DNA of 64,000 nucleotides, from the NCBI RefSeq assembly GCF_900198835.1, contig NZ_LT900021.1:248001-312000 (forward strand). The letters run 5' to 3'. Position numbers and translations under genes: made by a program. This DNA is from Thermococcus henrietii. GTDB taxonomy: Archaea; Methanobacteriota_B; Thermococci; Thermococcales; Thermococcaceae. Below, piece by piece: positions 1-64,000 of the stretch. Each line of letters begins with the position of its first letter. Within the stretch, counting starts at the first letter, position 1. The notes under the pieces are model-generated. The model did not search any database, was not told where the DNA came from, and saw only the letters and a list, made by a program, of their open reading frames with translations.

Positions 1-866
<866 letters not shown>

Positions 867-867
867 T

Positions 868-887
868 CAAAACAAAAAGTAGAAAAA
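868..887 (-). terminator. T-rich terminator after the acyl-CoA synthetase alpha gene
   Basis: Just past the TGA at 888 the minus strand reads three T-runs (TTTTT, TTTTT, TTTT) with short breaks and no strong hairpin, the usual form of intrinsic termination in Thermococcales. It also separates this operon from the kae1 promoter. Confidence 0.5.
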
Positions 888-2213
888 TCATCCACGAAGC
901 GCCAGCCACCTTAACGCTCTTGCGGCGCGCTCCGGTGTGGGGAAGTTCTTGATTCCAACCGTCTCGAGGAGCCTTACTCCGTCGCGAACAAGCTCGCCGG
1001 CCATGAAGTTCACGATAACCGGCTTGTTGCAGTCTGCCTCGATTACCGCCTTCGCTATCTCCTCGCTCGGAATGAAAATCGGCGGGACGCAGATTACCAA
1101 GAGGGCATCAACGTTCTCGTCCTTACAAACGACCTCAATCGTCCTCTTATAGCGCTCGTAGTCTGCGTCCGCTATTAAGTCAATCGGGTTTCTGGTGGAG
1201 CACTGGGGCGGAAGGAAGGAGCGGAGCTTCTTGAGGGTCTCATCGCTCAGCTTGGCTATTTCAAGGCCCAGTTTTTCGAGCTTGTCGGTGGCCAAAACGC
1301 CCGGTCCTCCGGAGTTGGTGATTACCGCGACCCTCTTTCCAGCCTTAGGATACATCTCGAAGGCCTTCGCGGCGTCAAAGAGTTCCTCCATCTCCTCGAC
1401 CTCTATCGCCCCGGCCTGTTTGAAAGCGGCGCGGTAGATTTCGTAAGAACCTGCCAAGGAGCCAGTATGACTTGCCGCCGCTTTAGCCCCGCTCTCGCTC
1501 TTTCCGGCCTTGAGAACTATAACCGGCTTCCTCTCGCTCGCGTAGCGGAGGGCCTTCAGGAAGCGCCTGCCGTCCTTAACTCCCTCGATGTAGAGCGCTA
1601 TCGCCTTGGTGTTCTCGTCGTCCGCAAAATACTCAAGGAAGTCGCTCTCGTTCAGGTCGGAGGCGTTTCCGTAGGAGACGAAGGCCGAGAATCCTATTCC
1701 CTCGTCGTTGCCCATCGCCAACGCCGCACCGCCAAAGGCCCCGCTCTGGCTGATTAAGGCCAGTCCGCCGGCTTTAACTCTAACCTCGAAGGAACCGAAG
1801 AACTTCCCGTAGACGCCGAAGATTCCGGCACAGTTGGGGCCTATAACGCGAACGCCGTGCTTCTTGGCTTTCTCAAGGAGCTCGCGCTCAAGCTCCTCGT
1901 TCCCGACCTCCGAGAAGCCCGCCGAGATAACGACGGCACCCCTAATGAGCGGGCCGATTTCATCGATTAGAGCTGGGACGAATTTGGCGGGAATCGCTAT
2001 TATGGCGGTGTCAACGGGCTCCTCAAGCCTCTCACGGATTTGGAAGGTCCTTCCGGCGACTTCAACGGCCCCGCCCTTCGGGTTGATAGGAATGATTTCT
2101 CCCTCAAAACCACCCTCGACGATGTTCCTGAGGATTTCGTAGGCTATCGCGCCTTTCTTGAAGGAACCGAAGACGGCAACGCTCCCGGGATAGAAAAAGA
2201 AGTCAAGGCTCAT
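888..2213 (-). CDS. ADP-forming acyl-CoA synthetase, alpha-subunit type
   Basis: Alpha subunit of the NDP-forming acyl-CoA synthetase family, which converts acyl-CoA, ADP and phosphate to acid, CoA and ATP at the end of peptide and sugar fermentation. It opens with MSLDFFFYPGSVAVFGSFKK (CoA-binding Rossmann domain), has ISQSGAFGGA in the succinyl-CoA-ligase-like domain, and the active-site histidine in AASHTGSLAGS. ATG 2213 is chosen because GGAGGT lies seven bases upstream and because the paralogue at 29361 aligns there; ATG 2216 and GTG 2222 are alternatives. It overlaps the end of the upstream surface-protein gene. No beta (ATP-grasp) subunit is in the window. The N-terminal loop is divergent (GSFKKG where the paralogue has GASHVPGK), so the substrate may differ. 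Confidence 0.88.
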   Translation of the reverse strand: MSLDFFFYPGSVAVFGSFKKGAIAYEILRNIVEGGFEGEIIPINPKGGAVEVAGRTFQIRERLEEPVDTAIIAIPAKFVPALIDEIGPLIRGAVVISAGFSEVGNEELERELLEKAKKHGVRVIGPNCAGIFGVYGKFFGSFEVRVKAGGLALISQSGAFGGAALAMGNDEGIGFSAFVSYGNASDLNESDFLEYFADDENTKAIALYIEGVKDGRRFLKALRYASERKPVIVLKAGKSESGAKAAASHTGSLAGSYEIYRAAFKQAGAIEVEEMEELFDAAKAFEMYPKAGKRVAVITNSGGPGVLATDKLEKLGLEIAKLSDETLKKLRSFLPPQCSTRNPIDLIADADYERYKRTIEVVCKDENVDALLVICVPPIFIPSEEIAKAVIEADCNKPVIVNFMAGELVRDGVRLLETVGIKNFPTPERAARALRWLALRG

Positions 2214-3483
2214 CATCCGCACCTCCCGAAGGCTCTACCCCCTCGTCCGACCGGGAATTGAGTTCGGACCCGTTTTCAGAGGGTTCCTCGGGCCCCGCGG
2301 ACTCTCCGGAGGAGGCAGACTCTTCCTCAGAAGCCCGGTCGGACTTGGATTCCTGAGGCTCCGATTCGCTTTCAGATGCCGTGCCACCCCTCTTACGCCT
2401 CCACAGGAAAAAGCCGGCAATCCCCGCACCAATACCCAAGAGGATGAGTGCGTAAAGCCTGTAATCTGTTCTCTCCTGCGTGAACGTCAGTATAACCGTC
2501 CCGTTGGGGCCGAGGATGTAGCTACCGTGAACCACTGTAATGTTGTCAAAGGGGCCCGGGAACTTCAGCGTCACGGTCCAAATCCTCTTGTTACCCTTGT
2601 CGGTGTAAGCAGTTGGGCCCCAGACGACGCCAACGACACGAACGCCGTTTGTAATGTATTTGGCGGAGATGCCAACGACGTGCATGTGCTTCCTGAAGTC
2701 ATCGATGAGCATCTCAACGACCGGGGCGGGGGGTTTAAGTCCAACGAACGTGGCGTTGAACTGAACGTAGTGCGTTGTCGGGTCAAACGTAAGAACGACG
2801 CTCTTTTTGGTTGAGTTAACGAAGTGAACGAAGAGGTACGTCATGCTGTAAACGCTCATGGAGGGTATGTAATCCCCCTTGAACCAAGTCAGGGTGTTCT
2901 GGTTAGTTTCCCCAGGCTTTGGGGAGGCCGAGTGAAGGTAGTACCCAGAGGGCAGGAACACCGTTAGCTTGCCCCAGCGAAGGGGGTAAACATGGCCTGA
3001 GACGTTGACCGTCAGGGGTCCCGCGAGGAGGGTTGATAGGTAAGTGCCGTTCGGGAAGAAAAACGGTGTCACGAGGAAGGAAACTATCGCGGACCAGTTC
3101 TTACCAACGTAAACCGGGTCGCCACCCTGGGGCATGTAAAACTTCGGCGAGATGCCGTGGGCCTTCAGGCGCTCCTCAAACGTGCTACGGAGGGGCTTAT
3201 AGACGGAGTCGTAGATGAAGTCGTGGAACTCCTTGCGGGCGAGCGTTTCGTTCTCCTTGGCGATTTCGTTGAAGTGCTCAATCAACGTTTTGTTTGAGAG
3301 CTGCAGGTAAACGTTCACGACGCCGTAGAGCTCAAACGTACCATTGACGGATGCTTGACCCGTCCGAATGTAGATGATTGTACTGAACGGACTCTGGGCC
3401 GCCTTGGTCGCACCGACACCGGGAAACCAAGACGTGAGGAGGATAAACGCCAAGAGAAAGACTGCTAACTTACGCACCATCAT
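2203..3483 (-). CDS. Membrane-anchored extracellular protein, unknown function
   Basis: I do not recognise a family. It has a signal peptide (VRKLAVFLLAFILLTSWFPG), then about 340 extracellular residues with several N-glycosylation sequons (NGT, NKT, NVS, NIT, NAT). One membrane helix near the C-terminus (YALILLGIGAGIAGFFLW) is followed by RRKR and a cytoplasmic tail of about 55 residues made mostly of Ser and Glu. The topology is therefore outside-in with a highly acidic tail, which may bind a partner or metal. ATG 3483 has GGGGTGG upstream; an in-frame GTG at 3492 is the alternative. Its 3' end overlaps the acyl-CoA synthetase alpha gene, implying co-transcription. It diverges from coaD. 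Confidence 0.8.
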   Translation of the reverse strand: MMVRKLAVFLLAFILLTSWFPGVGATKAAQSPFSTIIYIRTGQASVNGTFELYGVVNVYLQLSNKTLIEHFNEIAKENETLARKEFHDFIYDSVYKPLRSTFEERLKAHGISPKFYMPQGGDPVYVGKNWSAIVSFLVTPFFFPNGTYLSTLLAGPLTVNVSGHVYPLRWGKLTVFLPSGYYLHSASPKPGETNQNTLTWFKGDYIPSMSVYSMTYLFVHFVNSTKKSVVLTFDPTTHYVQFNATFVGLKPPAPVVEMLIDDFRKHMHVVGISAKYITNGVRVVGVVWGPTAYTDKGNKRIWTVTLKFPGPFDNITVVHGSYILGPNGTVILTFTQERTDYRLYALILLGIGAGIAGFFLWRRKRGGTASESESEPQESKSDRASEEESASSGESAGPEEPSENGSELNSRSDEGVEPSGGADDEP

Positions 3484-3552
3484 TGTTTCCACCCCGACGG
3501 TGTTCGGCCGGCCGATAAAAAAGCTTATTGGTTCTCAAACCTAATGAAAACC

Positions 3553-4760
<1,208 letters not shown>

Positions 4761-4788
4761 GCCTTTCTAACTTTTGCAGGGCTTAAGA

Positions 4789-4795
4789 TTTATAA
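4789..4795 (+). promoter_or_regulatory. Box A of the tRNA-Gln gene
   Basis: TTTATAA lies about 30 bases before the first base of the tRNA, the expected archaeal TATA position with only a few bases of 5' leader. Confidence 0.6.
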
Positions 4796-4821
4796 GCCCA
4801 GACTCGGCTTTTCTATCGGGC

Positions 4822-4897
4822 AGCCCCGTGGTGTAGCGGCCAAGCATGCGGGACTTTGGATCCCGCGACCCGGGTTCGAATCCCGGCGGGGCTACCA
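4822..4897 (+). tRNA. tRNA-Gln (anticodon TTG), CCA encoded
   Basis: The acceptor stem AGCCCCG pairs perfectly with CGGGGCT at 4887-4893. The anticodon stem CGGGA/TCCCG encloses the loop CTTTGGA with anticodon TTG at 4856-4858. The T-arm reads CCGGGTTCGAATCCCGG. Discriminator A at 4894 is followed by genomically encoded CCA. There is no intron. Confidence 0.97.
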
Positions 4898-4945
4898 TAC
4901 CACTCGTTTTCACAATGCAATAAAAGGATGAAGGAAAAAAGGTAA

Positions 4946-5719
4946 TTAGCGGGCTGTATACCCGCCATCAACTACCAGTTCCGCCCCCGTTATAAAGCGG
5001 GACTCATCGGATGCGAGGAACAGAACCGCATAAGCAACGTCTATAGGCTCACCCACGAAACCGATAGGATTCTGCTGGGCAAAAATCGCCCTGCACCGCT
5101 CTTCATCATCGACCCCGAACTTTTTGCATGCCTTCTTGAGCATTGGCGTCCATATACTGCCGGGATGAACTGAGTTGACGCGTATTCCGTACTTCGCATA
5201 GAGCAGGGCATCAGTCTTGGTCATCAATCGTATGGCTCCCTTTGAGGCGTGGTACGGCGGAATCCCCGGAGAACCAACGATGCCGTAGATGGATGAGATG
5301 TTAACGATACTACCCCCACCGTTTTTAATCATGTACGGAACGGCGTGTTTCGTGCAGAAGAACGTTCCCTTAACGTTAATGTTCATTACGTAATCCCATT
5401 CCTCCTCGGTCAGCTCGTGAGTGGGCTTGTCGGGACCGGGAACACCTGCATTGTTAACGAGGATGTCAAGCTTGCCGAACTCGTCCACAACTTCCCTGAA
5501 AACCCTCTCAACCTCAGCCTCGTTGCTCACGTCAAGCTTCCAGAACTTGGCCGTGCCTCCCTCCGCGAGTATATCTTCGACAACTTTCCTGCCCTTCTCC
5601 TCGCTTCTTCCGGTTACGGCCACTTTGGCACCTTCCTTGGCGAGTAGCTTTGCTATAGCCGCTCCAATACCGGACGTCGAGCCCGTAACTATTGCGACTT
5701 TGCCTTCAACCCGCCCCAT
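4946..5719 (-). CDS. Short-chain dehydrogenase/reductase (SDR family)
   Basis: Classical SDR of 257 residues, an NAD(P)-dependent oxidoreductase of unknown substrate. The nucleotide-binding TGSTSGIG is at residues about 14-21, NNAG at about 90, the catalytic Ser in NISSIYG, and the Tyr/Lys pair in PPYHASKGA. The C-terminal AELVVDGGYTAR is typical of sugar or alcohol dehydrogenases of this class. ATG 5719 is chosen over GTG 5731 because GGTGGTG lies ten bases upstream and the coenzyme fold starts directly after. It stands alone between the tRNA and a zinc-ribbon gene, with its own box A at 5766. Confidence 0.9.
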   Translation of the reverse strand: MGRVEGKVAIVTGSTSGIGAAIAKLLAKEGAKVAVTGRSEEKGRKVVEDILAEGGTAKFWKLDVSNEAEVERVFREVVDEFGKLDILVNNAGVPGPDKPTHELTEEEWDYVMNINVKGTFFCTKHAVPYMIKNGGGSIVNISSIYGIVGSPGIPPYHASKGAIRLMTKTDALLYAKYGIRVNSVHPGSIWTPMLKKACKKFGVDDEERCRAIFAQQNPIGFVGEPIDVAYAVLFLASDESRFITGAELVVDGGYTAR

Positions 5720-5765
5720 ACACAACACCACCTGCAGACAATATACACAATCCTCAGCCGGGAGG

Positions 5766-5773
5766 TATATAAA
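5766..5773 (-). promoter_or_regulatory. Box A of the SDR gene
   Basis: TTTATATA on the minus strand, about 50 bases before the start codon, leaving roughly 25 bases of leader that contain the GGTGGTG ribosome site. Confidence 0.5.
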
Positions 5774-5819
5774 GATTACACAAGAAAAATATGAAGTTTA
5801 AATCAAGTAAGTTGAGGTT

Positions 5820-6506
5820 TCAAAACGCAAACTCCTCGACGCGGAACTGCTCGACAACCCTCTCGAAGTCGCTCTCCGGCGCGTAAACAAATCCGCAACG
5901 GGTGCACTTCAAAACCCCGTTCTCCTCCGCGAGCGGAGAGAAGCAGACCGGACAGCGGTACTCCTCCCGCTTCAAAGAGTCATAAACCTCGTCCCTCATA
6001 ACGAGCAGGTTGAGCTCGCTCTCCCAGTCCTCGTGGAGCATTCCCCAGTAGGGGGTCTCGACGGGGTAGAAGTCCTCGAGGATTAGTGCCCTAATCCCTA
6101 TCCCCCTCACGCCCGGCGGAAGCCTCTCGGCCGGCTCAATGGAAACGACGAACTGGTCGTAGAACTCGATGTCTTCGGCCCTAACGGTTAAACCCCTCGA
6201 CAGCCTTGAACGGAGAGGAATCACCTGGAGGAACAGGCTTTCCCGCTCGACGTCCCAGCTCGCGCTTATTGAAACGCTTCCCTTAACGAAGAACTGGGTT
6301 ATCGAGCGCTCGTCCCGCTCCTCTCCAGCGAAAGAAAAGCCCAGCTTCCTCATAGCCCTTCCAAGGAAGTTCGGCCGGGGGAGCTTTTGGTAGTTAATCA
6401 GATACTCCCCTACCCAGCCGGCCAGGGGCATGGAGTAGCCGACGAAGGCCTGCCTCTCGACGCGCAGGTAGGCAACGCTGGGGAGGAGCTTGAACTGGTC
6501 GAGCAT
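5820..6506 (-). CDS. Zinc-ribbon protein, unknown function
   Basis: 228 residues. Residues 1 to about 185 form a mixed alpha/beta region I cannot assign. The C-terminus carries one zinc ribbon, CPVC with a second pair CTRC about 13 residues later (YRCPVCFSPLAEENG then LKCTRCGFVY). Such ribbons in archaea often serve nucleic-acid or protein binding. The predicted leaderless start at ATG 6506 has box A-like CTATTTATAG centred about 25 bases upstream. It follows polC on the same strand but has this separate promoter, so it need not belong to the replication operon. Confidence 0.75.
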   Translation of the reverse strand: MLDQFKLLPSVAYLRVERQAFVGYSMPLAGWVGEYLINYQKLPRPNFLGRAMRKLGFSFAGEERDERSITQFFVKGSVSISASWDVERESLFLQVIPLRSRLSRGLTVRAEDIEFYDQFVVSIEPAERLPPGVRGIGIRALILEDFYPVETPYWGMLHEDWESELNLLVMRDEVYDSLKREEYRCPVCFSPLAEENGVLKCTRCGFVYAPESDFERVVEQFRVEEFAF

Positions 6507-6550
6507 CGGAAGAAATAGGGGGAGGAACTATAAATAGCTAACCGTTGAGG

Positions 6551-9500
6551 TCAACCTCCGAAGAACTCGTCGAGGCTTATGCGTTTTCTCTTGGCCTTCG
6601 CCTTCTCCCTCTTGACTTCCTTCTTGAGGTCTTTCGACTTTTCGGCCTTAGATTTCTTCTCCCCCTTGGCCTCGCTCTCTGCCTTCGCTTTCTTCGCCTT
6701 CCCGTTCTTCCCGTTGAAGCCATCGAGGTAGCCGTTCTTTCCGTTCGAAGAGCCGGTGCGCTCCTTAATCATCTTCTCGCAGACGTCTGCTGAGAAGCCG
6801 AGTAAGGTCCTCTGCTTTTCGGGCAAAACCGTCTCGAAGAGCGTCTTTATGTCCTTCTCGGTCAGGCAAATCCTCTGCCTCGTGTAGTCCTTGACTTTAT
6901 AGCGGGTAACCAGCATCTTCGCCGTCGGCAGGTACTTCTCGACCGCGCCCTTGCTCACCGTCAGGACGATTTTTCCACCGCACTTCGGACAGCGCCCGAT
7001 GAGAGGAGGCCTCCGATATTTCGTGTTGCACTTCACACAGCGGAACTCCTGCCTCGTGAAGCTCCTCAGGTTGCCCCTCAAATCGGGAATCAGGTGGGAG
7101 TTGAGTATGGTTTCCGCAACGTGGTGCTCGTCAACAGCCCTTATGCGCTCCGCTAAAGCGAGCTGTCTCTCGACCTTCTCGACCATATCGCCGAGCTGTT
7201 TGTACAGGCTCATCTTCGGGCCGAGGCCTATGTCGTCGGTGTCGTGGGTGAACTTTATGCCCTCGTACATCTCAGGTTTTCCAAGTCTATCTTCAACGCG
7301 CTCGATGAACTTGATTTCCTTCGGCGATTTGAGCTCGTAGGTGGCCTCATAGAACTCAAGGGGATAATAGCGGACGACGTCCATGTTGTGGACCTCGCTG
7401 TCCACCTCACGCGGGTCGAGCCTCGTCGTGACGACCAGCGGTGCGTCCATCTTTCCACCGCGCTTCTCTGGGAGATAGTACTTGCTGAAGTTAAGGAGCG
7501 CGTCGAGGAGGAGCATAACAGCGTCCTCGTCGCCGTCGCAGTTCCTCCTCTTCGCCGCATGATAGTACGGGTGCGCGTAGCCGACCAAAACGTCGGAGAA
7601 GCCGATTATCCTGCCGATGATTCCGGCAGAGGTGTGTGGGGCAAGACCTATGACGAGGTGGCCAATCAAATCCTCCATCTTCTCGGCGTTGTAGAACCTC
7701 GGCAGGCCGTAGAACTTCTCGAGCAGGTCGTCAACGAAGCGCGCGACCTTGAGGAGGTATTTCCCGGCCTCGTAGGAGAGAATTATGTCCTGAACCTTCA
7801 GCTCGACTATCTGATCGTCCCGCTCAAGGGGCTTGCCCTCGAAGTCGTGCGTATAGCCGAGTTCGCGAAGCTTTTCAACGCTGACCCCTATCTCCTTCGG
7901 CTTGAAGTGGGTTATTGGAGCATCTGTCGCGTCGAAGCGGATTGTACCGTCCTTGAAAACGTAGACGTCGTTCTTAACCCTCAGAAGGCCCTTTTCGAGG
8001 GGCTCGGCCATTTTGTAGCCGGAAGTCATACCCTTGACGCCCTTGAGCCTGTCGATGCCGTAGACCTTGACGTTGTCCATGGCCCGCCTCAGCAGTTCGG
8101 AGGGCTTTATCTCCCGCTGGGCATAGGGCTTCAGCTCGACGTCACAGCGCGGACAGCGGAAGCCGAACTCCTTCGCCTCGCTCTCTGGATAATCAACGTT
8201 GCACTTGGGGCAGTGCCAGAGGAGTTCCTTCCTCGTCCCGCAGACCGGGCAGAGGTGCTCCGGACCCGTATGACCACACTTTGGACACTTAAAGAAGGCT
8301 ATCTCGACCTTAGCTGTTTTTCCTTCCTCCGCGGCCTTCTTAATGTCCCTGCTCTGCCCTCCGGCGAGGCCAATGGGGAACAGCACCTGGACAGGGGGTT
8401 TCATCTTCCTCTCCTTAGCCTTCTCGGGCCTGCCCATTCTGGCCCCTATCCAGCTTATTCCCCTGTCACGAAGCTTTATCGGGTTGTTCTCGTTGATGAT
8501 GTCGATGACCGTGAAGAAGGGTTTGGCTTTGAACTCCCACTCAAGGTTGCCGAGGGGCGTGAGCAGGGCTGAACTCCACGGGTAGTCAACGACGATGACC
8601 TTCCTCCTGTCCTCGGTCCTCTCGAGCCTGTGGGGCAGGCCGAGGAGCTCAAGGTAGCGCTTGATTCTCGGGTCGTTTTCAAGGATTACCTTTCTCGCGA
8701 ACTTCAGCTTCCTGAACTCGTCCCACTCGATTTGGGCGTTCAGCAAAGCCTTCTGGAGTTCCTCCACTTCCTCCGGCTTCAGAGTGTTCCAGTAGAGGGT
8801 GTAATAGGGGTGGAAGGGGATGTCAAGAACCTTTGAAAGGTGTATCGCCAGCTCGACGCTCGGCTTGACCCTGAGTGGGTCCCTCAAAAGGCGCTCAAGG
8901 AAATCGGGGTCTATTTCAAGGTATTCGGCAACTTCCTCAACGGCCTCGCGCGGGTTGTCGGAGAACGGCTTGAGCTCGACCTCGTAGAGCTCCTCGATTG
9001 CCTTAACGAGTTCCTGAACCCACCATTCCTCGGCGTAGTTGGCAGGTAGAAGCGTCTGGTTGTTCTCAACGAAGTCTCCAAAGTTGATGAGCGCGTCGCC
9101 AACGTAGAGAATCTCATCGAGGTCGTTTCTGACCTTTAGAGCCGTCTCGTAGTCGTCAACCCGTATAACACTTCCGTCCTTGAGCTTGACTATCGGCCCC
9201 TCAACGGTGGTCGCGGGGGTAACGATACAGCCCTTTCCGGGCCTCTCGGTTTTCATTTGAGTCCCTATCGCTATGAACTCGTCGAGGATTAGCATGGTGG
9301 CAGGGTTAACGCTCCACGTCGCGAAGCCACTGACGCGGGAACGGCCGTAGCGCAGGCGGAAGCCACCGTTGGTCGAGGGCTCGGCGAAGAGGGGCCTGCC
9401 ACCGATTATCTCCTTCGTGTACTTCTTGTTCGGGGCGATGTTGGCCCTAAACTTCTCGTAGAGCTCGTAGTAGAAGCCCTTCTCGACCTTCTCGGTGACT

Positions 9501-10420
9501 TCCTCTTTAGTTGAATCCTCAGCCTTGGATTCATCCGCCTTGAGTTCCCCGGAGCTCTTGCCCTTCTCCTTGGCCTCGACGAACTCCTTTATCCAGTCCC
9601 AACCTTCCACGCCCATCTTGTCTATGTACTTGACGAGCTTCTTGGCCTTCTGGAGGACACCTTCAGCGAGAACCAGAATCGCTCCACCGCGCAGGTGGTT
9701 GGTCTCGACGCCGGGAACGTTCCTGTGGGAGACCTCGACTTTATCTGTCTCTTCACCTGTTATCTCGATAGGAATGTTCCTCATCGCGAGCCTGACCTCA
9801 TCGGCTTCCGGATGGTACTGCAGTCTCGTAACGGCCCTGTGGTAGAGGTCTATCTCCTCGACCATCCTCTCAATGTGCTCCTCGCTCGGCTTGAAGCGGT
9901 CGAGGCCAAGCTTTTTCCTCACGTAGTCTCCGACGAGGACGCTCAGGGCCTGCGCCGTTCCGCCGGAGCTCCTTATTGGACCGGCGTAGTAGAGGGCCAG
10001 GTATTCGGAATTGTCGGCCCAGGTGTTGCGCTTGATTTTGACGTCAGCGATTCCCTCAAGCGGGGCGGAAACGATACCCTCCGTGAGTATCGCGAGGGCG
10101 GTTCTGACGGCCTGCTCCGCGTACTTCTCCTTGCTCCCAAGGTCGCCGAACTTGCCCTCGATGATTTCATCAACGATTTTCAGAGCCGCCAGTTCCTTTC
10201 CGTATTCCTTGACGAGAACCCTAATCCTCTCGGCGACGCCCGGCGGACCCACAAGGCTCTCAACACGGCCGGCCATGTCGGTTGCCTGGGGAACCTCAAC
10301 GTCGAGGCTGGGGTCCTTCCCCTGAGAGCGGGCTTTCCTCGCTATCTCGTAGGCCCTGTCTATTTCGCTCTGGAGTGATTCGAAGTAAGCCTTCATCTCA
10401 GGTGAGTAGAGTTCAGGCAT
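6551..10420 (-). CDS. polC: DNA polymerase II (PolD) large catalytic subunit DP2
   Basis: Catalytic subunit of the archaeal replicative polymerase PolD, an RNA-polymerase-like double-psi barrel enzyme. The 1289 residues include the active-site aspartates in C961-D-G-D-E-D966. There are several zinc clusters (CPKCGHTGPEHLCPVCG, CPKCNVDY, CPRCD, and CVKC/CPKC near residue 1170). A charged low-complexity tail rich in Lys/Glu ends in ISLDEFF (1281-1287), a PCNA-interacting motif. An acidic insert occurs around residues 295-325. No intein interrupts the catalytic site, where several Pyrococcus homologues carry one. The preceding gene ends 180 bases upstream and a box A lies in that gap. Confidence 0.97.
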   Translation of the reverse strand: MPELYSPEMKAYFESLQSEIDRAYEIARKARSQGKDPSLDVEVPQATDMAGRVESLVGPPGVAERIRVLVKEYGKELAALKIVDEIIEGKFGDLGSKEKYAEQAVRTALAILTEGIVSAPLEGIADVKIKRNTWADNSEYLALYYAGPIRSSGGTAQALSVLVGDYVRKKLGLDRFKPSEEHIERMVEEIDLYHRAVTRLQYHPEADEVRLAMRNIPIEITGEETDKVEVSHRNVPGVETNHLRGGAILVLAEGVLQKAKKLVKYIDKMGVEGWDWIKEFVEAKEKGKSSGELKADESKAEDSTKEEVTEKVEKGFYYELYEKFRANIAPNKKYTKEIIGGRPLFAEPSTNGGFRLRYGRSRVSGFATWSVNPATMLILDEFIAIGTQMKTERPGKGCIVTPATTVEGPIVKLKDGSVIRVDDYETALKVRNDLDEILYVGDALINFGDFVENNQTLLPANYAEEWWVQELVKAIEELYEVELKPFSDNPREAVEEVAEYLEIDPDFLERLLRDPLRVKPSVELAIHLSKVLDIPFHPYYTLYWNTLKPEEVEELQKALLNAQIEWDEFRKLKFARKVILENDPRIKRYLELLGLPHRLERTEDRRKVIVVDYPWSSALLTPLGNLEWEFKAKPFFTVIDIINENNPIKLRDRGISWIGARMGRPEKAKERKMKPPVQVLFPIGLAGGQSRDIKKAAEEGKTAKVEIAFFKCPKCGHTGPEHLCPVCGTRKELLWHCPKCNVDYPESEAKEFGFRCPRCDVELKPYAQREIKPSELLRRAMDNVKVYGIDRLKGVKGMTSGYKMAEPLEKGLLRVKNDVYVFKDGTIRFDATDAPITHFKPKEIGVSVEKLRELGYTHDFEGKPLERDDQIVELKVQDIILSYEAGKYLLKVARFVDDLLEKFYGLPRFYNAEKMEDLIGHLVIGLAPHTSAGIIGRIIGFSDVLVGYAHPYYHAAKRRNCDGDEDAVMLLLDALLNFSKYYLPEKRGGKMDAPLVVTTRLDPREVDSEVHNMDVVRYYPLEFYEATYELKSPKEIKFIERVEDRLGKPEMYEGIKFTHDTDDIGLGPKMSLYKQLGDMVEKVERQLALAERIRAVDEHHVAETILNSHLIPDLRGNLRSFTRQEFRCVKCNTKYRRPPLIGRCPKCGGKIVLTVSKGAVEKYLPTAKMLVTRYKVKDYTRQRICLTEKDIKTLFETVLPEKQRTLLGFSADVCEKMIKERTGSSNGKNGYLDGFNGKNGKAKKAKAESEAKGEKKSKAEKSKDLKKEVKREKAKAKRKRISLDEFFGG

Positions 10421-10523
10421 GAGTAACCACCCCTACTTTAAGAAGAGACTCACAAGTAGTAGATTCAACAATGAGACCCCACAAAAGGTAAAAATTCAGG
10501 AGTGGCGTATAGGTCAATATTAA

Positions 10524-10551
10524 GGGACACCGCCTAGCCTGGCGGTATCCC
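10524..10551 (-). promoter_or_regulatory. 11-bp hairpin in the polC leader
   Basis: On the minus strand GGGATACCGCC, a 6-base loop AGGCTA, then GGCGGTGTCCC; ten Watson-Crick pairs plus one U-G pair. No T-run follows, so it is not an obvious terminator. The box A at 10575-10582 predicts transcription starting near 10551, the first base of the stem, so the polC mRNA would begin with this hairpin. It could protect the 5' end, act as a regulatory fold, or be a relic of a mobile palindrome. Confidence 0.6.
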
Positions 10552-10574
10552 CATTTCATTTTTGAACACATCAG

Positions 10575-10582
10575 TATAAAAA
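10575..10582 (-). promoter_or_regulatory. Box A, probable promoter of polC
   Basis: TTTTTATA on the minus strand directly downstream of the 359-aa gene stop (10600). It gives polC its own promoter with about 130 bases of leader. Confidence 0.5.
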
Positions 10583-10599
10583 GATTTCGAGCCATTGTA

Positions 10600-11676
10600 T
10601 CAACCCCCGTATTTGGAGATAAGTTCAGATATTGTTAGATGGGTTACTGGGAATCCCAAGGCGATGAGGTATTCTCCAATTCCATGGCCGTAGGGACCAA
10701 GAGAAACGAGAATTCCCCCATTTCTGCGGAGCTCATCAACATCGCCACCCGCACCACTCTGGAGGGAAAGAAACTTAATCGAACCCCCAACTTCAGAGGC
10801 ATGTCTCAAAATGTACTCAAATGCCGGAGATTTTTCAATTAAACGCTGTTCGTTCTTCGGAAGCAAACCTTCCCTGATAACGTAAATCATGGGAAGGGGA
10901 TACCATGATTGAGGAAGAACATCGTTTTCAGTTGAAACAGGCACGATTTTAGATAGGCTTCTGCTACCAACATGATACACCTTTAACAGATCTGGAGCGA
11001 ACCCTATCGAGGGCAAATTCTTGAGAAGAGAAGGCACATCAAGTCTCCACTTTGAGAGCAGCATGCTCTCCTTGATGTACCTGAGGACGAGGTCTGCAGT
11101 GGATATCAAAGGATTGACCTTGTCACCGTTGGGGATAACCACTAATTTCCTTGAATCCCTGCAGAGCTTCTCCCATGCGAGTGTTCTTGGTGAAGGGTTG
11201 AAGTTATCAATATAAACGACTGGATGAGACCGACCCAAACGAGATAGAACGACCCAAGCAGGAATGTAAGAGAAGTACGAGCCAAGTTTCTTCTTAATGA
11301 AATTCATAACACCAACCTGCGACCCATCTGGCATGCTAATTTTTTTAACGCCAAAAGAAGCAAAGATGAAGTTGGTTATAACACCTCCGGGGACAACAAC
11401 CTTTTCAACGAACTCCTTCATACGCAGGAAGTACTCTGTCGGGTCATTGTCCCTACCAATGAGAAACCCTCTAACATCCGAAGACGAAAAAATCCACCGG
11501 GGAGTCTTTAAGTTCAGATCCTCCTTGAAATCTTCAAAAAACTCACGATAAAGGTTCAAAAAAGAGTCATAACTGGACCTCCTGATCGTTACGGCAACCC
11601 CGATTCTTGCGATGAAAGTTCCGCGCCGCCCAACGAACTTTATGTCTCCTTCATCAGAACCAATCAGCAAACCCAT
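10600..11676 (-). CDS. Unknown 359-aa protein between the PolD subunit genes
   Basis: I do not recognise this gene. It is co-directional with polB and polC and starts at ATG 11676, four bases past the polB stop, with GGGGGT upstream. It is visibly more AT-rich than its neighbours and uses many AGA, ATA and AAA codons, which points to acquisition. The N-terminus MGLLIGSDEGDIKFVGRRGT has two early acidic residues. A central VVYIDNFNP strand and a later NPLISTADLVLRYIKE segment loosely resemble the spacing of acidic motifs in RNase H-like folds (for example DUF3800); that is a guess from motif shape only. No signal peptide or membrane helix is seen. In Pyrococcus the two PolD genes are adjacent, so this is an insertion. 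Confidence 0.75.
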   Translation of the reverse strand: MGLLIGSDEGDIKFVGRRGTFIARIGVAVTIRRSSYDSFLNLYREFFEDFKEDLNLKTPRWIFSSSDVRGFLIGRDNDPTEYFLRMKEFVEKVVVPGGVITNFIFASFGVKKISMPDGSQVGVMNFIKKKLGSYFSYIPAWVVLSRLGRSHPVVYIDNFNPSPRTLAWEKLCRDSRKLVVIPNGDKVNPLISTADLVLRYIKESMLLSKWRLDVPSLLKNLPSIGFAPDLLKVYHVGSRSLSKIVPVSTENDVLPQSWYPLPMIYVIREGLLPKNEQRLIEKSPAFEYILRHASEVGGSIKFLSLQSGAGGDVDELRRNGGILVSLGPYGHGIGEYLIALGFPVTHLTISELISKYGG

Positions 11677-11678
11677 AA

Positions 11679-13853
11679 TCAAACCCCCTCGCAGAACTGC
11701 TCAAAGCTCACGACGGCCCTCAGACGGGCCGTTTCAACGTCTATTATCGGCACACGCGCAGGAGTGGGGACTATGTTGACCATCTTCTGGAACTCGGTCT
11801 GGGCCTGCCAGGTTCCGCTGTTGATGACGAAAACGCCGTTGTAAACCCTGTGCTCCATAACGTGGACGTGGCCGGCCTGGAAGAGGTCCGGAACGCTCTC
11901 GATGACGAGTGTATCCTCGGGGTCGGGAGCTATGGGAACCTTGTTACCGAAGGTCGGCGCAAGGTGGCGGAGCTTGAGCAAATCAACCATCGCCTCGGCG
12001 GGCTTGTGGTGCGTTCTCCCGGGGATGAAGTCAACGACGTCCTCTATGCCCCTTCCGTGGGCGATGAGGAACTCCCTGCCGTGGAGGTTTATCACAGCGG
12101 GGTTGCTTATTATCACGGCGTTTTTGAGCTTGTATATCGGCTTGGCGTACTCCTCGTAGAAGCCGGGCTGTGGCAGAGCGGTCCTCGCGGCGTCGTGGTT
12201 GCCCGGGCCGATGAACATGGTTATATGGTCGGGAACGTTGCGGAGGAGATTGGCCAATGCCTCGTACTGGTCGAAGATGTCGGGAATGGCCAGCTCGTTG
12301 TACTGGCCGGGGTAGATGCCGACGCCGTCAACGACGTCACCGCCGATTATCATGTACTTAATCCTGCTCACGAGTTCTTCCTCGGCCCTGCTGTTGACCT
12401 CGCCGTTGAGCCACTCAAGGAACTTCTCGAAGGCCTTCTCGCAGAACTTGTTCGAACCGACGTGGATGTCACTCAGCAGAATCGCGTAGACCTTCTCTTC
12501 CAGTGGAGGCTTCTCGCGCCTGAACTTCGGCACATCCGGGAGGAAGACGCGGTTGGCGAAGAAGATTCCCCTGCCCGGCTGACCGCGGAAGGCAACAACA
12601 GAATCGGGCATTATCGCGTTGTAGGCCTGTGAAGCGTTCTCCTTGTCCCTGCCGAGGAAGACCTTAACCCGTCCGGTTGCATCTTCCACCTCGAACATGT
12701 AGCCCTTCGCCGTTTCGCGCTTGTCGTTGACGAGGCCGATTATCGTGACCTCGTCGTCCCGGACGTAGCTCAGCTTCGCGATGTCTATGACCGTCCCGAT
12801 TTCGGGGTTCTCGCGGAAGATTCTGCGCATCTTCCTGAGCCTCGACTTGAAGTAGCTCGAGTAGGCCTGGATTATTATTTCGCCCTCTTTGCTCGCGGCG
12901 TTCTTGACCTTCGGGGCCTCAAACTTCACGTTCTTGACGTCGAAGGCGAGCTCCCAGTCGTCGGGAATCTCCTTCGCGCGGTAGTGGAAGCCCTCCCTAG
13001 GCTTTATCACGACGTCTTTGTAGGTGGAGTAGCTCTTCTCACCCTCGACGTCTTCTCCGACGTACGCTATGGGAATCCCGTAATCACCGTAGACGATTTT
13101 TGGCTTCACCCCGTTTCCGTTCTCGCCGTTCTCATAGTACTCCTCACTATCGGCGTAGTTTCCATAGCCGTTGCCGTTTCCATTGGATTCCAGTGGAAGT
13201 GAGTCCTCGACGACCTCTGTTAGTGACTCATCTGGAGAGCCGATGACACTATCTTCGGGTTCCGCGGATTCAAGCGTTCCAGTGGAAACAAAACTCTCAT
13301 CCTCTGAAATCTCGCTGGAAATTGGTTCTTCAACAGGATTAGAGGTAGGAGATTGCCTCAATTCAGGGGTAGTTCCAGTGGAAATTGAAGTCTCGCCAAC
13401 AATTTCAGCGGGTTCAAAGCTCTCTCCCTCAGAAGAAGCCGTAGAAACTTCGCTTTCCACAACATCTCCAGTGGAAATAGAACCCGATGCTTCCGCGGAT
13501 TCAAAGTCTTCAGAAGAAGGAATTTCTTCGGGCCGAGAGGCGGTAACAGTTTCGGGAACGGGAATTTCATCAGATTCAGCAAAGTCCTCATGTATTTCCT
13601 CCTGAGAAGCCTCAAGAGGCTCTTCCTCAGAGACCTCAAGGGGGGTCTGCTCAGTGAGCTCTCCAGTGGAAAAGAGACCCTTCTCGGTGAGAAAGGCCTC
13701 GGCTATGGAGGAGTCTATGACGAAGGTCCCCCGAGCTTTGGCGAACTTTATCAGCTCCGCCAGAGTGAAGTCCCTCTTGTAGTGGGGTTCGAGGAGGTAG
13801 TAGGCAGATGGAGTTATTAAATATTTATTCTTGATTAAATCCTCAATCAGCAT
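11679..13853 (-). CDS. polB: DNA polymerase II (PolD) small subunit DP1, proofreading exonuclease
   Basis: Small subunit of PolD with Mre11-like 3'-5' exonuclease activity. In order: an N-terminal helical domain (residues 1-60), a long acidic Ser/Thr/Glu-rich linker (about 61-270), an OB fold (about 350-400, YVRDDEVTIIGLVNDKRETA), then the phosphodiesterase domain. Metal ligands are in SDIHVGSNKF (about 460), GGDVVDGVGIYPGQ, GPGNHDAA, IAHGRGIED and QAGHVHVMEH. The linker contains four STG tripeptides, each encoded by a TCC-ACT-GGA that is part of an ORB-like DNA palindrome. ATG 13853 overlaps the cdc6 stop (TGATG), indicating translational coupling. Confidence 0.97.
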   Translation of the reverse strand: MLIEDLIKNKYLITPSAYYLLEPHYKRDFTLAELIKFAKARGTFVIDSSIAEAFLTEKGLFSTGELTEQTPLEVSEEEPLEASQEEIHEDFAESDEIPVPETVTASRPEEIPSSEDFESAEASGSISTGDVVESEVSTASSEGESFEPAEIVGETSISTGTTPELRQSPTSNPVEEPISSEISEDESFVSTGTLESAEPEDSVIGSPDESLTEVVEDSLPLESNGNGNGYGNYADSEEYYENGENGNGVKPKIVYGDYGIPIAYVGEDVEGEKSYSTYKDVVIKPREGFHYRAKEIPDDWELAFDVKNVKFEAPKVKNAASKEGEIIIQAYSSYFKSRLRKMRRIFRENPEIGTVIDIAKLSYVRDDEVTIIGLVNDKRETAKGYMFEVEDATGRVKVFLGRDKENASQAYNAIMPDSVVAFRGQPGRGIFFANRVFLPDVPKFRREKPPLEEKVYAILLSDIHVGSNKFCEKAFEKFLEWLNGEVNSRAEEELVSRIKYMIIGGDVVDGVGIYPGQYNELAIPDIFDQYEALANLLRNVPDHITMFIGPGNHDAARTALPQPGFYEEYAKPIYKLKNAVIISNPAVINLHGREFLIAHGRGIEDVVDFIPGRTHHKPAEAMVDLLKLRHLAPTFGNKVPIAPDPEDTLVIESVPDLFQAGHVHVMEHRVYNGVFVINSGTWQAQTEFQKMVNIVPTPARVPIIDVETARLRAVVSFEQFCEGV
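13188..13673 (+). repeat. Cluster of five ORB-core sites inside polB
   Basis: Copies at 13188 (TTCCAGTGGAAGT), 13277 (TTCCAGTGGAAAC), 13373 (TTCCAGTGGAAAT), 13465 (TCTCCAGTGGAAAT) and 13661 (CTCCAGTGGAAAA), spaced roughly 90-190 bases and all in the same DNA orientation. A weaker copy, TTCCAGTGGAGG, is at 12498. None has a clear G-run, so they are mini-ORBs. Three (13188, 13277, 13373) are exact TTCCAGTGGAA. Four of the five are read in the same frame as Ser-Thr-Gly; the one at 13188 is read in another frame as Leu-Pro-Leu-Glu. Confidence 0.75.
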
Positions 13854-15106
13854 CAGAACAACCTCCTCTGCTTGGAGAGGGTGAGCGTGAGCAGGCTTCT
13901 AACCTGCTCGTCGTGGCGGTAGATGTTCTTAACCATGTAGGGTGTGACGTTTAGCCTTATCTCCTTGGTTCTGCCGTAGCGCCCCTTGCTCACGACCTTG
14001 GCGTTGATTATGCCGAGCATATCGAGCTCGTTGATTAGGTCGCTCACGCGCCTCTGAGTGAGGGGCTCGACGTCGAGGTGGTCGCAGAGGGACTTGTAGA
14101 CGGAGTAAACGTCGCCGGTGTTGGCTGGCAACTCACCGTTCTCGTCGAGCATGACTATCGCGTAGAGGAGGACCTTCGAGTGGAGCGGGAGGGTCTTTAT
14201 GACTTCCTCCATCGTGTCCTGCTCAATCTTCTCCTGCGCCTTCCAGACGTGCCTTTCGGTTACTTTGCTCGCCCCCTCGCGCTCCGCTATTTCACCGGCG
14301 ACGCGGAGCAAATCCAGAGCCCTCCTCGCGTCGCCGTGCTCGCGAGCGGCCAGGGCAGCACAGAGTGGCACTACCGCATCGTCGAGAACGCCCTCGTAGA
14401 AGGCCTCCTTTGCGCGCTGCATGAGAATGTCCCGGAGCTGGTTGGCATCGTAGGGCGGGAAAACGACTTCCTCCTCGCTCAAACTTGAAAGAACGCGGGC
14501 ATCGAGATACTCTTTGAACTTGAGGTCGTTTGAGATGCCGATTATGCTGACCTTCGCTTTTGAGAGTTCTGTGTTTATCCTCGTGAGGGAGTAGAGTATG
14601 TCGTCTCCGCTCTTCTTGATGAGCTTGTCTATCTCGTCCAGAACGATGATTACAAAGCGCTCCTTCGCGTCTATAACCTCTTTCAGCTTGGCGTAGACCT
14701 CATCGGTCGGCCAGCCGACGAGGGGAACCTCCACACCACTTTCAGCCTTGAAGTGGTTGACTATCCTCGCGAGAACACGGTAGTGGGTGTCGACTATCTC
14801 GCAGTTGATGTAGATGACCTCGACGGGAATGTTGTACTTCTCGGATATCTTCTTTAGTTCTTCGGTTACGAATTTCACCGTCACAGTTTTACCGGTTCCG
14901 GTCTTGCCGTAGACGAAGACGTTCGAGGGCGTTTCACCCCTTAAAACCGGAACGAGGATATGAGCCAGCTCGTCAATCTGCTCGTGCCTGTGAGGGAGTT
15001 CCTTTGGCGTGTAGCTGTGCCTCAGGACTTCCTTGTTCTTGAAAATCTTCTTGGCGTGGAGGTACTTCTCGAATATCGACGTCAGGTAGTCGCCCCTGTC
15101 TCCCAT
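13853..15106 (-). CDS. cdc6: Orc1/Cdc6 replication initiator
   Basis: Origin-binding AAA+ initiator, also a candidate loader of the MCM helicase. Walker A is GKTGTGKT (residues about 65-72) and Walker B is VIIVLDEIDKL; sensor segments lie around IIGISNDLKF and REHGDARRALDLLR. The C-terminal winged helix spans about 320-410 (LTQRRVSDLINELDMLGIINAKV) and should contact the ORB DNA. ATG 15106 (MGDRGDYLTSIF) is chosen for a GGAG-type site upstream; ATG 15115 and GTG 15121 are alternatives. An ORB variant, TCTCCACCGGAAAT, covers the start region (15115-15128), suggesting autoregulation by its own product. It is first in the operon cdc6-polB. Confidence 0.96.
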   Translation of the reverse strand: MGDRGDYLTSIFEKYLHAKKIFKNKEVLRHSYTPKELPHRHEQIDELAHILVPVLRGETPSNVFVYGKTGTGKTVTVKFVTEELKKISEKYNIPVEVIYINCEIVDTHYRVLARIVNHFKAESGVEVPLVGWPTDEVYAKLKEVIDAKERFVIIVLDEIDKLIKKSGDDILYSLTRINTELSKAKVSIIGISNDLKFKEYLDARVLSSLSEEEVVFPPYDANQLRDILMQRAKEAFYEGVLDDAVVPLCAALAAREHGDARRALDLLRVAGEIAEREGASKVTERHVWKAQEKIEQDTMEEVIKTLPLHSKVLLYAIVMLDENGELPANTGDVYSVYKSLCDHLDVEPLTQRRVSDLINELDMLGIINAKVVSKGRYGRTKEIRLNVTPYMVKNIYRHDEQVRSLLTLTLSKQRRLF

Positions 15107-15114
15107 GGCTCCCA

Positions 15115-15283
15115 TCTCCACCGGAAATCATACTCTAACGCCGTATTACCGTCGTAATCAGACGCATAAAGAGGAACATTTCGTCAATATATCCAATACT
15201 ATCTGTATTTAATCCAACATGTTCCCAGAGATTTCGTATATTATATCAGATCTCCACCGGAAGCACCGGATACAGTGGAAAGC
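15115..15283. repeat. ORB-like sites upstream of cdc6
   Basis: TCTCCACCGGAA occurs twice (15115-15126, followed by AT, and 15251-15262, followed by GC). GATACAGTGGAAAGC lies at 15269-15283, one base off the mini-ORB core. The intervening 120 bases are AT-rich and hold the likely cdc6 promoter (CTCTTTATGCG on the minus strand near 15164-15174). No gene is present between 15122 and 15366. Confidence 0.55.
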
Positions 15284-15366
15284 ATAGCAAGTGTGGAGTC
15301 CGGGTTTATATGCCTTGTTGAACAGGTTGATGTAAAAGGAGATACTGAAAAAGGAAGGAGTTGCCC

Positions 15367-15966
15367 TCAAAGGTAGCCCCTATCCTGCTCTTCGGGAAGA
15401 ACCCCGGCGAGAAGAGCTAAAGCCTCGTTCCTGGGCATCCCCACACGGGAAACCAGAAAGTCAAGAAGCTCTTCCCTGCTCGCACCCTTGCGAAGTCTCT
15501 CGTAGACCATCGCAAGCACGCGCTCCTTTAGCAGGGCTTCAAACTCCTCCTCGAGGTTGAGCGCCGAAACGGCTGAGAGCAGACCAACAAGAAGGGCCGA
15601 GAGGGCGTCGTTGAACTCCGCCTTGCCGAGGTCTGACGTGTCTAAGTCAACAGCCAGGTAAACGTCGTCGTTCATGCCCATGAGGATGAACTTCATAAGA
15701 TTAACATCCGCGTTCAGCTTGAGGAGTGCGTGGTAGACCTTGAGCTTTTCGTCATTGGTCATGGAAAACGTTTCAAGACCCATAGGGGCCAGCAGTCGTA
15801 TGAAGCCTTCTCCGAACGAGAGAAGCAGTGTGAAGGGCATCTTGGGGTGCTCCGCGACGTAGAGGTTCGGTTCAAGTTGCTTAACTTCCCAGGGCAGGTC
15901 GACGATGTCGTTGGCATCGTCCTTGCCCGAGCGCAACCAGTCGAGAACAATATCCCTAATCTCCAC
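15367..15966 (-). CDS. Conserved-looking protein beside the origin, unknown function
   Basis: 199 residues from GTG 15966 (MEIRDIVLDWLRSGKDD), chosen because GGTGGT ends five bases upstream; TTG 15978 is possible. The fold looks alpha/beta and soluble: an N-terminal domain with VKQLEPNLYVAEHPK and TLLLSFGEGFIRLLAPMG, resembling in outline YbjN or chaperone-like small domains, then a helical C-terminal half. No catalytic motif is visible. It lies between cdc6 and the ORB array, reads leftward, and its start codon is inside an ORB variant (TCTCCACAGGAAC, 15960-15972). Function in initiation is possible but only inferred from location. Confidence 0.75.
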   Translation of the reverse strand: MEIRDIVLDWLRSGKDDANDIVDLPWEVKQLEPNLYVAEHPKMPFTLLLSFGEGFIRLLAPMGLETFSMTNDEKLKVYHALLKLNADVNLMKFILMGMNDDVYLAVDLDTSDLGKAEFNDALSALLVGLLSAVSALNLEEEFEALLKERVLAMVYERLRKGASREELLDFLVSRVGMPRNEALALLAGVLPEEQDRGYL

Positions 15967-16111
15967 AGGAACCACCAACTGAAATACGGCGTTGATGAAT
16001 TAATGGTTTGCCCTTCCAGAGGAAACGAGGAAACCAAATGCACAGAGATGTGCACGAAATTTTGCATTTGGAAACCCGAAACAAATTAAGATTGGTTATT
16101 TCCACTGAAAG
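15960..16111. repeat. Mini-ORB variants and inverted repeat left of the origin core
   Basis: TCTCCACAGGAAC at 15960, TTCCAGAGGAAAC at 16014 and TTTCCACTGAAAG at 16099 are near-matches to the ORB core. Between them CCAAATGCA (16034-16042) and TGCATTTGG (16063-16071) form a perfect 9-bp inverted repeat around GTGCAC-containing DNA that could extrude a cruciform. Confidence 0.55.
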
Positions 16112-16216
16112 AAAAATGAACATGTATGGCCATCAAAAGATGAACACCAGGGAACAGTTTAGTTCATTTTAGTTAAACAATAACGATTGCAAAATTAGAA
16201 AAGTTAAACAGTTTGT

Positions 16217-16574
16217 ATCCCCCCCAGAGTTTTGTTTCCAGTGGAGCGGGCTTTTGAAGCTTCCCACAGGAGATCGATTTAAAGTTGATAAAAAGCTCCC
16301 ATTCTTTTTGTGGGTGTCAGTTTTTATACCTTTCTATGAACAACCAACTAAATTAACGTGGATAATGCATAAGGATTTTGAACGATATAATAAAATTCTA
16401 CACAATTCATTGAATGATTCAACAGCTACGTACTTAAACAATCTCCCTAAATCTCTGTTACCTTTAACTACCCTGCTAAAACCGTCCGTTTTCCGAAAGC
16501 TGGTTCCAGTGGAAATGAAACTCTGGGGGGTCTTTTCGATGGCCATCGAAAAAGACCTTTGTTTCCACTGGAAA
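16217..16574. other. Probable replication origin core (oriC): inverted full ORBs around an AT-rich unwinding region
   Basis: A full ORB lies at 16219-16247: C-run CCCCCCC, then AGAGTTTTGTTT and CCAGTGGAGC, i.e. minus-strand orientation with its G-run on the left. A second lies at 16503-16530: TTCCAGTGGAAATGAAA then CTCTGGGGGG, G-run on the right. Both share the CTCTGGGGGG tail at the same spacing. The 255 bases between them are strongly AT-rich and hold no convincing gene, fitting a duplex-unwinding element. A third core at 16563 faces the second. Known Pyrococcus origins have the same ORB design next to cdc6. Confidence 0.85.
16504..16573. repeat. Composite palindrome built of two ORB cores and a 14-bp inverted repeat
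   Basis: Convergent cores TTCCAGTGGAA (16504) and TTCCACTGGAA (16563) flank GGTCTTTTCGATGG (16529-16542) joined directly to CCATCGAAAAAGACC (16543-16557), which differ only by one extra A. The whole 70 bases can fold on itself and is symmetric about 16542/16543. Confidence 0.75.
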
Positions 16575-16661
16575 AACTGTGCTTCGTGGTATCTTGAGGA
16601 CCATTGTTGAATTGTTTTGATTATGGGGCACATTTTTAAGGTTCGAGTGGAAACAAAGCCC

Positions 16662-17681
16662 ATGCTACCCGTAACCGTCGTGAGGCGACTGCTCCGCGTG
16701 AGGGTCAAGGTGAGCAGAAACCGCTTAATCCAGATAGCCCTCGCGGTTCTTCTATTGGCAATAGCGTTTGCGACCGCGTTTGCTTACTTTGAGGGCGTTG
16801 ACTTCTTCACGGCCTTCTACTGGGCAGTCATAACGATGGCGACCATCGGCTATGGCGACGTTACCCCCAAGACTGAGGCGGGGAGAATCGTTGCAATGGT
16901 TGCCTCCGTGGCCGGAATCTCGACATTCACTGCCCTAGTTTCCCTTCTGGCCGAGAACTTTATTTCCTCGTCCCTCAGGAGGATGATGGGCATGCACCGG
17001 GTTAACTACACCAACCACTACCTGGTAATCGGGCAGGGGAGTAGTGTTTCAACCTGCGTTAACGAACTTATCGGCGCAATCGAGCGCGGTGAGCTGAGGT
17101 TGGCCCCGATTGTTGTTGTCTTTCCCAGCGAGGAGGAGCGCAAGAAGGTTGAGCTTCCAGAGGAAATAGAGGTCCTCATAGGGGACCCCACCAACAGGGA
17201 GACCCTTGAGAGGGCCCGTGTTGAAAAGGCTTCCCACGTAATCTTGGCCCTCGAAGACGACTCAAAGGCAGTCTTCGTGACCCTCATGGTGAAGAGGATG
17301 TCAAATGCAAAGGTTCTAGTTGAGGTCTTGAGCGAGGACAGCGTTGAGCTCCTGAGGGAGGCCGGTGCTGATAGGGTCATCGTGAGCAGAAGCCTGGCGG
17401 GAAGACTCCTCGCGAGTTCTGTCTTCGAGCCCGAGGTGGTTGACGTTATAGACGACATAACGAGCTCGGTTAAGGGTTACGACGTCACCGTGATGGAAGG
17501 GCGGGACTTCTGGGGCAGACCGTACATAGAAGCCCTCCGCGAGCTCAAGGAGACGAAGAACCTGTTTCTCCTGGGCTACTATCTCGATGGTCCGGTTCTC
17601 AATCCCCCGCTCGACGAACCGATTCCTGAGGGTGCCCGACTGATAGTTCTGAGGGGCTTCATTTCCACTGGAAAATCCTGA
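16662..17681 (+). CDS. Two-helix potassium channel with RCK (TrkA-type) domains
   Basis: Gated K+ channel of the MthK type. The first membrane helix is about residues 20-40 (IQIALAVLLLAIAFATAFAY). A pore helix leads to the selectivity filter TIGYGD, followed by the second helix (VAMVASVAGISTFTALVSLL). A cytoplasmic RCK domain (YLVIGQGSSVSTCVNEL, a Rossmann-type ligand site) and a TrkA-C-like region end the protein. ATG 16662 is preferred because TTTTTAAG lies about 25 bases upstream and no ribosome site is seen (leaderless). TTG 16617 and ATG 16623 are alternatives. It starts next to oriC and its last codons overlap an ORB-core palindrome at 17662-17675. Confidence 0.9.
   Translation: MLPVTVVRRLLRVRVKVSRNRLIQIALAVLLLAIAFATAFAYFEGVDFFTAFYWAVITMATIGYGDVTPKTEAGRIVAMVASVAGISTFTALVSLLAENFISSSLRRMMGMHRVNYTNHYLVIGQGSSVSTCVNELIGAIERGELRLAPIVVVFPSEEERKKVELPEEIEVLIGDPTNRETLERARVEKASHVILALEDDSKAVFVTLMVKRMSNAKVLVEVLSEDSVELLREAGADRVIVSRSLAGRLLASSVFEPEVVDVIDDITSSVKGYDVTVMEGRDFWGRPYIEALRELKETKNLFLLGYYLDGPVLNPPLDEPIPEGARLIVLRGFISTGKS
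17662..17675. repeat. ORB-core palindrome at the end of the K+ channel gene
   Basis: TTTCCACTGGAAAA, encoding the terminal ISTGKS of the channel. A variant, TTCCAGAGGAAAT, lies inside the same gene at 17155. Confidence 0.6.
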
Positions 17682-17788
17682 GCTCATGGTCTATCTTTTG
17701 TAATTCTCTTTTTTCAGGGCTTTTCAGTAAAATCTGGGTGTTTTTAAAGTTCGTTTTTCGAAACTGGCGAAAGTCTTAAAAGATTGCC

Positions 17789-17818
17789 TTCCCGATTTTT
17801 CCGGGAAAAGTTATTTAA
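17789..17818 (+). promoter_or_regulatory. radA promoter with adjoining inverted repeat
   Basis: TTCCCG (17789-17794) and CGGGAA (17802-17807) form a perfect 6-bp inverted repeat around ATTTTTC, touching the box A TTATTTAA at 17811-17818. It sits at the BRE/TBP-binding edge, where a regulator could act. TTCCCGGG recurs in the leader near 17846. A T-rich stretch at 17692-17735 probably ends the channel transcript. Confidence 0.45.
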
Positions 17819-17862
17819 CCCCCGAACTTTACCTCACTTAAGGGTATTCCCGGGTGAGTCTC

Positions 17863-18921
17863 ATGGCGAAGAAGAAGGTTGAAGAGGTTAAAGAGCTTGA
17901 GGAGTTCGAGGAGCTTGAAATAGCCGAAAGCTCACCGTCATCGTCTTCAAAGAAGAAAAAGGAAAAGGAAATCCGAACCCTTGAGGATTTGCCTGGCGTT
18001 GGTCCAGCTACCGCTGAGAAGCTTCGTGAGGCCGGCTACGACAGTATTGAGGCCATAGCCGTTGCTTCACCGCTCGAGCTCAAGGAGATAGCCGGAATAA
18101 GCGAAGGTGCCGCACTCAAGATAATCCAGGCCGCTAGGGAAGCCGCGAACATCGGAACCTTCATGCGCGCCGACGAGTACATGGAGAAGAGAAAGACCAT
18201 CGGCAAGATTTCCACTGGAAGCAAGAGCCTCGACAAGCTCCTCGGAGGTGGAATAGAGACGCAGGCCATAACCGAGGTCTTCGGTGAGTTCGGTTCCGGA
18301 AAGACCCAGCTCGCACACACCCTCGCCGTCATGGTCCAGAAACCGCCGGAGGAAGGCGGGCTCGGTGGTTCGGTGATATGGATTGACACCGAGAACACCT
18401 TTAGGCCCGAGAGGATAAGGCAGATAGCCGAGGCTCGGGGTTTGGACCCCGACGAGACGCTCAAGAACATCTACGTTGCGAGGGCCTTCAACAGCAACCA
18501 CCAGATGCTTCTTGTGGAGAAGGCCGAGGAGATAATCAAGGAGAAAGCCTCAACTGACAGGCCCGTTAAGCTCCTCGTCGTGGACTCCCTCATGGCCCAC
18601 TTCAGGAGCGAGTACGTCGGCAGGGGAACCCTCGCCGAGAGACAGCAGAAGCTGGCGAAGCACCTCTCCGATTTACACCGCTTGGCAGACCTCTACGACA
18701 TAGCGGTCTTCGTGACGAACCAGGTGCAGGCGAAACCAGATGCCTTCTTCGGCGACCCGACGAGGCCCGTCGGCGGTCACATACTCGCTCACAGCGCGAC
18801 GCTCAGAATCTACCTCAGGAAGGGCAAGGCCGGAAAGCGCGTTGCAAGGCTCATAGACAGCCCGCACCTGCCCGAGGGAGAGGCCGTCTTCAGGATTACC
18901 GAGAAGGGGGTTGAGGATTAA
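17863..18921 (+). CDS. radA: RadA recombinase
   Basis: RecA/Rad51-family strand-exchange protein for homologous recombination and fork repair. There is a charged N-terminal extension (1-35), then helix-hairpin-helix DNA-binding motifs ([20 protein letters not shown]). The ATPase core has Walker [10 protein letters not shown] at about 143-151, Walker [11 protein letters not shown] and L2 region ending [14 protein letters not shown]. It is intein-free, at normal length for the family (352 residues). ATG 17863 has GGGTGA at good spacing; GTG 17854 is less likely. nucS follows 30 bases downstream, so the two repair genes are probably one transcript. Its ISTGSKSLD segment is a conserved protein motif whose DNA is also an exact ORB core (18210). 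Confidence 0.97.
18209..18221. repeat. ORB-core palindrome inside radA
   Basis: TTTCCACTGGAAG, coding the conserved ISTGS of RadA. Because this peptide is conserved in the family, protein constraint alone could explain it. Confidence 0.45.
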
Positions 18922-18951
18922 TCTTTTTAATCCCCTCCCCAACTCTTCTCC

Positions 18952-19701
18952 ATGCCCAAGGTTGAGCTCAGAGAGAACCCGTCTCCAGAGGAAATAAAGC
19001 TCCTCGTTGATTCGGCCGTTTCCTCCGAGGGGATGCTGACGATCTTCGCCCGCTGCCGGGTTCACTACGACGGCAGAGCAAAGAGCGAGCTCGGCCCCGG
19101 CGACAGGGTGATAATCGTCAAGCCCGACGGCTCTTTCCTCATACACCAGAAGGAGAAGCGCGAGCCGGTCAACTGGCAGCCTCCGGGGAGCGTCGTTAGG
19201 TTGGAGCTCCGTGGAAAGCCCGTTCTCATCTCGGTCAGGCGGAAGCCGAGGGAAACGCTGGAGGTCGAGCTCGACGAGGTCTACCTGATCACGGTCTTCC
19301 ACGCTGAAGACTATGAGGAGCTCGCTTTGACCGGTAGCGAGGCCGAGATGGCCGAGCTGATCTTCGAGAAGCCGGAGGTTATAGAACCCGGCTTCAAGCC
19401 CCTCTACCGCGAGAAGCCGATCAAGCACGGCATCGTTGATGTCCTGGGCGTTGATAAAGACGGAAACCTCGTCGTTCTCGAGCTGAAGCGCAGGAGAGCG
19501 GATCTGCACGCGGTCAGCCAGCTCAAGCGCTACGTCGAAACCCTCCGTGAGGAGCACGAGAACGTCCGGGGTATTTTAGTTGCCCCTTCGCTCACCTCCG
19601 GCGCCAAAAAACTGCTCGAAAAAGAAGGCCTTGAGTTCAGGAAGCTCGAACCGCCGAAGAGGGGCAGAAAATCGAAGGGGAGACAGCTCAAGCTGTTTTA
19701 G
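18952..19701 (+). CDS. nucS: NucS/EndoMS mismatch-specific endonuclease
   Basis: Cleaves both strands at mismatches such as G-T and G-G, giving Thermococcales a mismatch-repair route without MutS/MutL. The 249 residues hold an N-terminal dimerisation/DNA-binding domain. A C-terminal PD-(D/E)XK nuclease domain follows, with catalytic residues in KHGIVDVLGVD and LVVLELKRRRAD and a later QLKRYVETL. The tail GRKSKGRQLKLF ends in a PCNA-binding QLKLF. The start ATG 18952 lies in a short gap after radA. Its stop overlaps the convergent gene's stop by four bases (TTAG). An ORB-like TCTCCAGAGGAAAT is at 18982. Confidence 0.95.
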   Translation: MPKVELRENPSPEEIKLLVDSAVSSEGMLTIFARCRVHYDGRAKSELGPGDRVIIVKPDGSFLIHQKEKREPVNWQPPGSVVRLELRGKPVLISVRRKPRETLEVELDEVYLITVFHAEDYEELALTGSEAEMAELIFEKPEVIEPGFKPLYREKPIKHGIVDVLGVDKDGNLVVLELKRRRADLHAVSQLKRYVETLREEHENVRGILVAPSLTSGAKKLLEKEGLEFRKLEPPKRGRKSKGRQLKLF

Positions 19702-20081
19702 CCCATGCTCATCTCGTGCGGGAACAATTCCCTGACCCTCGCCAAGAGGATTCCGTCCCTTCTCTCGACCTCTACAACCCGCCCGAGGCCGACCAGCTTC
19801 ACCTTCGCCCTGCAGACGGTGATTTCTCTCTCGTCGCTCTCCTCCCAGGGGACCCTCGTTTCAAGCTCTTTGGCCTCTATCAGCTCCGCGAGAAGACCTT
19901 TGGTTCCGGTGGAGACGTCGTCGAAGGGGTCGTAGGTGAGGAACAGCCGGAGGGCCTCGTCTATCGCCTCCTCGATGGCCAAAACGTTCCTCGCGCTTCT
20001 GAGCTCTATCGTCCTGTAGGGGTTCCTCAGGAGCTCGTCCAAAACCCGTCTCGCGATTCCAGCAAGGATTACCGCCTCCAT
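19698..20081 (-). CDS. Small conserved-looking protein, unknown function
   Basis: 127 residues with no signal peptide or membrane helix. An N-terminal helical part contains RRVLDELLRNPYRTIELRSARN and an acidic loop (FLTYDPFDDVSTGTKG). The C-terminal part is beta-rich (EREITVCRAKVKLVGLGRVVEVERRDG). I recognise no family. It starts ten bases past the PAC2-family gene stop on the same strand, so it is likely co-transcribed and could assist that protein. Confidence 0.7.
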   Translation of the reverse strand: MEAVILAGIARRVLDELLRNPYRTIELRSARNVLAIEEAIDEALRLFLTYDPFDDVSTGTKGLLAELIEAKELETRVPWEESDEREITVCRAKVKLVGLGRVVEVERRDGILLARVRELFPHEMSMG

Positions 20082-20090
20082 GCTACCACC

Positions 20091-20816
20091 TCACAGGTAG
20101 AGGCTCTCGTACTGCTTCATCTCCTTCTTCCTCGCCTGCTCCATCTGCTCGTGCATCTTCCTGAGCTGTTCCTCAATCATCTCCGCCTCCTTGATGAGCG
20201 GTTCCGTCGAGACGTCAATAGGCGTTAGCTTCTTGAGGACCTCGATGACGTTGGCAGCGGCCCTCGGGTCGGGCCTGTCTCCGAACGTCTCGCCGAGGAG
20301 CACGTAGGCGTTCAGGCCTCTCTTTCCGGCCTCCCAGAGGAGCTTTCCGCTCATTCCCATAATCGAGCCGTACTGGAGTATCTTCGCTCCGGCCTCTTCG
20401 AGCTCCCTGTTGAGCTCTTCCCTCGCGCCGACGCCCCACACTTCCATCTTCTCCTTGAAGAAGCCTATGCCGATTCCGCCGATGGAGATTACTTTCTCGG
20501 CCTTCATCTCACTGAGGTAGCTCGCGAGCTCCTTCGCTATCTCGTTCACCAGCGTTGGGGGGACGTAGACGTCGGCGATGGCCACGATTATGTTGTTCTT
20601 GCCGTAGAAGCGGAGCGGTGGGTTGGGTTTCCCTTCGAGGACTATGCTCATCGGCGGGATGAACGGGCTCTCGACGTAGCCTATCATCTCCATTCCGAGT
20701 TCTTTAGCCAGGAAGTTGCCCGCTATGTGACCCACGAGGCCTATTCCCGGGTAACCCTCGATGAATATAGGGTTCTTTACCTCCGGCAGGACGAGCTTGA
20801 CTGGTTTCTCCTCCAT
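20091..20816 (-). CDS. PAC2-family (proteasome assembly chaperone-like) protein
   Basis: 241 residues with the PAC2 hallmarks: NPIFIEGYPGIGLVGHIAGN at the N-terminus, then VAIADVYVPP and ISIGGIGIGF. A GMSGKLLWEAGKRGLNAYVLLGET segment follows, and the C-terminus is a long Glu/Lys/Gln-rich coiled coil (about 205-240). Archaeal homologues resemble eukaryotic proteasome assembly chaperones and may help 20S assembly; that role is family inference. ATG 20816 has GGTGGTGAG directly upstream; an alternative at 20846 adds ten residues. It diverges from mtnP across a 114-bp gap that includes an ORB-core palindrome. Confidence 0.88.
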   Translation of the reverse strand: MEEKPVKLVLPEVKNPIFIEGYPGIGLVGHIAGNFLAKELGMEMIGYVESPFIPPMSIVLEGKPNPPLRFYGKNNIIVAIADVYVPPTLVNEIAKELASYLSEMKAEKVISIGGIGIGFFKEKMEVWGVGAREELNRELEEAGAKILQYGSIMGMSGKLLWEAGKRGLNAYVLLGETFGDRPDPRAAANVIEVLKKLTPIDVSTEPLIKEAEMIEEQLRKMHEQMEQARKKEMKQYESLYL

Positions 20817-20871
20817 CTCACCACCCCCGGAATATTTAGTTCCCAAAGGTTATTAAAGTTTCCGCCCTTCG

Positions 20872-20885
20872 TTTCCACTGGAAAG
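20872..20885. repeat. ORB-core palindrome in the PAC2/mtnP divergent promoter region
   Basis: TTTCCACTGGAAAG, intergenic, so it is not explained by coding. It lies directly upstream of the mtnP box A (CTTATAT near 20892-20898). Confidence 0.65.
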
Positions 20886-20930
20886 GCAACCCTTATATGA
20901 GTGGAGCGAGCATTTAACACGGTGATGACC

Positions 20931-21704
20931 ATGCCGAGGATAGGCATCATAGGCGGTTCCGGGGTTTACGGCGTCTTCGAGCCGAAGGAGACGGTCAAGG
21001 TTCACACGCCCTACGGCAGGCCCTCGGCTCCGGTGGAAATCGGCGAAATCGAGGGCGTTGAGGTTGCTTTTATACCAAGACACGGCAAGCACCACGAGTT
21101 CCCGCCCCACGAGGTTCCATACCGCGCGAACATCTGGGCGCTCAAGGAGCTGGGAGTCGAGAGGGTCATAGGCGTTACCGCCGTCGGTTCACTCCGCGAG
21201 GAGTACAAGCCCGGCGATATAGTGATAACCGACCAGTTCATTGACTTCACCAAAAAGAGGGACTACACCTTCTACAACGGCCCGCGCGTGGCCCACGTTT
21301 CGATGGCCGACCCCTTCTGCCCCGAGATGAGGAGGATATTCTACGAAACTGCCAAGGAGCTCGGCTTCCCCGTCCACGAGAAGGGCACCTACGTCTGCAT
21401 CGAAGGCCCAAGGTTCTCAACGCGCGCCGAGAGCTTCATGTTCAGGCAGTACGCCCACATCATCGGAATGACGCTCGTTCCCGAGGTAAACCTAGCTAGG
21501 GAGCTCGGAATGTGCTACGTGAACATCGCAACGGTCACCGACTACGACGTCTGGGCCGACAAGCCGGTTGATGCCCAGGAAGTCCTCAAGGTCATGGCCG
21601 AGAACAACTACAAGGTTCAGGAGCTTCTCAAGAAGGGCATTCCGAGGATTCCAGAAGAGGGGAAGTGTGGCTGTGGGGATGTGCTGAAGACGATGTTCGT
21701 GTGA
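20931..21704 (+). CDS. mtnP: S-methyl-5'-thioadenosine phosphorylase
   Basis: Phosphorolysis of methylthioadenosine to adenine and methylthioribose-1-phosphate, salvaging the by-product of polyamine synthesis. It starts [18 protein letters not shown]. Phosphate-site residues are in [20 protein letters not shown], the purine/ribose site in [17 protein letters not shown] and [15 protein letters not shown], and the acidic purine contact in TVTDYDVW. The C-terminal GKCGCGDV contains the CXC motif described for Pyrococcus MTAP. 257 residues from ATG 20931, with GGTGAT immediately upstream. The methylthioadenosine deaminase gene follows 1.4 kb later, so two fates of this nucleoside are encoded close together. 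Confidence 0.95.
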
Positions 21705-21711
21705 ATTTAAT

Positions 21712-21750
21712 GTTTTTACTTCCCTTAGCTTCTTTAATTTAGTTTAGAAT
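21712..21750 (+). terminator. T-rich terminator after mtnP
   Basis: A run of TTTTT, CTTCTTTAATTTAG and ATTTTGG follows the stop without a hairpin. A box A (CTTAAATATG, about 21779) for the next gene begins thereafter. Confidence 0.45.
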
Positions 21751-21844
21751 TTTGGTAGTACTCTTGTAATGAATAACTCTTAAATATGAATTTGCATCCA
21801 TAACATAGCACGCCGTCCACCTTGAACCTTGCGGAGGTTTGCCC

Positions 21845-23050
21845 TTGAACATTCAAAGTCTTGGCTACAGGGCACTGCTGAAGAACGGCAACGTCAAAGC
21901 CCTTCTTTTAGCCTATTCTCTAAACATTTTCGCGGTGTCTTATCTCATCGGCTACTACCTGAACATAACTCTTGCTTCAATCGGCGGCCCGGCTCTCGTG
22001 GGCCTCTTCGCGACAATCAGCAACGTCTTCGCGGGCTTCCTGCCCCTCGTTGCCGGCGCTTTCGCCGATTCGCACGGAAGAAGATATGTGATTCTCGTGT
22101 CTGCTGTTCTTGAGGTGCTGGCGTTGCTTTCCCTCGCTCTCGTGGCCGGTTCCGGAGGTAAGTTAATCGTTCTGCCGGCTGTAATGCTCAGCGCCTCTTT
22201 TACAGCCTCCTCCCCGGCGCTGTTCTCCCTCGTGGGCGAGTCCGTACCACAAGACTGCATGGGAAAGGGCATGTCGCTCCTCTTCATGGCGAGCAGTGCC
22301 TCCGGAATCCTGAGCTACATCGCCTTTGGCTCCATGATTGGAAGGATTAGCAACTCCCGCCTTTTTGCCCTCTCGGCCCTGTTTGTTCTGATTTCCATTC
22401 TTTTCTACCTCCGCGTTTCTGAAACTGTGGAAAGAAGGGCTGGCAGAACCTTTGAGAGGTTTAGGGAAGCCCTTGAAGGAGTAACCCTGCTTAAAGAGCC
22501 CCCATTGAAACTTTTTATGGCCTACCTCTGCTTTGAGCTGTTCGTCAGTTCGATAGCGTCTCCCTTTGTCCCGATGTTCCTTCAGAAAGTTTACTCGCTC
22601 AGCGTTTCCCAGATTTCTTGGCTTTACTCCGCCATAGGCTTCGCAACCCTTATGGGGGCGTTTATCGCCGGCTACGTTGTAGACAGAATTGGCAGTTTGG
22701 ACTCCCTAATACTGAAGGACTCCCTTTCTGTACCCCTGCTGGTTCTCTTTGCACTCGCTCCGTTCTCGGGCGCCTTCCTGTCCCTGGCAGCTCTTGCCTT
22801 CATCGAGCAGCTCAACGTCGCCTCCAACAGATACGTGGTCGAGAACACCAGATGGGAGCACAGGGGCCTTATTCTGGGTTTTAAATCATCTCTGGCGAAA
22901 CTCTCCGCGGTTCCGGGGCCTGCGATAGGAACTATTCTCTGGGGCATCGGTCCGGAGCTGGCGTTCCTCCTGCCTGCGTTGTTAACGCCCCTTGGAATTC
23001 TAATCCTCCTTAAACTCAAGTCCCTACAAACAGTGAGCCGAGGCTTTTGA
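21845..23050 (+). CDS. Major facilitator superfamily transporter
   Basis: 401 residues with about 12 predicted membrane helices. The MFS loop 2-3 signature is recognisable as GAFADSHGRRYVIL, and its second-half counterpart as AGYVVDRIGSLDSLIL. The substrate cannot be told. Start: GGAGGT at 21833-21838 sits six bases before TTG 21845 (MNIQSLGYRALLKNG), the best fit; TTG 21839 would directly abut the ribosome site. It may share a transcript with the deaminase gene 66 bases downstream, though the latter also has its own GGGGGTGG site. Confidence 0.88.
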   Translation: MNIQSLGYRALLKNGNVKALLLAYSLNIFAVSYLIGYYLNITLASIGGPALVGLFATISNVFAGFLPLVAGAFADSHGRRYVILVSAVLEVLALLSLALVAGSGGKLIVLPAVMLSASFTASSPALFSLVGESVPQDCMGKGMSLLFMASSASGILSYIAFGSMIGRISNSRLFALSALFVLISILFYLRVSETVERRAGRTFERFREALEGVTLLKEPPLKLFMAYLCFELFVSSIASPFVPMFLQKVYSLSVSQISWLYSAIGFATLMGAFIAGYVVDRIGSLDSLILKDSLSVPLLVLFALAPFSGAFLSLAALAFIEQLNVASNRYVVENTRWEHRGLILGFKSSLAKLSAVPGPAIGTILWGIGPELAFLLPALLTPLGILILLKLKSLQTVSRGF

Positions 23051-23116
23051 TTCCGGCTTCCCGACATCTTTTTAACTTCCAGCGGAAACACACCCCTTTA
23101 AAAGGGGGTGGTTGGT

Positions 23117-24391
23117 GTGAGCATTCTCATCAGGAACGGTTACGTTCTCTACGGCGAGAACCTTGAGGTCGTTAAAGCGGACGTTCTAATCGAGGGCAAC
23201 CGAATCGTCGAGGTCAAGAAGGGAATCAACGAGTCCGCCGATACCGTCATAGACGCGACTGGAAGGGTCGTTTCGCCCGGTTTCGTCAACCTGCATACCC
23301 ACTCGCCGATGGGCCTCCTTCGCGGTCTCGCCGACGATTTACCGCTGATGGAGTGGCTGGAAAAGCACATCTGGCCGAGGGAAGCGAAGCTGACGCGCGA
23401 GCACATCAAGGTCGGGGCTTACCTCGGAGCGCTCGAGATGATTAAAACCGGTACGACGACCTTCCTCGACATGTACTTCCAGATGGACGCGGTGGCCGAG
23501 GCGGTTCTCGATTCGGGTCTGAGGGGTTACCTCAGCTACGGCATGATAGACCTCGGCGACCCCGAGCGGACGGAGAAGGAGATTAAAGAGGCCCTGCGCG
23601 AGATGAAGGCCATCGAGGGCCTTAACTCGGAGAGGGTCCACTTCGTCTTCGGGCCCCACGCGCCCTACACCTGCTCCCTTGCCCTCCTGAAGGAGGTCAG
23701 GAAGCTCGCAGATGAGCACGGGAAGCTGATAACGATTCACGTGGCCGAGACGATGGCCGAGCTCGGTAAGATTCAGGAAAGGTATGGAAAGAGTCCCGTT
23801 GTGCTCCTCGACGAAATCGGCTTCTTCGGGAGCGACGTGATAATAGCGCACGGCGTCTGGCTCGACAGCAGGGACGTTTCAATCCTCGCGAGGAACGGCG
23901 TCACCGTTGCGCACAACCCCAGCTCGAACATGAAGCTCGCCAGCGGTGTGATGCCCCTCCAGAGGCTCCTGAACGCTGGGGTCAACGTCGGCCTCGGAAC
24001 CGATGGAAGTGCCAGCAACAACAACCTCGATATGGTCGAGGAGATGAAGCTTGCCGCTTTACTCCACAAGGTCCACAACCTTGACCCGACGGTTGCAGAT
24101 GCAAGGACAGTTTTCAAGATGGCGACGGTGAACGGTGCAAAGGCGCTCCGCCTCAACGCCGGCGTCATAAAGTCCGGCTACCTGGCCGATTTGGTCATCT
24201 TCGACTTCAACAGACCCCACCTGAGGCCGATTCACGACATAGTGAGCCACATAGTTTACTCAGCCAACGGCAACGACGTCGAGACGACGATAGTTGACGG
24301 AAAGGTTTTAATGCTCGACCGCGAAGTTCTTACGCTGGATGAGGAGAAAATACTGAACAGGGCGGAGGAGGTGGCGCGTGAACTATCTTGA
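23117..24391 (+). CDS. mtaD: 5-methylthioadenosine/S-adenosylhomocysteine deaminase
   Basis: Amidohydrolase that deaminates methylthioadenosine or S-adenosylhomocysteine to the inosyl forms. Metal ligands: HTH in PGFVNLHTHSPMGLLRGLAD, His in ITIHVAET, His in IIAHGVWL and Asp in GLGTDGSASNNNLDM. The GLADDLPLMEWLEKHIWPRE segment is typical of the MtaD/ATZ-TRZ group. GTG 23117 is chosen (GGGGGTGG seven bases upstream; protein then begins MSILIRNGYVLYG). It overlaps the next gene by 14 bases. Together with mtnP it suggests active turnover of SAM by-products; guanine or other deaminase activity cannot be excluded. Confidence 0.9.
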   Translation: MSILIRNGYVLYGENLEVVKADVLIEGNRIVEVKKGINESADTVIDATGRVVSPGFVNLHTHSPMGLLRGLADDLPLMEWLEKHIWPREAKLTREHIKVGAYLGALEMIKTGTTTFLDMYFQMDAVAEAVLDSGLRGYLSYGMIDLGDPERTEKEIKEALREMKAIEGLNSERVHFVFGPHAPYTCSLALLKEVRKLADEHGKLITIHVAETMAELGKIQERYGKSPVVLLDEIGFFGSDVIIAHGVWLDSRDVSILARNGVTVAHNPSSNMKLASGVMPLQRLLNAGVNVGLGTDGSASNNNLDMVEEMKLAALLHKVHNLDPTVADARTVFKMATVNGAKALRLNAGVIKSGYLADLVIFDFNRPHLRPIHDIVSHIVYSANGNDVETTIVDGKVLMLDREVLTLDEEKILNRAEEVARELS

Positions 24392-25361
24392 CCTGTTCCT
24401 CGGCATCGCACTGCTTGTCTCCTACGTTCTCCTGTTTTACAACTACCACCTTACTGGCCGAAAGGCACTCCTCTACTACTCCCTGGCCTGGCTGAGCCTG
24501 GCCGTTCCAATGTTTTCATTGGATAAGGCTGTTTACGCCGTCGGTCTTGCGTCTTTTTCGACATTTCTTTGGGCCGGAAACGTCATGGCCATTGAAGAAC
24601 TATCGATGGAGGATGAAACGAGACGGGACCTCCTCTATCTTTCGATACTTCCGATTCTCTTTGTAATCCTTCTTTATCCGGGGCATGAAACATCGACTTT
24701 CCTCCTTCTTGGCCTGTGGATATGTGCGTCTTCCGTTGTCCTTGGTTCGTTTGGTGGCAGGGATTTCCTCCCAATGGCGTTTCTTCAGGGGATACTGGGT
24801 GTTGTCGTGGCGGCTTCGGCCTTTGTGCCGTTCCTCAGGTTTCATCTAATCCCTGCTGTTATCGCTGTTTTCATGGCGTTTGAGTCCGTTAGAACTTTCC
24901 TGAGGACGTCCTTCATCGGGGACTTTTCCATAGGTTCAATCAAGGACGTTGGCCTCGATGAAAGGCCGGGTCTCCTTCTCGTCCCCTCCGTCCCGGAGAA
25001 CGTCCTCTCATCGGCCCTCGTGTTCTCGCGGGTTCCGAGGGATTGCCCCAACTGGTTCTGGATAACGACGGTTCACGACGAGCGGGCAATCTCGCCGACT
25101 AACCTCCCCAAAATTCTCGACATGGCGGTCAAGTTCATGAGGGAGGCTGGGGAGGCTGGTAAAAAGCCAATCATCGTCATTGACGGCCTCGACTACCTCG
25201 TCCTCGAAAACGGCTTCTCCAGCGTCCTCAAGTTCCTGTCGGCGCTCAGGGACTACGCCCTCGTCCACGGCGCCACGGTGTTTATAGTCGGGAGTGACGA
25301 TTTCCTCTCCGAGAGGGAGAGAAAGCTTTTGAGGAGCATCGTGGGTGAGGGCAATGCTTGA
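24378..25361 (+). CDS. DUF835-type membrane protein
   Basis: The N-terminal half has six or seven membrane helices (from LDLFLGIALLVSYVLLFYNY to about residue 180). The C-terminal half is cytoplasmic and matches the DUF835 pattern, a degenerate RecA/KaiC-like fold: PGLLLVPSVPENVLSSALV, then a central KKPIIVIDGLDYLVLENGF resembling Walker B, and a following VFIVGSDDFLSERE. No Walker A is visible, so ATP hydrolysis is unlikely. Such proteins are numerous in Thermococcales and unassigned; a sensory or scaffold role is speculation. The GTG start overlaps mtaD and the gene's end overlaps the macro-domain gene. Confidence 0.82.
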   Translation: MNYLDLFLGIALLVSYVLLFYNYHLTGRKALLYYSLAWLSLAVPMFSLDKAVYAVGLASFSTFLWAGNVMAIEELSMEDETRRDLLYLSILPILFVILLYPGHETSTFLLLGLWICASSVVLGSFGGRDFLPMAFLQGILGVVVAASAFVPFLRFHLIPAVIAVFMAFESVRTFLRTSFIGDFSIGSIKDVGLDERPGLLLVPSVPENVLSSALVFSRVPRDCPNWFWITTVHDERAISPTNLPKILDMAVKFMREAGEAGKKPIIVIDGLDYLVLENGFSSVLKFLSALRDYALVHGATVFIVGSDDFLSERERKLLRSIVGEGNA

Positions 25362-25908
25362 GGTTGTTAAAGGCGACATCACCCGCTTTCCTGCCGAGGC
25401 GATTGTAAACGCCGCGAACCGCTACCTCGAGCACGGCGGTGGCGTCGCCTACGCCATAGCCAGGGCCGCCGCTGGAGACGCCCGCGAGTACATCAGGATA
25501 AGCAAGGAAGCCTTAAGGGAACAGCTCGGAAAGGACTCAATGGAGCACGGCGAGGTCGTTGTAACGCCGGCGATGAGACTCGAGCGCTATGGGATTAAGT
25601 ACGTTATCCACACGGTCGGCCCCTACTGCGGCGGCCGATGGGACGGGGATAAGAAGGAGAAGCTCAGGAAGGCTATACTCGGAGCGCTCAGGAAGGCAGA
25701 CGAGCTGGGCGTCAAAAGCATAGCATTCCCAGCGATAAGCGCCGGAATTTACGGCTGTCCGCTTGAGGAAGTCGTTAGAACCTTCAAGGAAACCATTGAG
25801 GAGTTCTCGAGGGAAGCGAGAAGCGTGAAGAAGGTTTACCTGGTGCTGTACTCAGAGGATGCCTACCAAACCGCTCGAAAGGTTATTGACCTATTCTTCG
25901 ACGACTGA
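25354..25908 (+). CDS. Macro-domain (ADP-ribose-binding) protein
   Basis: 184 residues forming one macro domain, which binds or hydrolyses ADP-ribose derivatives such as O-acetyl-ADP-ribose. Signatures: GDITRFPAEAIVNAANRYL, HGGGVAYAIARAAG, HTVGP and the phosphate loop FPAISAGIYGCP. ATG 25354 has GGGTGAG just upstream and overlaps the preceding gene's stop, so translation is coupled. Placement next to the NAD(P)HX repair enzyme makes a small nucleotide-damage-control group. Confidence 0.93.
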   Translation: MLEVVKGDITRFPAEAIVNAANRYLEHGGGVAYAIARAAAGDAREYIRISKEALREQLGKDSMEHGEVVVTPAMRLERYGIKYVIHTVGPYCGGRWDGDKKEKLRKAILGALRKADELGVKSIAFPAISAGIYGCPLEEVVRTFKETIEEFSREARSVKKVYLVLYSEDAYQTARKVIDLFFDD

Positions 25909-25950
25909 AAACGATTTAATACGTTGGGCCCAACAATCAACGGTGATACC

Positions 25951-27393
25951 ATGCGAATCGAGGACGTTTACGTCTGGGACATCAACGCCAAGTGGCTCGG
26001 GATAACCCCTTACCAGCTCATGGAGAACGCAGGAGCGGGAGTCGCGAGAACGATAGAGGAGCGCTTTGGAAAGGGCCTCAGGATTGCGGTCTTCTCCGGC
26101 ACGGGAAACAACGGCGGGGACGGCTTCGTCGTTGCGAGGCATTTGAGCTTCGAGAACGATGTTACGGTTTTTTTGGTGGGCGACGAGGCCAAGATAAGGA
26201 GCGAGGAAGCTAAGCACAACTGGGAAATCCTGAAGGGCCTCGACTTCGTGAAAATCAAGGTTCTCAAAGATTCCACCTACATAAGGTCCCTCGACCTGAA
26301 CGGTTACGACGTCATCGTCGATGCCCTCCTCGGAGCGGGCACGAGGGGCGAGCCGAGAGAGCCGGTACGCTCGGCCATCGAGAAAATCAACGAGTACGCC
26401 GGAAGGGCAAAGATAGTCAGCGTCGACCTGCCGAGCGGTTATCCATCTGAGGTTCGCGTTAAAGCCGACTTCGCGGTGACTTTCCAGTGGGACAAAGAGG
26501 AGTACGAAGGCTTTGAGAGGGTTATAGTTAAGATAGGTTATCCCCGGGAGCTTTACCACCTTGTCGGGCCAGGTGATGCAAAGTTCGCGCTCAGGAAGAG
26601 GGGCCAGCACAAGGGCCAGAACGGCAGGCTCTTGGTCATCGGTGGTAGCTCAAGCTATTACGGCGCACCGTACCTCGCCTCCAAGGGGGCGAGCTACATC
26701 GTTGACCTCGTTTACCTCGCGATGCCTGCCGAGCCTGCGAGGAGGATAAGCGACCCGGACCTGATTCTGAGGCCCTTCCCGGGCGAGAACTTCTCGACCG
26801 AGCACCTTGATGACCTGCTTGAGCTTGCCGAAAAGGCGGACGCCGTTGTCATCGGCCCCGGAATAGGTCTCGCTGAGGAAACTAAGGAGTTCGTGAGGGC
26901 CTTTGTGGCGCGCTGTGAGAAGCCGATGGTCATCGATGCTGATGGGTTGAAGGCGATAGCCGGAGATTTGGGCGTTCTCGAAGGCAGGACCTTCGTCCTG
27001 ACGCCCCACGCAGGTGAGTTTAGCGTTCTCTTCGGAGTCAAGCCCCCCGGGGGATTGATTGAACGGGCCGGGCTGGTGAAGGAAAAGGCCCGGGAAATCG
27101 GCGGCGTAATCCTGCTGAAGGGCCCCTACGACGTCATCAGCGACGGAGAAACCTGGAAGTACAACAGAACCGGCAACAGGGGCATGACGACGGGCGGTAC
27201 TGGAGACGTTCTTGCCGGTCTCGTCGGAGCCCTGCTCGCGCTCGGAAACTCCCCACTGAGGTCTGCTTCGGTCGGTGCCTTTCTCAACGGCCTCTCCGGC
27301 GACATGGTGAAAGAAGAGCTCGGAGAAAATTTCACGGCCCTTGAGCTCGCGAAGTGGATTCCGAAGGCAGTAAAATGGGTGGAGGAGTTCTGA
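25951..27393 (+). CDS. nnr: Bifunctional NAD(P)HX epimerase / ADP-dependent dehydratase
   Basis: Repairs hydrated NAD(P)H. The N-terminal YjeF-N epimerase domain (about 1-205) has ENAGAGVART, SGTGNNGGDGFVVARHL and DALLGAGTRGEPREPV. The C-terminal dehydratase domain (about 215-478), a ribokinase-like fold, has GRLLVIGGSSSYYGAPYLA, VIGPGIGLAEET, LTPHAGEF and the catalytic NRGMTTGGTGDVLAG. ATG 25951 has GGTGAT at ideal spacing. The fusion and length of about 480 residues are usual. It probably forms an operon with the macro-domain gene and the small membrane protein that follows. Confidence 0.94.
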   Translation: MRIEDVYVWDINAKWLGITPYQLMENAGAGVARTIEERFGKGLRIAVFSGTGNNGGDGFVVARHLSFENDVTVFLVGDEAKIRSEEAKHNWEILKGLDFVKIKVLKDSTYIRSLDLNGYDVIVDALLGAGTRGEPREPVRSAIEKINEYAGRAKIVSVDLPSGYPSEVRVKADFAVTFQWDKEEYEGFERVIVKIGYPRELYHLVGPGDAKFALRKRGQHKGQNGRLLVIGGSSSYYGAPYLASKGASYIVDLVYLAMPAEPARRISDPDLILRPFPGENFSTEHLDDLLELAEKADAVVIGPGIGLAEETKEFVRAFVARCEKPMVIDADGLKAIAGDLGVLEGRTFVLTPHAGEFSVLFGVKPPGGLIERAGLVKEKAREIGGVILLKGPYDVISDGETWKYNRTGNRGMTTGGTGDVLAGLVGALLALGNSPLRSASVGAFLNGLSGDMVKEELGENFTALELAKWIPKAVKWVEEF

Positions 27394-27408
27394 GCCAGGG
27401 GTGCTGGC

Positions 27409-27735
27409 GTGGCAGGGTTTAACTGGCGTTCTCTCTTTTATCTTCTCTTCGGTTTTCTCCTTGCGTTCAGCCTGCCGACCGGGGCTTTGGCCATCTTAAT
27501 TGGCCTCCTCTTCGTGAGAATTGAAACGCGTTATGGGTTATTCTTCTCCCTTGGAAGTTTTGTAATTGGAACCCTCGCAGGAACATTCGCTTGGGGAAAG
27601 TCTTGGATTTTTGAGGCCCTGGAGCAGGGCGTTTGGGGCTTTGTTGGAGGGCTTGTGGTTATCCTCGGACTGTCTCTCATCCTGGCACTGCTCCTCTCGC
27701 TCCTTAAAGGAAAAGGTGGTGGTGAGCCGTCTTAA
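27409..27735 (+). CDS. Small four-helix membrane protein, unknown
   Basis: 108 residues, GTG start, almost wholly hydrophobic with three or four helices (WRSLFYLLFGFLLAFSLPTG, then ALAILIGLLFVRI, SFVIGTLAGTFAWG and FVGGLVVILGLSLILALLL). Its tail is KGKGGGEPS. No family recognised. It begins 15 bases after the NAD(P)HX gene and is presumably co-transcribed. It ends three bases from a convergent regulator gene. Confidence 0.65.
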   Translation: MAGFNWRSLFYLLFGFLLAFSLPTGALAILIGLLFVRIETRYGLFFSLGSFVIGTLAGTFAWGKSWIFEALEQGVWGFVGGLVVILGLSLILALLLSLLKGKGGGEPS

Positions 27736-27738
27736 GTT

Positions 27739-28296
27739 TTAAACCTCTATCAGCTTCTTCACTTCGTTTGCTTTTTCACAGAGCTCACAGCTCTGGAGGA
27801 AAACGAGCATGTTGAGGAAGTGGAGGAGCTCTATCTCTCCGAGCTCCACGTTTGCCTCGGAAATCTTCTTTATAATCGGCTGTGCGTTAATCTCGATTTC
27901 GTTGAGGATGTCCTTCACGAGTCCCCTCAGTCTTTCCCTATCTTTGATTTTTATCCCCGCTTTTTCAAGGACTTCAACGAGTCTCTCCGCCTCAACTTGG
28001 AGGTACATCTGGCGGAAGTTCTCAACGCTCTCATGGGGCTCGGCCTTTATGAGGAACAGCCTCGCGGTCCTGCCGTAGAGCTTTTCGTTGCCCTCACTGC
28101 CGAGTTCCTCGACAAGACCGGCCTTTTCAAGGGCCTTGATATGCCTGTAAATCGTCGTTCTGTCTTTGCCTATCTCCATGCTAAGCTCCCATACCGTCAT
28201 TGGTCTCTGCCGGAGAAGTCGAAGGATTTTAAAGCGTGTTTCATCTGAAAGAACCCTTACCTTTTCGGGCTGGGTTATTATGATAACTTCCTTCAC
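27739..28296 (-). CDS. ArsR-like winged-helix regulator
   Basis: 185 residues. A winged helix-turn-helix spans about 10-75 (LSDETRFKILRLLRQRPMTV, then IGKDRTTIYRHIKALEKAGL and LYGRTARLFLI). A helical effector domain follows; its end contains CELCEKA, which could bind a metal or respond to redox. The GTG start immediately follows the stop of the DUF211 gene. Its N-terminal halves and the NEKLYGRTA wing resemble those of the regulator two genes upstream, so the pair look like diverged paralogues. Confidence 0.85.
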   Translation of the reverse strand: MKEVIIITQPEKVRVLSDETRFKILRLLRQRPMTVWELSMEIGKDRTTIYRHIKALEKAGLVEELGSEGNEKLYGRTARLFLIKAEPHESVENFRQMYLQVEAERLVEVLEKAGIKIKDRERLRGLVKDILNEIEINAQPIIKKISEANVELGEIELLHFLNMLVFLQSCELCEKANEVKKLIEV

Positions 28297-28602
28297 TCAA
28301 TACTCCTCCAGCTTGTCCTGCGGGGTCTCCTCTTCCTCGACGATTCTTCTCCCTGCGGCGACCATATCGATGCTGTGCACCACGCCACCGAATTCCTCGA
28401 TGGTTCTGACTATCTCGTCATAGTCGAGGTCATCGCCCATTATCGTTATCTTCACGTTCTCCGTCTCCTTGTCAATTTCAACGAGCGTGATGTTGACGCC
28501 CTCGACGCCCTCAAGCTCGCTCAGTCCAAGGGCCAGCTCCGTAACTATTGGCTGGTGGGGCTTGAGAACGTCCAGAACGAGGAGCCTTATTCCCTTCGCC
28601 AT
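28297..28602 (-). CDS. DUF211-family protein
   Basis: 101 residues, ferredoxin-like fold typical of DUF211: GIRLLVLDVLKPHQPIVTEL, then VNITLVEIDKETENVKITI and IVRTIEEFGGVVHSIDMVAAG. Family members form small oligomers of unknown role, possibly ligand-sensing. ATG 28602 overlaps the preceding regulator gene region by spacing of a few bases; GTG 28611 is an alternative. It is sandwiched between two winged-helix regulators in one operon. Confidence 0.88.
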   Translation of the reverse strand: MAKGIRLLVLDVLKPHQPIVTELALGLSELEGVEGVNITLVEIDKETENVKITIMGDDLDYDEIVRTIEEFGGVVHSIDMVAAGRRIVEEEETPQDKLEEY

Positions 28603-28607
28603 CTTCA

Positions 28608-29183
28608 TCACTTCTTCAGCAACTCACCGAGCTTTTTGAGGAGCTCAATGCTCTCTTCATCCCGGCCCATTCTAGCCATCGCGAGCCAGTCAATGGCGTG
28701 GATTATATCCTCGTTTGAGAACTCCTTAAGCCTGTCCTCGTTGGCCTCAATCTCCTCCGAGATTTCCGTTTTAAACTCGTGTTCTTTCTTGAGTAGCTCA
28801 TCCATGACGTTGAGGAGTTCCTCATCCTTGAAGTCGTAGCCGAGGGCCCTGAAGATGTCGAGCTTCGTCTTGAGCTTCGAGCGGGCGAAGTAGCGAAGCT
28901 CCTCGTCGCCGAGATAGAGGTTGATGTAGAACGCGTCGGCGGTTCTTCCGTAGTACTTCTCGACGAGGTTGCCCTTCATTTCGGTCCTCTTAACCTCGAC
29001 GAGCCCGGCCTCCTTGAGCTTCTCGATGTGGTGATAGACGGTCTGTGGAGTTTTTCCGAGAATTTCGCTGAGCTGTGAAATAGTCATCTCTCTGTTCCTC
29101 AATAGAGCTAATATTTTTCTCCTCGTATCTTCAAGCATCAGCTTTATGACCTCTGGGTCTGTTATAACCTTCACCTTAGACAT
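28608..29183 (-). CDS. ArsR-like winged-helix regulator
   Basis: 191 residues. The winged helix is in the first 80 (KLMLEDTRRKILALLRNRE, LGKTPQTVYHHIEKLKEAGL, LVEKYYGRTADAFYINLYLG). A long helical, strongly charged region follows to the C-terminus. ATG 29183 has GGGTGGTC upstream; an upstream alternative at 29192 adds three residues. First gene of a three-gene operon and divergent from the acyl-CoA synthetase alpha gene at 29361. The shared promoter region contains an imperfect palindrome (29266-29284) that could be its operator. Confidence 0.87.
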   Translation of the reverse strand: MSKVKVITDPEVIKLMLEDTRRKILALLRNREMTISQLSEILGKTPQTVYHHIEKLKEAGLVEVKRTEMKGNLVEKYYGRTADAFYINLYLGDEELRYFARSKLKTKLDIFRALGYDFKDEELLNVMDELLKKEHEFKTEISEEIEANEDRLKEFSNEDIIHAIDWLAMARMGRDEESIELLKKLGELLKK

Positions 29184-29255
29184 TATGACCACCCAATCTT
29201 AACGCTCCAACGTTTCTTTAAACGCTCAGGTGTTTTAACCTTTTCCCTCGGAAGG

Positions 29256-29284
29256 TTTATATATGTAAAGGGCAACTGCCTTTA
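29256..29284. promoter_or_regulatory. Divergent promoter region with box A and palindrome
   Basis: TTTATATATG (29256-29265) can act as a box A in either direction. It is followed by TAAAGGGCA-AC-TGCCTTTA (29266-29284), symmetric except for one extra G. A second box A-like TTAAATAA is at 29322. The palindrome is a candidate site for the winged-helix regulator encoded to the left. Confidence 0.45.
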
Positions 29285-29360
29285 AAAAGCTTCATGGATA
29301 AAACGTCCAACTTCGGAAGCCTTAAATAACCTCGGCCGAAAAAACTTCGGAGGTGGTCAC

Positions 29361-30764
29361 ATGGGGAGTCTTGACTTCCTGTTTTACCCCAAGAGCGTCG
29401 CTGTCATAGGAGCCTCCCACGTGCCCGGGAAGGTTGGAAACGCCATAATGCGCTCGATGACGCTCCGCTTTGACGGCAAGGTCTACGCGGTCAACGTCAA
29501 GGGCGGTGAAATTGAGGTTAATGGTAAGAAGTTCAAGGTTTATCGGAGCCTCAAGGAGATTCCCGACGAGGTCGACGTCGCTGTTATAGCGGTTCCAGCT
29601 AAGTTTGTGCCGGACGTTATAGACGAGTGCGGTGAGAAGGGCGTTAAGGGCGCGATAGTTATCTCCGCCGGCTTCAAAGAGGCCGGAAGGGCCGACCTTG
29701 AGGAGGAACTCGTGAAGCGCGCCAAGAAGTGGGGCATTCGTGTCGTCGGTCCGAACTGTCTCGGCGTTACGAACCTTGAGAACGGCTTCGACTGTAACTT
29801 CAACCCGCCAGAGAGGCAGGCCAGACCGCCCTTCGGAAAGGTCGCCTTCATGAGCCAGAGCGGGGCCTTCGGTGCCGCAATCCTTGACTGGGCGGCCAGA
29901 GAGAAAATCGGAATGAGCAAGTTCATCAGCCTCGGCAACATGGCCGACCTCGATGAGAGCGACTTCATGGACTACCTCGGCGACGACGAGAAGACGGGCG
30001 TTATAACCGGCTACCTGGAGGGCGTCAAGGACGGAAGGAAGTTCCTCGAGACCGCAAGAAGGGTTACCCTCAAGAAGCCCGTCGTGATTCTCAAGAGCGG
30101 AAGGACTGAAGCAGGGGCCAAAGCGGCCGCTTCTCACACCGGTTCCCTCGCGGGTTCATACGCAATTTACAGGGCGGCCTTTGAGCAGAGCGGTGTTCTG
30201 GAAGCGACCACGATGAGACAGCTCTTCAACTACGCGAAGGTCTTGGCAATGCAGAAGCCGGCCAAGGGTGACCGCGTCGCGATAGTCACCAACGGCGGTG
30301 GAGCAGGAGTCATGATGAGCGACGGCCTGCTCGAGCGCGGTTTGAAGATGGCGGAGCTTAGCGAGGAGACGCTTAAGAAGTTCGAGGAGGACATCAAGGC
30401 CGGAAAGCTCCCGGCTCACATGTCCTACAAGAACCCGATTGACGTCATAGGCGACGCCCCGTCGAGCAGGTACGAGAGGGCCATGCGCTACGCCCTCGAA
30501 GACCCGAACGTCGACGTCCTCGTCGTCATCGCGCTCTTCCAGAGCCCGGCCCTCGACGAGGGAATCATTGACGCGGTCGAGAGAATGAAGGCCTACGGCA
30601 AGCCGATTGTCTTCGTCGCCCCCGGTGGAGACTTCCCGCACAAGATGGCGAGGAACATCGAGGGGAAGGGCATTCCGGTCTACGAGACCACAGAGGACGC
30701 GGTCGATGCCGTCTACGCCCTCGTCAGGTACGGCGAGTGGCTCAGGGAGAACGGAAAGCTCTGA
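29361..30764 (+). CDS. ADP-forming acyl-CoA synthetase, alpha subunit
   Basis: 467 residues and full-length for the alpha subunit of acetyl/acyl-CoA synthetase (ADP-forming), the energy-conserving last step of fermentation. It has the CoA-binding domain (DFLFYPKSVAVIGASHVPGK), MSQSGAFGAAILDWAA in the ligase domain, and the phosphorylated histidine in AASHTGSLAGSYAIYRAAF. ATG 29361 follows GGAGGTGGT. The beta subunit with the ATP-grasp fold is encoded elsewhere, which is usual in Thermococcales where several alpha subunits share partners. Similar throughout to the gene at 888-2213 but closer to the canonical family. Candidate target of the adjacent regulator. Confidence 0.92.
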   Translation: MGSLDFLFYPKSVAVIGASHVPGKVGNAIMRSMTLRFDGKVYAVNVKGGEIEVNGKKFKVYRSLKEIPDEVDVAVIAVPAKFVPDVIDECGEKGVKGAIVISAGFKEAGRADLEEELVKRAKKWGIRVVGPNCLGVTNLENGFDCNFNPPERQARPPFGKVAFMSQSGAFGAAILDWAAREKIGMSKFISLGNMADLDESDFMDYLGDDEKTGVITGYLEGVKDGRKFLETARRVTLKKPVVILKSGRTEAGAKAAASHTGSLAGSYAIYRAAFEQSGVLEATTMRQLFNYAKVLAMQKPAKGDRVAIVTNGGGAGVMMSDGLLERGLKMAELSEETLKKFEEDIKAGKLPAHMSYKNPIDVIGDAPSSRYERAMRYALEDPNVDVLVVIALFQSPALDEGIIDAVERMKAYGKPIVFVAPGGDFPHKMARNIEGKGIPVYETTEDAVDAVYALVRYGEWLRENGKL

Positions 30765-30785
30765 GCCGTTTTCTCTTTTCTCCTG

Positions 30786-31553
30786 CTAAACTTCAACCCA
30801 CGTGAAGTCCCTCGCAACCTCGCCCGGAATCCCGGCTTCCCTGACCTTCTTCTCCAGAACTTCATGGGGGTAGTTGCTGTGGCTTATGTGGGCGAAGACA
30901 GTGTAGCCTGCCCCAACTTTCTTCGCCAGCTCTATCGCCTCCCTGACTCCAAGATGCGAGCCGGGAATGGCTTCCCTGTGGGTCATCTCGGCTATGAGCA
31001 GGTCGGCCCCTTCCATGAGCTTTATTGCTTTCTCGTCCTTCAGAATCTCCGGCCCGGTGTCGCCGGTTATCGCTATCCTCTTCCCCTTCACCTCGATGAC
31101 GAAGCCACCAGCCGTTATCGTGTGGGTGACGGGAAAGTGAACTACCCTCATCTTCCCGATTCTCGTCTCCTTCCAGAACTCAAGCTCGTGGTAGGTCCAC
31201 TCATGGCCTTCAGGACTTTCCGAGCCGAAGGCCAGCCTCGCCAAGCTTTTCGCGACTTCGAGTGCCTCATTGTGGGAGTAGAATTCAAGGCGCTTGAAGA
31301 CCTGAAGGTCCGGTAAGCCGAAGACGTGGTCGAAGTGGCCGTGGGTGATGAGAACCCGCTCCACCTTCCTGTTCAGCCTCTCCAGGTGGTAGTGCAGGTC
31401 TGGACTCGGGTCGACGAGCGTTTTATCAAAGTAAAGCGAGAACCGCGTTCTCCTTAAGGCAGGGTTGATTCTGGCCCGCGAGCAGTTCTCGCAGGTGCAG
31501 AGGGGCTTCGGCGTCCCGCTGTATGAACCCGAGCCGAGAATCACGACCTTCAT
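30786..31553 (-). CDS. Metallo-beta-lactamase-fold hydrolase, PhnP-like
   Basis: 255 residues. The MBL zinc motif is THGHFDHVFGLP, with further ligands in FPVTHTITAGG, ITGDTGPE and AHISHSN. The N-terminus GSGSYSGTPKPLCTCENCSRA carries the extra Cys pair found in PhnP-type phosphodiesterases. Likely a phosphodiesterase acting on a small cyclic nucleotide or sugar; the substrate is unknown. ATG 31553 overlaps the upstream transporter stop by four bases, so the two are translationally coupled. Confidence 0.88.
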   Translation of the reverse strand: MKVVILGSGSYSGTPKPLCTCENCSRARINPALRRTRFSLYFDKTLVDPSPDLHYHLERLNRKVERVLITHGHFDHVFGLPDLQVFKRLEFYSHNEALEVAKSLARLAFGSESPEGHEWTYHELEFWKETRIGKMRVVHFPVTHTITAGGFVIEVKGKRIAITGDTGPEILKDEKAIKLMEGADLLIAEMTHREAIPGSHLGVREAIELAKKVGAGYTVFAHISHSNYPHEVLEKKVREAGIPGEVARDFTWVEV

Positions 31554-32395
31554 TCCCTCACCCCGCTCTCCTCTCTGCTCACCGTTAGGGTTCCAAGGGT
31601 TATTAAGGCTAAGCCCGCGAGGTGGTAGGCCGTTGCCCTCTCGCCGAGGAGCGCAATCGAGACGAGAACAGTTAAAGCGGGCGCGGGCGTTAAAATGGCC
31701 GTCGCCTTCGAGAGGTTAATCCGCGCTATCGCCAAGTACCAGAGGCTCTGGGTGAGCGCTATTATCAGTCCCTCCGCCAGTGCGAGCTTCGTGAAGGCGA
31801 AGCCGGTAATAAAGGCTGGAACGAGGAGGAGAAGCCCGCCGAAGGTGTTCCTCAATGTCGCTATCGTCACCGGGCTGTAATCGGTTCTCTTGGCTATTGC
31901 GTGCCCGAGCTGCCAGAAGAGGGGAGTTAAGAGGAGCAGGACGTCGCCCTTCAGGAGCTCCGGCCTCTTTCCCTGCGCAACCACGAGGAAGACGCCAGCG
32001 ATTAGGGCCAATGCCGAAACTACCGCCCTTCCGGTTATCCTCTCCCTCAGGAGGAGCCACGAGATGAGGAACGAGTAGAAGACCTCGAAGCGCGTGAGTA
32101 TCGCCGAGTTTACAGCAGTGCTCAGCCTCGTTCCGTAGGAGAAGAGTGAGTAAGCTATTGCCGTCGCGAAAAGGCCCGTTAGAAAGGCCTTCCTCAGCTC
32201 GGTCGGTCTTTCCTGGATTTCTTTCACCTGATCGCTGAGCAGTATAACCGGCCAGAGGATTAGCGAGGCTATTAAAGCGGACAGCGAGGCGAAGGCGAAT
32301 GGATTAATCGGGTTGGCCTTGATTACGGCCGGTTCGAGGCCGAGCAGGACCAGCACGGTGAAGGCTAACAGCGTCCCCTCTGTTTCGCGGTCCAT
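31550..32395 (-). CDS. EamA/DMT-superfamily transporter
   Basis: 281 residues with about ten helices arranged as two EamA repeats (first helix LLAFTVLVLLGLEPAVIKAN, second repeat starting around ELLKGDVLLLLTPLFWQLGH). Drug/metabolite exporters of this family move small molecules; no substrate can be assigned. The start ATG 32395 has a box A-like CCATAAAAACC about 25 bases upstream and no ribosome site, so a leaderless message is likely. Coupled to the MBL hydrolase gene. Confidence 0.88.
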   Translation of the reverse strand: MDRETEGTLLAFTVLVLLGLEPAVIKANPINPFAFASLSALIASLILWPVILLSDQVKEIQERPTELRKAFLTGLFATAIAYSLFSYGTRLSTAVNSAILTRFEVFYSFLISWLLLRERITGRAVVSALALIAGVFLVVAQGKRPELLKGDVLLLLTPLFWQLGHAIAKRTDYSPVTIATLRNTFGGLLLLVPAFITGFAFTKLALAEGLIIALTQSLWYLAIARINLSKATAILTPAPALTVLVSIALLGERATAYHLAGLALITLGTLTVSREESGVRE

Positions 32396-32431
32396 GAATG
32401 GATGTGGACGGTAGGGTTTTTATGGGCTTCT

Positions 32432-32485
32432 CTACCCATCGCGTTCAATCTCCTCGCTTATCTTGTCGATTTCTCTCTTACTCAT
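32432..32485 (-). pseudogene. Truncated small reading frame (relic)
   Basis: ATG 32485 reads MSKREIDKISEEIERDG and then a TAG, only 17 residues. It has a well-formed A+T-rich box upstream (ACATTATAACATTATATT) and lies 60 bases past the frameshifted gene at 32546. It looks like the N-terminal remainder of a small charged protein rather than a complete gene, but could be chance. Confidence 0.3.
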
Positions 32486-32545
32486 CATAATATAATGTTA
32501 TAATGTTCTCTAGTCAGCTCTCGCCCATTGATGCTCAAGCTATCC

Positions 32546-32798
32546 TTATTTCTCAGCTGTTTCGCTTGTGTTTTCGGTAAAGACCTCATCAAAATCCCTC
32601 AGGTCGAAGGCCAGCCCGAGGTTTTCCTTCCCCTCGATTCTCTTTGCGATTAGTCCATAGTGCTTCTCGTAGTCCTCCAATCCAATGAGCTCGGCTTTCT
32701 TTTCGAGCTGTCTCAGGACTTTCCCCGCATTTCCCGCCGTCAGGTTGCTCTATTGGGATTTTGGACTCACCCAGTATGTTGGCAAATTCTCTAAGCAT
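32546..32798 (-). pseudogene. Frameshifted small gene
   Basis: Minus-strand ATG 32798 reads MLREFANILGESKIPI. About 50 bases in, the sensible frame shifts: a second frame continues NLTAGNAGKVLRQLEKKAEL, then IGLEDYEKHYGLIAKRIEG and KENLGLAFDLRDFDEVFTEN to a TAA at 32546. Both halves have normal protein-like composition, whereas the unshifted continuation is out of character. A strong box A (CTTATATAATC) sits directly upstream. The intact product would be about 83 residues, highly charged, perhaps an antitoxin-like or DNA-associated protein; that is a guess. A sequencing error is possible. The rest of 32396-32878 holds no other recognisable gene. Confidence 0.6.
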
Positions 32799-32878
32799 GA
32801 TTATATAAGCGCGATTAGAGTTTTTATCTGGGAACGTTGATTTGGGTATATTTGGGTCCTTCTCCGTAGTACAGCACG

Positions 32879-33094
32879 GTGGTAAGCTTGGAGAATGTTA
32901 AGGGCGAAACCCTCGGGCTCGTACTGGCCGAGCTCCGCAGGATAAGGCGCGAACTCCAGAGGCTTGAGGACCTTTTGATGGAAGAGAGTTCCGAACTGAG
33001 CGAAGACGAAATTGACATTCTCCTAAAGGAAGCCAGAGACGAGTCCATTGAGTGGCTCAAACTTGAAGGCCTACCGAAGCAGGTCAAAAGTTAG
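32879..33094 (+). CDS. Small coiled-coil protein, possibly an orphan antitoxin
   Basis: 71 residues from GTG 32879, or 68 from TTG 32888, which has GGTGGT at good spacing. The sequence is almost all helix and charge: GLVLAELRRIRRELQRLEDL, then LLMEESSELSEDEIDILLKE. No toxin gene follows. Family not recognised; size and composition resemble antitoxins or small adaptor proteins. Box A-like TTTTTATC lies about 60 bases upstream. It neighbours the decayed small genes, so the segment may be the ruin of a mobile or toxin-antitoxin locus. Confidence 0.55.
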   Translation: MVSLENVKGETLGLVLAELRRIRRELQRLEDLLMEESSELSEDEIDILLKEARDESIEWLKLEGLPKQVKS

Positions 33095-33125
33095 GGTTCT
33101 CCGACTTGAGCAAAAGGGGCTCGGC

Positions 33126-33163
33126 TTATAAATGAATTTCCTCACTTTCCAAAAACTTTAAAT
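33126..33163 (+). promoter_or_regulatory. Promoter region of trpS and its leader peptide (two box A candidates)
   Basis: TTATAAA at 33126-33132 and CTTTAAAT at 33156-33163. The second is centred 27 bases before the leader ATG at 33187, exactly the archaeal TATA-to-start distance, so the leader ORF could be translated from a leaderless mRNA. Confidence 0.5.
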
Positions 33164-33186
33164 TCTCCTCTCCCCTTTCTCTTCCC

Positions 33187-33216
33187 ATGCTCGGTGGTCG
33201 TTTTTGGCTTTGGTGA
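33187..33216 (+). CDS. Trp-containing leader peptide MLGGRFWLW upstream of trpS
   Basis: ATG CTC GGT GGT CGT TTT TGG CTT TGG TGA: nine codons, two of the last three being Trp, ending 65 bases before the trpS start. Trp is the rarest residue, so two in a nine-codon frame directly before the tryptophanyl-tRNA synthetase gene is suggestive of ribosome-stalling control. Nearby complementary segments exist: GGTGGT (33193-33198) with ACCGCC (33229-33234), and TGGCT over the first Trp codon (33205-33209) with AGCCA (33239-33243). No ribosome site precedes it, fitting leaderless translation. No attenuator T-run is evident. Confidence 0.5.
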   Translation: MLGGRFWLW

Positions 33217-33254
33217 AGTTCCTCTCTTCTGCACCGCCTTAGCCACGAGTTTCG

Positions 33255-33268
33255 TTTCCACTGGAAAT
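33255..33268. repeat. ORB-core palindrome in the trpS leader
   Basis: TTTCCACTGGAAAT, non-coding, 14 bases before the trpS start and just upstream of its GGAGGTG ribosome site. In RNA it could fold as a small self-complementary element near the ribosome site. Confidence 0.6.
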
Positions 33269-33281
33269 GGAGGTGCTTTGA

Positions 33282-34430
33282 ATGGACGAGTTTAAGGTTA
33301 CCCCCTGGGACGTTGAAGGTTTAGTCGACTACGACAAGCTGATAGAGCAGTTCGGAACCAGCCCGCTGACTGACGAGCTGCTTGAGAAGACGGCAATGCT
33401 CACGAAGAGCGAACTGCCAATTTACTTCCGCAGGCGCTTCTTCTTCTCCCACAGGGACTACGATAAAATCTTGGCCGACTACGAGAGCGGAAGGGGCTTC
33501 TTCCTGTACACGGGAAGGGGCCCGAGCGGACCGATGCACATAGGCCACATAATCCCCTTCTACGCCACCAAGTGGCTCCAGGAGAAGTTTGGCGTCAACC
33601 TCTACATACAGATAACCGACGACGAGAAGTTCCTCTTCAAGAACCTCACCCTGGATGAAACCAAGCGCTGGGCCTACGAGAACATACTCGACATCATAGC
33701 GGTTGGCTTCGACCCCGACAAGACCTTCATCTTCCAGGACAGCGAGTTCACAAAGATTTACGAGATGGCCCTTCCGATAGCGAAGAAGATAAACTACTCG
33801 ATGGCCAAAGCGGTCTTCGGCTTCAACGAGCAGAGCAAGATTGGAATGATTTTCTACCCCGCCATACAGGCCGCACCGACCTTCTTCGAGAAGAAGCGCT
33901 GTTTAATTCCGGCAGCAATTGACCAGGACCCCTACTGGAGGCTCCAGAGGGACTTCGCCGAGAGCCTCGGCTACTACAAGACCGCCGCTTTGCACTCGAA
34001 GTTCGTTCCGCCGCTGACGGGCCTTGAGGGCAAGATGAGCGCCAGCAAACCTGAAACCGCCGTCTATCTCACCGACGACCCCGAGGAGGCTGGAAAGAAA
34101 ATCTGGAAGTTCGCCTTGACGGGCGGTCAGCCGACGCTCAAAGAGCAGAGGGAGAAGGGCGGAAACCCGGAGAAGTGTGTCGTCTTCAAGTGGCTGGAGA
34201 TTTTCTTCGAAGAGGACGACAAGAAGCTCATGGAGCGCTATCACGCGTGTAAAGCGGGAGAGCTGACCTGCGGTGAGTGCAAGCGCTACCTAATCAAGAA
34301 GGTTCAGGAGTTCCTGAAGGAGCACCAGAAGAAGAGGAAGGAGGCCGAGAAGAAGGTGGAGAAGTTCAAGTACACCGGCGAGCTGGCAAGGGAGCAGTGG
34401 GAGAAGGCGATTCCGGAGCCACTCCGCTAG
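33282..34430 (+). CDS. trpS: Tryptophanyl-tRNA synthetase
   Basis: Class I aminoacyl-tRNA synthetase charging tRNA-Trp, archaeal/eukaryotic type. The HIGH-like motif is GPMHIGHIIPF (about residue 85) and the KMSKS equivalent is KMSASKP (about 250). The N-terminal appended segment and AAIDQDPYWRLQRDFAESLG match the archaeal form. A Cys cluster, CKAGELTCGECKRY, near the C-terminus may bind zinc. 382 residues, normal length. GGAGGTG precedes ATG 33282. Its stop overlaps the convergent gene by four bases (CTAG). A Trp-containing mini-ORF lies in its leader. Confidence 0.97.
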   Translation: MDEFKVTPWDVEGLVDYDKLIEQFGTSPLTDELLEKTAMLTKSELPIYFRRRFFFSHRDYDKILADYESGRGFFLYTGRGPSGPMHIGHIIPFYATKWLQEKFGVNLYIQITDDEKFLFKNLTLDETKRWAYENILDIIAVGFDPDKTFIFQDSEFTKIYEMALPIAKKINYSMAKAVFGFNEQSKIGMIFYPAIQAAPTFFEKKRCLIPAAIDQDPYWRLQRDFAESLGYYKTAALHSKFVPPLTGLEGKMSASKPETAVYLTDDPEEAGKKIWKFALTGGQPTLKEQREKGGNPEKCVVFKWLEIFFEEDDKKLMERYHACKAGELTCGECKRYLIKKVQEFLKEHQKKRKEAEKKVEKFKYTGELAREQWEKAIPEPLR

Positions 34431-35395
34431 TTCCAGAACCCCCACCCCTCCTCGAACTCACTCCTTTCCCTCTTTTCCACCTTCCTTTCCTTCTTCAGCT
34501 CGACTCGAAATTCGGCCCTCTCAACGACGTCCCTCGCGAGCGGAACATCTAAAACCGCCTTGAGCTCAAAGGCCCCGTGGCCGAGAATTGTTGAGTCCTT
34601 CCAGAGGGCCTTGACGAGCGACATGGGACTTACGGTCTTGTAGTTGGTGAAGATTACAGTTTTCTCCTCGGGGAGGGGCGAAAACGAGAAGTCAAAGCTC
34701 TGCCCTTCGGCTATCCTTTTCCACACCTTCCCGGAGCCGACTTCGATTCTCACCTTCCTCGCCTTCGACAGCTCGGCCTGCACGCTCCCCCTAAGCTCCC
34801 TTCCCTCTCCCCGGAACGTCACCGTCGCAACGTCGCCCCCGCTACTCATGGTAAGGCTTCCCGAGCCGGTAACCTCCCCCTCGTCCGTGAGGAAAATTAG
34901 AAGGACGTCTTTGTAGGGCCCGCTGAGGATTCTTACTGCTGGAGCCTCTACTCTACCAGTCCCATCGCGGAGCACTTGAACCCTGAAGGGCTCGTTCGGG
35001 AACTCCACAAACGCCCCTGTTTTTCTCTCCCGGGCCTCAAAGCTTCTCCTGACGTGGTAGCTCCTGCTCCGCCCGGTGCTCGTCCAGTAGCCCTCAAGGG
35101 AAACCCTGCCGGTCTCGTATTCGAGCTCCTCCGGAAGAGTGACCCCGCTCTCCGACACCTCGGAATTTTCGAAGAGGGCCGAGGCCTTTTTATTCCCGGT
35201 GAAGATGCTCGTTCCCTTCGCAAGGGCGAGGAGTATGAACAGAACAGGCATGGCTAAAAAGAGGAGTGCGAACCATGTCGGCGCGAAGCTCAGCATTCCG
35301 ATGGCAATCCAGATGAAAACGACCGCAAACACCACAACCGCGAAGACCGCGAGCGTTCCGCTCTCCCTCACGAGGACCTTTCGCAACACCACCAC
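34427..35395 (-). CDS. Two-helix membrane protein, unknown function
   Basis: 322 residues. Two N-terminal membrane helices (TLAVFAVVVFAVVFIWIAIG and APTWFALLFLAMPVLFILLA) are followed by a beta-rich soluble domain of about 240 residues. That domain contains EGYWTSTGRSRSYHVRRSFE, a Gly/Ser-rich stretch, and ends in a charged tail. No motif recognised. No signal peptidase site is evident and charge bias suggests the large domain is cytoplasmic. It diverges from the FAH-family gene across about 90 bases. Confidence 0.72.
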   Translation of the reverse strand: MVVLRKVLVRESGTLAVFAVVVFAVVFIWIAIGMLSFAPTWFALLFLAMPVLFILLALAKGTSIFTGNKKASALFENSEVSESGVTLPEELEYETGRVSLEGYWTSTGRSRSYHVRRSFEARERKTGAFVEFPNEPFRVQVLRDGTGRVEAPAVRILSGPYKDVLLIFLTDEGEVTGSGSLTMSSGGDVATVTFRGEGRELRGSVQAELSKARKVRIEVGSGKVWKRIAEGQSFDFSFSPLPEEKTVIFTNYKTVSPMSLVKALWKDSTILGHGAFELKAVLDVPLARDVVERAEFRVELKKERKVEKRERSEFEEGWGFWN

Positions 35396-35484
35396 CGCTC
35401 AATCTTTGGCGGTTCCCCTTATTACTTTTGCCTATCGTATGGCAAGGTTTAATTCGCCTCTCGGAAACTCGGAACGGTGATGGC

Positions 35485-36162
35485 ATGGTTCGGTTGCCTT
35501 ACATGGACGGCTTCTACGAGTTGCGCCCGAGCAAAATAATAGCCCTCGCCAAGAACTACGCCGAGCACGCGAGGGAGATGGAGAGCGACGTTCCCGAGAA
35601 GCCGGTCTTCTTCCTCAAGCCCCCGAGTGCGCTCATCGGGCCCGGCGAGCCGATAATTCTGCCCAGGATGAGCAGGCGCGTTGACCACGAGGTCGAGCTG
35701 GCGGTGATAATCGGGAAGCGCGCGAAGAGAGTTCCCGCTGAGAAAGCCTTTGATTACGTCCTCGGCTACACGATACTGCTCGACATTACGGCGAGAGACC
35801 TCCAGGCCGAGGCGAGGGAAAAGGGCCTTCCTTGGACGATTGCCAAGGGCTTCGACACCTTCGCTCCCGTCGGCCCGAGGGTCGTGGACAAGCGCGAGCT
35901 GAAGATAGACGACCTCGAAATCGGCCTGAAGGTGAACGGCGAACTCAGACAGCTCGGAAGAACCAGCGAGATGGTCTTCAAAGTTCCCGAGTTGATAGAG
36001 TACATAAGCTCCGTTATGACGCTCGAACCGGGGGACATAATAGCGACCGGAACACCGGCAGGAATCGGCCCGCTGAGGCACGGTGATAAAATTGAAGCGT
36101 GGATTGAGGGCATCGGAAAGGTCGAGTTCGATGTTTTAAGCGAGGACTCGATTTTGTGCTGA
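35485..36162 (+). CDS. Fumarylacetoacetate hydrolase (FAH)-family enzyme
   Basis: 225 residues with the FAH fold: IIALAKNYAEHAREME, FLKPPSALIGPGEPI, metal ligands in VDHEVELAVIIGKRAK and TARDLQAEAREKGLPW, and LEPGDIIATGTPAGIGP. Such enzymes cleave or decarboxylate 2-oxo acids, for example acylpyruvate hydrolase or 2-hydroxyhepta-diene-dioate isomerase; the exact substrate is not decided by sequence. ATG 35485 with GGTGAT directly upstream is preferred to the ATG at 35428, which lacks a ribosome site. Confidence 0.9.
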   Translation: MVRLPYMDGFYELRPSKIIALAKNYAEHAREMESDVPEKPVFFLKPPSALIGPGEPIILPRMSRRVDHEVELAVIIGKRAKRVPAEKAFDYVLGYTILLDITARDLQAEAREKGLPWTIAKGFDTFAPVGPRVVDKRELKIDDLEIGLKVNGELRQLGRTSEMVFKVPELIEYISSVMTLEPGDIIATGTPAGIGPLRHGDKIEAWIEGIGKVEFDVLSEDSILC

Positions 36163-36164
36163 TT

Positions 36165-36548
36165 TCACTTTTTATCCACCAGCTTAACGGAAATCCACTG
36201 CATCCCATTCTCCTCGTTCTTGATGACAAGGAGATAATCCCCATCCGGAATCCTGACGTCGTTGAGCTCGACCGCCTTCACGTGCTCCCAGGCTCTGTAA
36301 TAGCGGAAGGGCTCGCCCTCTTTGAGCCTCTTGAAGTCCTCTTTCGTCAGGATGTAAACGCTTACCTCACGGTCGGCCTTAATGTAGCCGTTCAGCGTCG
36401 AGTCCCCGATGAGCCGGTACTCCCGATAATCATTGAGGTTGGTCTTCCACTCGTAGTTGAAGCTGTAGTGGTTGAAGGAGTAGTATACCACCCCCGCGAG
36501 GGCCACCATAAGGACCACGAGGCCAAAAACGAGTGACCTGGCCTTCAT
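36165..36548 (-). CDS. Small membrane-anchored protein, unknown
   Basis: 127 residues: an N-terminal hydrophobic helix (ARSLVFGLVVLMVALAGVVY) as signal anchor, then about 100 external residues rich in Tyr and charge, with YLLVIKNEENGMQWISV near the end. ATG 36548 is preceded by GGTGGTCAG; this is better than the ATG at 36596, which would overlap the methyltransferase gene. It ends two bases from the FAH gene stop (convergent) and is probably co-transcribed with trmN upstream. Confidence 0.7.
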   Translation of the reverse strand: MKARSLVFGLVVLMVALAGVVYYSFNHYSFNYEWKTNLNDYREYRLIGDSTLNGYIKADREVSVYILTKEDFKRLKEGEPFRYYRAWEHVKAVELNDVRIPDGDYLLVIKNEENGMQWISVKLVDKK

Positions 36549-36588
36549 CTGACCACCTGAAAAAGTAGGAAAAATCCGCTTAAAAGTT

Positions 36589-37743
<1,155 letters not shown>

Positions 37744-37775
37744 TCATCTAACTCGCGCTTGTAAGGTGATGACGC

Positions 37776-38450
37776 GTGATTGAGGTTCGCAACGTTTCCA
37801 AGCACTACGACTTCGGAAACGTCACGGCTTTGAAGGGGATAAACCTCACCTTCGAGGACGGGAGGTTCTACGTCATAGCCGGCGCCTCCGGAAGCGGGAA
37901 GACGACTCTCTTAAACATTCTGAGCGGAATCGACAGACCGACCGAGGGCGAGGTCATCGTCGATGGGGTTAACGTTCACTCTCTCAAGGAGAAGGAGCTG
38001 AGGCGCTACCGCCTCGAGAACTTCGGGATAGTCTTCCAGTTCTTCTACCTCGTGCCCTACCTGACCGGCCTCGAGAACGTTCTCCTTCCAATGAGGTACT
38101 CGAAGAAGGTTGAAAACCCCGAGGAGAGGGCGCGGGAGCTTTTGAAACTCGTAAACGCGGAGCATCTGGCGGACAAACTGCCGGAGCACATGAGCGGCGG
38201 TGAGATGCAGAGGATAGCGATAGCGAGGGCTTTAGCGAACAGGCCCAGATACCTCTTCGCGGACGAGCCGACTGCAAACCTCGACTGGGAGAACAAGCTT
38301 CGAGTCTGGGAGCTTCTGAGGAAGGTGAACCGTGAGGAGGGAGTTACCGTCATAGCGGCAACCCACGAGAGGGAGTTTTTCGAGTTCGCCGACGTCCTGA
38401 TAGTCCTCAGGGACGGTGAGGTTCATGAGGTTAAGGCTCGCCCTGAATAA
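37776..38450 (+). CDS. ABC transporter ATPase, LolD/MacB type
   Basis: 224 residues. Walker A AGASGSGKTTLLNILSG, Q-loop VFQFFYLVPYLTGLENV, signature HMSGGEMQRIAIARAL, Walker B YLFADEPTANLD and switch His in AATHERE. The small size and the FxLVPYLT Q-loop place it with the MacB/LolD group that powers mechanotransmission or export by FtsX-like permeases. GTG 37776 has GGTGAT nine bases upstream. It overlaps the permease gene by 26 bases, so they form one unit. Confidence 0.94.
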   Translation: MIEVRNVSKHYDFGNVTALKGINLTFEDGRFYVIAGASGSGKTTLLNILSGIDRPTEGEVIVDGVNVHSLKEKELRRYRLENFGIVFQFFYLVPYLTGLENVLLPMRYSKKVENPEERARELLKLVNAEHLADKLPEHMSGGEMQRIAIARALANRPRYLFADEPTANLDWENKLRVWELLRKVNREEGVTVIAATHEREFFEFADVLIVLRDGEVHEVKARPE

Positions 38451-40371
38451 ACTTAAGCGCGAGAAAAGAAGGGCTGTGACTGTTTTCGTAATCTTCGCCT
38501 TCCTCAGCCTCGGGATAAACTTCACGCTCGGCGGAATCGGGAGCTTCATCGGGACGATAAACGACTTCTCTCACATCGGCAACGTCGAGTTCGTCGTTCA
38601 GGGCGTGAGCGTTGAGAACCTCACCAGGTTTGGCGAGGTCGTGAACTACCTCTACTTCGACGAGGGCAAAGTGGTCCTCAACGGGAAAACCTATAACGCT
38701 CTAATCGGCTACGGCAGGTTCGAGGTTCCTAAAGTCCAGAGCACGCCGAAGGGCGTTTACGTCCTGGCATTCCCCGAGGCGAAGAAGGGCGATAAGCTTG
38801 AGGTGAACGGGAAGACCTACACCGTCCTCGGCTCCTACTACTATCAGATGGGGGAGCCAATAGTCCTTACGATGGATAAAGGCGAGAACCTCTACGTTTT
38901 CATGCGTTGCAACGACACTAAGGCCCTCTCGGAGTTCCTGATGGCGCACGCTAAAGTTCGCTACTTCATGGTTTACGGGAACGGCCACGTTCCCTACGAG
39001 GACGAGCTTAACAACGTCAAGACCTTCGTCATGAGCTTCTTCTACCTAATGCTCGGCGCGGTGCTTCTCGTCAAGGTTCTCGTGACGGTCGCCCACATCA
39101 GGGGGAGCATCAGGGAGGTCGGCGTTCTCAAGGCCCTCGGTCTCCCGGACTCGTTCGCATTCACCCTCTTCGTTGGGGACTACCTCATCGCTTCTCTCCT
39201 AGGCTACACCGCAGGAATCGTCCCCGGAATCCTGCTCGGGAGTAGGTCGAGCCTCTTCAGCGTCTCGGTCCCACTGAGACCGAACTACACTTACCCGCTC
39301 AAGTTCGACGCGGTGATAATACTGGCGATAGTCCTTTTGGTTTCCCTTCCCTACCTCTACGTCTCGAGAATCCGGACGATTGAGGCCCTGCGCTTCGTCC
39401 CGAAGAGGAGCTCCCTCCTTAAGTTCCTCACGGTCTTCTTCGTCGTCTTCCTTGCGTCGGGCTCGGCCTACTTCGCTCTGGCCGGCATAGAGAAGCTCGC
39501 CAACTTCAGCGCGCCCTTCAACGTCTGGGTCATGGGAAGTCCTGAGAAAATAGCGAAGCTCCCCGGCGAGAAGGCAGGCTATCTGCCCGGTCAGAGCGTC
39601 AACGAAATAACCACTGAAGTTTATTTCTTCAACTACACGAGTATCTTCGAGAAGACGCTTTTGGCCGGCAGGTGGTTCCAAAGGCCCGACGAAGCGGTGG
39701 TTGAGGTGGGTCTCGCGAGAAAGCTCGGCCTGAAGGTCGGCGACACGATACGGGTGAACCTGCTCGGCGTCGAGAGGACCTACCGCGTTGTCGGGATAAG
39801 CGACGCCTCCTTCTACAACTACCGCGCCCTCTTCCTGCCGATGCAGGGCTTTGTTGAGCCCAAGATGGACTTCATGAAGGTGAGAGACCCTGAGGCGGTC
39901 AAGGAAAGGCTCGAGGCCCAGGGCCTGAAGGTCTACACGCTCGAAGACCTGAGGAGAATGACAGAGCAAAACCTCGTCCTCTTCAAAACGCCGGTTTACA
40001 CGGTCATGCTCGTTACGTTCCTCGTCAGTGTCTTCGCGGTATTCACCCTGATTTACCTGGAAATCGGGGGCAACGAGAAGGTCTACGCAACCCTCAAGGC
40101 CATCGGAATACCCGACAGCCATGTTGAAAGGGAGTTCCTGCGGAAAACCGTTCCCTCAGCAGTCATCGGCTCGCTCCTAGCGATTCCGCCGGCGCTCAAG
40201 GTCGGCTACTACATCGGCAACATCCTTTTGCCCGTAAACATTTCGCTCGACGATGCGTTTAGAGTTCTCCCCTTCTTGCTGGCCCTCTATGTTACCTACG
40301 CCCTGCTGACGGTTCTGATTGTCAGGAGGGTGATGGGAAAGCTGGAGGTGGTCAAAGCGCTGAGGGCTTAG
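38425..40371 (+). CDS. FtsX-type ABC permease
   Basis: 648 residues. Helix 1 is KRRAVTVFVIFAFLSLGINF. A large external domain is followed by three helices (about 205-310), a second external domain (about 345-520, opening with FLTVFFVVFLASGSAYFALA), and a final three-helix FtsX block containing VTFLVSVFAVFTLIYLEIGG. The double FtsX arrangement matches permeases that release or move surface molecules without transporting through the membrane. ATG 38425 sits within GGTGAGGttcATG, inside the ATPase gene. The stop overlaps the convergent GTPase stop by four bases (TTAG). Confidence 0.9.
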   Translation: MRLRLALNKLKREKRRAVTVFVIFAFLSLGINFTLGGIGSFIGTINDFSHIGNVEFVVQGVSVENLTRFGEVVNYLYFDEGKVVLNGKTYNALIGYGRFEVPKVQSTPKGVYVLAFPEAKKGDKLEVNGKTYTVLGSYYYQMGEPIVLTMDKGENLYVFMRCNDTKALSEFLMAHAKVRYFMVYGNGHVPYEDELNNVKTFVMSFFYLMLGAVLLVKVLVTVAHIRGSIREVGVLKALGLPDSFAFTLFVGDYLIASLLGYTAGIVPGILLGSRSSLFSVSVPLRPNYTYPLKFDAVIILAIVLLVSLPYLYVSRIRTIEALRFVPKRSSLLKFLTVFFVVFLASGSAYFALAGIEKLANFSAPFNVWVMGSPEKIAKLPGEKAGYLPGQSVNEITTEVYFFNYTSIFEKTLLAGRWFQRPDEAVVEVGLARKLGLKVGDTIRVNLLGVERTYRVVGISDASFYNYRALFLPMQGFVEPKMDFMKVRDPEAVKERLEAQGLKVYTLEDLRRMTEQNLVLFKTPVYTVMLVTFLVSVFAVFTLIYLEIGGNEKVYATLKAIGIPDSHVEREFLRKTVPSAVIGSLLAIPPALKVGYYIGNILLPVNISLDDAFRVLPFLLALYVTYALLTVLIVRRVMGKLEVVKALRA

Positions 40372-41438
40372 TCGAGAATCGCCACCACGCCTTTCCACTT
40401 CTTCCCGAAGCACTCGCTCGCGATGGCGCTCTTTCCCGTTAATTCTTCGAGGAACTTCAAAGCCGAGTCGCACTTCTTGAAGCCCGTTGCTATGCCCACC
40501 GTTACCCCCTCGATTTCCCTAATTCCGGCCCTCTTCTGGTTGTCGAGCTTTTCCCTCAGCTCATCCCCATAGCGCCAGAGGATTCTCCTCGGGTCGAGGA
40601 GGAGTTCCCTCTCAACGCCGTCGAGGACATCTTTGAAGTCCCAGACGAAGTCTCGGCTCTTCTCTTCCTCGCTCGCGAACAGCGTAAACCTTCCCGTCTG
40701 CCACTCACGGAGGAGCCACCTCGCCGTTTCTTCCAAATCAACCTCTCCGCCGGCCTTTATGAGGCCCCGCTTTTCCCCTATCTGCCTGAGGATTTCCTCC
40801 TCGCTTTCGGCTTCGATGCCGAACTTCTCAGTTATGGCTTCCCTCCTCGTCTCAAGGATTCTGGAGATTAGCTTTAAGGCCGGCCTGACTGGTTCTTCAA
40901 TCTTGTCCGCCGGGAATCCTCCTTTAATGACCAGCTCGTCGAAGTCGTCTATCGGAACAACTCCAGGGCTGTCGAGGAGCCAGAGCTTCTTGCTGAGCCT
41001 TATCAGTTGCTTTCCCTTGGTGTAGCCCGGTATCGGGGCGGTTCCGACGGCCCTTTTTCCCTTCAGGGTGTTGATTATCGTGCTCTTACCGACGTTAGGG
41101 TAGCCTATGAGGGCAACCTTAACTTTCTCCTTCTCGTCAAGGAGGGGCTTCGCGAGCTTTTTGAGTTCCCTCCTCAGTATTCCGGTCCCCTTCCTCTCTC
41201 TCGCGGATATGAAGACCACCGGTATCTCGCTCTTCCGCTTGTACTCCTCGGCCCACTCCTTCGGCACCAAATCGGCCTTGTTCATCACTATGAGGAGAGG
41301 TTTACCAGCTTCCTGAACTAATCTCTCGAGCTTTCTGTTGCGCGTTCCTATGGGGTCCCTTGCATCGACTACCTCGACTATCACGTCGGCCTCGTCTATG
41401 ACTTCCCTAACGACCTTCCAAGCTTTCCTCTGCTTCAT
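40368..41438 (-). CDS. Circularly permuted GTPase, YlqF/YawG-like
   Basis: 356 residues. The G motifs run in permuted order: G4 NKAD (about residue 53), G5 FISARERKG, then G1 GYPNVGKSTIIN (about 115), the G2 region GTAPIPGYTKGKQ and G3 LLDSPGVVP. Permuted GTPases of this class act in ribosome subunit assembly. The C-terminal helical part (about 200-330) is typical of the archaeal branch. ATG 41438 follows GGTGGTTAG and overlaps the preceding small gene by 32 bases. Confidence 0.92.
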   Translation of the reverse strand: MKQRKAWKVVREVIDEADVIVEVVDARDPIGTRNRKLERLVQEAGKPLLIVMNKADLVPKEWAEEYKRKSEIPVVFISARERKGTGILRRELKKLAKPLLDEKEKVKVALIGYPNVGKSTIINTLKGKRAVGTAPIPGYTKGKQLIRLSKKLWLLDSPGVVPIDDFDELVIKGGFPADKIEEPVRPALKLISRILETRREAITEKFGIEAESEEEILRQIGEKRGLIKAGGEVDLEETARWLLREWQTGRFTLFASEEEKSRDFVWDFKDVLDGVERELLLDPRRILWRYGDELREKLDNQKRAGIREIEGVTVGIATGFKKCDSALKFLEELTGKSAIASECFGKKWKGVVAILD

Positions 41439-41727
41439 CTCTAACCACCGTTATCTCGAAGATTACAGTTCCACCGTCCGTGTAGGGTGGTCCCGGGTCG
41501 AGGCACTGGACGTAGGCTTTCTCTCCCCTTCCGAGGCCTAGCTCGCTCGGTTTAATACCCTTTCGCAGGGCCACTATGTAGGGAAGCAGTGAGGCGAAGG
41601 CGTGGGTACATATGGCGTCAGTTTCGTCCAGTTTTACCATTGGGCCTTCTACAACGATTCTATCGCCAACGTTGAATACAGGGCACCTTCCCTTAATCTC
41701 CTTGACAACTATTTCCAACCGTTCCAC
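41407..41727 (-). CDS. TIGR04076-type small protein
   Basis: 106 residues matching the TIGR04076 pattern as I know it: RCPVFNVGDRIVVEGPMVKL, ICTHAFASLLPYIVALRKG, then YVQCLDPGPPYTDGGTVIFE. Two or three Cys residues and the beta-rich form are typical; function unknown. GTG 41727 is chosen because GGTGAG lies just upstream; TTG/ATG-type starts further up would overlap the promoter TTAAATAAGG. Overlaps the GTPase start, so translationally coupled. Confidence 0.8.
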   Translation of the reverse strand: MERLEIVVKEIKGRCPVFNVGDRIVVEGPMVKLDETDAICTHAFASLLPYIVALRKGIKPSELGLGRGEKAYVQCLDPGPPYTDGGTVIFEITVVRDEAEESLEGR

Positions 41728-41816
41728 GTTCTCACCGAAACTTAAATAAGGATTAATGCTCAAAAACTATTCGAGACATTAATAACTTAGCGATAACTCT
41801 GATGGTGGTGCTTAAA

Positions 41817-43265
41817 GTGGCAGAGGATATTGAGGCGAAAATTCGTCGTTTGAGGGAGCTCGGGAAGGTAACGGCAGAACCCGAGACTCCCCCCGTTAAA
41901 CCGCCGACGGCTTCACCAAAGAAGCCACCTCGTAGACCCCGCTCAATCAGTAGTATTCGCGAGAGGGAGAGACGCAAGAGGATTTTAATCGGAGCATCGA
42001 TTTTAATCATCGTAATCCTGATAATCTCCATAGGTGCCTATTCGTACCTCCAGAGCAGAAGTGCCAACGAACTCAAAAACCTGCGCTCGAAGAAGATTGG
42101 TGAGGTGAACTACTACTTCTCGCATTACAACTTCTCAAACAAGGAATGTGCCCAGAAGGCTTTTCAGGTCAGAAGCCTCGTCCTCAGCAAGATTGAGTCT
42201 GCCAAAACCGTGGACCAGTTGCGCTCTATAGATGTAAAAATATATTTTGATAAGGCGGTTCAGGTGTACAAGGCATGTGTCGAGGAGCAGCAGAAGGTCG
42301 CGTATGAGACACAACTGAACCAGACTAAACAGCAGAAGATTCAGTCAATAGAGATTGCGTTCCAGCCACTCCTGTCAATGCCTCTTCCGGACAGTATCAG
42401 GGCAAAGGTCATATCTGCTATGAAGACACTTGAGCAGCAAGTTAAAAGCGCCAAGACAATCGAGGAAGTCAATTCGATAAGCCCTGACTCGTACCTCCTC
42501 TCTCTCTGGAGGGACTACTACTTCTGGAAGATTGACAACATTCCGACCAACGACGTCATCCTCGAGAAGAACGGGGTCAAGCAACTCGTCTCCAAGTCTG
42601 AGGCGAAGTCAATTCTAAGCGCCGTTACCAGCTACACCGAGTTGCTCCAGTACAAAGTTTACAAGGTCCAGTACGTTGAGATTGCACTCGTTCTGCCCAG
42701 GGATAGGATTGCCGGCGGTTTCATTAAGCCCGGGGACGTTGTCATGTTCTTCGCCAAGAACGGTACAAAGGGCCAGTACAAAGAGATAGTTAACCAGGGT
42801 TACGTTGAGCTCGTTCTGTTACCAACGAACGTCGGCCAGATTTCGGTCAGTGAGTCGCAGAGCCAGAGCAGTTCAACGAGCTCGTCAACCTCAACGACTT
42901 ACAACGAGAACCAGGCTTCCACGTACAATCCGGGAGATACTCAGTTCTCGAACGGAACCTCTGTCACCGACACGTACTCCAACTCAGAGAGTGCCAGCCA
43001 GAGTTCCTCTGCCAGCTACTCGTACAACGTCAACCTCGCCGAAATACTGAAGGCCATAGCGGCTGGGAAGATACAGGCGAGTGAACAAGTTAAGGAGGAG
43101 CTTCAGAACTACGGGTGGAAGGTCATAACCCTCGAGCAGACATCTGACATGCTCGTGCTACCACCGAACACGGAGTTCCTTATAATCGTCAAGGTTCCCT
43201 CAATATTCGTGCCCGACATACTCCAAAACCAGCAGTACCTGTACGTAGCGAGAGTAACCACGTGA
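41817..43265 (+). CDS. DUF515-like membrane protein of the pilus/secretion locus
   Basis: 482 residues. There is a Pro-rich cytoplasmic N-terminus with basic residues (PPVKPPTASPKKPPRRPRS), one membrane helix at about 60-80 (ILIGASILIIVILIISIGAY), then a long external part. The external part is helical at first, with a Ser/Thr/Gln-rich linker (about 345-405) splitting a SAF/CpaB-like domain (LPRDRIAGGFIKPGDVVMFF). The SAF-like look suggests a CpaB-type pilus assembly factor. GTG 41817 follows GGTGGTG by six bases. First gene of a five-gene rightward operon. Confidence 0.78.
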   Translation: MAEDIEAKIRRLRELGKVTAEPETPPVKPPTASPKKPPRRPRSISSIRERERRKRILIGASILIIVILIISIGAYSYLQSRSANELKNLRSKKIGEVNYYFSHYNFSNKECAQKAFQVRSLVLSKIESAKTVDQLRSIDVKIYFDKAVQVYKACVEEQQKVAYETQLNQTKQQKIQSIEIAFQPLLSMPLPDSIRAKVISAMKTLEQQVKSAKTIEEVNSISPDSYLLSLWRDYYFWKIDNIPTNDVILEKNGVKQLVSKSEAKSILSAVTSYTELLQYKVYKVQYVEIALVLPRDRIAGGFIKPGDVVMFFAKNGTKGQYKEIVNQGYVELVLLPTNVGQISVSESQSQSSSTSSSTSTTYNENQASTYNPGDTQFSNGTSVTDTYSNSESASQSSSASYSYNVNLAEILKAIAAGKIQASEQVKEELQNYGWKVITLEQTSDMLVLPPNTEFLIIVKVPSIFVPDILQNQQYLYVARVTT

Positions 43266-43275
43266 GGTGATGCCC

Positions 43276-44304
43276 GTGAGGAAGGTCCTCTCACTTCTTT
43301 TCGTTTTCATCCTAACCTTATCCCTTCCTAGCTTCGTAGTTGCGGATGACTACACCCTCCCCGGTTCAATCTCGGGGGGCCTGACCTACAATAACATTGG
43401 TCTGCTCGGTGAAATAATGGTGAACCTCAACGTTACCCTTGTCAACACCGCTCCATATCCGAAGTTCATAGTTGTTAATCCAAGGTATGATTTCAAGGTT
43501 CTCCGGGGTAACGGCACCGAGTACCTCTACAACAATAGGACACCAAATGGTGACATCGTTGGACACGTCTCCTGGGGGGCCCTCTACCGGTCCGTGAACT
43601 ACCTCATAGGCTTCTGGATAGCCCCATATGAAACCGTTGTCGTTAACTTCAGAATAAATTCAAACGCGTCCTACGTTGTTCCATTGCTCGATTACAAGGA
43701 CTCTTGCGGTGGCCTTGGTCGCATAACCCAGCTGACTTACAACGACGGCAACCTGACGAGCATGGTCATCAACAACAAGGGCAACTTACAGGACCTTGTC
43801 TGTGGCTCGGTCTATCCTCAGCTCATAAACAGGCCGATTTTCCTCAGCCTCAGAACAATGTTCCCTCTCCTCGACAAGGACATTGAAATTCTCGGATATC
43901 GGGGTAAGGTGACTTTTAGGATAACTAACGTCCCCAACCACTACAACAGGGACAAGGTCTTCCATGTGTTCTTTGCCGTGGCGCAACCGGTTATCTTCTT
44001 AGGTGCTAAAACCTACGACTACTATCCAAATTACACGATGACGTATCACCAATACATCTCGGAGTTCATATGGAAGTACAGGGGCCTTCAGCCTCCAAAG
44101 AGGGAGAACGTTAGTGTCAGCCTTCCCCAAAATGACCTCTTCAAGCTGACGAACTCGCTTTTATCTGGAGTCAAGGTGGGGGCCACACCTAAGGTTGAGA
44201 GAAAACCCTATAAAGGTCCGGACTTCCCTGTGTGGATAATATTTATGGGTGACCAGGTCAATCTAACGTACAGTGTGAGCTGGAATAACAACTCCGGACG
44301 GTGA
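43276..44304 (+). CDS. Secreted glycoprotein-like component of the pilus/secretion locus
   Basis: 342 residues. Signal peptide KVLSLLFVFILTLSLPSFVV; then an external beta-rich domain with about ten N-glycosylation sequons (NVT, NNR, NAS, NLT, NYT, NVS, NNS). Two Cys pairs (DSCGG and LVCGS) could form a disulphide. No C-terminal anchor is seen, and it lacks a class III pilin signal. GTG 43276 is preferred (GAGGTGAT upstream); ATG 43270 is possible. The next gene begins six bases after its stop. Function unknown; perhaps a tip or surface component. Confidence 0.75.
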   Translation: MRKVLSLLFVFILTLSLPSFVVADDYTLPGSISGGLTYNNIGLLGEIMVNLNVTLVNTAPYPKFIVVNPRYDFKVLRGNGTEYLYNNRTPNGDIVGHVSWGALYRSVNYLIGFWIAPYETVVVNFRINSNASYVVPLLDYKDSCGGLGRITQLTYNDGNLTSMVINNKGNLQDLVCGSVYPQLINRPIFLSLRTMFPLLDKDIEILGYRGKVTFRITNVPNHYNRDKVFHVFFAVAQPVIFLGAKTYDYYPNYTMTYHQYISEFIWKYRGLQPPKRENVSVSLPQNDLFKLTNSLLSGVKVGATPKVERKPYKGPDFPVWIIFMGDQVNLTYSVSWNNNSGR

Positions 44305-44310
44305 GAGTTC

Positions 44311-46404
44311 GTGTTCGGTGAGAAAAAGAAGAAGGGGGAGGGGTTTTCCTGGATAGACGAGATACTCTCCGGTGGTGAGGACCCCCTTGAGAAGGTACTT
44401 AAGAAGAAGGAGGAAGAGCCACCCCTCCCGTTTGCATCTTCTGGGGGTAGCCTTGAAGACATCCTAAGTGGTGCATCCGGAGGAAAATCAGAAGAACCCA
44501 AAAAAGCACCGGAACCTTCAAACGAAACTGGCGCTGACTTTTTAAGTTCGATACTCGGTAAGGGGGAAAAACCATCCCCTGCAACGAAATCAGAGCCCTC
44601 GGGAGGAGCAGAGACTGGTGCTGACCTCTTGAGCTCCCTTTTGGGGAGTTCTTCGGCGTCTCAACCTTCTAAACCAAAACCTAGTTTTAAATCCGCTGAA
44701 TCAAAGCCCTCTCGCTCGGTTCCGGCTTCAGAGGATAGGGGCGGTGAGACAGGTGCTGATTTCCTCAGCGAGATTTTGGCCAAGCCCGCGTCTTCCTCTA
44801 CCACACCTCCAGTAGGAACCCCTTCCGCTCCACCGAAGAGGCCGTCTCCCAACCTTCGGGACATCCTTGGCGCCTCAACTTCCGAGGAAGTCTCTTTTGC
44901 CGGCAGGGGGGAGGTCCTCGATGCCTACGGCAACGTCCGTATACTCAAAGTAAAGGGAGAGCCAGTACCAATCTACGAGGTTCGCTTTCCAAAGCTCAGT
45001 AGTGATGAGCTGAGACTCTTCAAGCGCATTAAGGAAAGGGCCATCACTGAAATTCAGATAGACCCCACCGCGATACCCAATCCAGAAGAGCGCAGAAAAG
45101 TTTTCCTTAACGCGGTAAAGAAGATGATTAAGGAGGAAGCTCCCCAATACTCCGAGGGCAGGATTGAGGTCTTGGCCGACATGATAGTCCAGCAGATGAT
45201 AGGCTACGGCAAGCTCGACCCGCTCGTCAGGGACGACAACCTTGAGGAAATTATGGTCATAGGGACGGGAAAGCCGGTCTACGTCTGGCACAGGCGCTTC
45301 AACATGTGTAAAACCAACATAACGTTTCCCGAGGAGAAGGAGATACTCAACATCATCGAGAGGATAGCGAGGGAAGTCGGCAGGAGAATTGACCAGCAGA
45401 GCCCGCTCCTCGACGCCCGTCTCCCGGACGGAAGCCGTGTTAACGCGACGATTCCGCCGATAAGCCTCGACGGTCCGACGATAACCATCCGTAAGTTCAA
45501 GAAGGACCCGCTCACCATAATTGACCTCATCAAGTATGGGACTATAAACTCCGAGATAGCAGCCCTGCTCTGGGTCTTCGTCGATGGCCTCGGCGTCAAG
45601 CCGGCCAACGTTCTCGTTGCCGGTGGAACGGGTTCCGGAAAGACGACGACCCTCAACTCCCTTGGAATGTTCATCCCACCGAGCGAGCGCGTCATAAGCA
45701 TAGAGGATACGGCCGAGCTCCAGCTTCCGGTGGAGCACTGGATAAGGCTTGAGACGAGGCCGCCAAACCTCGAGGGCAAGGGAGAGGTCACGATGGACGA
45801 CCTCGTCAAGAACACCCTCCGTATGCGTCCTGATAGAATCATCGTCGGTGAGGTTCGTGGTCCAGAGGCAAGGACGATGTTCACTGCCATGAACACGGGC
45901 CACGATGGCTGTATGGGCACGATTCACGCCAACAGTGCCCGTGAGACGATAGTCAGGCTGGAGAGCCCGCCGATGAACGTTCCGAGGATTATGATTCCTG
46001 CCCTCGATATAATCATCATGCAGGTCCGCTTCCACAGCAGAAAGAAGGGAACCATAAGGCGCGTCACGGAGATAGCGGAGGTTTCAGGAATAGAGGGGGA
46101 GAGCATACAGCTCAACAAGCTCTACAAGTACGACCCTGCTAAAGATGAGCTCGTTCCGACTGGCGTTCCGAGCAGGACCCTTAACACCCTCGCTCACCAT
46201 ACCGGAATGAGCATGAGGGAGATAGAGCTTGAAATCGAGAAGCGCAAGATAATCCTTGAATGGATGATTGAGAACGGAATCAGAAGCATAGACAAGGTCG
46301 GCTATTACATCAGACAGTTCTACATTGATGAGGAGGGCCTCATGAAAAAGATAGCCTCCGAGAGTAGCATGGAAACCAGCAAACAGATTCAAAGAATGAT
46401 GTGA
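44311..46404 (+). CDS. Type II/IV secretion and pilus ATPase (GspE/VirB11/TadA family)
   Basis: 697 residues. Residues 1-200 are low-complexity with repeats of a short motif: WIDEILSGG, LEDILSGASGG, TGADFLSSILG, TGADLLSSLLG, TGADFLSEILA and LRDILGAST. The catalytic core follows: AsnC-like N-domain, Walker A AGGTGSGKTTTLNSL (about 435), Asp box, Walker B DRIIVGEVRGPEA and the His box GTIHANSARETIVRLES. It should power assembly of a type IV pilus-like filament with the two membrane proteins downstream. GTG 44311 has GGTGAG just upstream. No intein. Confidence 0.92.
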   Translation: MFGEKKKKGEGFSWIDEILSGGEDPLEKVLKKKEEEPPLPFASSGGSLEDILSGASGGKSEEPKKAPEPSNETGADFLSSILGKGEKPSPATKSEPSGGAETGADLLSSLLGSSSASQPSKPKPSFKSAESKPSRSVPASEDRGGETGADFLSEILAKPASSSTTPPVGTPSAPPKRPSPNLRDILGASTSEEVSFAGRGEVLDAYGNVRILKVKGEPVPIYEVRFPKLSSDELRLFKRIKERAITEIQIDPTAIPNPEERRKVFLNAVKKMIKEEAPQYSEGRIEVLADMIVQQMIGYGKLDPLVRDDNLEEIMVIGTGKPVYVWHRRFNMCKTNITFPEEKEILNIIERIAREVGRRIDQQSPLLDARLPDGSRVNATIPPISLDGPTITIRKFKKDPLTIIDLIKYGTINSEIAALLWVFVDGLGVKPANVLVAGGTGSGKTTTLNSLGMFIPPSERVISIEDTAELQLPVEHWIRLETRPPNLEGKGEVTMDDLVKNTLRMRPDRIIVGEVRGPEARTMFTAMNTGHDGCMGTIHANSARETIVRLESPPMNVPRIMIPALDIIIMQVRFHSRKKGTIRRVTEIAEVSGIEGESIQLNKLYKYDPAKDELVPTGVPSRTLNTLAHHTGMSMREIELEIEKRKIILEWMIENGIRSIDKVGYYIRQFYIDEEGLMKKIASESSMETSKQIQRMM

Positions 46405-46413
46405 GGTGTTGAC

Positions 46414-47466
46414 ATGGGGTTCATAGAGTTCCTTGAGAGGTTGGGTGGGAAGACGATAGAGATTACCGAAAAGCCAATGCGTCGTGTTCCTAAGGGCAAG
46501 TCGATTCAGGAGAGACTCCGCGCTCTCAAGGAGCTTCAAAAGGAGATAGAAGAGGAGAAACGAGAGAGTGAGCAGGAAAAACTCGTTGAGGAGGTCATTG
46601 AGTGGCGTAAGGAGGAAATAAGCCAGCCTTTCTCAGAGAGACTCGCCGAGGTGGTACTTAAGTACTTTAAGGGACCCGTTGAAGCGCTGACTAACTCCAT
46701 TAAGGGGCTTGACAGGGACCTTTACAGGGCCAACATATTCATGCCAAAGGAGAAGTACGTCGCCTACATGCTCGGGGTTGCCATGATGGCAGCGTTCTTT
46801 GGTTTCCTTTTTGCTTATCTTCTCTACATGCCCCTGAGTACGTCTCTCCTCATAGGACTCCTCGGGTTCTTTGGTGGATTCTTCTACATGAGACAGTACC
46901 CCAAGATGGTGTGGCGCAAGCGCGTGGCAGAAGTTGAGAGAACAATGCCCTATGCCCTAAGGCACATGGCATCCCTCCTCAGTGCCGGCGTTGGTATAGC
47001 CGAGGCCATACTCTCAGTTGCCAAAGCTGATTACGGCGTTCTCTCGGAGGAGTTCGAGTTAATCCTTAGGGACATGAGAACTGGTTCATCCTTTGAGGAT
47101 GCCCTGACCAAGTTCGAGGAGAAAATGGCATCTGAGAACATAAGCAGAGTTACCAAGCAGATTCTGAGGGCCGTTAAATTCGGCGGAAACCTAGCGGAGA
47201 TACTCTACAAGCTCGCTGAGGACTTCTCCTTTGAGTACAGGATGAAGCTCGTGGAATACGTTCAGAAGGTCAACGGTATAGCTTTTATCTACATGTTCAT
47301 GACCATAGTCATGCCGACTATGTTCGTCGTTGGTGTCTTGGCAGGTTCTGTTATGGCCCAGCAGCTCATCTTCAACGTTCAAACCCTGGCGGTTATACTA
47401 ATCCTTGCATTCCCCGCGATGTCGCTGATTATCATCAACATGATTAAGAAGGCTGAGCCGAGGTGA
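46414..47466 (+). CDS. GspF/TadB-like pilus assembly membrane protein
   Basis: 350 residues. A charged cytoplasmic N-terminus (about 1-100) leads to two helices (YMLGVAMMAAFFGFLFAYLL and LLIGLLGFFGGFFYM). A T2SSF domain (VERTMPYALRHMASLLSAGV, then EDALTKFEEKM) is followed by two or three C-terminal helices. It forms the membrane platform for the ATPase. ATG 46414 follows GAGGTG. It is nine bases past the ATPase gene and five before the next platform gene. Confidence 0.9.
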   Translation: MGFIEFLERLGGKTIEITEKPMRRVPKGKSIQERLRALKELQKEIEEEKRESEQEKLVEEVIEWRKEEISQPFSERLAEVVLKYFKGPVEALTNSIKGLDRDLYRANIFMPKEKYVAYMLGVAMMAAFFGFLFAYLLYMPLSTSLLIGLLGFFGGFFYMRQYPKMVWRKRVAEVERTMPYALRHMASLLSAGVGIAEAILSVAKADYGVLSEEFELILRDMRTGSSFEDALTKFEEKMASENISRVTKQILRAVKFGGNLAEILYKLAEDFSFEYRMKLVEYVQKVNGIAFIYMFMTIVMPTMFVVGVLAGSVMAQQLIFNVQTLAVILILAFPAMSLIIINMIKKAEPR

Positions 47467-47470
47467 AACC

Positions 47471-48382
47471 ATGGCGAGAAGGGGTGTCACATCACTCTTG
47501 GTGTCCCTTGTTGAGAGACTGATACCTGAGAGGCATTTAAAACGCTACGAACTCTACATCTACTCCGCCGGAATCAACTTTCTCGCAACGGAGTACCTGG
47601 TGATTTCATTCCTCATGGGTGTCATAGTCGGATTGCTCGTTGCTTTGCTGACTACGGGTCTCTATGGCCTCGTTGCATTCATTGGCGGTTTCATCGGTAT
47701 GGCTTTTGTGTACCCCTACTGGAGGATATCCAAGAGGATTGAGGACATGGAGAAGAACCTTCCAGACGCGTTCTTCTACCTTGCCAGCTCCCTCAGGGCG
47801 GGCATATCCTTTTCAGAAGCTCTCGAAGAGCTAACGACTGCTAAATTCGGGGCCCTCACCGAGGAGTTTAAGAAGACGGTTGCTGAGATAAAGAAGGGTC
47901 GTCCCACAGTTGACGCCCTCAGGGCTTTTGCCATAAGGAACAGGAAATCTCAGGTCATCTACCGTTCTATGATGATTATCATTGAGGCCCTCGAAAGGGG
48001 GGCCCCGATGAGCGACGTCTTGGTCTTCGTGGGAAACGATGTGCGTGAAATCCTGAGGATAAAGCAGGAGAGAAGGGCATCAACGGGAATGCAGGCGATG
48101 TTCTTTATAGTGACGAGCGGGTTCGTCGGTCCGATGATTCTCGGGATAGTCACGAAAGTCATGGCGTCGATGAGCGGCCCGGGTACGGGGGTTCACCTTC
48201 CCGTGGCAACAATGACTAATATCCTTTTTGTCTTCATAATAGCTCAAGCGCTTGTCTCGGGCCTTGGAATCGGGGTAATAAGAGAAGGGAGCTACAGCGC
48301 CGGCCTAAAGTATGCGGCACTGCTCGTCGCGATGGGTTCAGCTATCTTCAAGGGCGCCGCCCTGCTCAACATCGGCTTCTGA
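47471..48382 (+). CDS. GspF/TadC-like pilus assembly membrane protein
   Basis: 303 residues, second platform component: helices at about 30-75 (FLATEYLVISFLMGVIVGLL), a cytoplasmic T2SSF domain (MEKNLPDAFFYLASSLRAGI, then SFSEALEELTTAKFG), and four C-terminal helices. A split platform of two GspF-like proteins is the Tad arrangement. ATG 47471 follows AGGTGA. Its last 45 bases overlap the convergent FKBP gene, an unusually deep antisense overlap. Confidence 0.9.
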   Translation: MARRGVTSLLVSLVERLIPERHLKRYELYIYSAGINFLATEYLVISFLMGVIVGLLVALLTTGLYGLVAFIGGFIGMAFVYPYWRISKRIEDMEKNLPDAFFYLASSLRAGISFSEALEELTTAKFGALTEEFKKTVAEIKKGRPTVDALRAFAIRNRKSQVIYRSMMIIIEALERGAPMSDVLVFVGNDVREILRIKQERRASTGMQAMFFIVTSGFVGPMILGIVTKVMASMSGPGTGVHLPVATMTNILFVFIIAQALVSGLGIGVIREGSYSAGLKYAALLVAMGSAIFKGAALLNIGF

Positions 48383-48838
48383 CTTCTTTACCTCTATTAC
48401 CTCAACCTCAAAAACCAGGGTCTTTCCCGCAAGCGGATGGTTGAAGTCGAGGGAAACGAGGTTCTCCTCTATTTTTAGTATCTTGGCTATTCCTGAATCG
48501 GTCATGACGTAGAGCCCTTCCTGAGGCTCGAGGCCTGCCTTGGTGAACTCTTCAATGGGGACCTTAATGATTAACTCCGGGTTGGGCATACCATAGGCTT
48601 TCTCCGGTGGAACCGTAACTGTTTTCTTCTCCCCCGGCTCCATGCCTACGATGGCCTCGTCGAGGCCCGGAATAATCTCGCCAACCCCGATTCTCGCCCA
48701 CATTGGGCCGTACTCCCTGTCCTCAACGTAAACCCCGTGTTCCTTTGCGAGCTCCTCTATGCTCGTGTCAAAAACCTCGCCGTTCTCAAACCTTCCAACG
48801 TAGTTGAACAGAACGTAATCGCCAGCTTCAACCTTCAT
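48338..48838 (-). CDS. FKBP-type peptidyl-prolyl isomerase, SlyD-like with IF insert
   Basis: 166 residues. The FKBP domain is split by an insert-in-flap chaperone domain: GDYVLFNYVGRFENGEVFDT, then GEIIPGLDEAIVGMEPGEKK, PPEKAYGMPNPELI, and after the insert NHPLAGKTLVFEVEVIEV. Cytosolic folding catalyst. ATG 48838 (MKVEAGDYV) has GGAG/AAGGAA upstream; TTG 48853 is an alternative. Three-prime overlap of 45 bases with the convergent platform gene. Confidence 0.94.
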   Translation of the reverse strand: MKVEAGDYVLFNYVGRFENGEVFDTSIEELAKEHGVYVEDREYGPMWARIGVGEIIPGLDEAIVGMEPGEKKTVTVPPEKAYGMPNPELIIKVPIEEFTKAGLEPQEGLYVMTDSGIAKILKIEENLVSLDFNHPLAGKTLVFEVEVIEVKKSEADVEQGGALEDS

Positions 48839-48962
48839 TTCCTTCAACTCCAAAATTGCTTCAGTGGGACTTACTTCGGTCCCTTATAACCCTTTTGGTC
48901 TCCGTCTTTCCCGTGCGGTAGGTATATAAGGAACCTTGCCCAGTGTTATAATGGTGATTGAT

Positions 48963-49259
48963 ATGGGATACCTTTCTGACGTCCTCCGGAACGAGTATGG
49001 TAACCTCGAGGTTCGTGAGGTCTACACTTCGAAGCTCGGGGAAACGGACGTGGAGATAGTCGAGGTGAGCTCTGGCGGTGAGAAGTTCATAGCGATGTTC
49101 CAGAGTGTCCCAGTTAAGGATGGCCTCTACAAGTGGTCGTTAATCATAACCAGCGCCCACAACACTCGCACAATCAAGGGGATGGACAGACTCGATGCTA
49201 TAAACCTAGCGCTGAGGTCAAGCATTGACGCGATGATAAAGGGGATAGAGGGCGAGTGA
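48963..49259 (+). CDS. Small protein, unknown function
   Basis: 98 residues from ATG 48963 (GGTGAT four bases upstream), reading MGYLSDVLRNEYGNLEVREV. It is a compact alpha/beta protein with VEIVEVSSGGEKFIAMFQSV, WSLIITSAHNTRTIKGMD and a helical end. No family recognised. Box A-like GTATATAAGG lies about 35 bases upstream. Its TGA abuts the convergent DUF2118 stop without a gap. Confidence 0.65.
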   Translation: MGYLSDVLRNEYGNLEVREVYTSKLGETDVEIVEVSSGGEKFIAMFQSVPVKDGLYKWSLIITSAHNTRTIKGMDRLDAINLALRSSIDAMIKGIEGE

Positions 49260-49751
49260 TTACTCCTCTGGGAGGATGTAGTAGACGTAGTGCGGTCTGT
49301 TCGTTATCTCGTCAATGAAGACCACGGTGCCATTCCTCGGGGGCTTTAAGTAGTGAACCTCTCCCTTTCTCGTTGTTACAGCCGCGAATGCATCGCCCGT
49401 TCTAACCCTGTTCCCGACGTTCGCTATCAGCGTTTTGGTGAAGCCTTCAACGGGGAGAAGCATCAGCTCGTCGCCCTTCCTGAGGTAAATCCTCGTTCTG
49501 CCGTCTGGAAGGACCAGAACCGCGTCGGCGTTCATCCTGCTGGTGGTTCTGTCCACGTAGAGGTAAAAGCGGTCGTAGACCTCCTTGATTAGGAACTTTG
49601 CATTCTTCCCTATGAACTCCGGAACGGTGTCCCCCCTCTTAAGCCATACCTCAACGTTGCCGTCGATTATCACACAGTCCTTTGTGGCCTTTCCTTTCTC
49701 AATGCACTCCCCTTCCCTACCCTCGACGTAGAGCTTTGGAACCCTCTCCAT
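49260..49751 (-). CDS. DUF2118-family protein (biotinyl/lipoyl-like fold)
   Basis: 163 residues, with the C-terminal hammerhead fold typical of biotinyl/lipoyl domains: TLIANVGNRVRTGDAFAAVT, then GEVHYLKPPRNGTVVFIDEI. There is no Lys in the MKM-type attachment position, so it is unlikely to carry biotin. The N-terminal half has VEVWLKRGDTVPEFIGKNAK. Function unknown; conserved in Thermococcales as DUF2118. The start ATG 49751 has TGGGAG upstream. Confidence 0.83.
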   Translation of the reverse strand: MERVPKLYVEGREGECIEKGKATKDCVIIDGNVEVWLKRGDTVPEFIGKNAKFLIKEVYDRFYLYVDRTTSRMNADAVLVLPDGRTRIYLRKGDELMLLPVEGFTKTLIANVGNRVRTGDAFAAVTTRKGEVHYLKPPRNGTVVFIDEITNRPHYVYYILPEE

Positions 49752-49821
49752 ACTCCCACCTAAATTTTACTGGCCCGTAAACCTTTTAAACCTCTCCCCT
49801 TACTTTGTTCCGTGGCGCAAA

Positions 49822-50823
49822 ATGTCCACTAAGGTCAAGTTCGTTGCGTTGCTGACAATAACGGTCGTTCTCCTTGCTTTTGTGATGAACAGTCATGCGT
49901 TTTCAGCCCCCCATCGCAGGTCCACCTCAGAGCTCCCCCTGGATTTTCTAACGGTTGTCGTCCTCGTTGGCATCTCCGCTGGTCTCGTGTTCATAATCAT
50001 GATGGCCTTCTATTTTCGGGAGTTTAAAGGCTTCAAGATGCGCGTTGATATGGAGGATGGAGCTTCCTCATTGTTGAACTCCATCGTCTCGGCAATCCTC
50101 TCCCTGATTTTCATAGCATCCCTCAAGTTGGTCGGGAGACCGGGTCCCCGCCCGTCTCCCATCAACTGCACTCTCCTGAACAACGTTAGTTACACGAGCT
50201 CCTTCTCCAAGTGTCCGGTTGTGATGGCGTCTAACCTGTCTAACTCTACTCCAAGTCTTTCGGTGAACTTCTCTGGGATTGGCTCCATCCTGGGGAGCCT
50301 AAACACCGGCTTCCGCTGCCCAATCACTAACGTTACTCCTCTCGCCAGCTCTTATGGTACGTCGACGGCGAGGTTCTCAAAGAGTGCGGTGACGTCTCAC
50401 CTCTGGGTTGTTTTCATGCTCCCGGTGCTCTTCAGCTTCGCTTATGCGGGTTATCACTACTACCGGCTCGGGCGGGAGGAGGTTAAGAGAAAGAAAAAGC
50501 TCCAGAAGGCCATTGAGTTCGATGAGAAGCTTGATGAGTTCGGCCTCGAGAGGTTCTCCGACCCCAAGGAAGCAATCGTGGAGATTTACAAGAACGCAGT
50601 GCTGTGGCTTGAGGGCCTTGGAATTCCGTACAGGGAGAGCTGGACCCACTGGGAGCACGCGGAGCACGTCAAGTACATGCACGAGGCCTTCGTGAAGCTT
50701 GCGAGGCTCTTCGAGAAGGCGAAGTACGCCCCGGAGAGGCTTGAGTGGAAAGACGCTGAAAAGGCCCTTGAGATTTACAACGAGCTGAGGGGGAGGGCCC
50801 GTGAGCTTGCGGAGCTTGAGTGA
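49822..50823 (+). CDS. Membrane protein with C-terminal DUF4129-like domain
   Basis: 333 residues. Helices at about 5-25, 42-68, 85-105 and 195-215 (WVVFMLPVLFSFAYAGYHYY). Between the last two lies an external loop with many NxS/T sequons and four Cys. The C-terminal cytoplasmic part (about 220-333) has DPKEAIVEIYKNAVLWLEGL and EHAEHVKYMHEAFVKLARLF, the DUF4129 pattern found beside MoxR/DUF58 genes. First of five overlapping genes; the next start lies within its 3' end. Confidence 0.82.
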   Translation: MSTKVKFVALLTITVVLLAFVMNSHAFSAPHRRSTSELPLDFLTVVVLVGISAGLVFIIMMAFYFREFKGFKMRVDMEDGASSLLNSIVSAILSLIFIASLKLVGRPGPRPSPINCTLLNNVSYTSSFSKCPVVMASNLSNSTPSLSVNFSGIGSILGSLNTGFRCPITNVTPLASSYGTSTARFSKSAVTSHLWVVFMLPVLFSFAYAGYHYYRLGREEVKRKKKLQKAIEFDEKLDEFGLERFSDPKEAIVEIYKNAVLWLEGLGIPYRESWTHWEHAEHVKYMHEAFVKLARLFEKAKYAPERLEWKDAEKALEIYNELRGRARELAELE

Positions 50824-51268
50824 GAAGTTCAAAGGCAGGGTTGTCCTCCTGGGTGTTCTCTTGTTCTTCTCAATCGTACCCGGAGAATACTACATCCGGT
50901 GGATTGCCTCGGTGGCCCTGGCGGCGACCCTCGCGCTCATCTTGGTTGGCTACGACGTTAGGATTCCCTACCGCAAGGAGGCGTCCGAAGAGTTTAAGCG
51001 TCCTCTGAAGCCCGAGTTTGAGAGGGCCCTTACAATCGTTGAGAGGTCTAAGAAAGGGGGTTCGAGGAAGCTGGTTGAAGAGGACCTGTTGGAGATACTT
51101 TACATCCTCTACGATGGGAAGTTCAACTATCAGGAGCTCCGCTCCAATCCGCCCCCGGCTTTGAAGGCGTTCTACTCATCCCCCAATCCTTATGAGGGCC
51201 TTAAGGAGGCCCTAAAAATACTGGAGGCTGAGCTGAATGAAGATAGAGGAAGTTCACGAGAAGTCTAA
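50801..51268 (+). CDS. Small two-helix membrane protein of the MoxR cluster
   Basis: 155 residues, GTG start with GGGAGG upstream. Two helices at the N-terminus ([20 protein letters not shown], then [20 protein letters not shown]) precede a soluble charged domain with [20 protein letters not shown]. No family name recognised, but such proteins regularly sit between the DUF4129 and MoxR genes. It overlaps both neighbours (23 and 32 bases), so translation is tightly coupled. Confidence 0.75.
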
Positions 51269-52190
51269 CCTCGTCCTGAGGGAAGTTGAAAAGGCGATAG
51301 TTGGCAAGGAAAACGTGCTGAAGATGATACTCACGACGATTTTAGCGGATGGCCACATCCTAATAGAGGACCTCCCGGGACTCGCGAAAACGCTGATGGC
51401 TAAGAGCTTTGCGAGCGCTCTCGGCCTGCAGTTCAAGCGCGTTCAGTTCACCTCCGACCTCCTTCCGAGCGACATACTCGGCGTCTCGGTCTTCAACCAG
51501 AAGACCCTTGAGTTCGAGTTCAGGAAGGGGCCAATTTTCACAAACATCCTCCTCGCGGACGAGATAAACCGCTCGCCGCCGAAGACGCAGAGTGCTCTGC
51601 TCGAAGCGATGCAGGAGAGGCAGGTGACGATAGAGGGCAACACCTACGAGCTTCCAAAGCCCTTCATCGTCATAGCGACGCAGAACCCCATAGAGCAGGA
51701 GGGAACGTACCCCCTCCCAGAGGCCCAGCTCGACCGCTTCCTCGTCCGCCTCCGTGTTGGATATCCCACCAGGGAGGAGGAGAAGGAAATCCTCAAGAGG
51801 AGAATGGAGCGCAAGAAGGAGGAAGTGGACATAACGCCAGTTGTCACGCCGGAGGAAGTCCTTGAGATGCAGAGGGCCATCGAGGACGTCTACATAAGCG
51901 AGCCGATAATCGACTACATCGTTGCCGTCGTTGAGGCAACCCGGAGGGACAAGAGGAGCGTTGAGATTGGCGCCTCTCCAAGGGGGAGCCTGGCCCTGAT
52001 GAAGCTTTCGAGGGCCTATGCCGCAATAGAAGGCAGGGATTACGTAATTCCCGACGACGTTAAGGCCGTTGCCGTCCCAGCCCTGAGCCACAGGCTAATC
52101 CTAAAGCGCGAACTCTGGTACACGAAGGTCTCGCAGGAGAGCGTCATGGAGAAGCTCCTCGAGAAGGTTCCCGTTCCCAAGTTCGAGTGA
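51237..52190 (+). CDS. MoxR-family AAA+ ATPase
   Basis: 317 residues. The Walker A region is [20 protein letters not shown], Walker [21 protein letters not shown], sensor 1 [20 protein letters not shown], Arg finger in [13 protein letters not shown]. MoxR ATPases act as chaperones that insert metals or remodel partner VWA-type proteins; the DUF58 protein encoded next is the usual partner. The ATG lies inside the upstream gene. C-terminal lid domain complete. Confidence 0.95.
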
Positions 52191-52199
52191 GGGGTCAGC

Positions 52200-53492
52200 A
52201 TGTTAGGCTTCGAGGGAATTCCATATCAGCCTTCGGTTATTCCCCTCGAGGAGGAAGGTGAGGAGACAGAAGTTTCTCCGACCTCAAAGCTTGCCCTCTA
52301 CCTGATTTCGCTCTGGGTCATTCCCCTTGTCTCGTTCCTTCTCCTCAGGTGGGAGATGGTCTACTTGGTGCTACCGTATCTGACGCTCCTTTCAGTCTCG
52401 TACCTCTTCTTCAAGCCAACCGGAAACGTTGAGGTTTGGCGCGTCGTTTCCCACAACCGCTTTTTGGAGGGTCAGGAGGCTGAAATCGAGGTTCACGTCA
52501 AAACGGACTTCCGCGTTGATTACTTTCGGGTCAGGGACCTCGTTCCCGACCTTGAGGTCGTTGGGAAACCTGAGAAGGTCTTCTCCCTTGGACCCGGAGA
52601 GGAGGGCGTTCTTAGGTACCGGGTCAAGGTGAAGCGCGGCATCTACCGGTTTGAGGGCGTTCGGGTCTCCTACCGCGACCCTTTCGGCTTTTTCTCCTCA
52701 GACCGCATCGTGGACCACTTCACCGAGATAGTTGGGGTTCCAATCCTTTACGAGGTTCAGACACCCTACTCGACCAAGGGAACTAAGATAACGATAGGTC
52801 CGCTCCCATCTCCCCTCATTGGAGGCGGCCTCGAGTTCCACGCGATTAGGGAGTATCAGCCCGGCGACCCGCTCAAGGTCATCAACTGGAAGGCCACCGC
52901 GAGAACCGGAAGGATAATGGCCAACGAGTTTGAGAGCGAGAGGAAAGTTGACGTCGTCTTCGTTATCGATGCCTCCAGAATGAACGAGCCGGTCTTTGAC
53001 TACCTAATCCGCGCCGCTGCATCGCTCATGCTCAACGCCCTGAACGACGGCACGAGCTTCGGCCTCCTCATGGCGGAGAGGATACCCCTGTGGGTCCGCG
53101 TTGACTACGGCAAGAGGCACTTCTTCAAGTGCATCGATTTCCTCAGCACCGCGAGGCCCGACGAGAACAACTTCATCGCCTACCAGGTCGAGCACCTCGT
53201 CAAAACATCTCTTCCACCCCGGGCCCAGATTATTTATTTCTCACCGCTCGTAACCGAGGAGAGCAGGAAAGCACTGAAAATACTCGCCGAATTTGGCTAC
53301 AAGGTCGTTGTTATAAGCCCGAACCCGAACAGCCTATACGAACCGAAAACCGAGGATGAGGAGCTCGCGATGAAGCTCGTCCAGCTCAAGAGAAAGGCCA
53401 TCCTCAACAGCCTCGCGGGCTATGGACTCATAATAGACTGGGACGTCAGAAAACCCCTTAAAGCGGCAATCGCGGAGGTGCTTGGAGTATGA
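52200..53492 (+). CDS. DUF58-family protein (VWA-like)
   Basis: 430 residues. Two N-terminal helices (KLALYLISLWVIPLVSFLLL and MVYLVLPYLTLLSVSYLFF). An Ig-like domain and the DUF58 core follow: GLEFHAIREYQPGDPLKVIN, then WKATARTGRIMANEFESER and VVFVIDASRMNEP, a MIDAS-like site with SxS replaced by ASR. MoxR partner, probably involved in assembly of a cell-surface or membrane enzyme. It starts nine bases after the MoxR stop and its end overlaps the next gene by four bases (ATGA). Confidence 0.92.
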   Translation: MLGFEGIPYQPSVIPLEEEGEETEVSPTSKLALYLISLWVIPLVSFLLLRWEMVYLVLPYLTLLSVSYLFFKPTGNVEVWRVVSHNRFLEGQEAEIEVHVKTDFRVDYFRVRDLVPDLEVVGKPEKVFSLGPGEEGVLRYRVKVKRGIYRFEGVRVSYRDPFGFFSSDRIVDHFTEIVGVPILYEVQTPYSTKGTKITIGPLPSPLIGGGLEFHAIREYQPGDPLKVINWKATARTGRIMANEFESERKVDVVFVIDASRMNEPVFDYLIRAAASLMLNALNDGTSFGLLMAERIPLWVRVDYGKRHFFKCIDFLSTARPDENNFIAYQVEHLVKTSLPPRAQIIYFSPLVTEESRKALKILAEFGYKVVVISPNPNSLYEPKTEDEELAMKLVQLKRKAILNSLAGYGLIIDWDVRKPLKAAIAEVLGV

Positions 53493-53917
53493 TTAGGAAA
53501 CTCGTTTCACTGGGTACTCTCGCACTTACTTCTCTATTCGTCTACCTTGCCTTTGGGCCGGGACTTGAGGCCCTCGTCGTGCTCGTCCCGGCGCTCCTTA
53601 CCTTCCTCTGGGAACCCGCGGGTTACCTGTCCCTCTCCGCCCTGGGAATCCTGCTGGTTTACCGCTCCGTTGGCGGTTTCTGGGGGTTAATAACGCTTGT
53701 ATTCGCAATCGAGTACGTTGAGTCGGTTTACCTTACAAAGAGGAACGCTCCGGCGGAGCACTACTACGTCCTCTTCGCCGGAACGATGCTCGCCGTCCCC
53801 ATCTACTACCTCGCTTACTTCCTCTCGTTCTACGTTCCGAGCCTCGTGAACACCGTCGTTGCAGCCCTCTTCGCCGTTTTCCTCTACGTTCTGTTCTACA
53901 TCGTCGTTAAACGCTGA
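53489..53917 (+). CDS. Membrane protein at the end of the MoxR cluster, unknown
   Basis: 142 residues with five predicted helices (LVSLGTLALTSLFVYLAFGP to FAVFLYVLFYIVVKR) and hardly any soluble part. No family recognised. It is coupled to the DUF58 gene by the ATGA overlap. Eleven bases of its 3' end overlap the convergent kinase gene. Confidence 0.72.
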   Translation: MIRKLVSLGTLALTSLFVYLAFGPGLEALVVLVPALLTFLWEPAGYLSLSALGILLVYRSVGGFWGLITLVFAIEYVESVYLTKRNAPAEHYYVLFAGTMLAVPIYYLAYFLSFYVPSLVNTVVAALFAVFLYVLFYIVVKR

Positions 53918-54737
53918 TGCTCCAGCTCCCCCTTTTCTTTAGGACTTCCCTCGCTCGCTCAAGGCCCATCCTCACGCACTCATCTAGCTTTTTACCCTTC
54001 ACGAGTCCGGCAAGAAAGCCACCCGCGAAGGCATCACCCGCTCCAGTTGGGTCTGTCTCCCCCTCAACGGGAAGCGCCGGAAACTCGTGGGAGTCGCCGT
54101 CGTAAATCAGGACTCCCCTCTCTCCCCTCGTTATCACAACAAGCTCTGCTCCCCAGGAGTACAGCTCCTCTGCGGATTTTCTAACGTCATCGAGGCCGGT
54201 GATTAGTTTCGCCTCCCTCTCATTTGGAAAAACTGCGTAACTCATAGATACGAGCTCCCTCACGAGGTCGGGCTTTCTCCCGTAGTCCTCGTAGTAGGTC
54301 GGGTTAAAGTCGAGGCTCACTCTCCTCCTTTCAAGCCTATTGAGGACCTTCACCTGCTCCTCGGGCGGAATCGGAGCTATATGAAAGATTTTTGCCTTGA
54401 GATAATCCTCAGGAATCGGCGTCTCGCCCATTCTCTCCGCAACGCCCATCTCAACCGGTGACTCAACGCTTCCGTCGGGTTTGTAGATAACCCAGATGTG
54501 AATAGTCTTCCCGGGGAGGATTTGAACTCCCCCAATGTCAACGTATTGAGCCAGTTTTTCAAGCCACTCCCGCGGAAAATCCTCGCCGACTTTCGTGACG
54601 AGACCGACCTTAGCGCCGGCCAGAGCGGCTGAAGTCGCCACGGCCGCCGCGGCACCGCCGGGCATCTCGATTTTCCTCCCGTCCGGGAAAACTATCGTGT
54701 CTATCGAGACGTGACCGAGGACAACGAGCTCGACCAT
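53907..54737 (-). CDS. PfkB/ribokinase-family sugar or nucleoside kinase
   Basis: 276 residues. The N-terminal signature MPGGAAAAVATSAALAGAKV and the C-terminal DPTGAGDAFAGGFLAGLVKG contain the anion hole and catalytic Asp. NPTYYEDYGRKPD and FPNEREAKLITG are typical of archaeal members. The substrate is open: ribokinase, nucleoside kinase or myo-inositol 3-kinase. The last is worth considering because Thermococcales make inositol phosphate solutes. ATG 54737 follows GGGGTGGTAG. Confidence 0.9.
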   Translation of the reverse strand: MVELVVLGHVSIDTIVFPDGRKIEMPGGAAAAVATSAALAGAKVGLVTKVGEDFPREWLEKLAQYVDIGGVQILPGKTIHIWVIYKPDGSVESPVEMGVAERMGETPIPEDYLKAKIFHIAPIPPEEQVKVLNRLERRRVSLDFNPTYYEDYGRKPDLVRELVSMSYAVFPNEREAKLITGLDDVRKSAEELYSWGAELVVITRGERGVLIYDGDSHEFPALPVEGETDPTGAGDAFAGGFLAGLVKGKKLDECVRMGLERAREVLKKRGSWSISV

Positions 54738-54966
54738 TCTACCACCCCTGACCTTGATTGGAGTCGTTACGTCGCCTTGGGTTTTAAGCCAAACGGTGGA
54801 ATTGGATACGTGGTAAGCGGTTACTACCCAATTAAATGGACAAAATATAAAACGTATTGAGTTGTCTATTGGGGTTTAGTGTAACCAAAAGCTTTTTAGG
54901 AGCTTTGATTATTTTGTCAATGGCTTGTGTGAAATCCGAGGAGCCACGTGAGATTCGGTGAGGGGC

Positions 54967-55944
54967 ATGTCAAAAGTTATTCCCAACGTGGTCTTGGTAA
55001 TCTCTGTGCTCTCACTGCTTTTTCTCCCGGCCGTCTCAGCCGATTGCTCGCCGTACAAAATTTATTCCGTGGATTCAATCAGCATTATCGACGGCTGGCT
55101 TCTCCTTGGAATCGGAGAGAACACGTACACCTGCGAGATGATAGCTGGGGAGTGGACGCCCGTGCTGATAGGTGTACCAAATGAATATTACCTCCTCACC
55201 GACGGGAGCAAGGCCGTCTTTCTTGGGGGCACTGACATCGGCCGGGAAACCTTCCTCGGTTTTGTGAACGGAACGCTCTACGTTCTAACCGTCAACAGGG
55301 CTCACGTCCCGTACAAAAACGTGACAATCACAATTGAAGGTGTGTCCCACAACTTCACGCTCCTCAAGAACGTGACCGTGAAAGCGCTCTACCGGTTCAC
55401 TGGAACATGTTTGGAAAACGTTTCAACGTGTAGAATAGTCTCGTATCCCAATGGGACGAAGATAGACACCTGCAATGGGTCCGTCTGGAACGTCTCCAAC
55501 TACAAAATCCCCGGCGGTTCCTTAACCGGCGTCCCCGTGAGGATTGAGAATGGAACGGTTCACTTCAGATTGGGAAGAAGTTACTCCCTTGCGCTCCTGG
55601 AAGGGGTCAATACTTCGGTTCTGAAGCTGGAAGCGTTTAAGGCAAAGCACGGGGTCATCTTGGTTAACATGGGGGTAATCAAAGTCCTCGCAGGGGAAGG
55701 TGTTGAGGACATCCCCGTACTTTTTGTTGCAGATAACAAAACCGTCCGTTCACCTAAATTCATGGATTTGGAAAAGTTTGTCTGCGCCAAAGGTAGTGCG
55801 AATACTACCAATTCAACTGCTAACTCCGTGGTTGAGAATAGGGGCAAAAAGAGCATCTGTGGGCCTGCTTTCCTTGTCCTACTTGGGACAACTGCTCTCT
55901 TTGCAGAAAAAACAGTGAGGAGAGTGAGAAAATGTCCCGAATAA
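54967..55944 (+). CDS. CGP-CTERM surface protein
   Basis: 325 residues. Signal peptide (IPNVVLVISVLSLLFLPAVS) cut near ADCSPY. The external beta-rich domain has about ten N-glycosylation sequons and several Cys. A Thr/Ser/Asn stretch then leads to the CGP-CTERM sorting signal KSICGPAFLVLLGTTALFAE ending with basic KTVRRVRK. ATG 54967 is chosen for GGTGAGG six bases upstream. The gap 54738-54966 holds an A+T-rich promoter stretch (AAAATATAAAACG near 54840) and no gene. It overlaps the next gene by 13 bases. Confidence 0.85.
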   Translation: MSKVIPNVVLVISVLSLLFLPAVSADCSPYKIYSVDSISIIDGWLLLGIGENTYTCEMIAGEWTPVLIGVPNEYYLLTDGSKAVFLGGTDIGRETFLGFVNGTLYVLTVNRAHVPYKNVTITIEGVSHNFTLLKNVTVKALYRFTGTCLENVSTCRIVSYPNGTKIDTCNGSVWNVSNYKIPGGSLTGVPVRIENGTVHFRLGRSYSLALLEGVNTSVLKLEAFKAKHGVILVNMGVIKVLAGEGVEDIPVLFVADNKTVRSPKFMDLEKFVCAKGSANTTNSTANSVVENRGKKSICGPAFLVLLGTTALFAEKTVRRVRKCPE

Positions 55945-57857
55945 TGATTGGTTTCCTTATTTTCATCCTTTCAATGTCAATAGTTCCATTTCACGGTGTC
56001 TCTGCCTCCAGCACTCAAACCTTCCAGGCCTATCAAATCACCATCGAGGGACTTGAACCCCACAGTATTGGAATTTTGCCATACTTCATTATCATGGTGA
56101 AACCCTACTGGCAGGTGAACGGCTCTTCCCCCGGCGAGTACCGCCTTCTTTACACCGCGTACCCATCGTTCAATAACATTACCAACTGGACCTTCCAGTA
56201 CGTGAACCTCACGAACCTCCCCGGAGTAACTCACAGGCTCGGAAACGTAACGCTCCCATGGCCAACGAACAACTTTACCCTCTTCTCTTACGACGGCGCT
56301 CCAATCATTCACTGGCAGGCGGAGAACGGCACAACCTACGACTACCTCTGGGTGGGTAAATACGCAGTGCCTGCAGTTATTCACTATAAAGCTCCGAGCT
56401 TCCAATTTGCGGGGCAATTGGAGGGAGATTACATAACCTTCAAAGACTTGAACATGACAATTAAACTATCAACAGGAGAACTTCTAAGCTACTATCCAAG
56501 ACAACTTTTGGGCTACTTGGGAGGGTTGTTGTATTCTGGCAGGATTTACATCTGGAACTCAACGACGGCCTCATACATGGTAATTCACAGAAAAGCCTTC
56601 CTAATTTATCCCTTGCGTTTGAGCTACTGGAAAGCCAATGGAAAAGTTTACGTAGGCGTTAACTTCTCGAAGGGCGTCGAGTTAAAGGCCAATCAGTCTA
56701 TCCCAATCCTCATCTACTCGAAGGGAAAGCTAAAACCCCTCGTGGACGTTTTGAGGCTAATTACTCCCCAGGGAGACCCACTGAGAAACCTGAAAAACCC
56801 AGTCATCTCAATGACGCCCCAAAGGTGGATAACACCCATATTAGCACAGGAGTTTTTTGAAAACTTCACCCAGTACTACAAACTCCATTTCTCCATTGTA
56901 TCAAACGGCACTTCCGCAGTACTTACAATCGAAAGGAACGATACTTTTCTCACGGAGGGCGGGGCGCTTATGGAATTTCCCCCGGCGCCTCATCCTTATC
57001 TTGTCGTGAACAGTATTCCAAGGTTTTTCAATCTCTCACCAACCGTTGAGCAGTTCAACCTCTCGGACTGGTGGCTTTACGAGTTCAAGTTCAGCGTCTG
57101 GAAGAACCACTACGAGCTCCTCTGGGAGAATTCCCCTCCAGTTATAAACTCCTCAATCGCTTATTATCTCAACGGAACATGCTGGAAGTTAATTAACAAC
57201 TTCCACAACTCCCCCGGCCTTGTCACCAACGGAACCGTTGAAGGGAACTACATGGTTTTTCACTTTAACAGAACAACCCTAAAAATTCCCCTCACTGAGC
57301 TGGCGAAGTATTACCCGCCAAAGGTTTGGGAGTGGAAGCTTGCCGCGGCAAAGGATGGAAAGGGTTATTTAATAATCCCCACCGCAGGATTCGACTACGG
57401 TGGACGTTTTACTTTTGGAGGAGTAATCCTTGGTCGGAGTGATGTTCTTCTGCCTGTTGACGATTCCTCCGGTGTTTACGCACTGTATTACGTGAACGGG
57501 ACTTTAAAGCCGGCTTTTGACCTGCTCAGGCTTATGAGTCTGAAGGGGGATTTGGTTAGGGGCTTACCGAATCCCTTCAATTCGAGCGTGACTTTTGGGT
57601 TGTGCAGTGCTGAAACACAAACGCAAGCCAAGCATACTAAAACCCAGGCCGAGACAACTGCCACTTCAAAGTCAAATGAAACCATGACCCAAACGACCGT
57701 TCACACAGAGAGCATCGAGAAAACCGCAACTACACTCCCACCATCACCCGCCACAAAAGAAAAAAGCATCTGCGGGCCTGGGCTGATAATGGTTATTGCA
57801 TTGAGCGCCGCGCTTCTCGCAAGAAGGAGGTGCCATCGAGAATCGGCCAAAGGTTAA
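55932..57857 (+). CDS. Large CGP-CTERM surface protein with two internal repeats
   Basis: 641 residues. Signal peptide (IMIGFLIFILSMSIVPFHGV). Two related halves: LEGDYITFKDLNMTIKLSTG is echoed by VEGNYMVFHFNRTTLKIPLT, and LVDVLRLITPQGDPLRNLKN by AFDLLRLMSLKGDLVRGLPN. A mucin-like Thr/Ser/Gln stalk (about 560-605) follows. The terminal KSICGPGLIMVIALSAALLA then RRR is the CGP-CTERM anchor. More than 20 N-glycosylation sequons are present. It is likely co-transcribed with the preceding relative. Ligand unknown. Confidence 0.86.
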   Translation: MSRIMIGFLIFILSMSIVPFHGVSASSTQTFQAYQITIEGLEPHSIGILPYFIIMVKPYWQVNGSSPGEYRLLYTAYPSFNNITNWTFQYVNLTNLPGVTHRLGNVTLPWPTNNFTLFSYDGAPIIHWQAENGTTYDYLWVGKYAVPAVIHYKAPSFQFAGQLEGDYITFKDLNMTIKLSTGELLSYYPRQLLGYLGGLLYSGRIYIWNSTTASYMVIHRKAFLIYPLRLSYWKANGKVYVGVNFSKGVELKANQSIPILIYSKGKLKPLVDVLRLITPQGDPLRNLKNPVISMTPQRWITPILAQEFFENFTQYYKLHFSIVSNGTSAVLTIERNDTFLTEGGALMEFPPAPHPYLVVNSIPRFFNLSPTVEQFNLSDWWLYEFKFSVWKNHYELLWENSPPVINSSIAYYLNGTCWKLINNFHNSPGLVTNGTVEGNYMVFHFNRTTLKIPLTELAKYYPPKVWEWKLAAAKDGKGYLIIPTAGFDYGGRFTFGGVILGRSDVLLPVDDSSGVYALYYVNGTLKPAFDLLRLMSLKGDLVRGLPNPFNSSVTFGLCSAETQTQAKHTKTQAETTATSKSNETMTQTTVHTESIEKTATTLPPSPATKEKSICGPGLIMVIALSAALLARRRCHRESAKG

Positions 57858-57882
57858 CGTTAAAAGCCACCCCTCTCTTCTA

Positions 57883-57896
57883 TTTCCGGTGGAAAG
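57883..57896. repeat. ORB-like palindrome before ttuA
   Basis: TTTCCGGTGGAAAG, one central base off the ORB core and itself palindromic. It contains the GGTGG ribosome site of ttuA, so translation needs may explain it. Confidence 0.35.
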
Positions 57897-57897
57897 A

Positions 57898-58818
57898 ATG
57901 CCGATGAGATGCAAGTTCTGTGAGAAACCTGCCTTCATCAAGCTCCACTATCCGAGGATGTACCTCTGCCCGGAGCACTTTAAGGAGTACTTCGAGAGAA
58001 AGGTCAGGCGGACGATAGAGCGCTACAAGATGCTCAAACCGGACGAGAGGGTTTTGGTCGTCGTCAGCGGTGGAAAGGACTCGGCCGTTACCGCTTACAT
58101 CCTCAAGAAGCTCGGCTACAACATCGAGTGCCTCCACATAAACCTTGGCATCGGCGAGTACAGCGAGAAGAGCGAGAGCTACGCTAAAAAGCAGTGCGAG
58201 GCCTTAGATGTTCCGCTTCACATCGTCCGCGTTAGGGAACTCCTCGGGAAGGGAATCGGCGAGGTCAGGACGAGAAGGCCGACGTGCTCCTACTGTGGGC
58301 TCACCAAGAGGTACATATTCAACAAGTTCGCCTACGACAACGGCTTCGACGCCGTCGCTACCGGCCACAACCTCGACGACGAGGCGAGCTTCATCTTCTC
58401 GAACATGATGCACTGGAACACGCAGTACTTGGCGAAGCAGGGGCCGGTGACGCTGAGCCAGTTCAACGGCAAGCTCGTGAAGAAGGTCAAACCGCTGTAC
58501 GAGGTCACCGAGAGGGAGGTTGTTGCATACGCCCTCGCCAACGGCATCGATTACATGATGGAGGAGTGCCCGCACGCCGTTGGAGCGACGACGATTGAAT
58601 ACAAGGAGATACTCAACGAGATGGAAGAGAAGAGGCCCGGGACGAAAATCAACTTCGTCAAGGGCTTTCTAAGAAAGAGGCACCTCTTCGAGGCAGAGCT
58701 CCAGGAAGCGGAGCTGAGGGAGTGCAGAGTCTGCGGAATGCCGTCGAGCGGTGATGTCTGTTCGTTCTGCAGGTTCTGGAGGCTTGAGAAGCCGATAGAC
58801 TTCAGGGTGAGGCAATGA
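57898..58818 (+). CDS. ttuA: TtuA-type tRNA 2-thiolation enzyme
   Basis: 306 residues. Makes 2-thioribothymidine at tRNA position 54 (s2T54), which stabilises tRNA at high temperature. An N-terminal zinc finger (CKFCEKPAF, CPEHF) is followed by PP-loop VVVSGGKDSAVTAY (about residue 55). The catalytic/Fe-S cysteines are in PTCSYCGLTKRYIFNKFAYD with a partner Cys in EECPHAVGATT, and a C-terminal zinc finger reads CRVCGMPSSGDVCSFC. ATG 57898 has GGTGG five bases upstream; ATG 57904 and GTG 57889 are alternatives. It overlaps the next gene by four bases. Confidence 0.93.
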   Translation: MPMRCKFCEKPAFIKLHYPRMYLCPEHFKEYFERKVRRTIERYKMLKPDERVLVVVSGGKDSAVTAYILKKLGYNIECLHINLGIGEYSEKSESYAKKQCEALDVPLHIVRVRELLGKGIGEVRTRRPTCSYCGLTKRYIFNKFAYDNGFDAVATGHNLDDEASFIFSNMMHWNTQYLAKQGPVTLSQFNGKLVKKVKPLYEVTEREVVAYALANGIDYMMEECPHAVGATTIEYKEILNEMEEKRPGTKINFVKGFLRKRHLFEAELQEAELRECRVCGMPSSGDVCSFCRFWRLEKPIDFRVRQ

Positions 58819-59309
58819 GAACCGTTGCAACCTTCCCAAAGCTAAGGAGAACCTTCATCACAGTCATGAAAGCGTACACTATCTTCCTCTGGCTGTGTTC
58901 AGCTGTCTCTGCGGTGATAACGGGAGTGAAGACTGCGGATGGCCAGTTGGCCCCTGCCCTAATATATCTCACCTCATGGGCTTTCTTTACAACCTCAGCG
59001 CTCATGTACTCGGATTTAAAGGGAGAGCTTGGGAAGATGCGATTCACGGCGTACTGGCGGTTCTTCAGTCGTTACTCCCCTCCCCTTGGTGGCTACGCAA
59101 TGCTCCATATTCTCACGGGGCTGGTCTTCATAACCGCCGACGTCTTAGGGGGAGGCTACGCGTTCCTCGCGGTCATGCTCATCCTGAAGGGCATTTTCGA
59201 GCACGCACTTCAGGGATTTGTGGACAACCTGAAGGCGGCCTCATTTCTCTACTCTGAAGTCCTGAACGGAGAGCTCGACAAGCTCGCACTCAAGGACCCC
59301 TTCAAGTGA
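58815..59309 (+). CDS. Small membrane protein, unknown
   Basis: 164 residues with four helices: TIFLWLCSAVSAVITGVKTA, LIYLTSWAFFTTSALMYSDL, YAMLHILTGLVFITADVLGG and AFLAVMLILKGIFEHALQGF. No family recognised. The ATGA overlap with ttuA implies coupled translation. The last eight bases overlap the convergent glycosyltransferase gene. Confidence 0.72.
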   Translation: MRTVATFPKLRRTFITVMKAYTIFLWLCSAVSAVITGVKTADGQLAPALIYLTSWAFFTTSALMYSDLKGELGKMRFTAYWRFFSRYSPPLGGYAMLHILTGLVFITADVLGGGYAFLAVMLILKGIFEHALQGFVDNLKAASFLYSEVLNGELDKLALKDPFK

Positions 59310-60642
59310 AGCGCCTCGTCTTCTCCCAGTGAAGCCTACCAGCGAGGAGTCTCAACAGGCCGCGCATCGTGTATACAACGCCCGCGATGACAAAGAGGAG
59401 GAAGTATAGAGGGTAGGCAACCACAAACCACCACTGGACACCAAAACCCGTTCTCCTCCACTCAAGCCAGTTGGCATAAGCGACGGAGAACCAGAAGACA
59501 AGGAACGCGAGAATCGAAACAGAGAGGAAAAGCCGAGGCCTAGCAAGGGTCAGCGGGACGCCTCCGGAGAGGACGAGGTAGCCATTGAGGACAACGGACA
59601 GGAACCAGAAAACCGGAACGAGGTAGCTCATCATGTAGAAGTGCTCTATGAAGGCCTCCACAAGGCCAGAACAACTCCTCAGAACCGGCCAGTAGTAGTC
59701 GAGCATGACTTGAAGGTGCCCCTGGGCCCAGCGGGAGCGCTGTCTAACGTAGTCCCTGAGCGTTTCGACGGCCTCCTCCCAGCCGACGACGCCGTGGTAG
59801 TACCAGAAGCGGTAGCCCTCGATGAGCGCCCTCGCCCAGAGGTCCGTGTCTTCAGTGACGGAGTCCTCGCGGAACTTGCCGAGGCGCAGAAGGTGTGAGA
59901 AGCGGAGCAACGCCACAGTTCCTCCGTATTTGCCGTTCTCGTTGAGCTTCATGTCCCCCTCGATGGCCACGTTGAAACCCACCAGCCTCTCGAGGGTTAT
60001 AAAGCGCGTGATGAAGTTCCTGTTCCAGTTCCTCGGCCTGACGTTGCCCTGAACGCCGATGACGTAGTTCGGTGCTCCCTCCATGATACCGACGAGGGTT
60101 CTCAAAGCGCTCGGTCCAATGAGGTAGTCTGCATCGAGAAGAAAAACGTAGTCTGGCCGTTTAAATGCCTTCTCAATGAGTTCGAGAGCGTAGTTAATGG
60201 CCCTCGGCTTGCTCCTGCCCCTGTGGGGAGGGACGTTGATGACGAAAACCTTTCCACGCCATGAGGATTCAATCTTTCTCATGACCTCCAGCGTTCCATC
60301 GGTGGAGTTGTCGTTTATCAGGAAAACCTTGAAGTTCGAGTAGTCCTGGTTGAGCACGGAGCGGGCCGTTCTCTCTATGACGGCCTCCTCGTTGTGAGCG
60401 GGAATAAGCACGTAAACTGTCGGTTCAAAGAAGCCTCGGGGGACGGGTTTTGACTTCATTGGATAACCCCTGCGGGTGGCCAGAACCAGGAGGGTGTAAA
60501 AGATAAGGCCGGACGAGACCATCAAAAAGAGGAACAGGAGAACGGCCTCAAGTATGTAGGGAACCGGAACTAACACGGAAAACCCCGCGAGCAGGAGGAT
60601 GTATAGGTAAAGCACGGATTGGAATTTGAGGGAGGGCTTCAT
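59302..60642 (-). CDS. Family 2 processive glycosyltransferase (BcsA/HasA-like)
   Basis: 446 residues. Two N-terminal helices (SVLYLYILLLAGFSVLVPVP and LLFLFLMVSSGLIFYTLLV). The GT-A catalytic domain has VYVLIPAHNEEAVIERTARS, the DxD in FLLDADYL, the ED pair in VTEDTDLWARALI and the processivity motif QRSRWAQGH. Four or five C-terminal helices form the export channel. It probably makes a surface polysaccharide. A box A (TTTATATA on this strand, 60665-60672) lies about 25 bases before ATG 60642, so the mRNA is leaderless; ATG 60645 is equally possible. Confidence 0.92.
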   Translation of the reverse strand: MKPSLKFQSVLYLYILLLAGFSVLVPVPYILEAVLLFLFLMVSSGLIFYTLLVLATRRGYPMKSKPVPRGFFEPTVYVLIPAHNEEAVIERTARSVLNQDYSNFKVFLINDNSTDGTLEVMRKIESSWRGKVFVINVPPHRGRSKPRAINYALELIEKAFKRPDYVFLLDADYLIGPSALRTLVGIMEGAPNYVIGVQGNVRPRNWNRNFITRFITLERLVGFNVAIEGDMKLNENGKYGGTVALLRFSHLLRLGKFREDSVTEDTDLWARALIEGYRFWYYHGVVGWEEAVETLRDYVRQRSRWAQGHLQVMLDYYWPVLRSCSGLVEAFIEHFYMMSYLVPVFWFLSVVLNGYLVLSGGVPLTLARPRLFLSVSILAFLVFWFSVAYANWLEWRRTGFGVQWWFVVAYPLYFLLFVIAGVVYTMRGLLRLLAGRLHWEKTRRFT

Positions 60643-60663
60643 CATAAGAGTTTTAGGTAGGGG

Positions 60664-60672
60664 TATATAAAT
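60664..60672. promoter_or_regulatory. Shared TATA element of two divergent genes
   Basis: TATATAAAT is the only box A-like element in the 44 bases between the glycosyltransferase start (60642) and the start at 60687. It reads as ATTTATATA leftward and TATATAAAT rightward, and lies 19-25 bases from both start codons, with no ribosome site on either side. Confidence 0.5.
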
Positions 60673-60686
60673 AACCACTGGTTAAA

Positions 60687-61118
60687 ATGGCCGGGATAAA
60701 AATCGTGGGAGCATCCCACCCGGGCAGGTTCACAAGGGAACTTGCTGGAGAGGGAGCGGTCGAGGGAGAAAGCACGGAGAGGTACTCCGCAGAGTTCACA
60801 ATAGGGAAGCACAGGTGCAGGGTCGTCCACAACTACTCAACGGGAGAGGTCCTCGTCTGGTTCGAGGATGAGGCGACCGTGGACGTTCTGAGGAGGATTC
60901 TAAAGCTCACAAGGTACCTCGGAAGGGCACTCGCCGTTGGCGTTCTGCCTGGGCGAGAGATAAAGGGAGAGGCGTTCATAGAGGTCCCGGGCGGGAGAAT
61001 AGGGGTGGTCCACGCTGGAGAGGGACTATGGATTGGCTGGGACGGAACAAACTGGTTCTTCTCCGCGACGGTGCAGGGAATAGCTGAGCTCATCGAAATC
61101 CTGGGGGCGGAACCGTGA
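60687..61118 (+). CDS. Small soluble protein, unknown
   Basis: 143 residues: GIKIVGASHPGRFTRELAGE, RVVHNYSTGEVLVWFEDEAT, EIKGEAFIEVPGGRIGVVHA, then WIGWDGTNWFFSATVQGIAE. Mostly beta with a final helix; no family recognised. No ribosome site precedes the ATG, suggesting a leaderless mRNA. Its stop overlaps the GTG of the large membrane protein, so it is coupled to it and may assist the same surface-glycan process. Confidence 0.65.
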   Translation: MAGIKIVGASHPGRFTRELAGEGAVEGESTERYSAEFTIGKHRCRVVHNYSTGEVLVWFEDEATVDVLRRILKLTRYLGRALAVGVLPGREIKGEAFIEVPGGRIGVVHAGEGLWIGWDGTNWFFSATVQGIAELIEILGAEP

Positions 61119-63349
61119 GGAGAGCATACGTCCTGCTCCTACTGACGGTCTCGGTACTTGAGTTCCTACCCCTGTTCCTAGCCCCTGCCCAGCCGGCCCT
61201 GAGGGGGGACAACCTCGGGCACCTCTTCAAGGTCCACGAGCTCATGGATGTCGGCTGGAAACCTTGGATAGAGGAGTGGTACGCGGGCTTCCCCTTCCTC
61301 AGGTTTTATCCTCCCGCATCTTACCTGACCGCGGCGTTCTTTGGGAAACTTCTCGGGAGCGCCCTCAGGGGCTATGCGGTTACACTGATGCTGAGCGCGT
61401 TCCTCGGGGCGCTCGCCCTCCACTTCTACCTCAAGAGGCTCAAGAGAGAACCGTACATGGCACCTCTCGTTTTCCTTCTCTTCCCCTGGCACCTCGGAGT
61501 TGCGTACATCGAGGGCAACTTCCCGAGGGCGAACGCCATAAACCTCTCCCCGCTCTTTCTCCTTGGAGTTCTCCTCCTGTCGGAGCACAGGGAGAGGTAC
61601 CTCATCCTTTCGGCACTCTCCATTTCACTCGTCCTCCTAACGCACCATTCAATTGTGATTCCGCTCCTGATTCTCGCGCTCGCACTTCACTGGGAGAGTC
61701 TCGGAGAGCTCCGCGTCATAGGAAACTCCCTGAGGGTCGCCGGCGCGGTGATTTTTCTAACGGCGTTCTGGTACATCCCGTTCTTCTACGACAGAAAATG
61801 GGCCGACTTCTGGAGGATGGACATGAGCCCGTGGCTGTTTAAGCACTACAGCCTCAGCCCAAGTTACCTCACGAGGCCAGAAATGGCCATGCCACTCGTC
61901 CTAACAATCCTTCTCTGGGGGATGGCTCGGAAGTTAGGGAGGGGCGACATTAGGAAGATGGTCCTCCTTGCAGCCGCCGTTTACCTCAGCCTCGGCTATT
62001 ACTCCCCAACCCCCTGGCTGTACTCACTCCCGATTGTTTCCCTGATTCCCCCGTACAGGTGGCTCGATGTCACGAACGTCCTCGTTCCCCTCATAGTAGC
62101 CGACGCGCTAAGTGGGCTGGAAGTTAGGAAAGCAACGGCCGCGGGGCTAATCACCCTCGTCGTGTTGCTCGTGCCGTTCACAGGGGAGATTCCTTCTATT
62201 GGTAGCATTCCCCAAGACACGCTTCAACTTGCGGGATACCTCGCGGAACAACCTGGGAGTAGTTGGCGCTTTCTTGTGAACAACCCCGGGGCGGTTTACA
62301 GCTATCTGCCGGCCCTCTCAGGAAAGGACACGCTCAACGGCTGGTACCATGAGGGCAATCCAGCCGACAGGGAGATAGACAGGCTCTGGTACCTGATTGC
62401 AACCAATGGTAACGCGAGCCCCTACCTGAAGGCCTACGACGTGAGGTACCTAATCAACGCTAAGGAGCCGGGCTACGTGAAGGTGGCCACGATTGGGAGG
62501 TATGGGGTCTATGAAGCCAACGTCAGCTTCGTCCAGCCGGTGTCAGCCTTGATGGTTGGTCATTTCTACGACCTGCCCCTCGACTACGCTTATACGAAGA
62601 GACTCCCCCTCAACATCTCGGGGGTGAACGTTATAATATACTCCGGCAACCCAGACAACGAAACGGCGAAGAGACTCCTCAAATTCCTGAAAGGAGGTGG
62701 AACCCTCGTATGGGTTCCAAATAAGACCGGTGTGCTCTTTGGGGTCAACGCATCTGTGAGGACGATAAACTCCTCAGAGTTATCATCGGCAGTTTACAAC
62801 GTCTCACGCTTCGCACAGTTCAGGTATGAAAACTCCCCATGGTACGGACCGGTGTTCACGAACGTCACACCGATAGTGAGGATGGGCAACTGGACGCTCA
62901 TCGGCGTTAAAAGGGTTGGTAGGGGAACTCTCTACGCCCTCGGCGGCAACTTCCTCTACCACATAGCCTACACGGGCTCGAAGTACGAGCTGGAAATCCT
63001 GAGGGACTTAATCCCCCACGAAAAAATCAAGATAGCGAGACTCACCCGCGGTGAGGGTAGCTACTCCTTCGAGGTCACCACCGAAAGGCCGGCTCTCCTC
63101 CGCGTTTCGGAGGCGTACTTTCCATACTGGAGGGTCTATGTGAACGGACGTGAAGTTAAGGTCACCCGGGATGACAGAACGGGACTGACGTTAATAAACG
63201 TTGGGAAGGGAGCTTCAGAGGTAAGTGCTGTTTTTAAGGACCCTCTTGAGCGACTCCGCTACTATTCAGCACTCGCTTGGGCAATACTGGCTCTCTACGC
63301 TCTGATGAAGTTCGCGCCGATGAGGAGACTTTCGGGCCCTGAGCGATGA
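61115..63349 (+). CDS. Large polytopic membrane protein (6-PTPS-related, glycosyltransferase-like)
   Basis: 744 residues. About twelve helices fill residues 1-370, with the first extracellular loop acidic (RGDNLGHLFKVHELMDVG), as in GT-C enzymes and the archaeal family called 6-pyruvoyl-tetrahydropterin synthase-related membrane protein. An external C-terminal domain follows, with several glycosylation sequons and ending in YFPYWRVYVNGREVKVTRDD, then a last helix (YYSALAWAILALYALMKFAP). The role is probably transfer or handling of a lipid-linked sugar; that is family inference. GTG 61115. Confidence 0.82.
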   Translation: MRRAYVLLLLTVSVLEFLPLFLAPAQPALRGDNLGHLFKVHELMDVGWKPWIEEWYAGFPFLRFYPPASYLTAAFFGKLLGSALRGYAVTLMLSAFLGALALHFYLKRLKREPYMAPLVFLLFPWHLGVAYIEGNFPRANAINLSPLFLLGVLLLSEHRERYLILSALSISLVLLTHHSIVIPLLILALALHWESLGELRVIGNSLRVAGAVIFLTAFWYIPFFYDRKWADFWRMDMSPWLFKHYSLSPSYLTRPEMAMPLVLTILLWGMARKLGRGDIRKMVLLAAAVYLSLGYYSPTPWLYSLPIVSLIPPYRWLDVTNVLVPLIVADALSGLEVRKATAAGLITLVVLLVPFTGEIPSIGSIPQDTLQLAGYLAEQPGSSWRFLVNNPGAVYSYLPALSGKDTLNGWYHEGNPADREIDRLWYLIATNGNASPYLKAYDVRYLINAKEPGYVKVATIGRYGVYEANVSFVQPVSALMVGHFYDLPLDYAYTKRLPLNISGVNVIIYSGNPDNETAKRLLKFLKGGGTLVWVPNKTGVLFGVNASVRTINSSELSSAVYNVSRFAQFRYENSPWYGPVFTNVTPIVRMGNWTLIGVKRVGRGTLYALGGNFLYHIAYTGSKYELEILRDLIPHEKIKIARLTRGEGSYSFEVTTERPALLRVSEAYFPYWRVYVNGREVKVTRDDRTGLTLINVGKGASEVSAVFKDPLERLRYYSALAWAILALYALMKFAPMRRLSGPER

Positions 63350-63378
63350 TGAGGGCCACCCTATCCGAGGCCTGACCT

Positions 63379-63402
63379 CCTCTCCGCTCTAGAGGGGCGA
63401 GG
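63379..63402. mobile_element. Degenerate hairpin resembling an IS200/IS605-family end
   Basis: CCTCTCCGCTC then loop TA then GAGGGGCGAGG, 9 of 11 positions paired, preceded by CTGACCTC and followed by CTTTCAAAAG. The pattern GACCTC-hairpin-GGCTTTC recalls right ends of IS200/IS605 (TnpB) elements in archaea. No tnpA or tnpB is present, so at most a relic. A T-run (63439-63454) further on may terminate the upstream transcript. The rest of 63350-63531 is promoter DNA. Confidence 0.35.
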
Positions 63403-63479
63403 CTTTCAAAAGAAAAATGTAAGGGCTTGCAAACGGATTTTCTTTTTTATTTTAGCCCCTTCGGTGGTATTTCGAATCG

Positions 63480-63487
63480 TTTATATA
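63480..63487 (+). promoter_or_regulatory. Box A of the DUF257 gene
   Basis: TTTATATA in GTTTATATACCCC, about 45 bases before the start codon and followed by a GGTGA ribosome site. Confidence 0.6.
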
Positions 63488-63531
63488 CCCCACTAACATA
63501 AAATAACCCAAAGTAACCAAAGGTGACGCCC

Positions 63532-64000
63532 ATGCTGGATGACATCATCTCCGGGCTATGGGAATCCCTCAAGAGGGGAGAGGTCGTCATACTGGAACGC
63601 TCCGACGTCAAGGACCAGTACCGGGGGCTGTATCAGCTCATAACGTGGGGACTCTCCAAGGGCTACTCGATACTCGTTGTTGATGTCGTTGATTCCCTCC
63701 ACCTCCTCAAGGCCAAGGCAAAACTGGCCGGCTTTGACGGGGAGACCTTCGAGAAAGTCAGCGTCATAAAGATAGGAGGAAAAACCAAGGTTGGAAACGT
63801 CGTTGCGTGGATAAGCGACCTAAGCGAGCCCGTAATAGTGGCTGGGAAGTTTAGAGAAGCCTACGAGAAGTTCGTCGAGGAGAATGCACCGGTTCTCACG
63901 ATAGCGCTCGGAGTCGAGAAGCTGTTCGTCGCCTCGGAGGTGCTACCAAAGAACGTTCACCTCGTTCTGAGTCTCGTTTCAAGGTACGTTGGAGATGACA
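63532..64000 (+). CDS. DUF257-family protein (3' end cut by window edge)
   Basis: First 156 codons. The RecA-superfamily-like fold typical of DUF257 in Thermococcales: GEVVILERSDVKDQYRGLYQ, LSKGYSILVVDVVDSLHLLK and VGNVVAWISDLSEPVIVAGK. No Walker A is present, so it is not expected to hydrolyse ATP. ATG 63532 has GGTGA six bases upstream and its own strong box A. It continues past the right edge. Confidence 0.83.
   Translation, partial: MLDDIISGLWESLKRGEVVILERSDVKDQYRGLYQLITWGLSKGYSILVVDVVDSLHLLKAKAKLAGFDGETFEKVSVIKIGGKTKVGNVVAWISDLSEPVIVAGKFREAYEKFVEENAPVLTIALGVEKLFVASEVLPKNVHLVLSLVSRYVGDD

Follow-up and report, generated by a model that had tools for sequence, protein, structure and literature searches.

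A conserved Trp-codon leader upstream of trpS in Thermococcaceae as a candidate starvation-sensing +1 frameshift site

The window, i.e., the whole 64,000-nucleotide stretch analyzed here, is part of a Thermococcus-type genome of 2.16 Mb in one contig. It carries trpS, the gene for tryptophanyl-tRNA synthetase (TrpRS), preceded by a promoter and by a mini-ORF reading MLGGRFWLW (Table 1), the DNA of which, ATGCTCGGTGGTCGTTTTTGGCTTTGGTGA, is ATG CTC GGT GGT CGT TTT TGG CTT TGG TGA in codons. The original prediction had described this frame and its position correctly, with 65 nucleotides (nt) between the end of the mini-ORF and the trpS ATG at position 33282. It had also suggested a leaderless mini-ORF behind a box A. 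The TTTAAAT box occupies positions 33157 to 33163, with its first T 30 nt 5' of the mini-ORF ATG, and since this spacing of 29 to 30 nt is shared with relatives, a leaderless start is likely. The TAG at 33240 to 33242 lies in the trpS frame, and trpS is therefore not N-terminally extended in this genome.

Table 1. Features of the trpS leader (positions within the window)
Feature	Position	Strand	Basis or remark
BRE/TATA promoter CAAAAAC TTTAAAT	33150..33163	+	sequence; same 29-30 nt spacing in relatives
0-frame mini-ORF MLGGRFWLW (then stop), probably leaderless	33187..33216	+	in 83/83 Thermococcaceae genomes with upstream sequence
Internal Shine-Dalgarno-like GGTGGT	33193..33198	+	GGTGRT in all Thermococcaceae; fits GGDGRD
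3-nt spacer between SD-like element and shift codon	33199..33201	+	equals the +1 spacing reported for RF2 (PMC5009743)
P-site codon TTT of proposed slippery site YTT_T	33202..33204	+	TTT or CTT in relatives
Invariant Trp codon TGG, proposed hungry A-site codon	33205..33207	+	alignment of relatives
CTT TGG, second Trp codon and possible second YTT_TGG site	33208..33213	+	not universal
0-frame stop TGA, would end translation of unshifted ribosomes	33214..33216	+	
+1-frame ORF FGFGEVPLFCTALATSFVSTGNGGALNGRV (then stop)	33203..33295	+	open from shift site past trpS start; TAA 33293-33295
TAG closing the +2 frame (the trpS frame here)	33240..33242	+	sequence
Palindrome TTTCCACTGGAAA (ORB-like element of the original prediction)	33255..33267	+	just 5' of trpS SD
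Shine-Dalgarno (SD) GGAGGTG of trpS	33269..33275	+	sequence
trpS, tryptophanyl-tRNA synthetase, 382 aa	33282..34430	+	

The comparison covered every Thermococcaceae genome with readable trpS upstream sequence, i.e., 83 genomes of six genera; the script tables hold 84 rows including one duplicate (L007 = L116), and 82 distinct rows entered the column comparison. A mini-ORF was found at the equivalent place in 83/83 genomes, 29 to 30 nt from the TATA box and far beyond chance, and all of them have both the short ORF and its Trp codon, the two features for which the original prediction had proposed that relatives be searched. The core ATG..GGTGRT NNN YTT TGG is present in all 83. Among the 82 distinct rows, the ATG, GGTG, the last T of codon 4, the G of codon 5, the TTT of YTTT, and TGG never vary while neighboring bases do. 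In a pattern search, the exact motif adjoined trpS in 80 genomes and matched a handful of places elsewhere, and a reversed control pattern gave no matches. A further match, ATGACGGGTGATGGCTTTTGG, lies on the host contig at 1986506 to 1986526 on the minus strand, probably within another gene, and near-identical copies of it were seen in three other Thermococcus genomes.

Of the two Trp codons, the first never varies, and the second occurs in 64 of the 84 rows. This second codon often follows CTT or CCC, which are shift-prone before U; a shift there would lead into the same +1 frame and could make it a second shift site. In all relatives, the codon before the first TGG is only YTT, never TTC, ATT, or GTT, and the GGT of the core is never GGC. 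Neither restriction is explained by a reading at the peptide level, whereas an element acting at the level of the ribosome would explain both. Moreover, no more than four codons past the first Trp codon, the 0-frame always meets a stop, which may be any of the three stop codons, and the length of the frame differs by a codon or two, indicating that a short 0-frame is being kept. The comparison supports this part of the original prediction, in that a conserved, probably leaderless mini-ORF with an invariant first Trp codon stands where it could control trpS.

Past the YTT_T site, the +1 frame is open across the leader in 83/83 genomes. Measured from the first base of the trpS start codon, its end lies at 0 to +17 nt (once at +43), and in ten genomes its stop directly adjoins the trpS ATG on the 5' side; the +2 frame is shut before trpS in all 83. 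Dinucleotide shuffles gave probabilities of 1.4e-5 (10 clusters) to 1.7e-7 (14 clusters) for a +1 frame open in all clusters and of 3e-8 to 4e-11 for a 0-frame stop within four codons in all clusters, but these products are rough and optimistic, as related clusters were multiplied as independent. A codon-phase test detected no selection on the +1 frame at the peptide level, with 205, 210, and 208 substitutions at the three codon positions; the +1 frame is therefore kept open while its peptide sequence is not conserved, and we claim no functional +1 peptide. Two other readings of the region were rejected: a TTG start inside the core would lie in the +2 frame, which closes before trpS in all 83 genomes, and for Thermococcaceae the motif cannot simply be the TrpRS N terminus, since their +1 frame either terminates at trpS or runs in a different frame from the gene.

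A leader ORF that immediately precedes the gene of the matching synthetase and carries one invariant Trp codon, frequently joined by another, would also suit classical attenuation, in which a ribosome stalled at the Trp codons refolds the RNA and relieves either termination or sequestration of the trpS SD, with no frameshift involved. The original prediction had proposed such a switch between GGTGGT/ACCGCC and TGGCT/AGCCA. These segments are indeed present in the window but they are not conserved: all pairs of the first can form in only 27 of 82 relatives, 40 having no more than 3 of the 6 pairs, and all pairs of the second in 10 of 82. The suggestion that the palindrome TTTCCACTGGAAA forms the alternative fold fared no better, since the palindrome, found in most Thermococcus, is missing in Pyrococcus and other lineages, and the predicted structure largely melts at 80°C. 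Some pairing of the SD is predicted at 37°C in Thermococcus, but nearly all structure is predicted to be gone at 80°C, and ten leaders folded at both temperatures have no common SD-sequestering structure. Conserved mutually exclusive hairpins with a terminator were not found among the 82 relatives, and an Rfam scan of positions 32800 to 33400 with E values up to 1 gave no match, T-box included. Furthermore, attenuation leaves unexplained the YTT-only codon, the SD-like GGTGRT, the +1 frame open in 83/83 genomes, and the fused forms and start-less loci described below. Hence, we regard it as an unlikely account of this leader.

The trpS motif, in a less strict form, was found at 30 loci outside Thermococcaceae, in Korarchaeia and in Nitrososphaeria/Aigarchaeota-type archaea. 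It lies upstream of trpS in 17/17 Korarchaeia genomes with an archaeal-type TrpRS (53% identity or more) and at 13 further loci belonging to Geocrenenecus, Aigarchaeota, Caldarchaeum, Pelearchaeum, HR01, and one Thermoprotei metagenome-assembled genome (MAG); it was absent from 40 sampled trpS upstream regions of the Thermoproteota phylum, where TrpRS is more distant. All 30 loci have YTT_T, most have GGTGR or GGGGAT as the SD-like element, and this element is poor in L062 (GGTATA). The +1 frame is fused in frame into trpS in 24 of the 30 loci, and the other 6 resemble Thermococcus in that it stops at the trpS start. In the Korarchaeia L069/L417 (L069 is Candidatus Methanodesulfokora washburnensis) and L427, the trpS frame holds no ATG, GTG, or TTG from the upstream stop to the conserved TrpRS sequence, and the gene has no evident entry other than ATG GGG GAT CGT CTT TGG with a subsequent +1 shift. 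In these two Korarchaeia without a trpS start codon, only frameshifting would therefore yield TrpRS.

TrpRS of L022/L404 and of other Korarchaeia is 73 to 78% identical to that of the window, compared to near 60% for other archaea outside the family. This high identity suggests a transfer of trpS, perhaps along with its leader. In L062 (Caldarchaeum), about 130 to 45 nt 5' of trpS, the leader ORF ends in GILFWRWW before its stop, with three Trp in the last four residues; besides its weak SD-like element, this locus has TTT TGG, and the TGA of its +1 frame overlaps the TTG start of trpS.

The fused loci bring up the GTG within GGTGR as the true start codon, i.e., the start of a coupled leader ORF in Thermococcaceae and of TrpRS itself in the fused archaea, with the ATG mini-ORF being incidental or a decoy. 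This GTG stands in the +1 frame in all Thermococcaceae trpS leaders, it is a possible start codon in most trpS leaders altogether, a point to be set against frameshifting, and in L040, L043, L048, L053, L064, L414, and L415 no other in-frame start lies near the conserved domain. However, L069/L417 and L427 have neither this GTG nor any other start, which excludes the reading in at least two genomes, and L416 has GGGGAT instead of GGTG. An initiating GTG would also leave unexplained the invariant ATG, the TTT that is never TTC, and the 0-frame stop that is kept, and it cannot apply to the ileS and leuS leaders, where the +1 frame has no start codon near the site. Altogether, we consider this reading improbable.

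The same cassette was indeed found before two other synthetase genes when synthetase genes were inspected in six or seven Thermococcus genomes. The ileS leader reads ATGAGGGGGGAGTGT-TTT-ATC and the leuS leader ATGAGGGGGGAGTGT-CTT-CTC, so that the cassettes GGGGAG-TGT-TTT-ATC and GGGGAG-TGT-CTT-CTC keep the order of the trpS leader, namely, SD, 3 nt, YTT, and cognate codon, at a similar distance from the TATA box. Both occur across most Thermococcus genomes. Their +1 frames (26 to 46 codons) reach the synthetase start in 18/18 ileS regions, counting those with a parsed start position and leaving out 8 of 20 extra ileS regions, and in 25/25 leuS regions, whereas their 0-frames never do; the chance of a single +1 frame being open is about 0.33 for ileS and 0.20 for leuS. 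In the +1 frame, no start codon lies near the site (26/26 for ileS and 26/26 for leuS), and a stop lies 24 nt or less before it (again 26/26 and 26/26). In the host genome, the ileS leader (454849 to 454867, minus strand) encodes MRGECFILRSARFEA before its stop and the leuS leader (upstream of 755598, minus strand) encodes MPMRGECLLRWNHIGA before its stop, and in both the +1 frame ends at the synthetase start. In three genes, the A-site codon thus matches the amino acid that the synthetase handles, which is the strongest argument from sequence for tRNA charging as the sensed signal.

By inspection, with gene names inferred from family and N terminus, the cassette was not seen before the genes for ValRS, MetRS, SerRS, ProRS, ThrRS, GlyRS, HisRS, TyrRS, AspRS, PheS, and CysS. 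A probable AsnRS gene (PF00152 synthetase; L363, L364, and L365) is preceded by a conserved ORF, MPRLVRIESRLRVLSLWLNSLF and variants followed by a stop, with the Asn codon AAT; in L365, a TATA-like box precedes this ORF by about 28 nt. The ORF departs from the YTT cassette and could represent a leader of a different kind.

The change of the A-site codon with the synthetase also bears on a purely nucleotide-level element that would read as an ORF by accident, either a protein-binding site near the transcription start or a T-box-like RNA in which UUUGG pairs with the anticodon loop of tRNA(Trp). The third codon positions of the core are more constrained than conservation of the peptide needs, and UGG with its preceding U residues could pair with the anticodon loop CCAAA. 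Such an element would not, however, be expected to change its codon with the gene that follows, nor to keep a 5' ATG, an in-frame short stop, and an open +1 frame while the flanks diverge, and no Rfam family matched it. We hold this explanation to be very improbable.

We propose instead that the trpS leader is probably an autoregulatory, starvation-sensing programmed +1 frameshift site, a reading drawn from comparison of the sequences and one which the original prediction did not reach, having overlooked the RF2-like geometry, the conserved open +1 frame, the fused forms, and the ileS and leuS cassettes. In this model, the ribosome would start at the 5'-terminal AUG and read M-L-G-G-R-F, bringing UUU into the P site and UGG into the A site, while its anti-SD would pair with GGUGGU three nucleotides upstream. 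With plentiful Trp-tRNA(Trp), UGG would be read, translation would stop at the UGA two codons on, and trpS would be left to its own SD. With scarce Trp-tRNA, the A site would stay empty and the peptidyl-tRNA could slip from UUU to the overlapping +1 UUU, or from CUU to UUU in relatives with CUU, as in RF2. Phe tRNA has the anticodon GAA and Leu tRNA the anticodon GAG, and the finding of only YTT before TGG counts for frameshifting, as these are the codons from which both tRNAs can re-pair on UUU. The shifted ribosome would read GGC onward in the +1 frame, with a predicted trans-frame peptide MLGGRFGFGEVP... from the shift, cross the leader, and terminate shortly after the trpS start codon; there it could reinitiate or open the start region by translational coupling. 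In Thermococcaceae, this coupling at the overlapping stop and start could work by reinitiation, by freeing of the SD, or by shielding of the transcript. More TrpRS would then be made and charging would recover, i.e., a negative feedback. In Korarchaeia and several Nitrososphaeria/Aigarchaeota-type archaea, where the +1 frame is trpS itself, TrpRS would be the frameshift product, and in Thermococcus, ileS and leuS would use the same cassette, each with its own cognate codon. Because re-pairing from UUU to UUA would be poor, the ileS site may act by out-of-frame binding of the next tRNA. As a point against any need for frameshifting, trpS of Thermococcaceae has retained a good SD, from which translation could begin without help.

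The closest known system is bacterial RF2 (prfB), in which an SD 3 nt before CUU_U (in a minority UUU_U) and slow decoding at the A site drive +1 slippage (PMC5009743). The trpS leader resembles it in its CUU/UUU shift codon, which has U as the next base and an SD-like element 3 nt upstream, and this element also fits the ribosome-binding consensus GGDGRD of T. kodakarensis (PMC4247193). As in RF2, the product would restore the factor that decodes the A-site codon, and the +1 frame encodes or reaches the protein, with 24 fused loci, in which frameshifting would yield the gene's own product, and 83 plus 6 loci in which the frame ends at the trpS start. Unlike in RF2, the A-site codon is not UGA but a sense codon, UGG in every trpS locus (AUC for ileS and CUC for leuS), the sensed factor would be charged tRNA, and in Thermococcaceae the shift ORF is a short leader that would be coupled to the gene. 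The element would therefore act in the manner of RF2 without being an RF2 site.

Other systems share part of this logic. As in the E. coli trpL and pheL attenuators, a short leader ORF carries cognate codons and starvation would slow the leader ribosome, but conserved alternative hairpins or a terminator are lacking, and the output would be set by the reading frame after the hungry codon. As with T-box riboswitches, the charging of the cognate tRNA would control synthetase genes in cis, except that no T-box match was obtained and sensing here would be done by the ribosome on an ORF. Frameshifting in an archaeon has a precedent in S. solfataricus fucA1, the only demonstrated cellular archaeal case in a 2021 review (PMC8211752), although fucA1 uses a -1 shift on A_AAA_AAT and the trpS element would be +1 and regulatory. 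A 2016 review of frameshifting stated that there were no known examples of trans-frame products from hungry-codon frameshifting (PMC5009743). The transcriptome of T. kodakarensis revealed long 5' untranslated regions on 11 mRNAs for aminoacyl-tRNA functions, and its authors noted that attenuators or riboswitches in archaea had no in vivo support (PMC4247193). In the open-access literature, we found no report of this element or of such a use of starvation-induced frameshifting, which may be mentioned elsewhere.

Considering trpS, ileS, and leuS together, we lean toward hungry-codon +1 frameshifting as a general archaeal sensor of tRNA charging, built as SD-3nt-YTT-[cognate codon] at these three genes and perhaps at more, with Korarchaeia and their relatives making TrpRS only in this way. 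If true, this would provide an archaeal counterpart to T-box and RF2 autoregulation, and the start-site annotation of trpS would have to be corrected in several lineages. The element would likewise explain some of the long aminoacyl-tRNA leaders of T. kodakarensis, and its action can be put to a direct test in an organism amenable to genetics.
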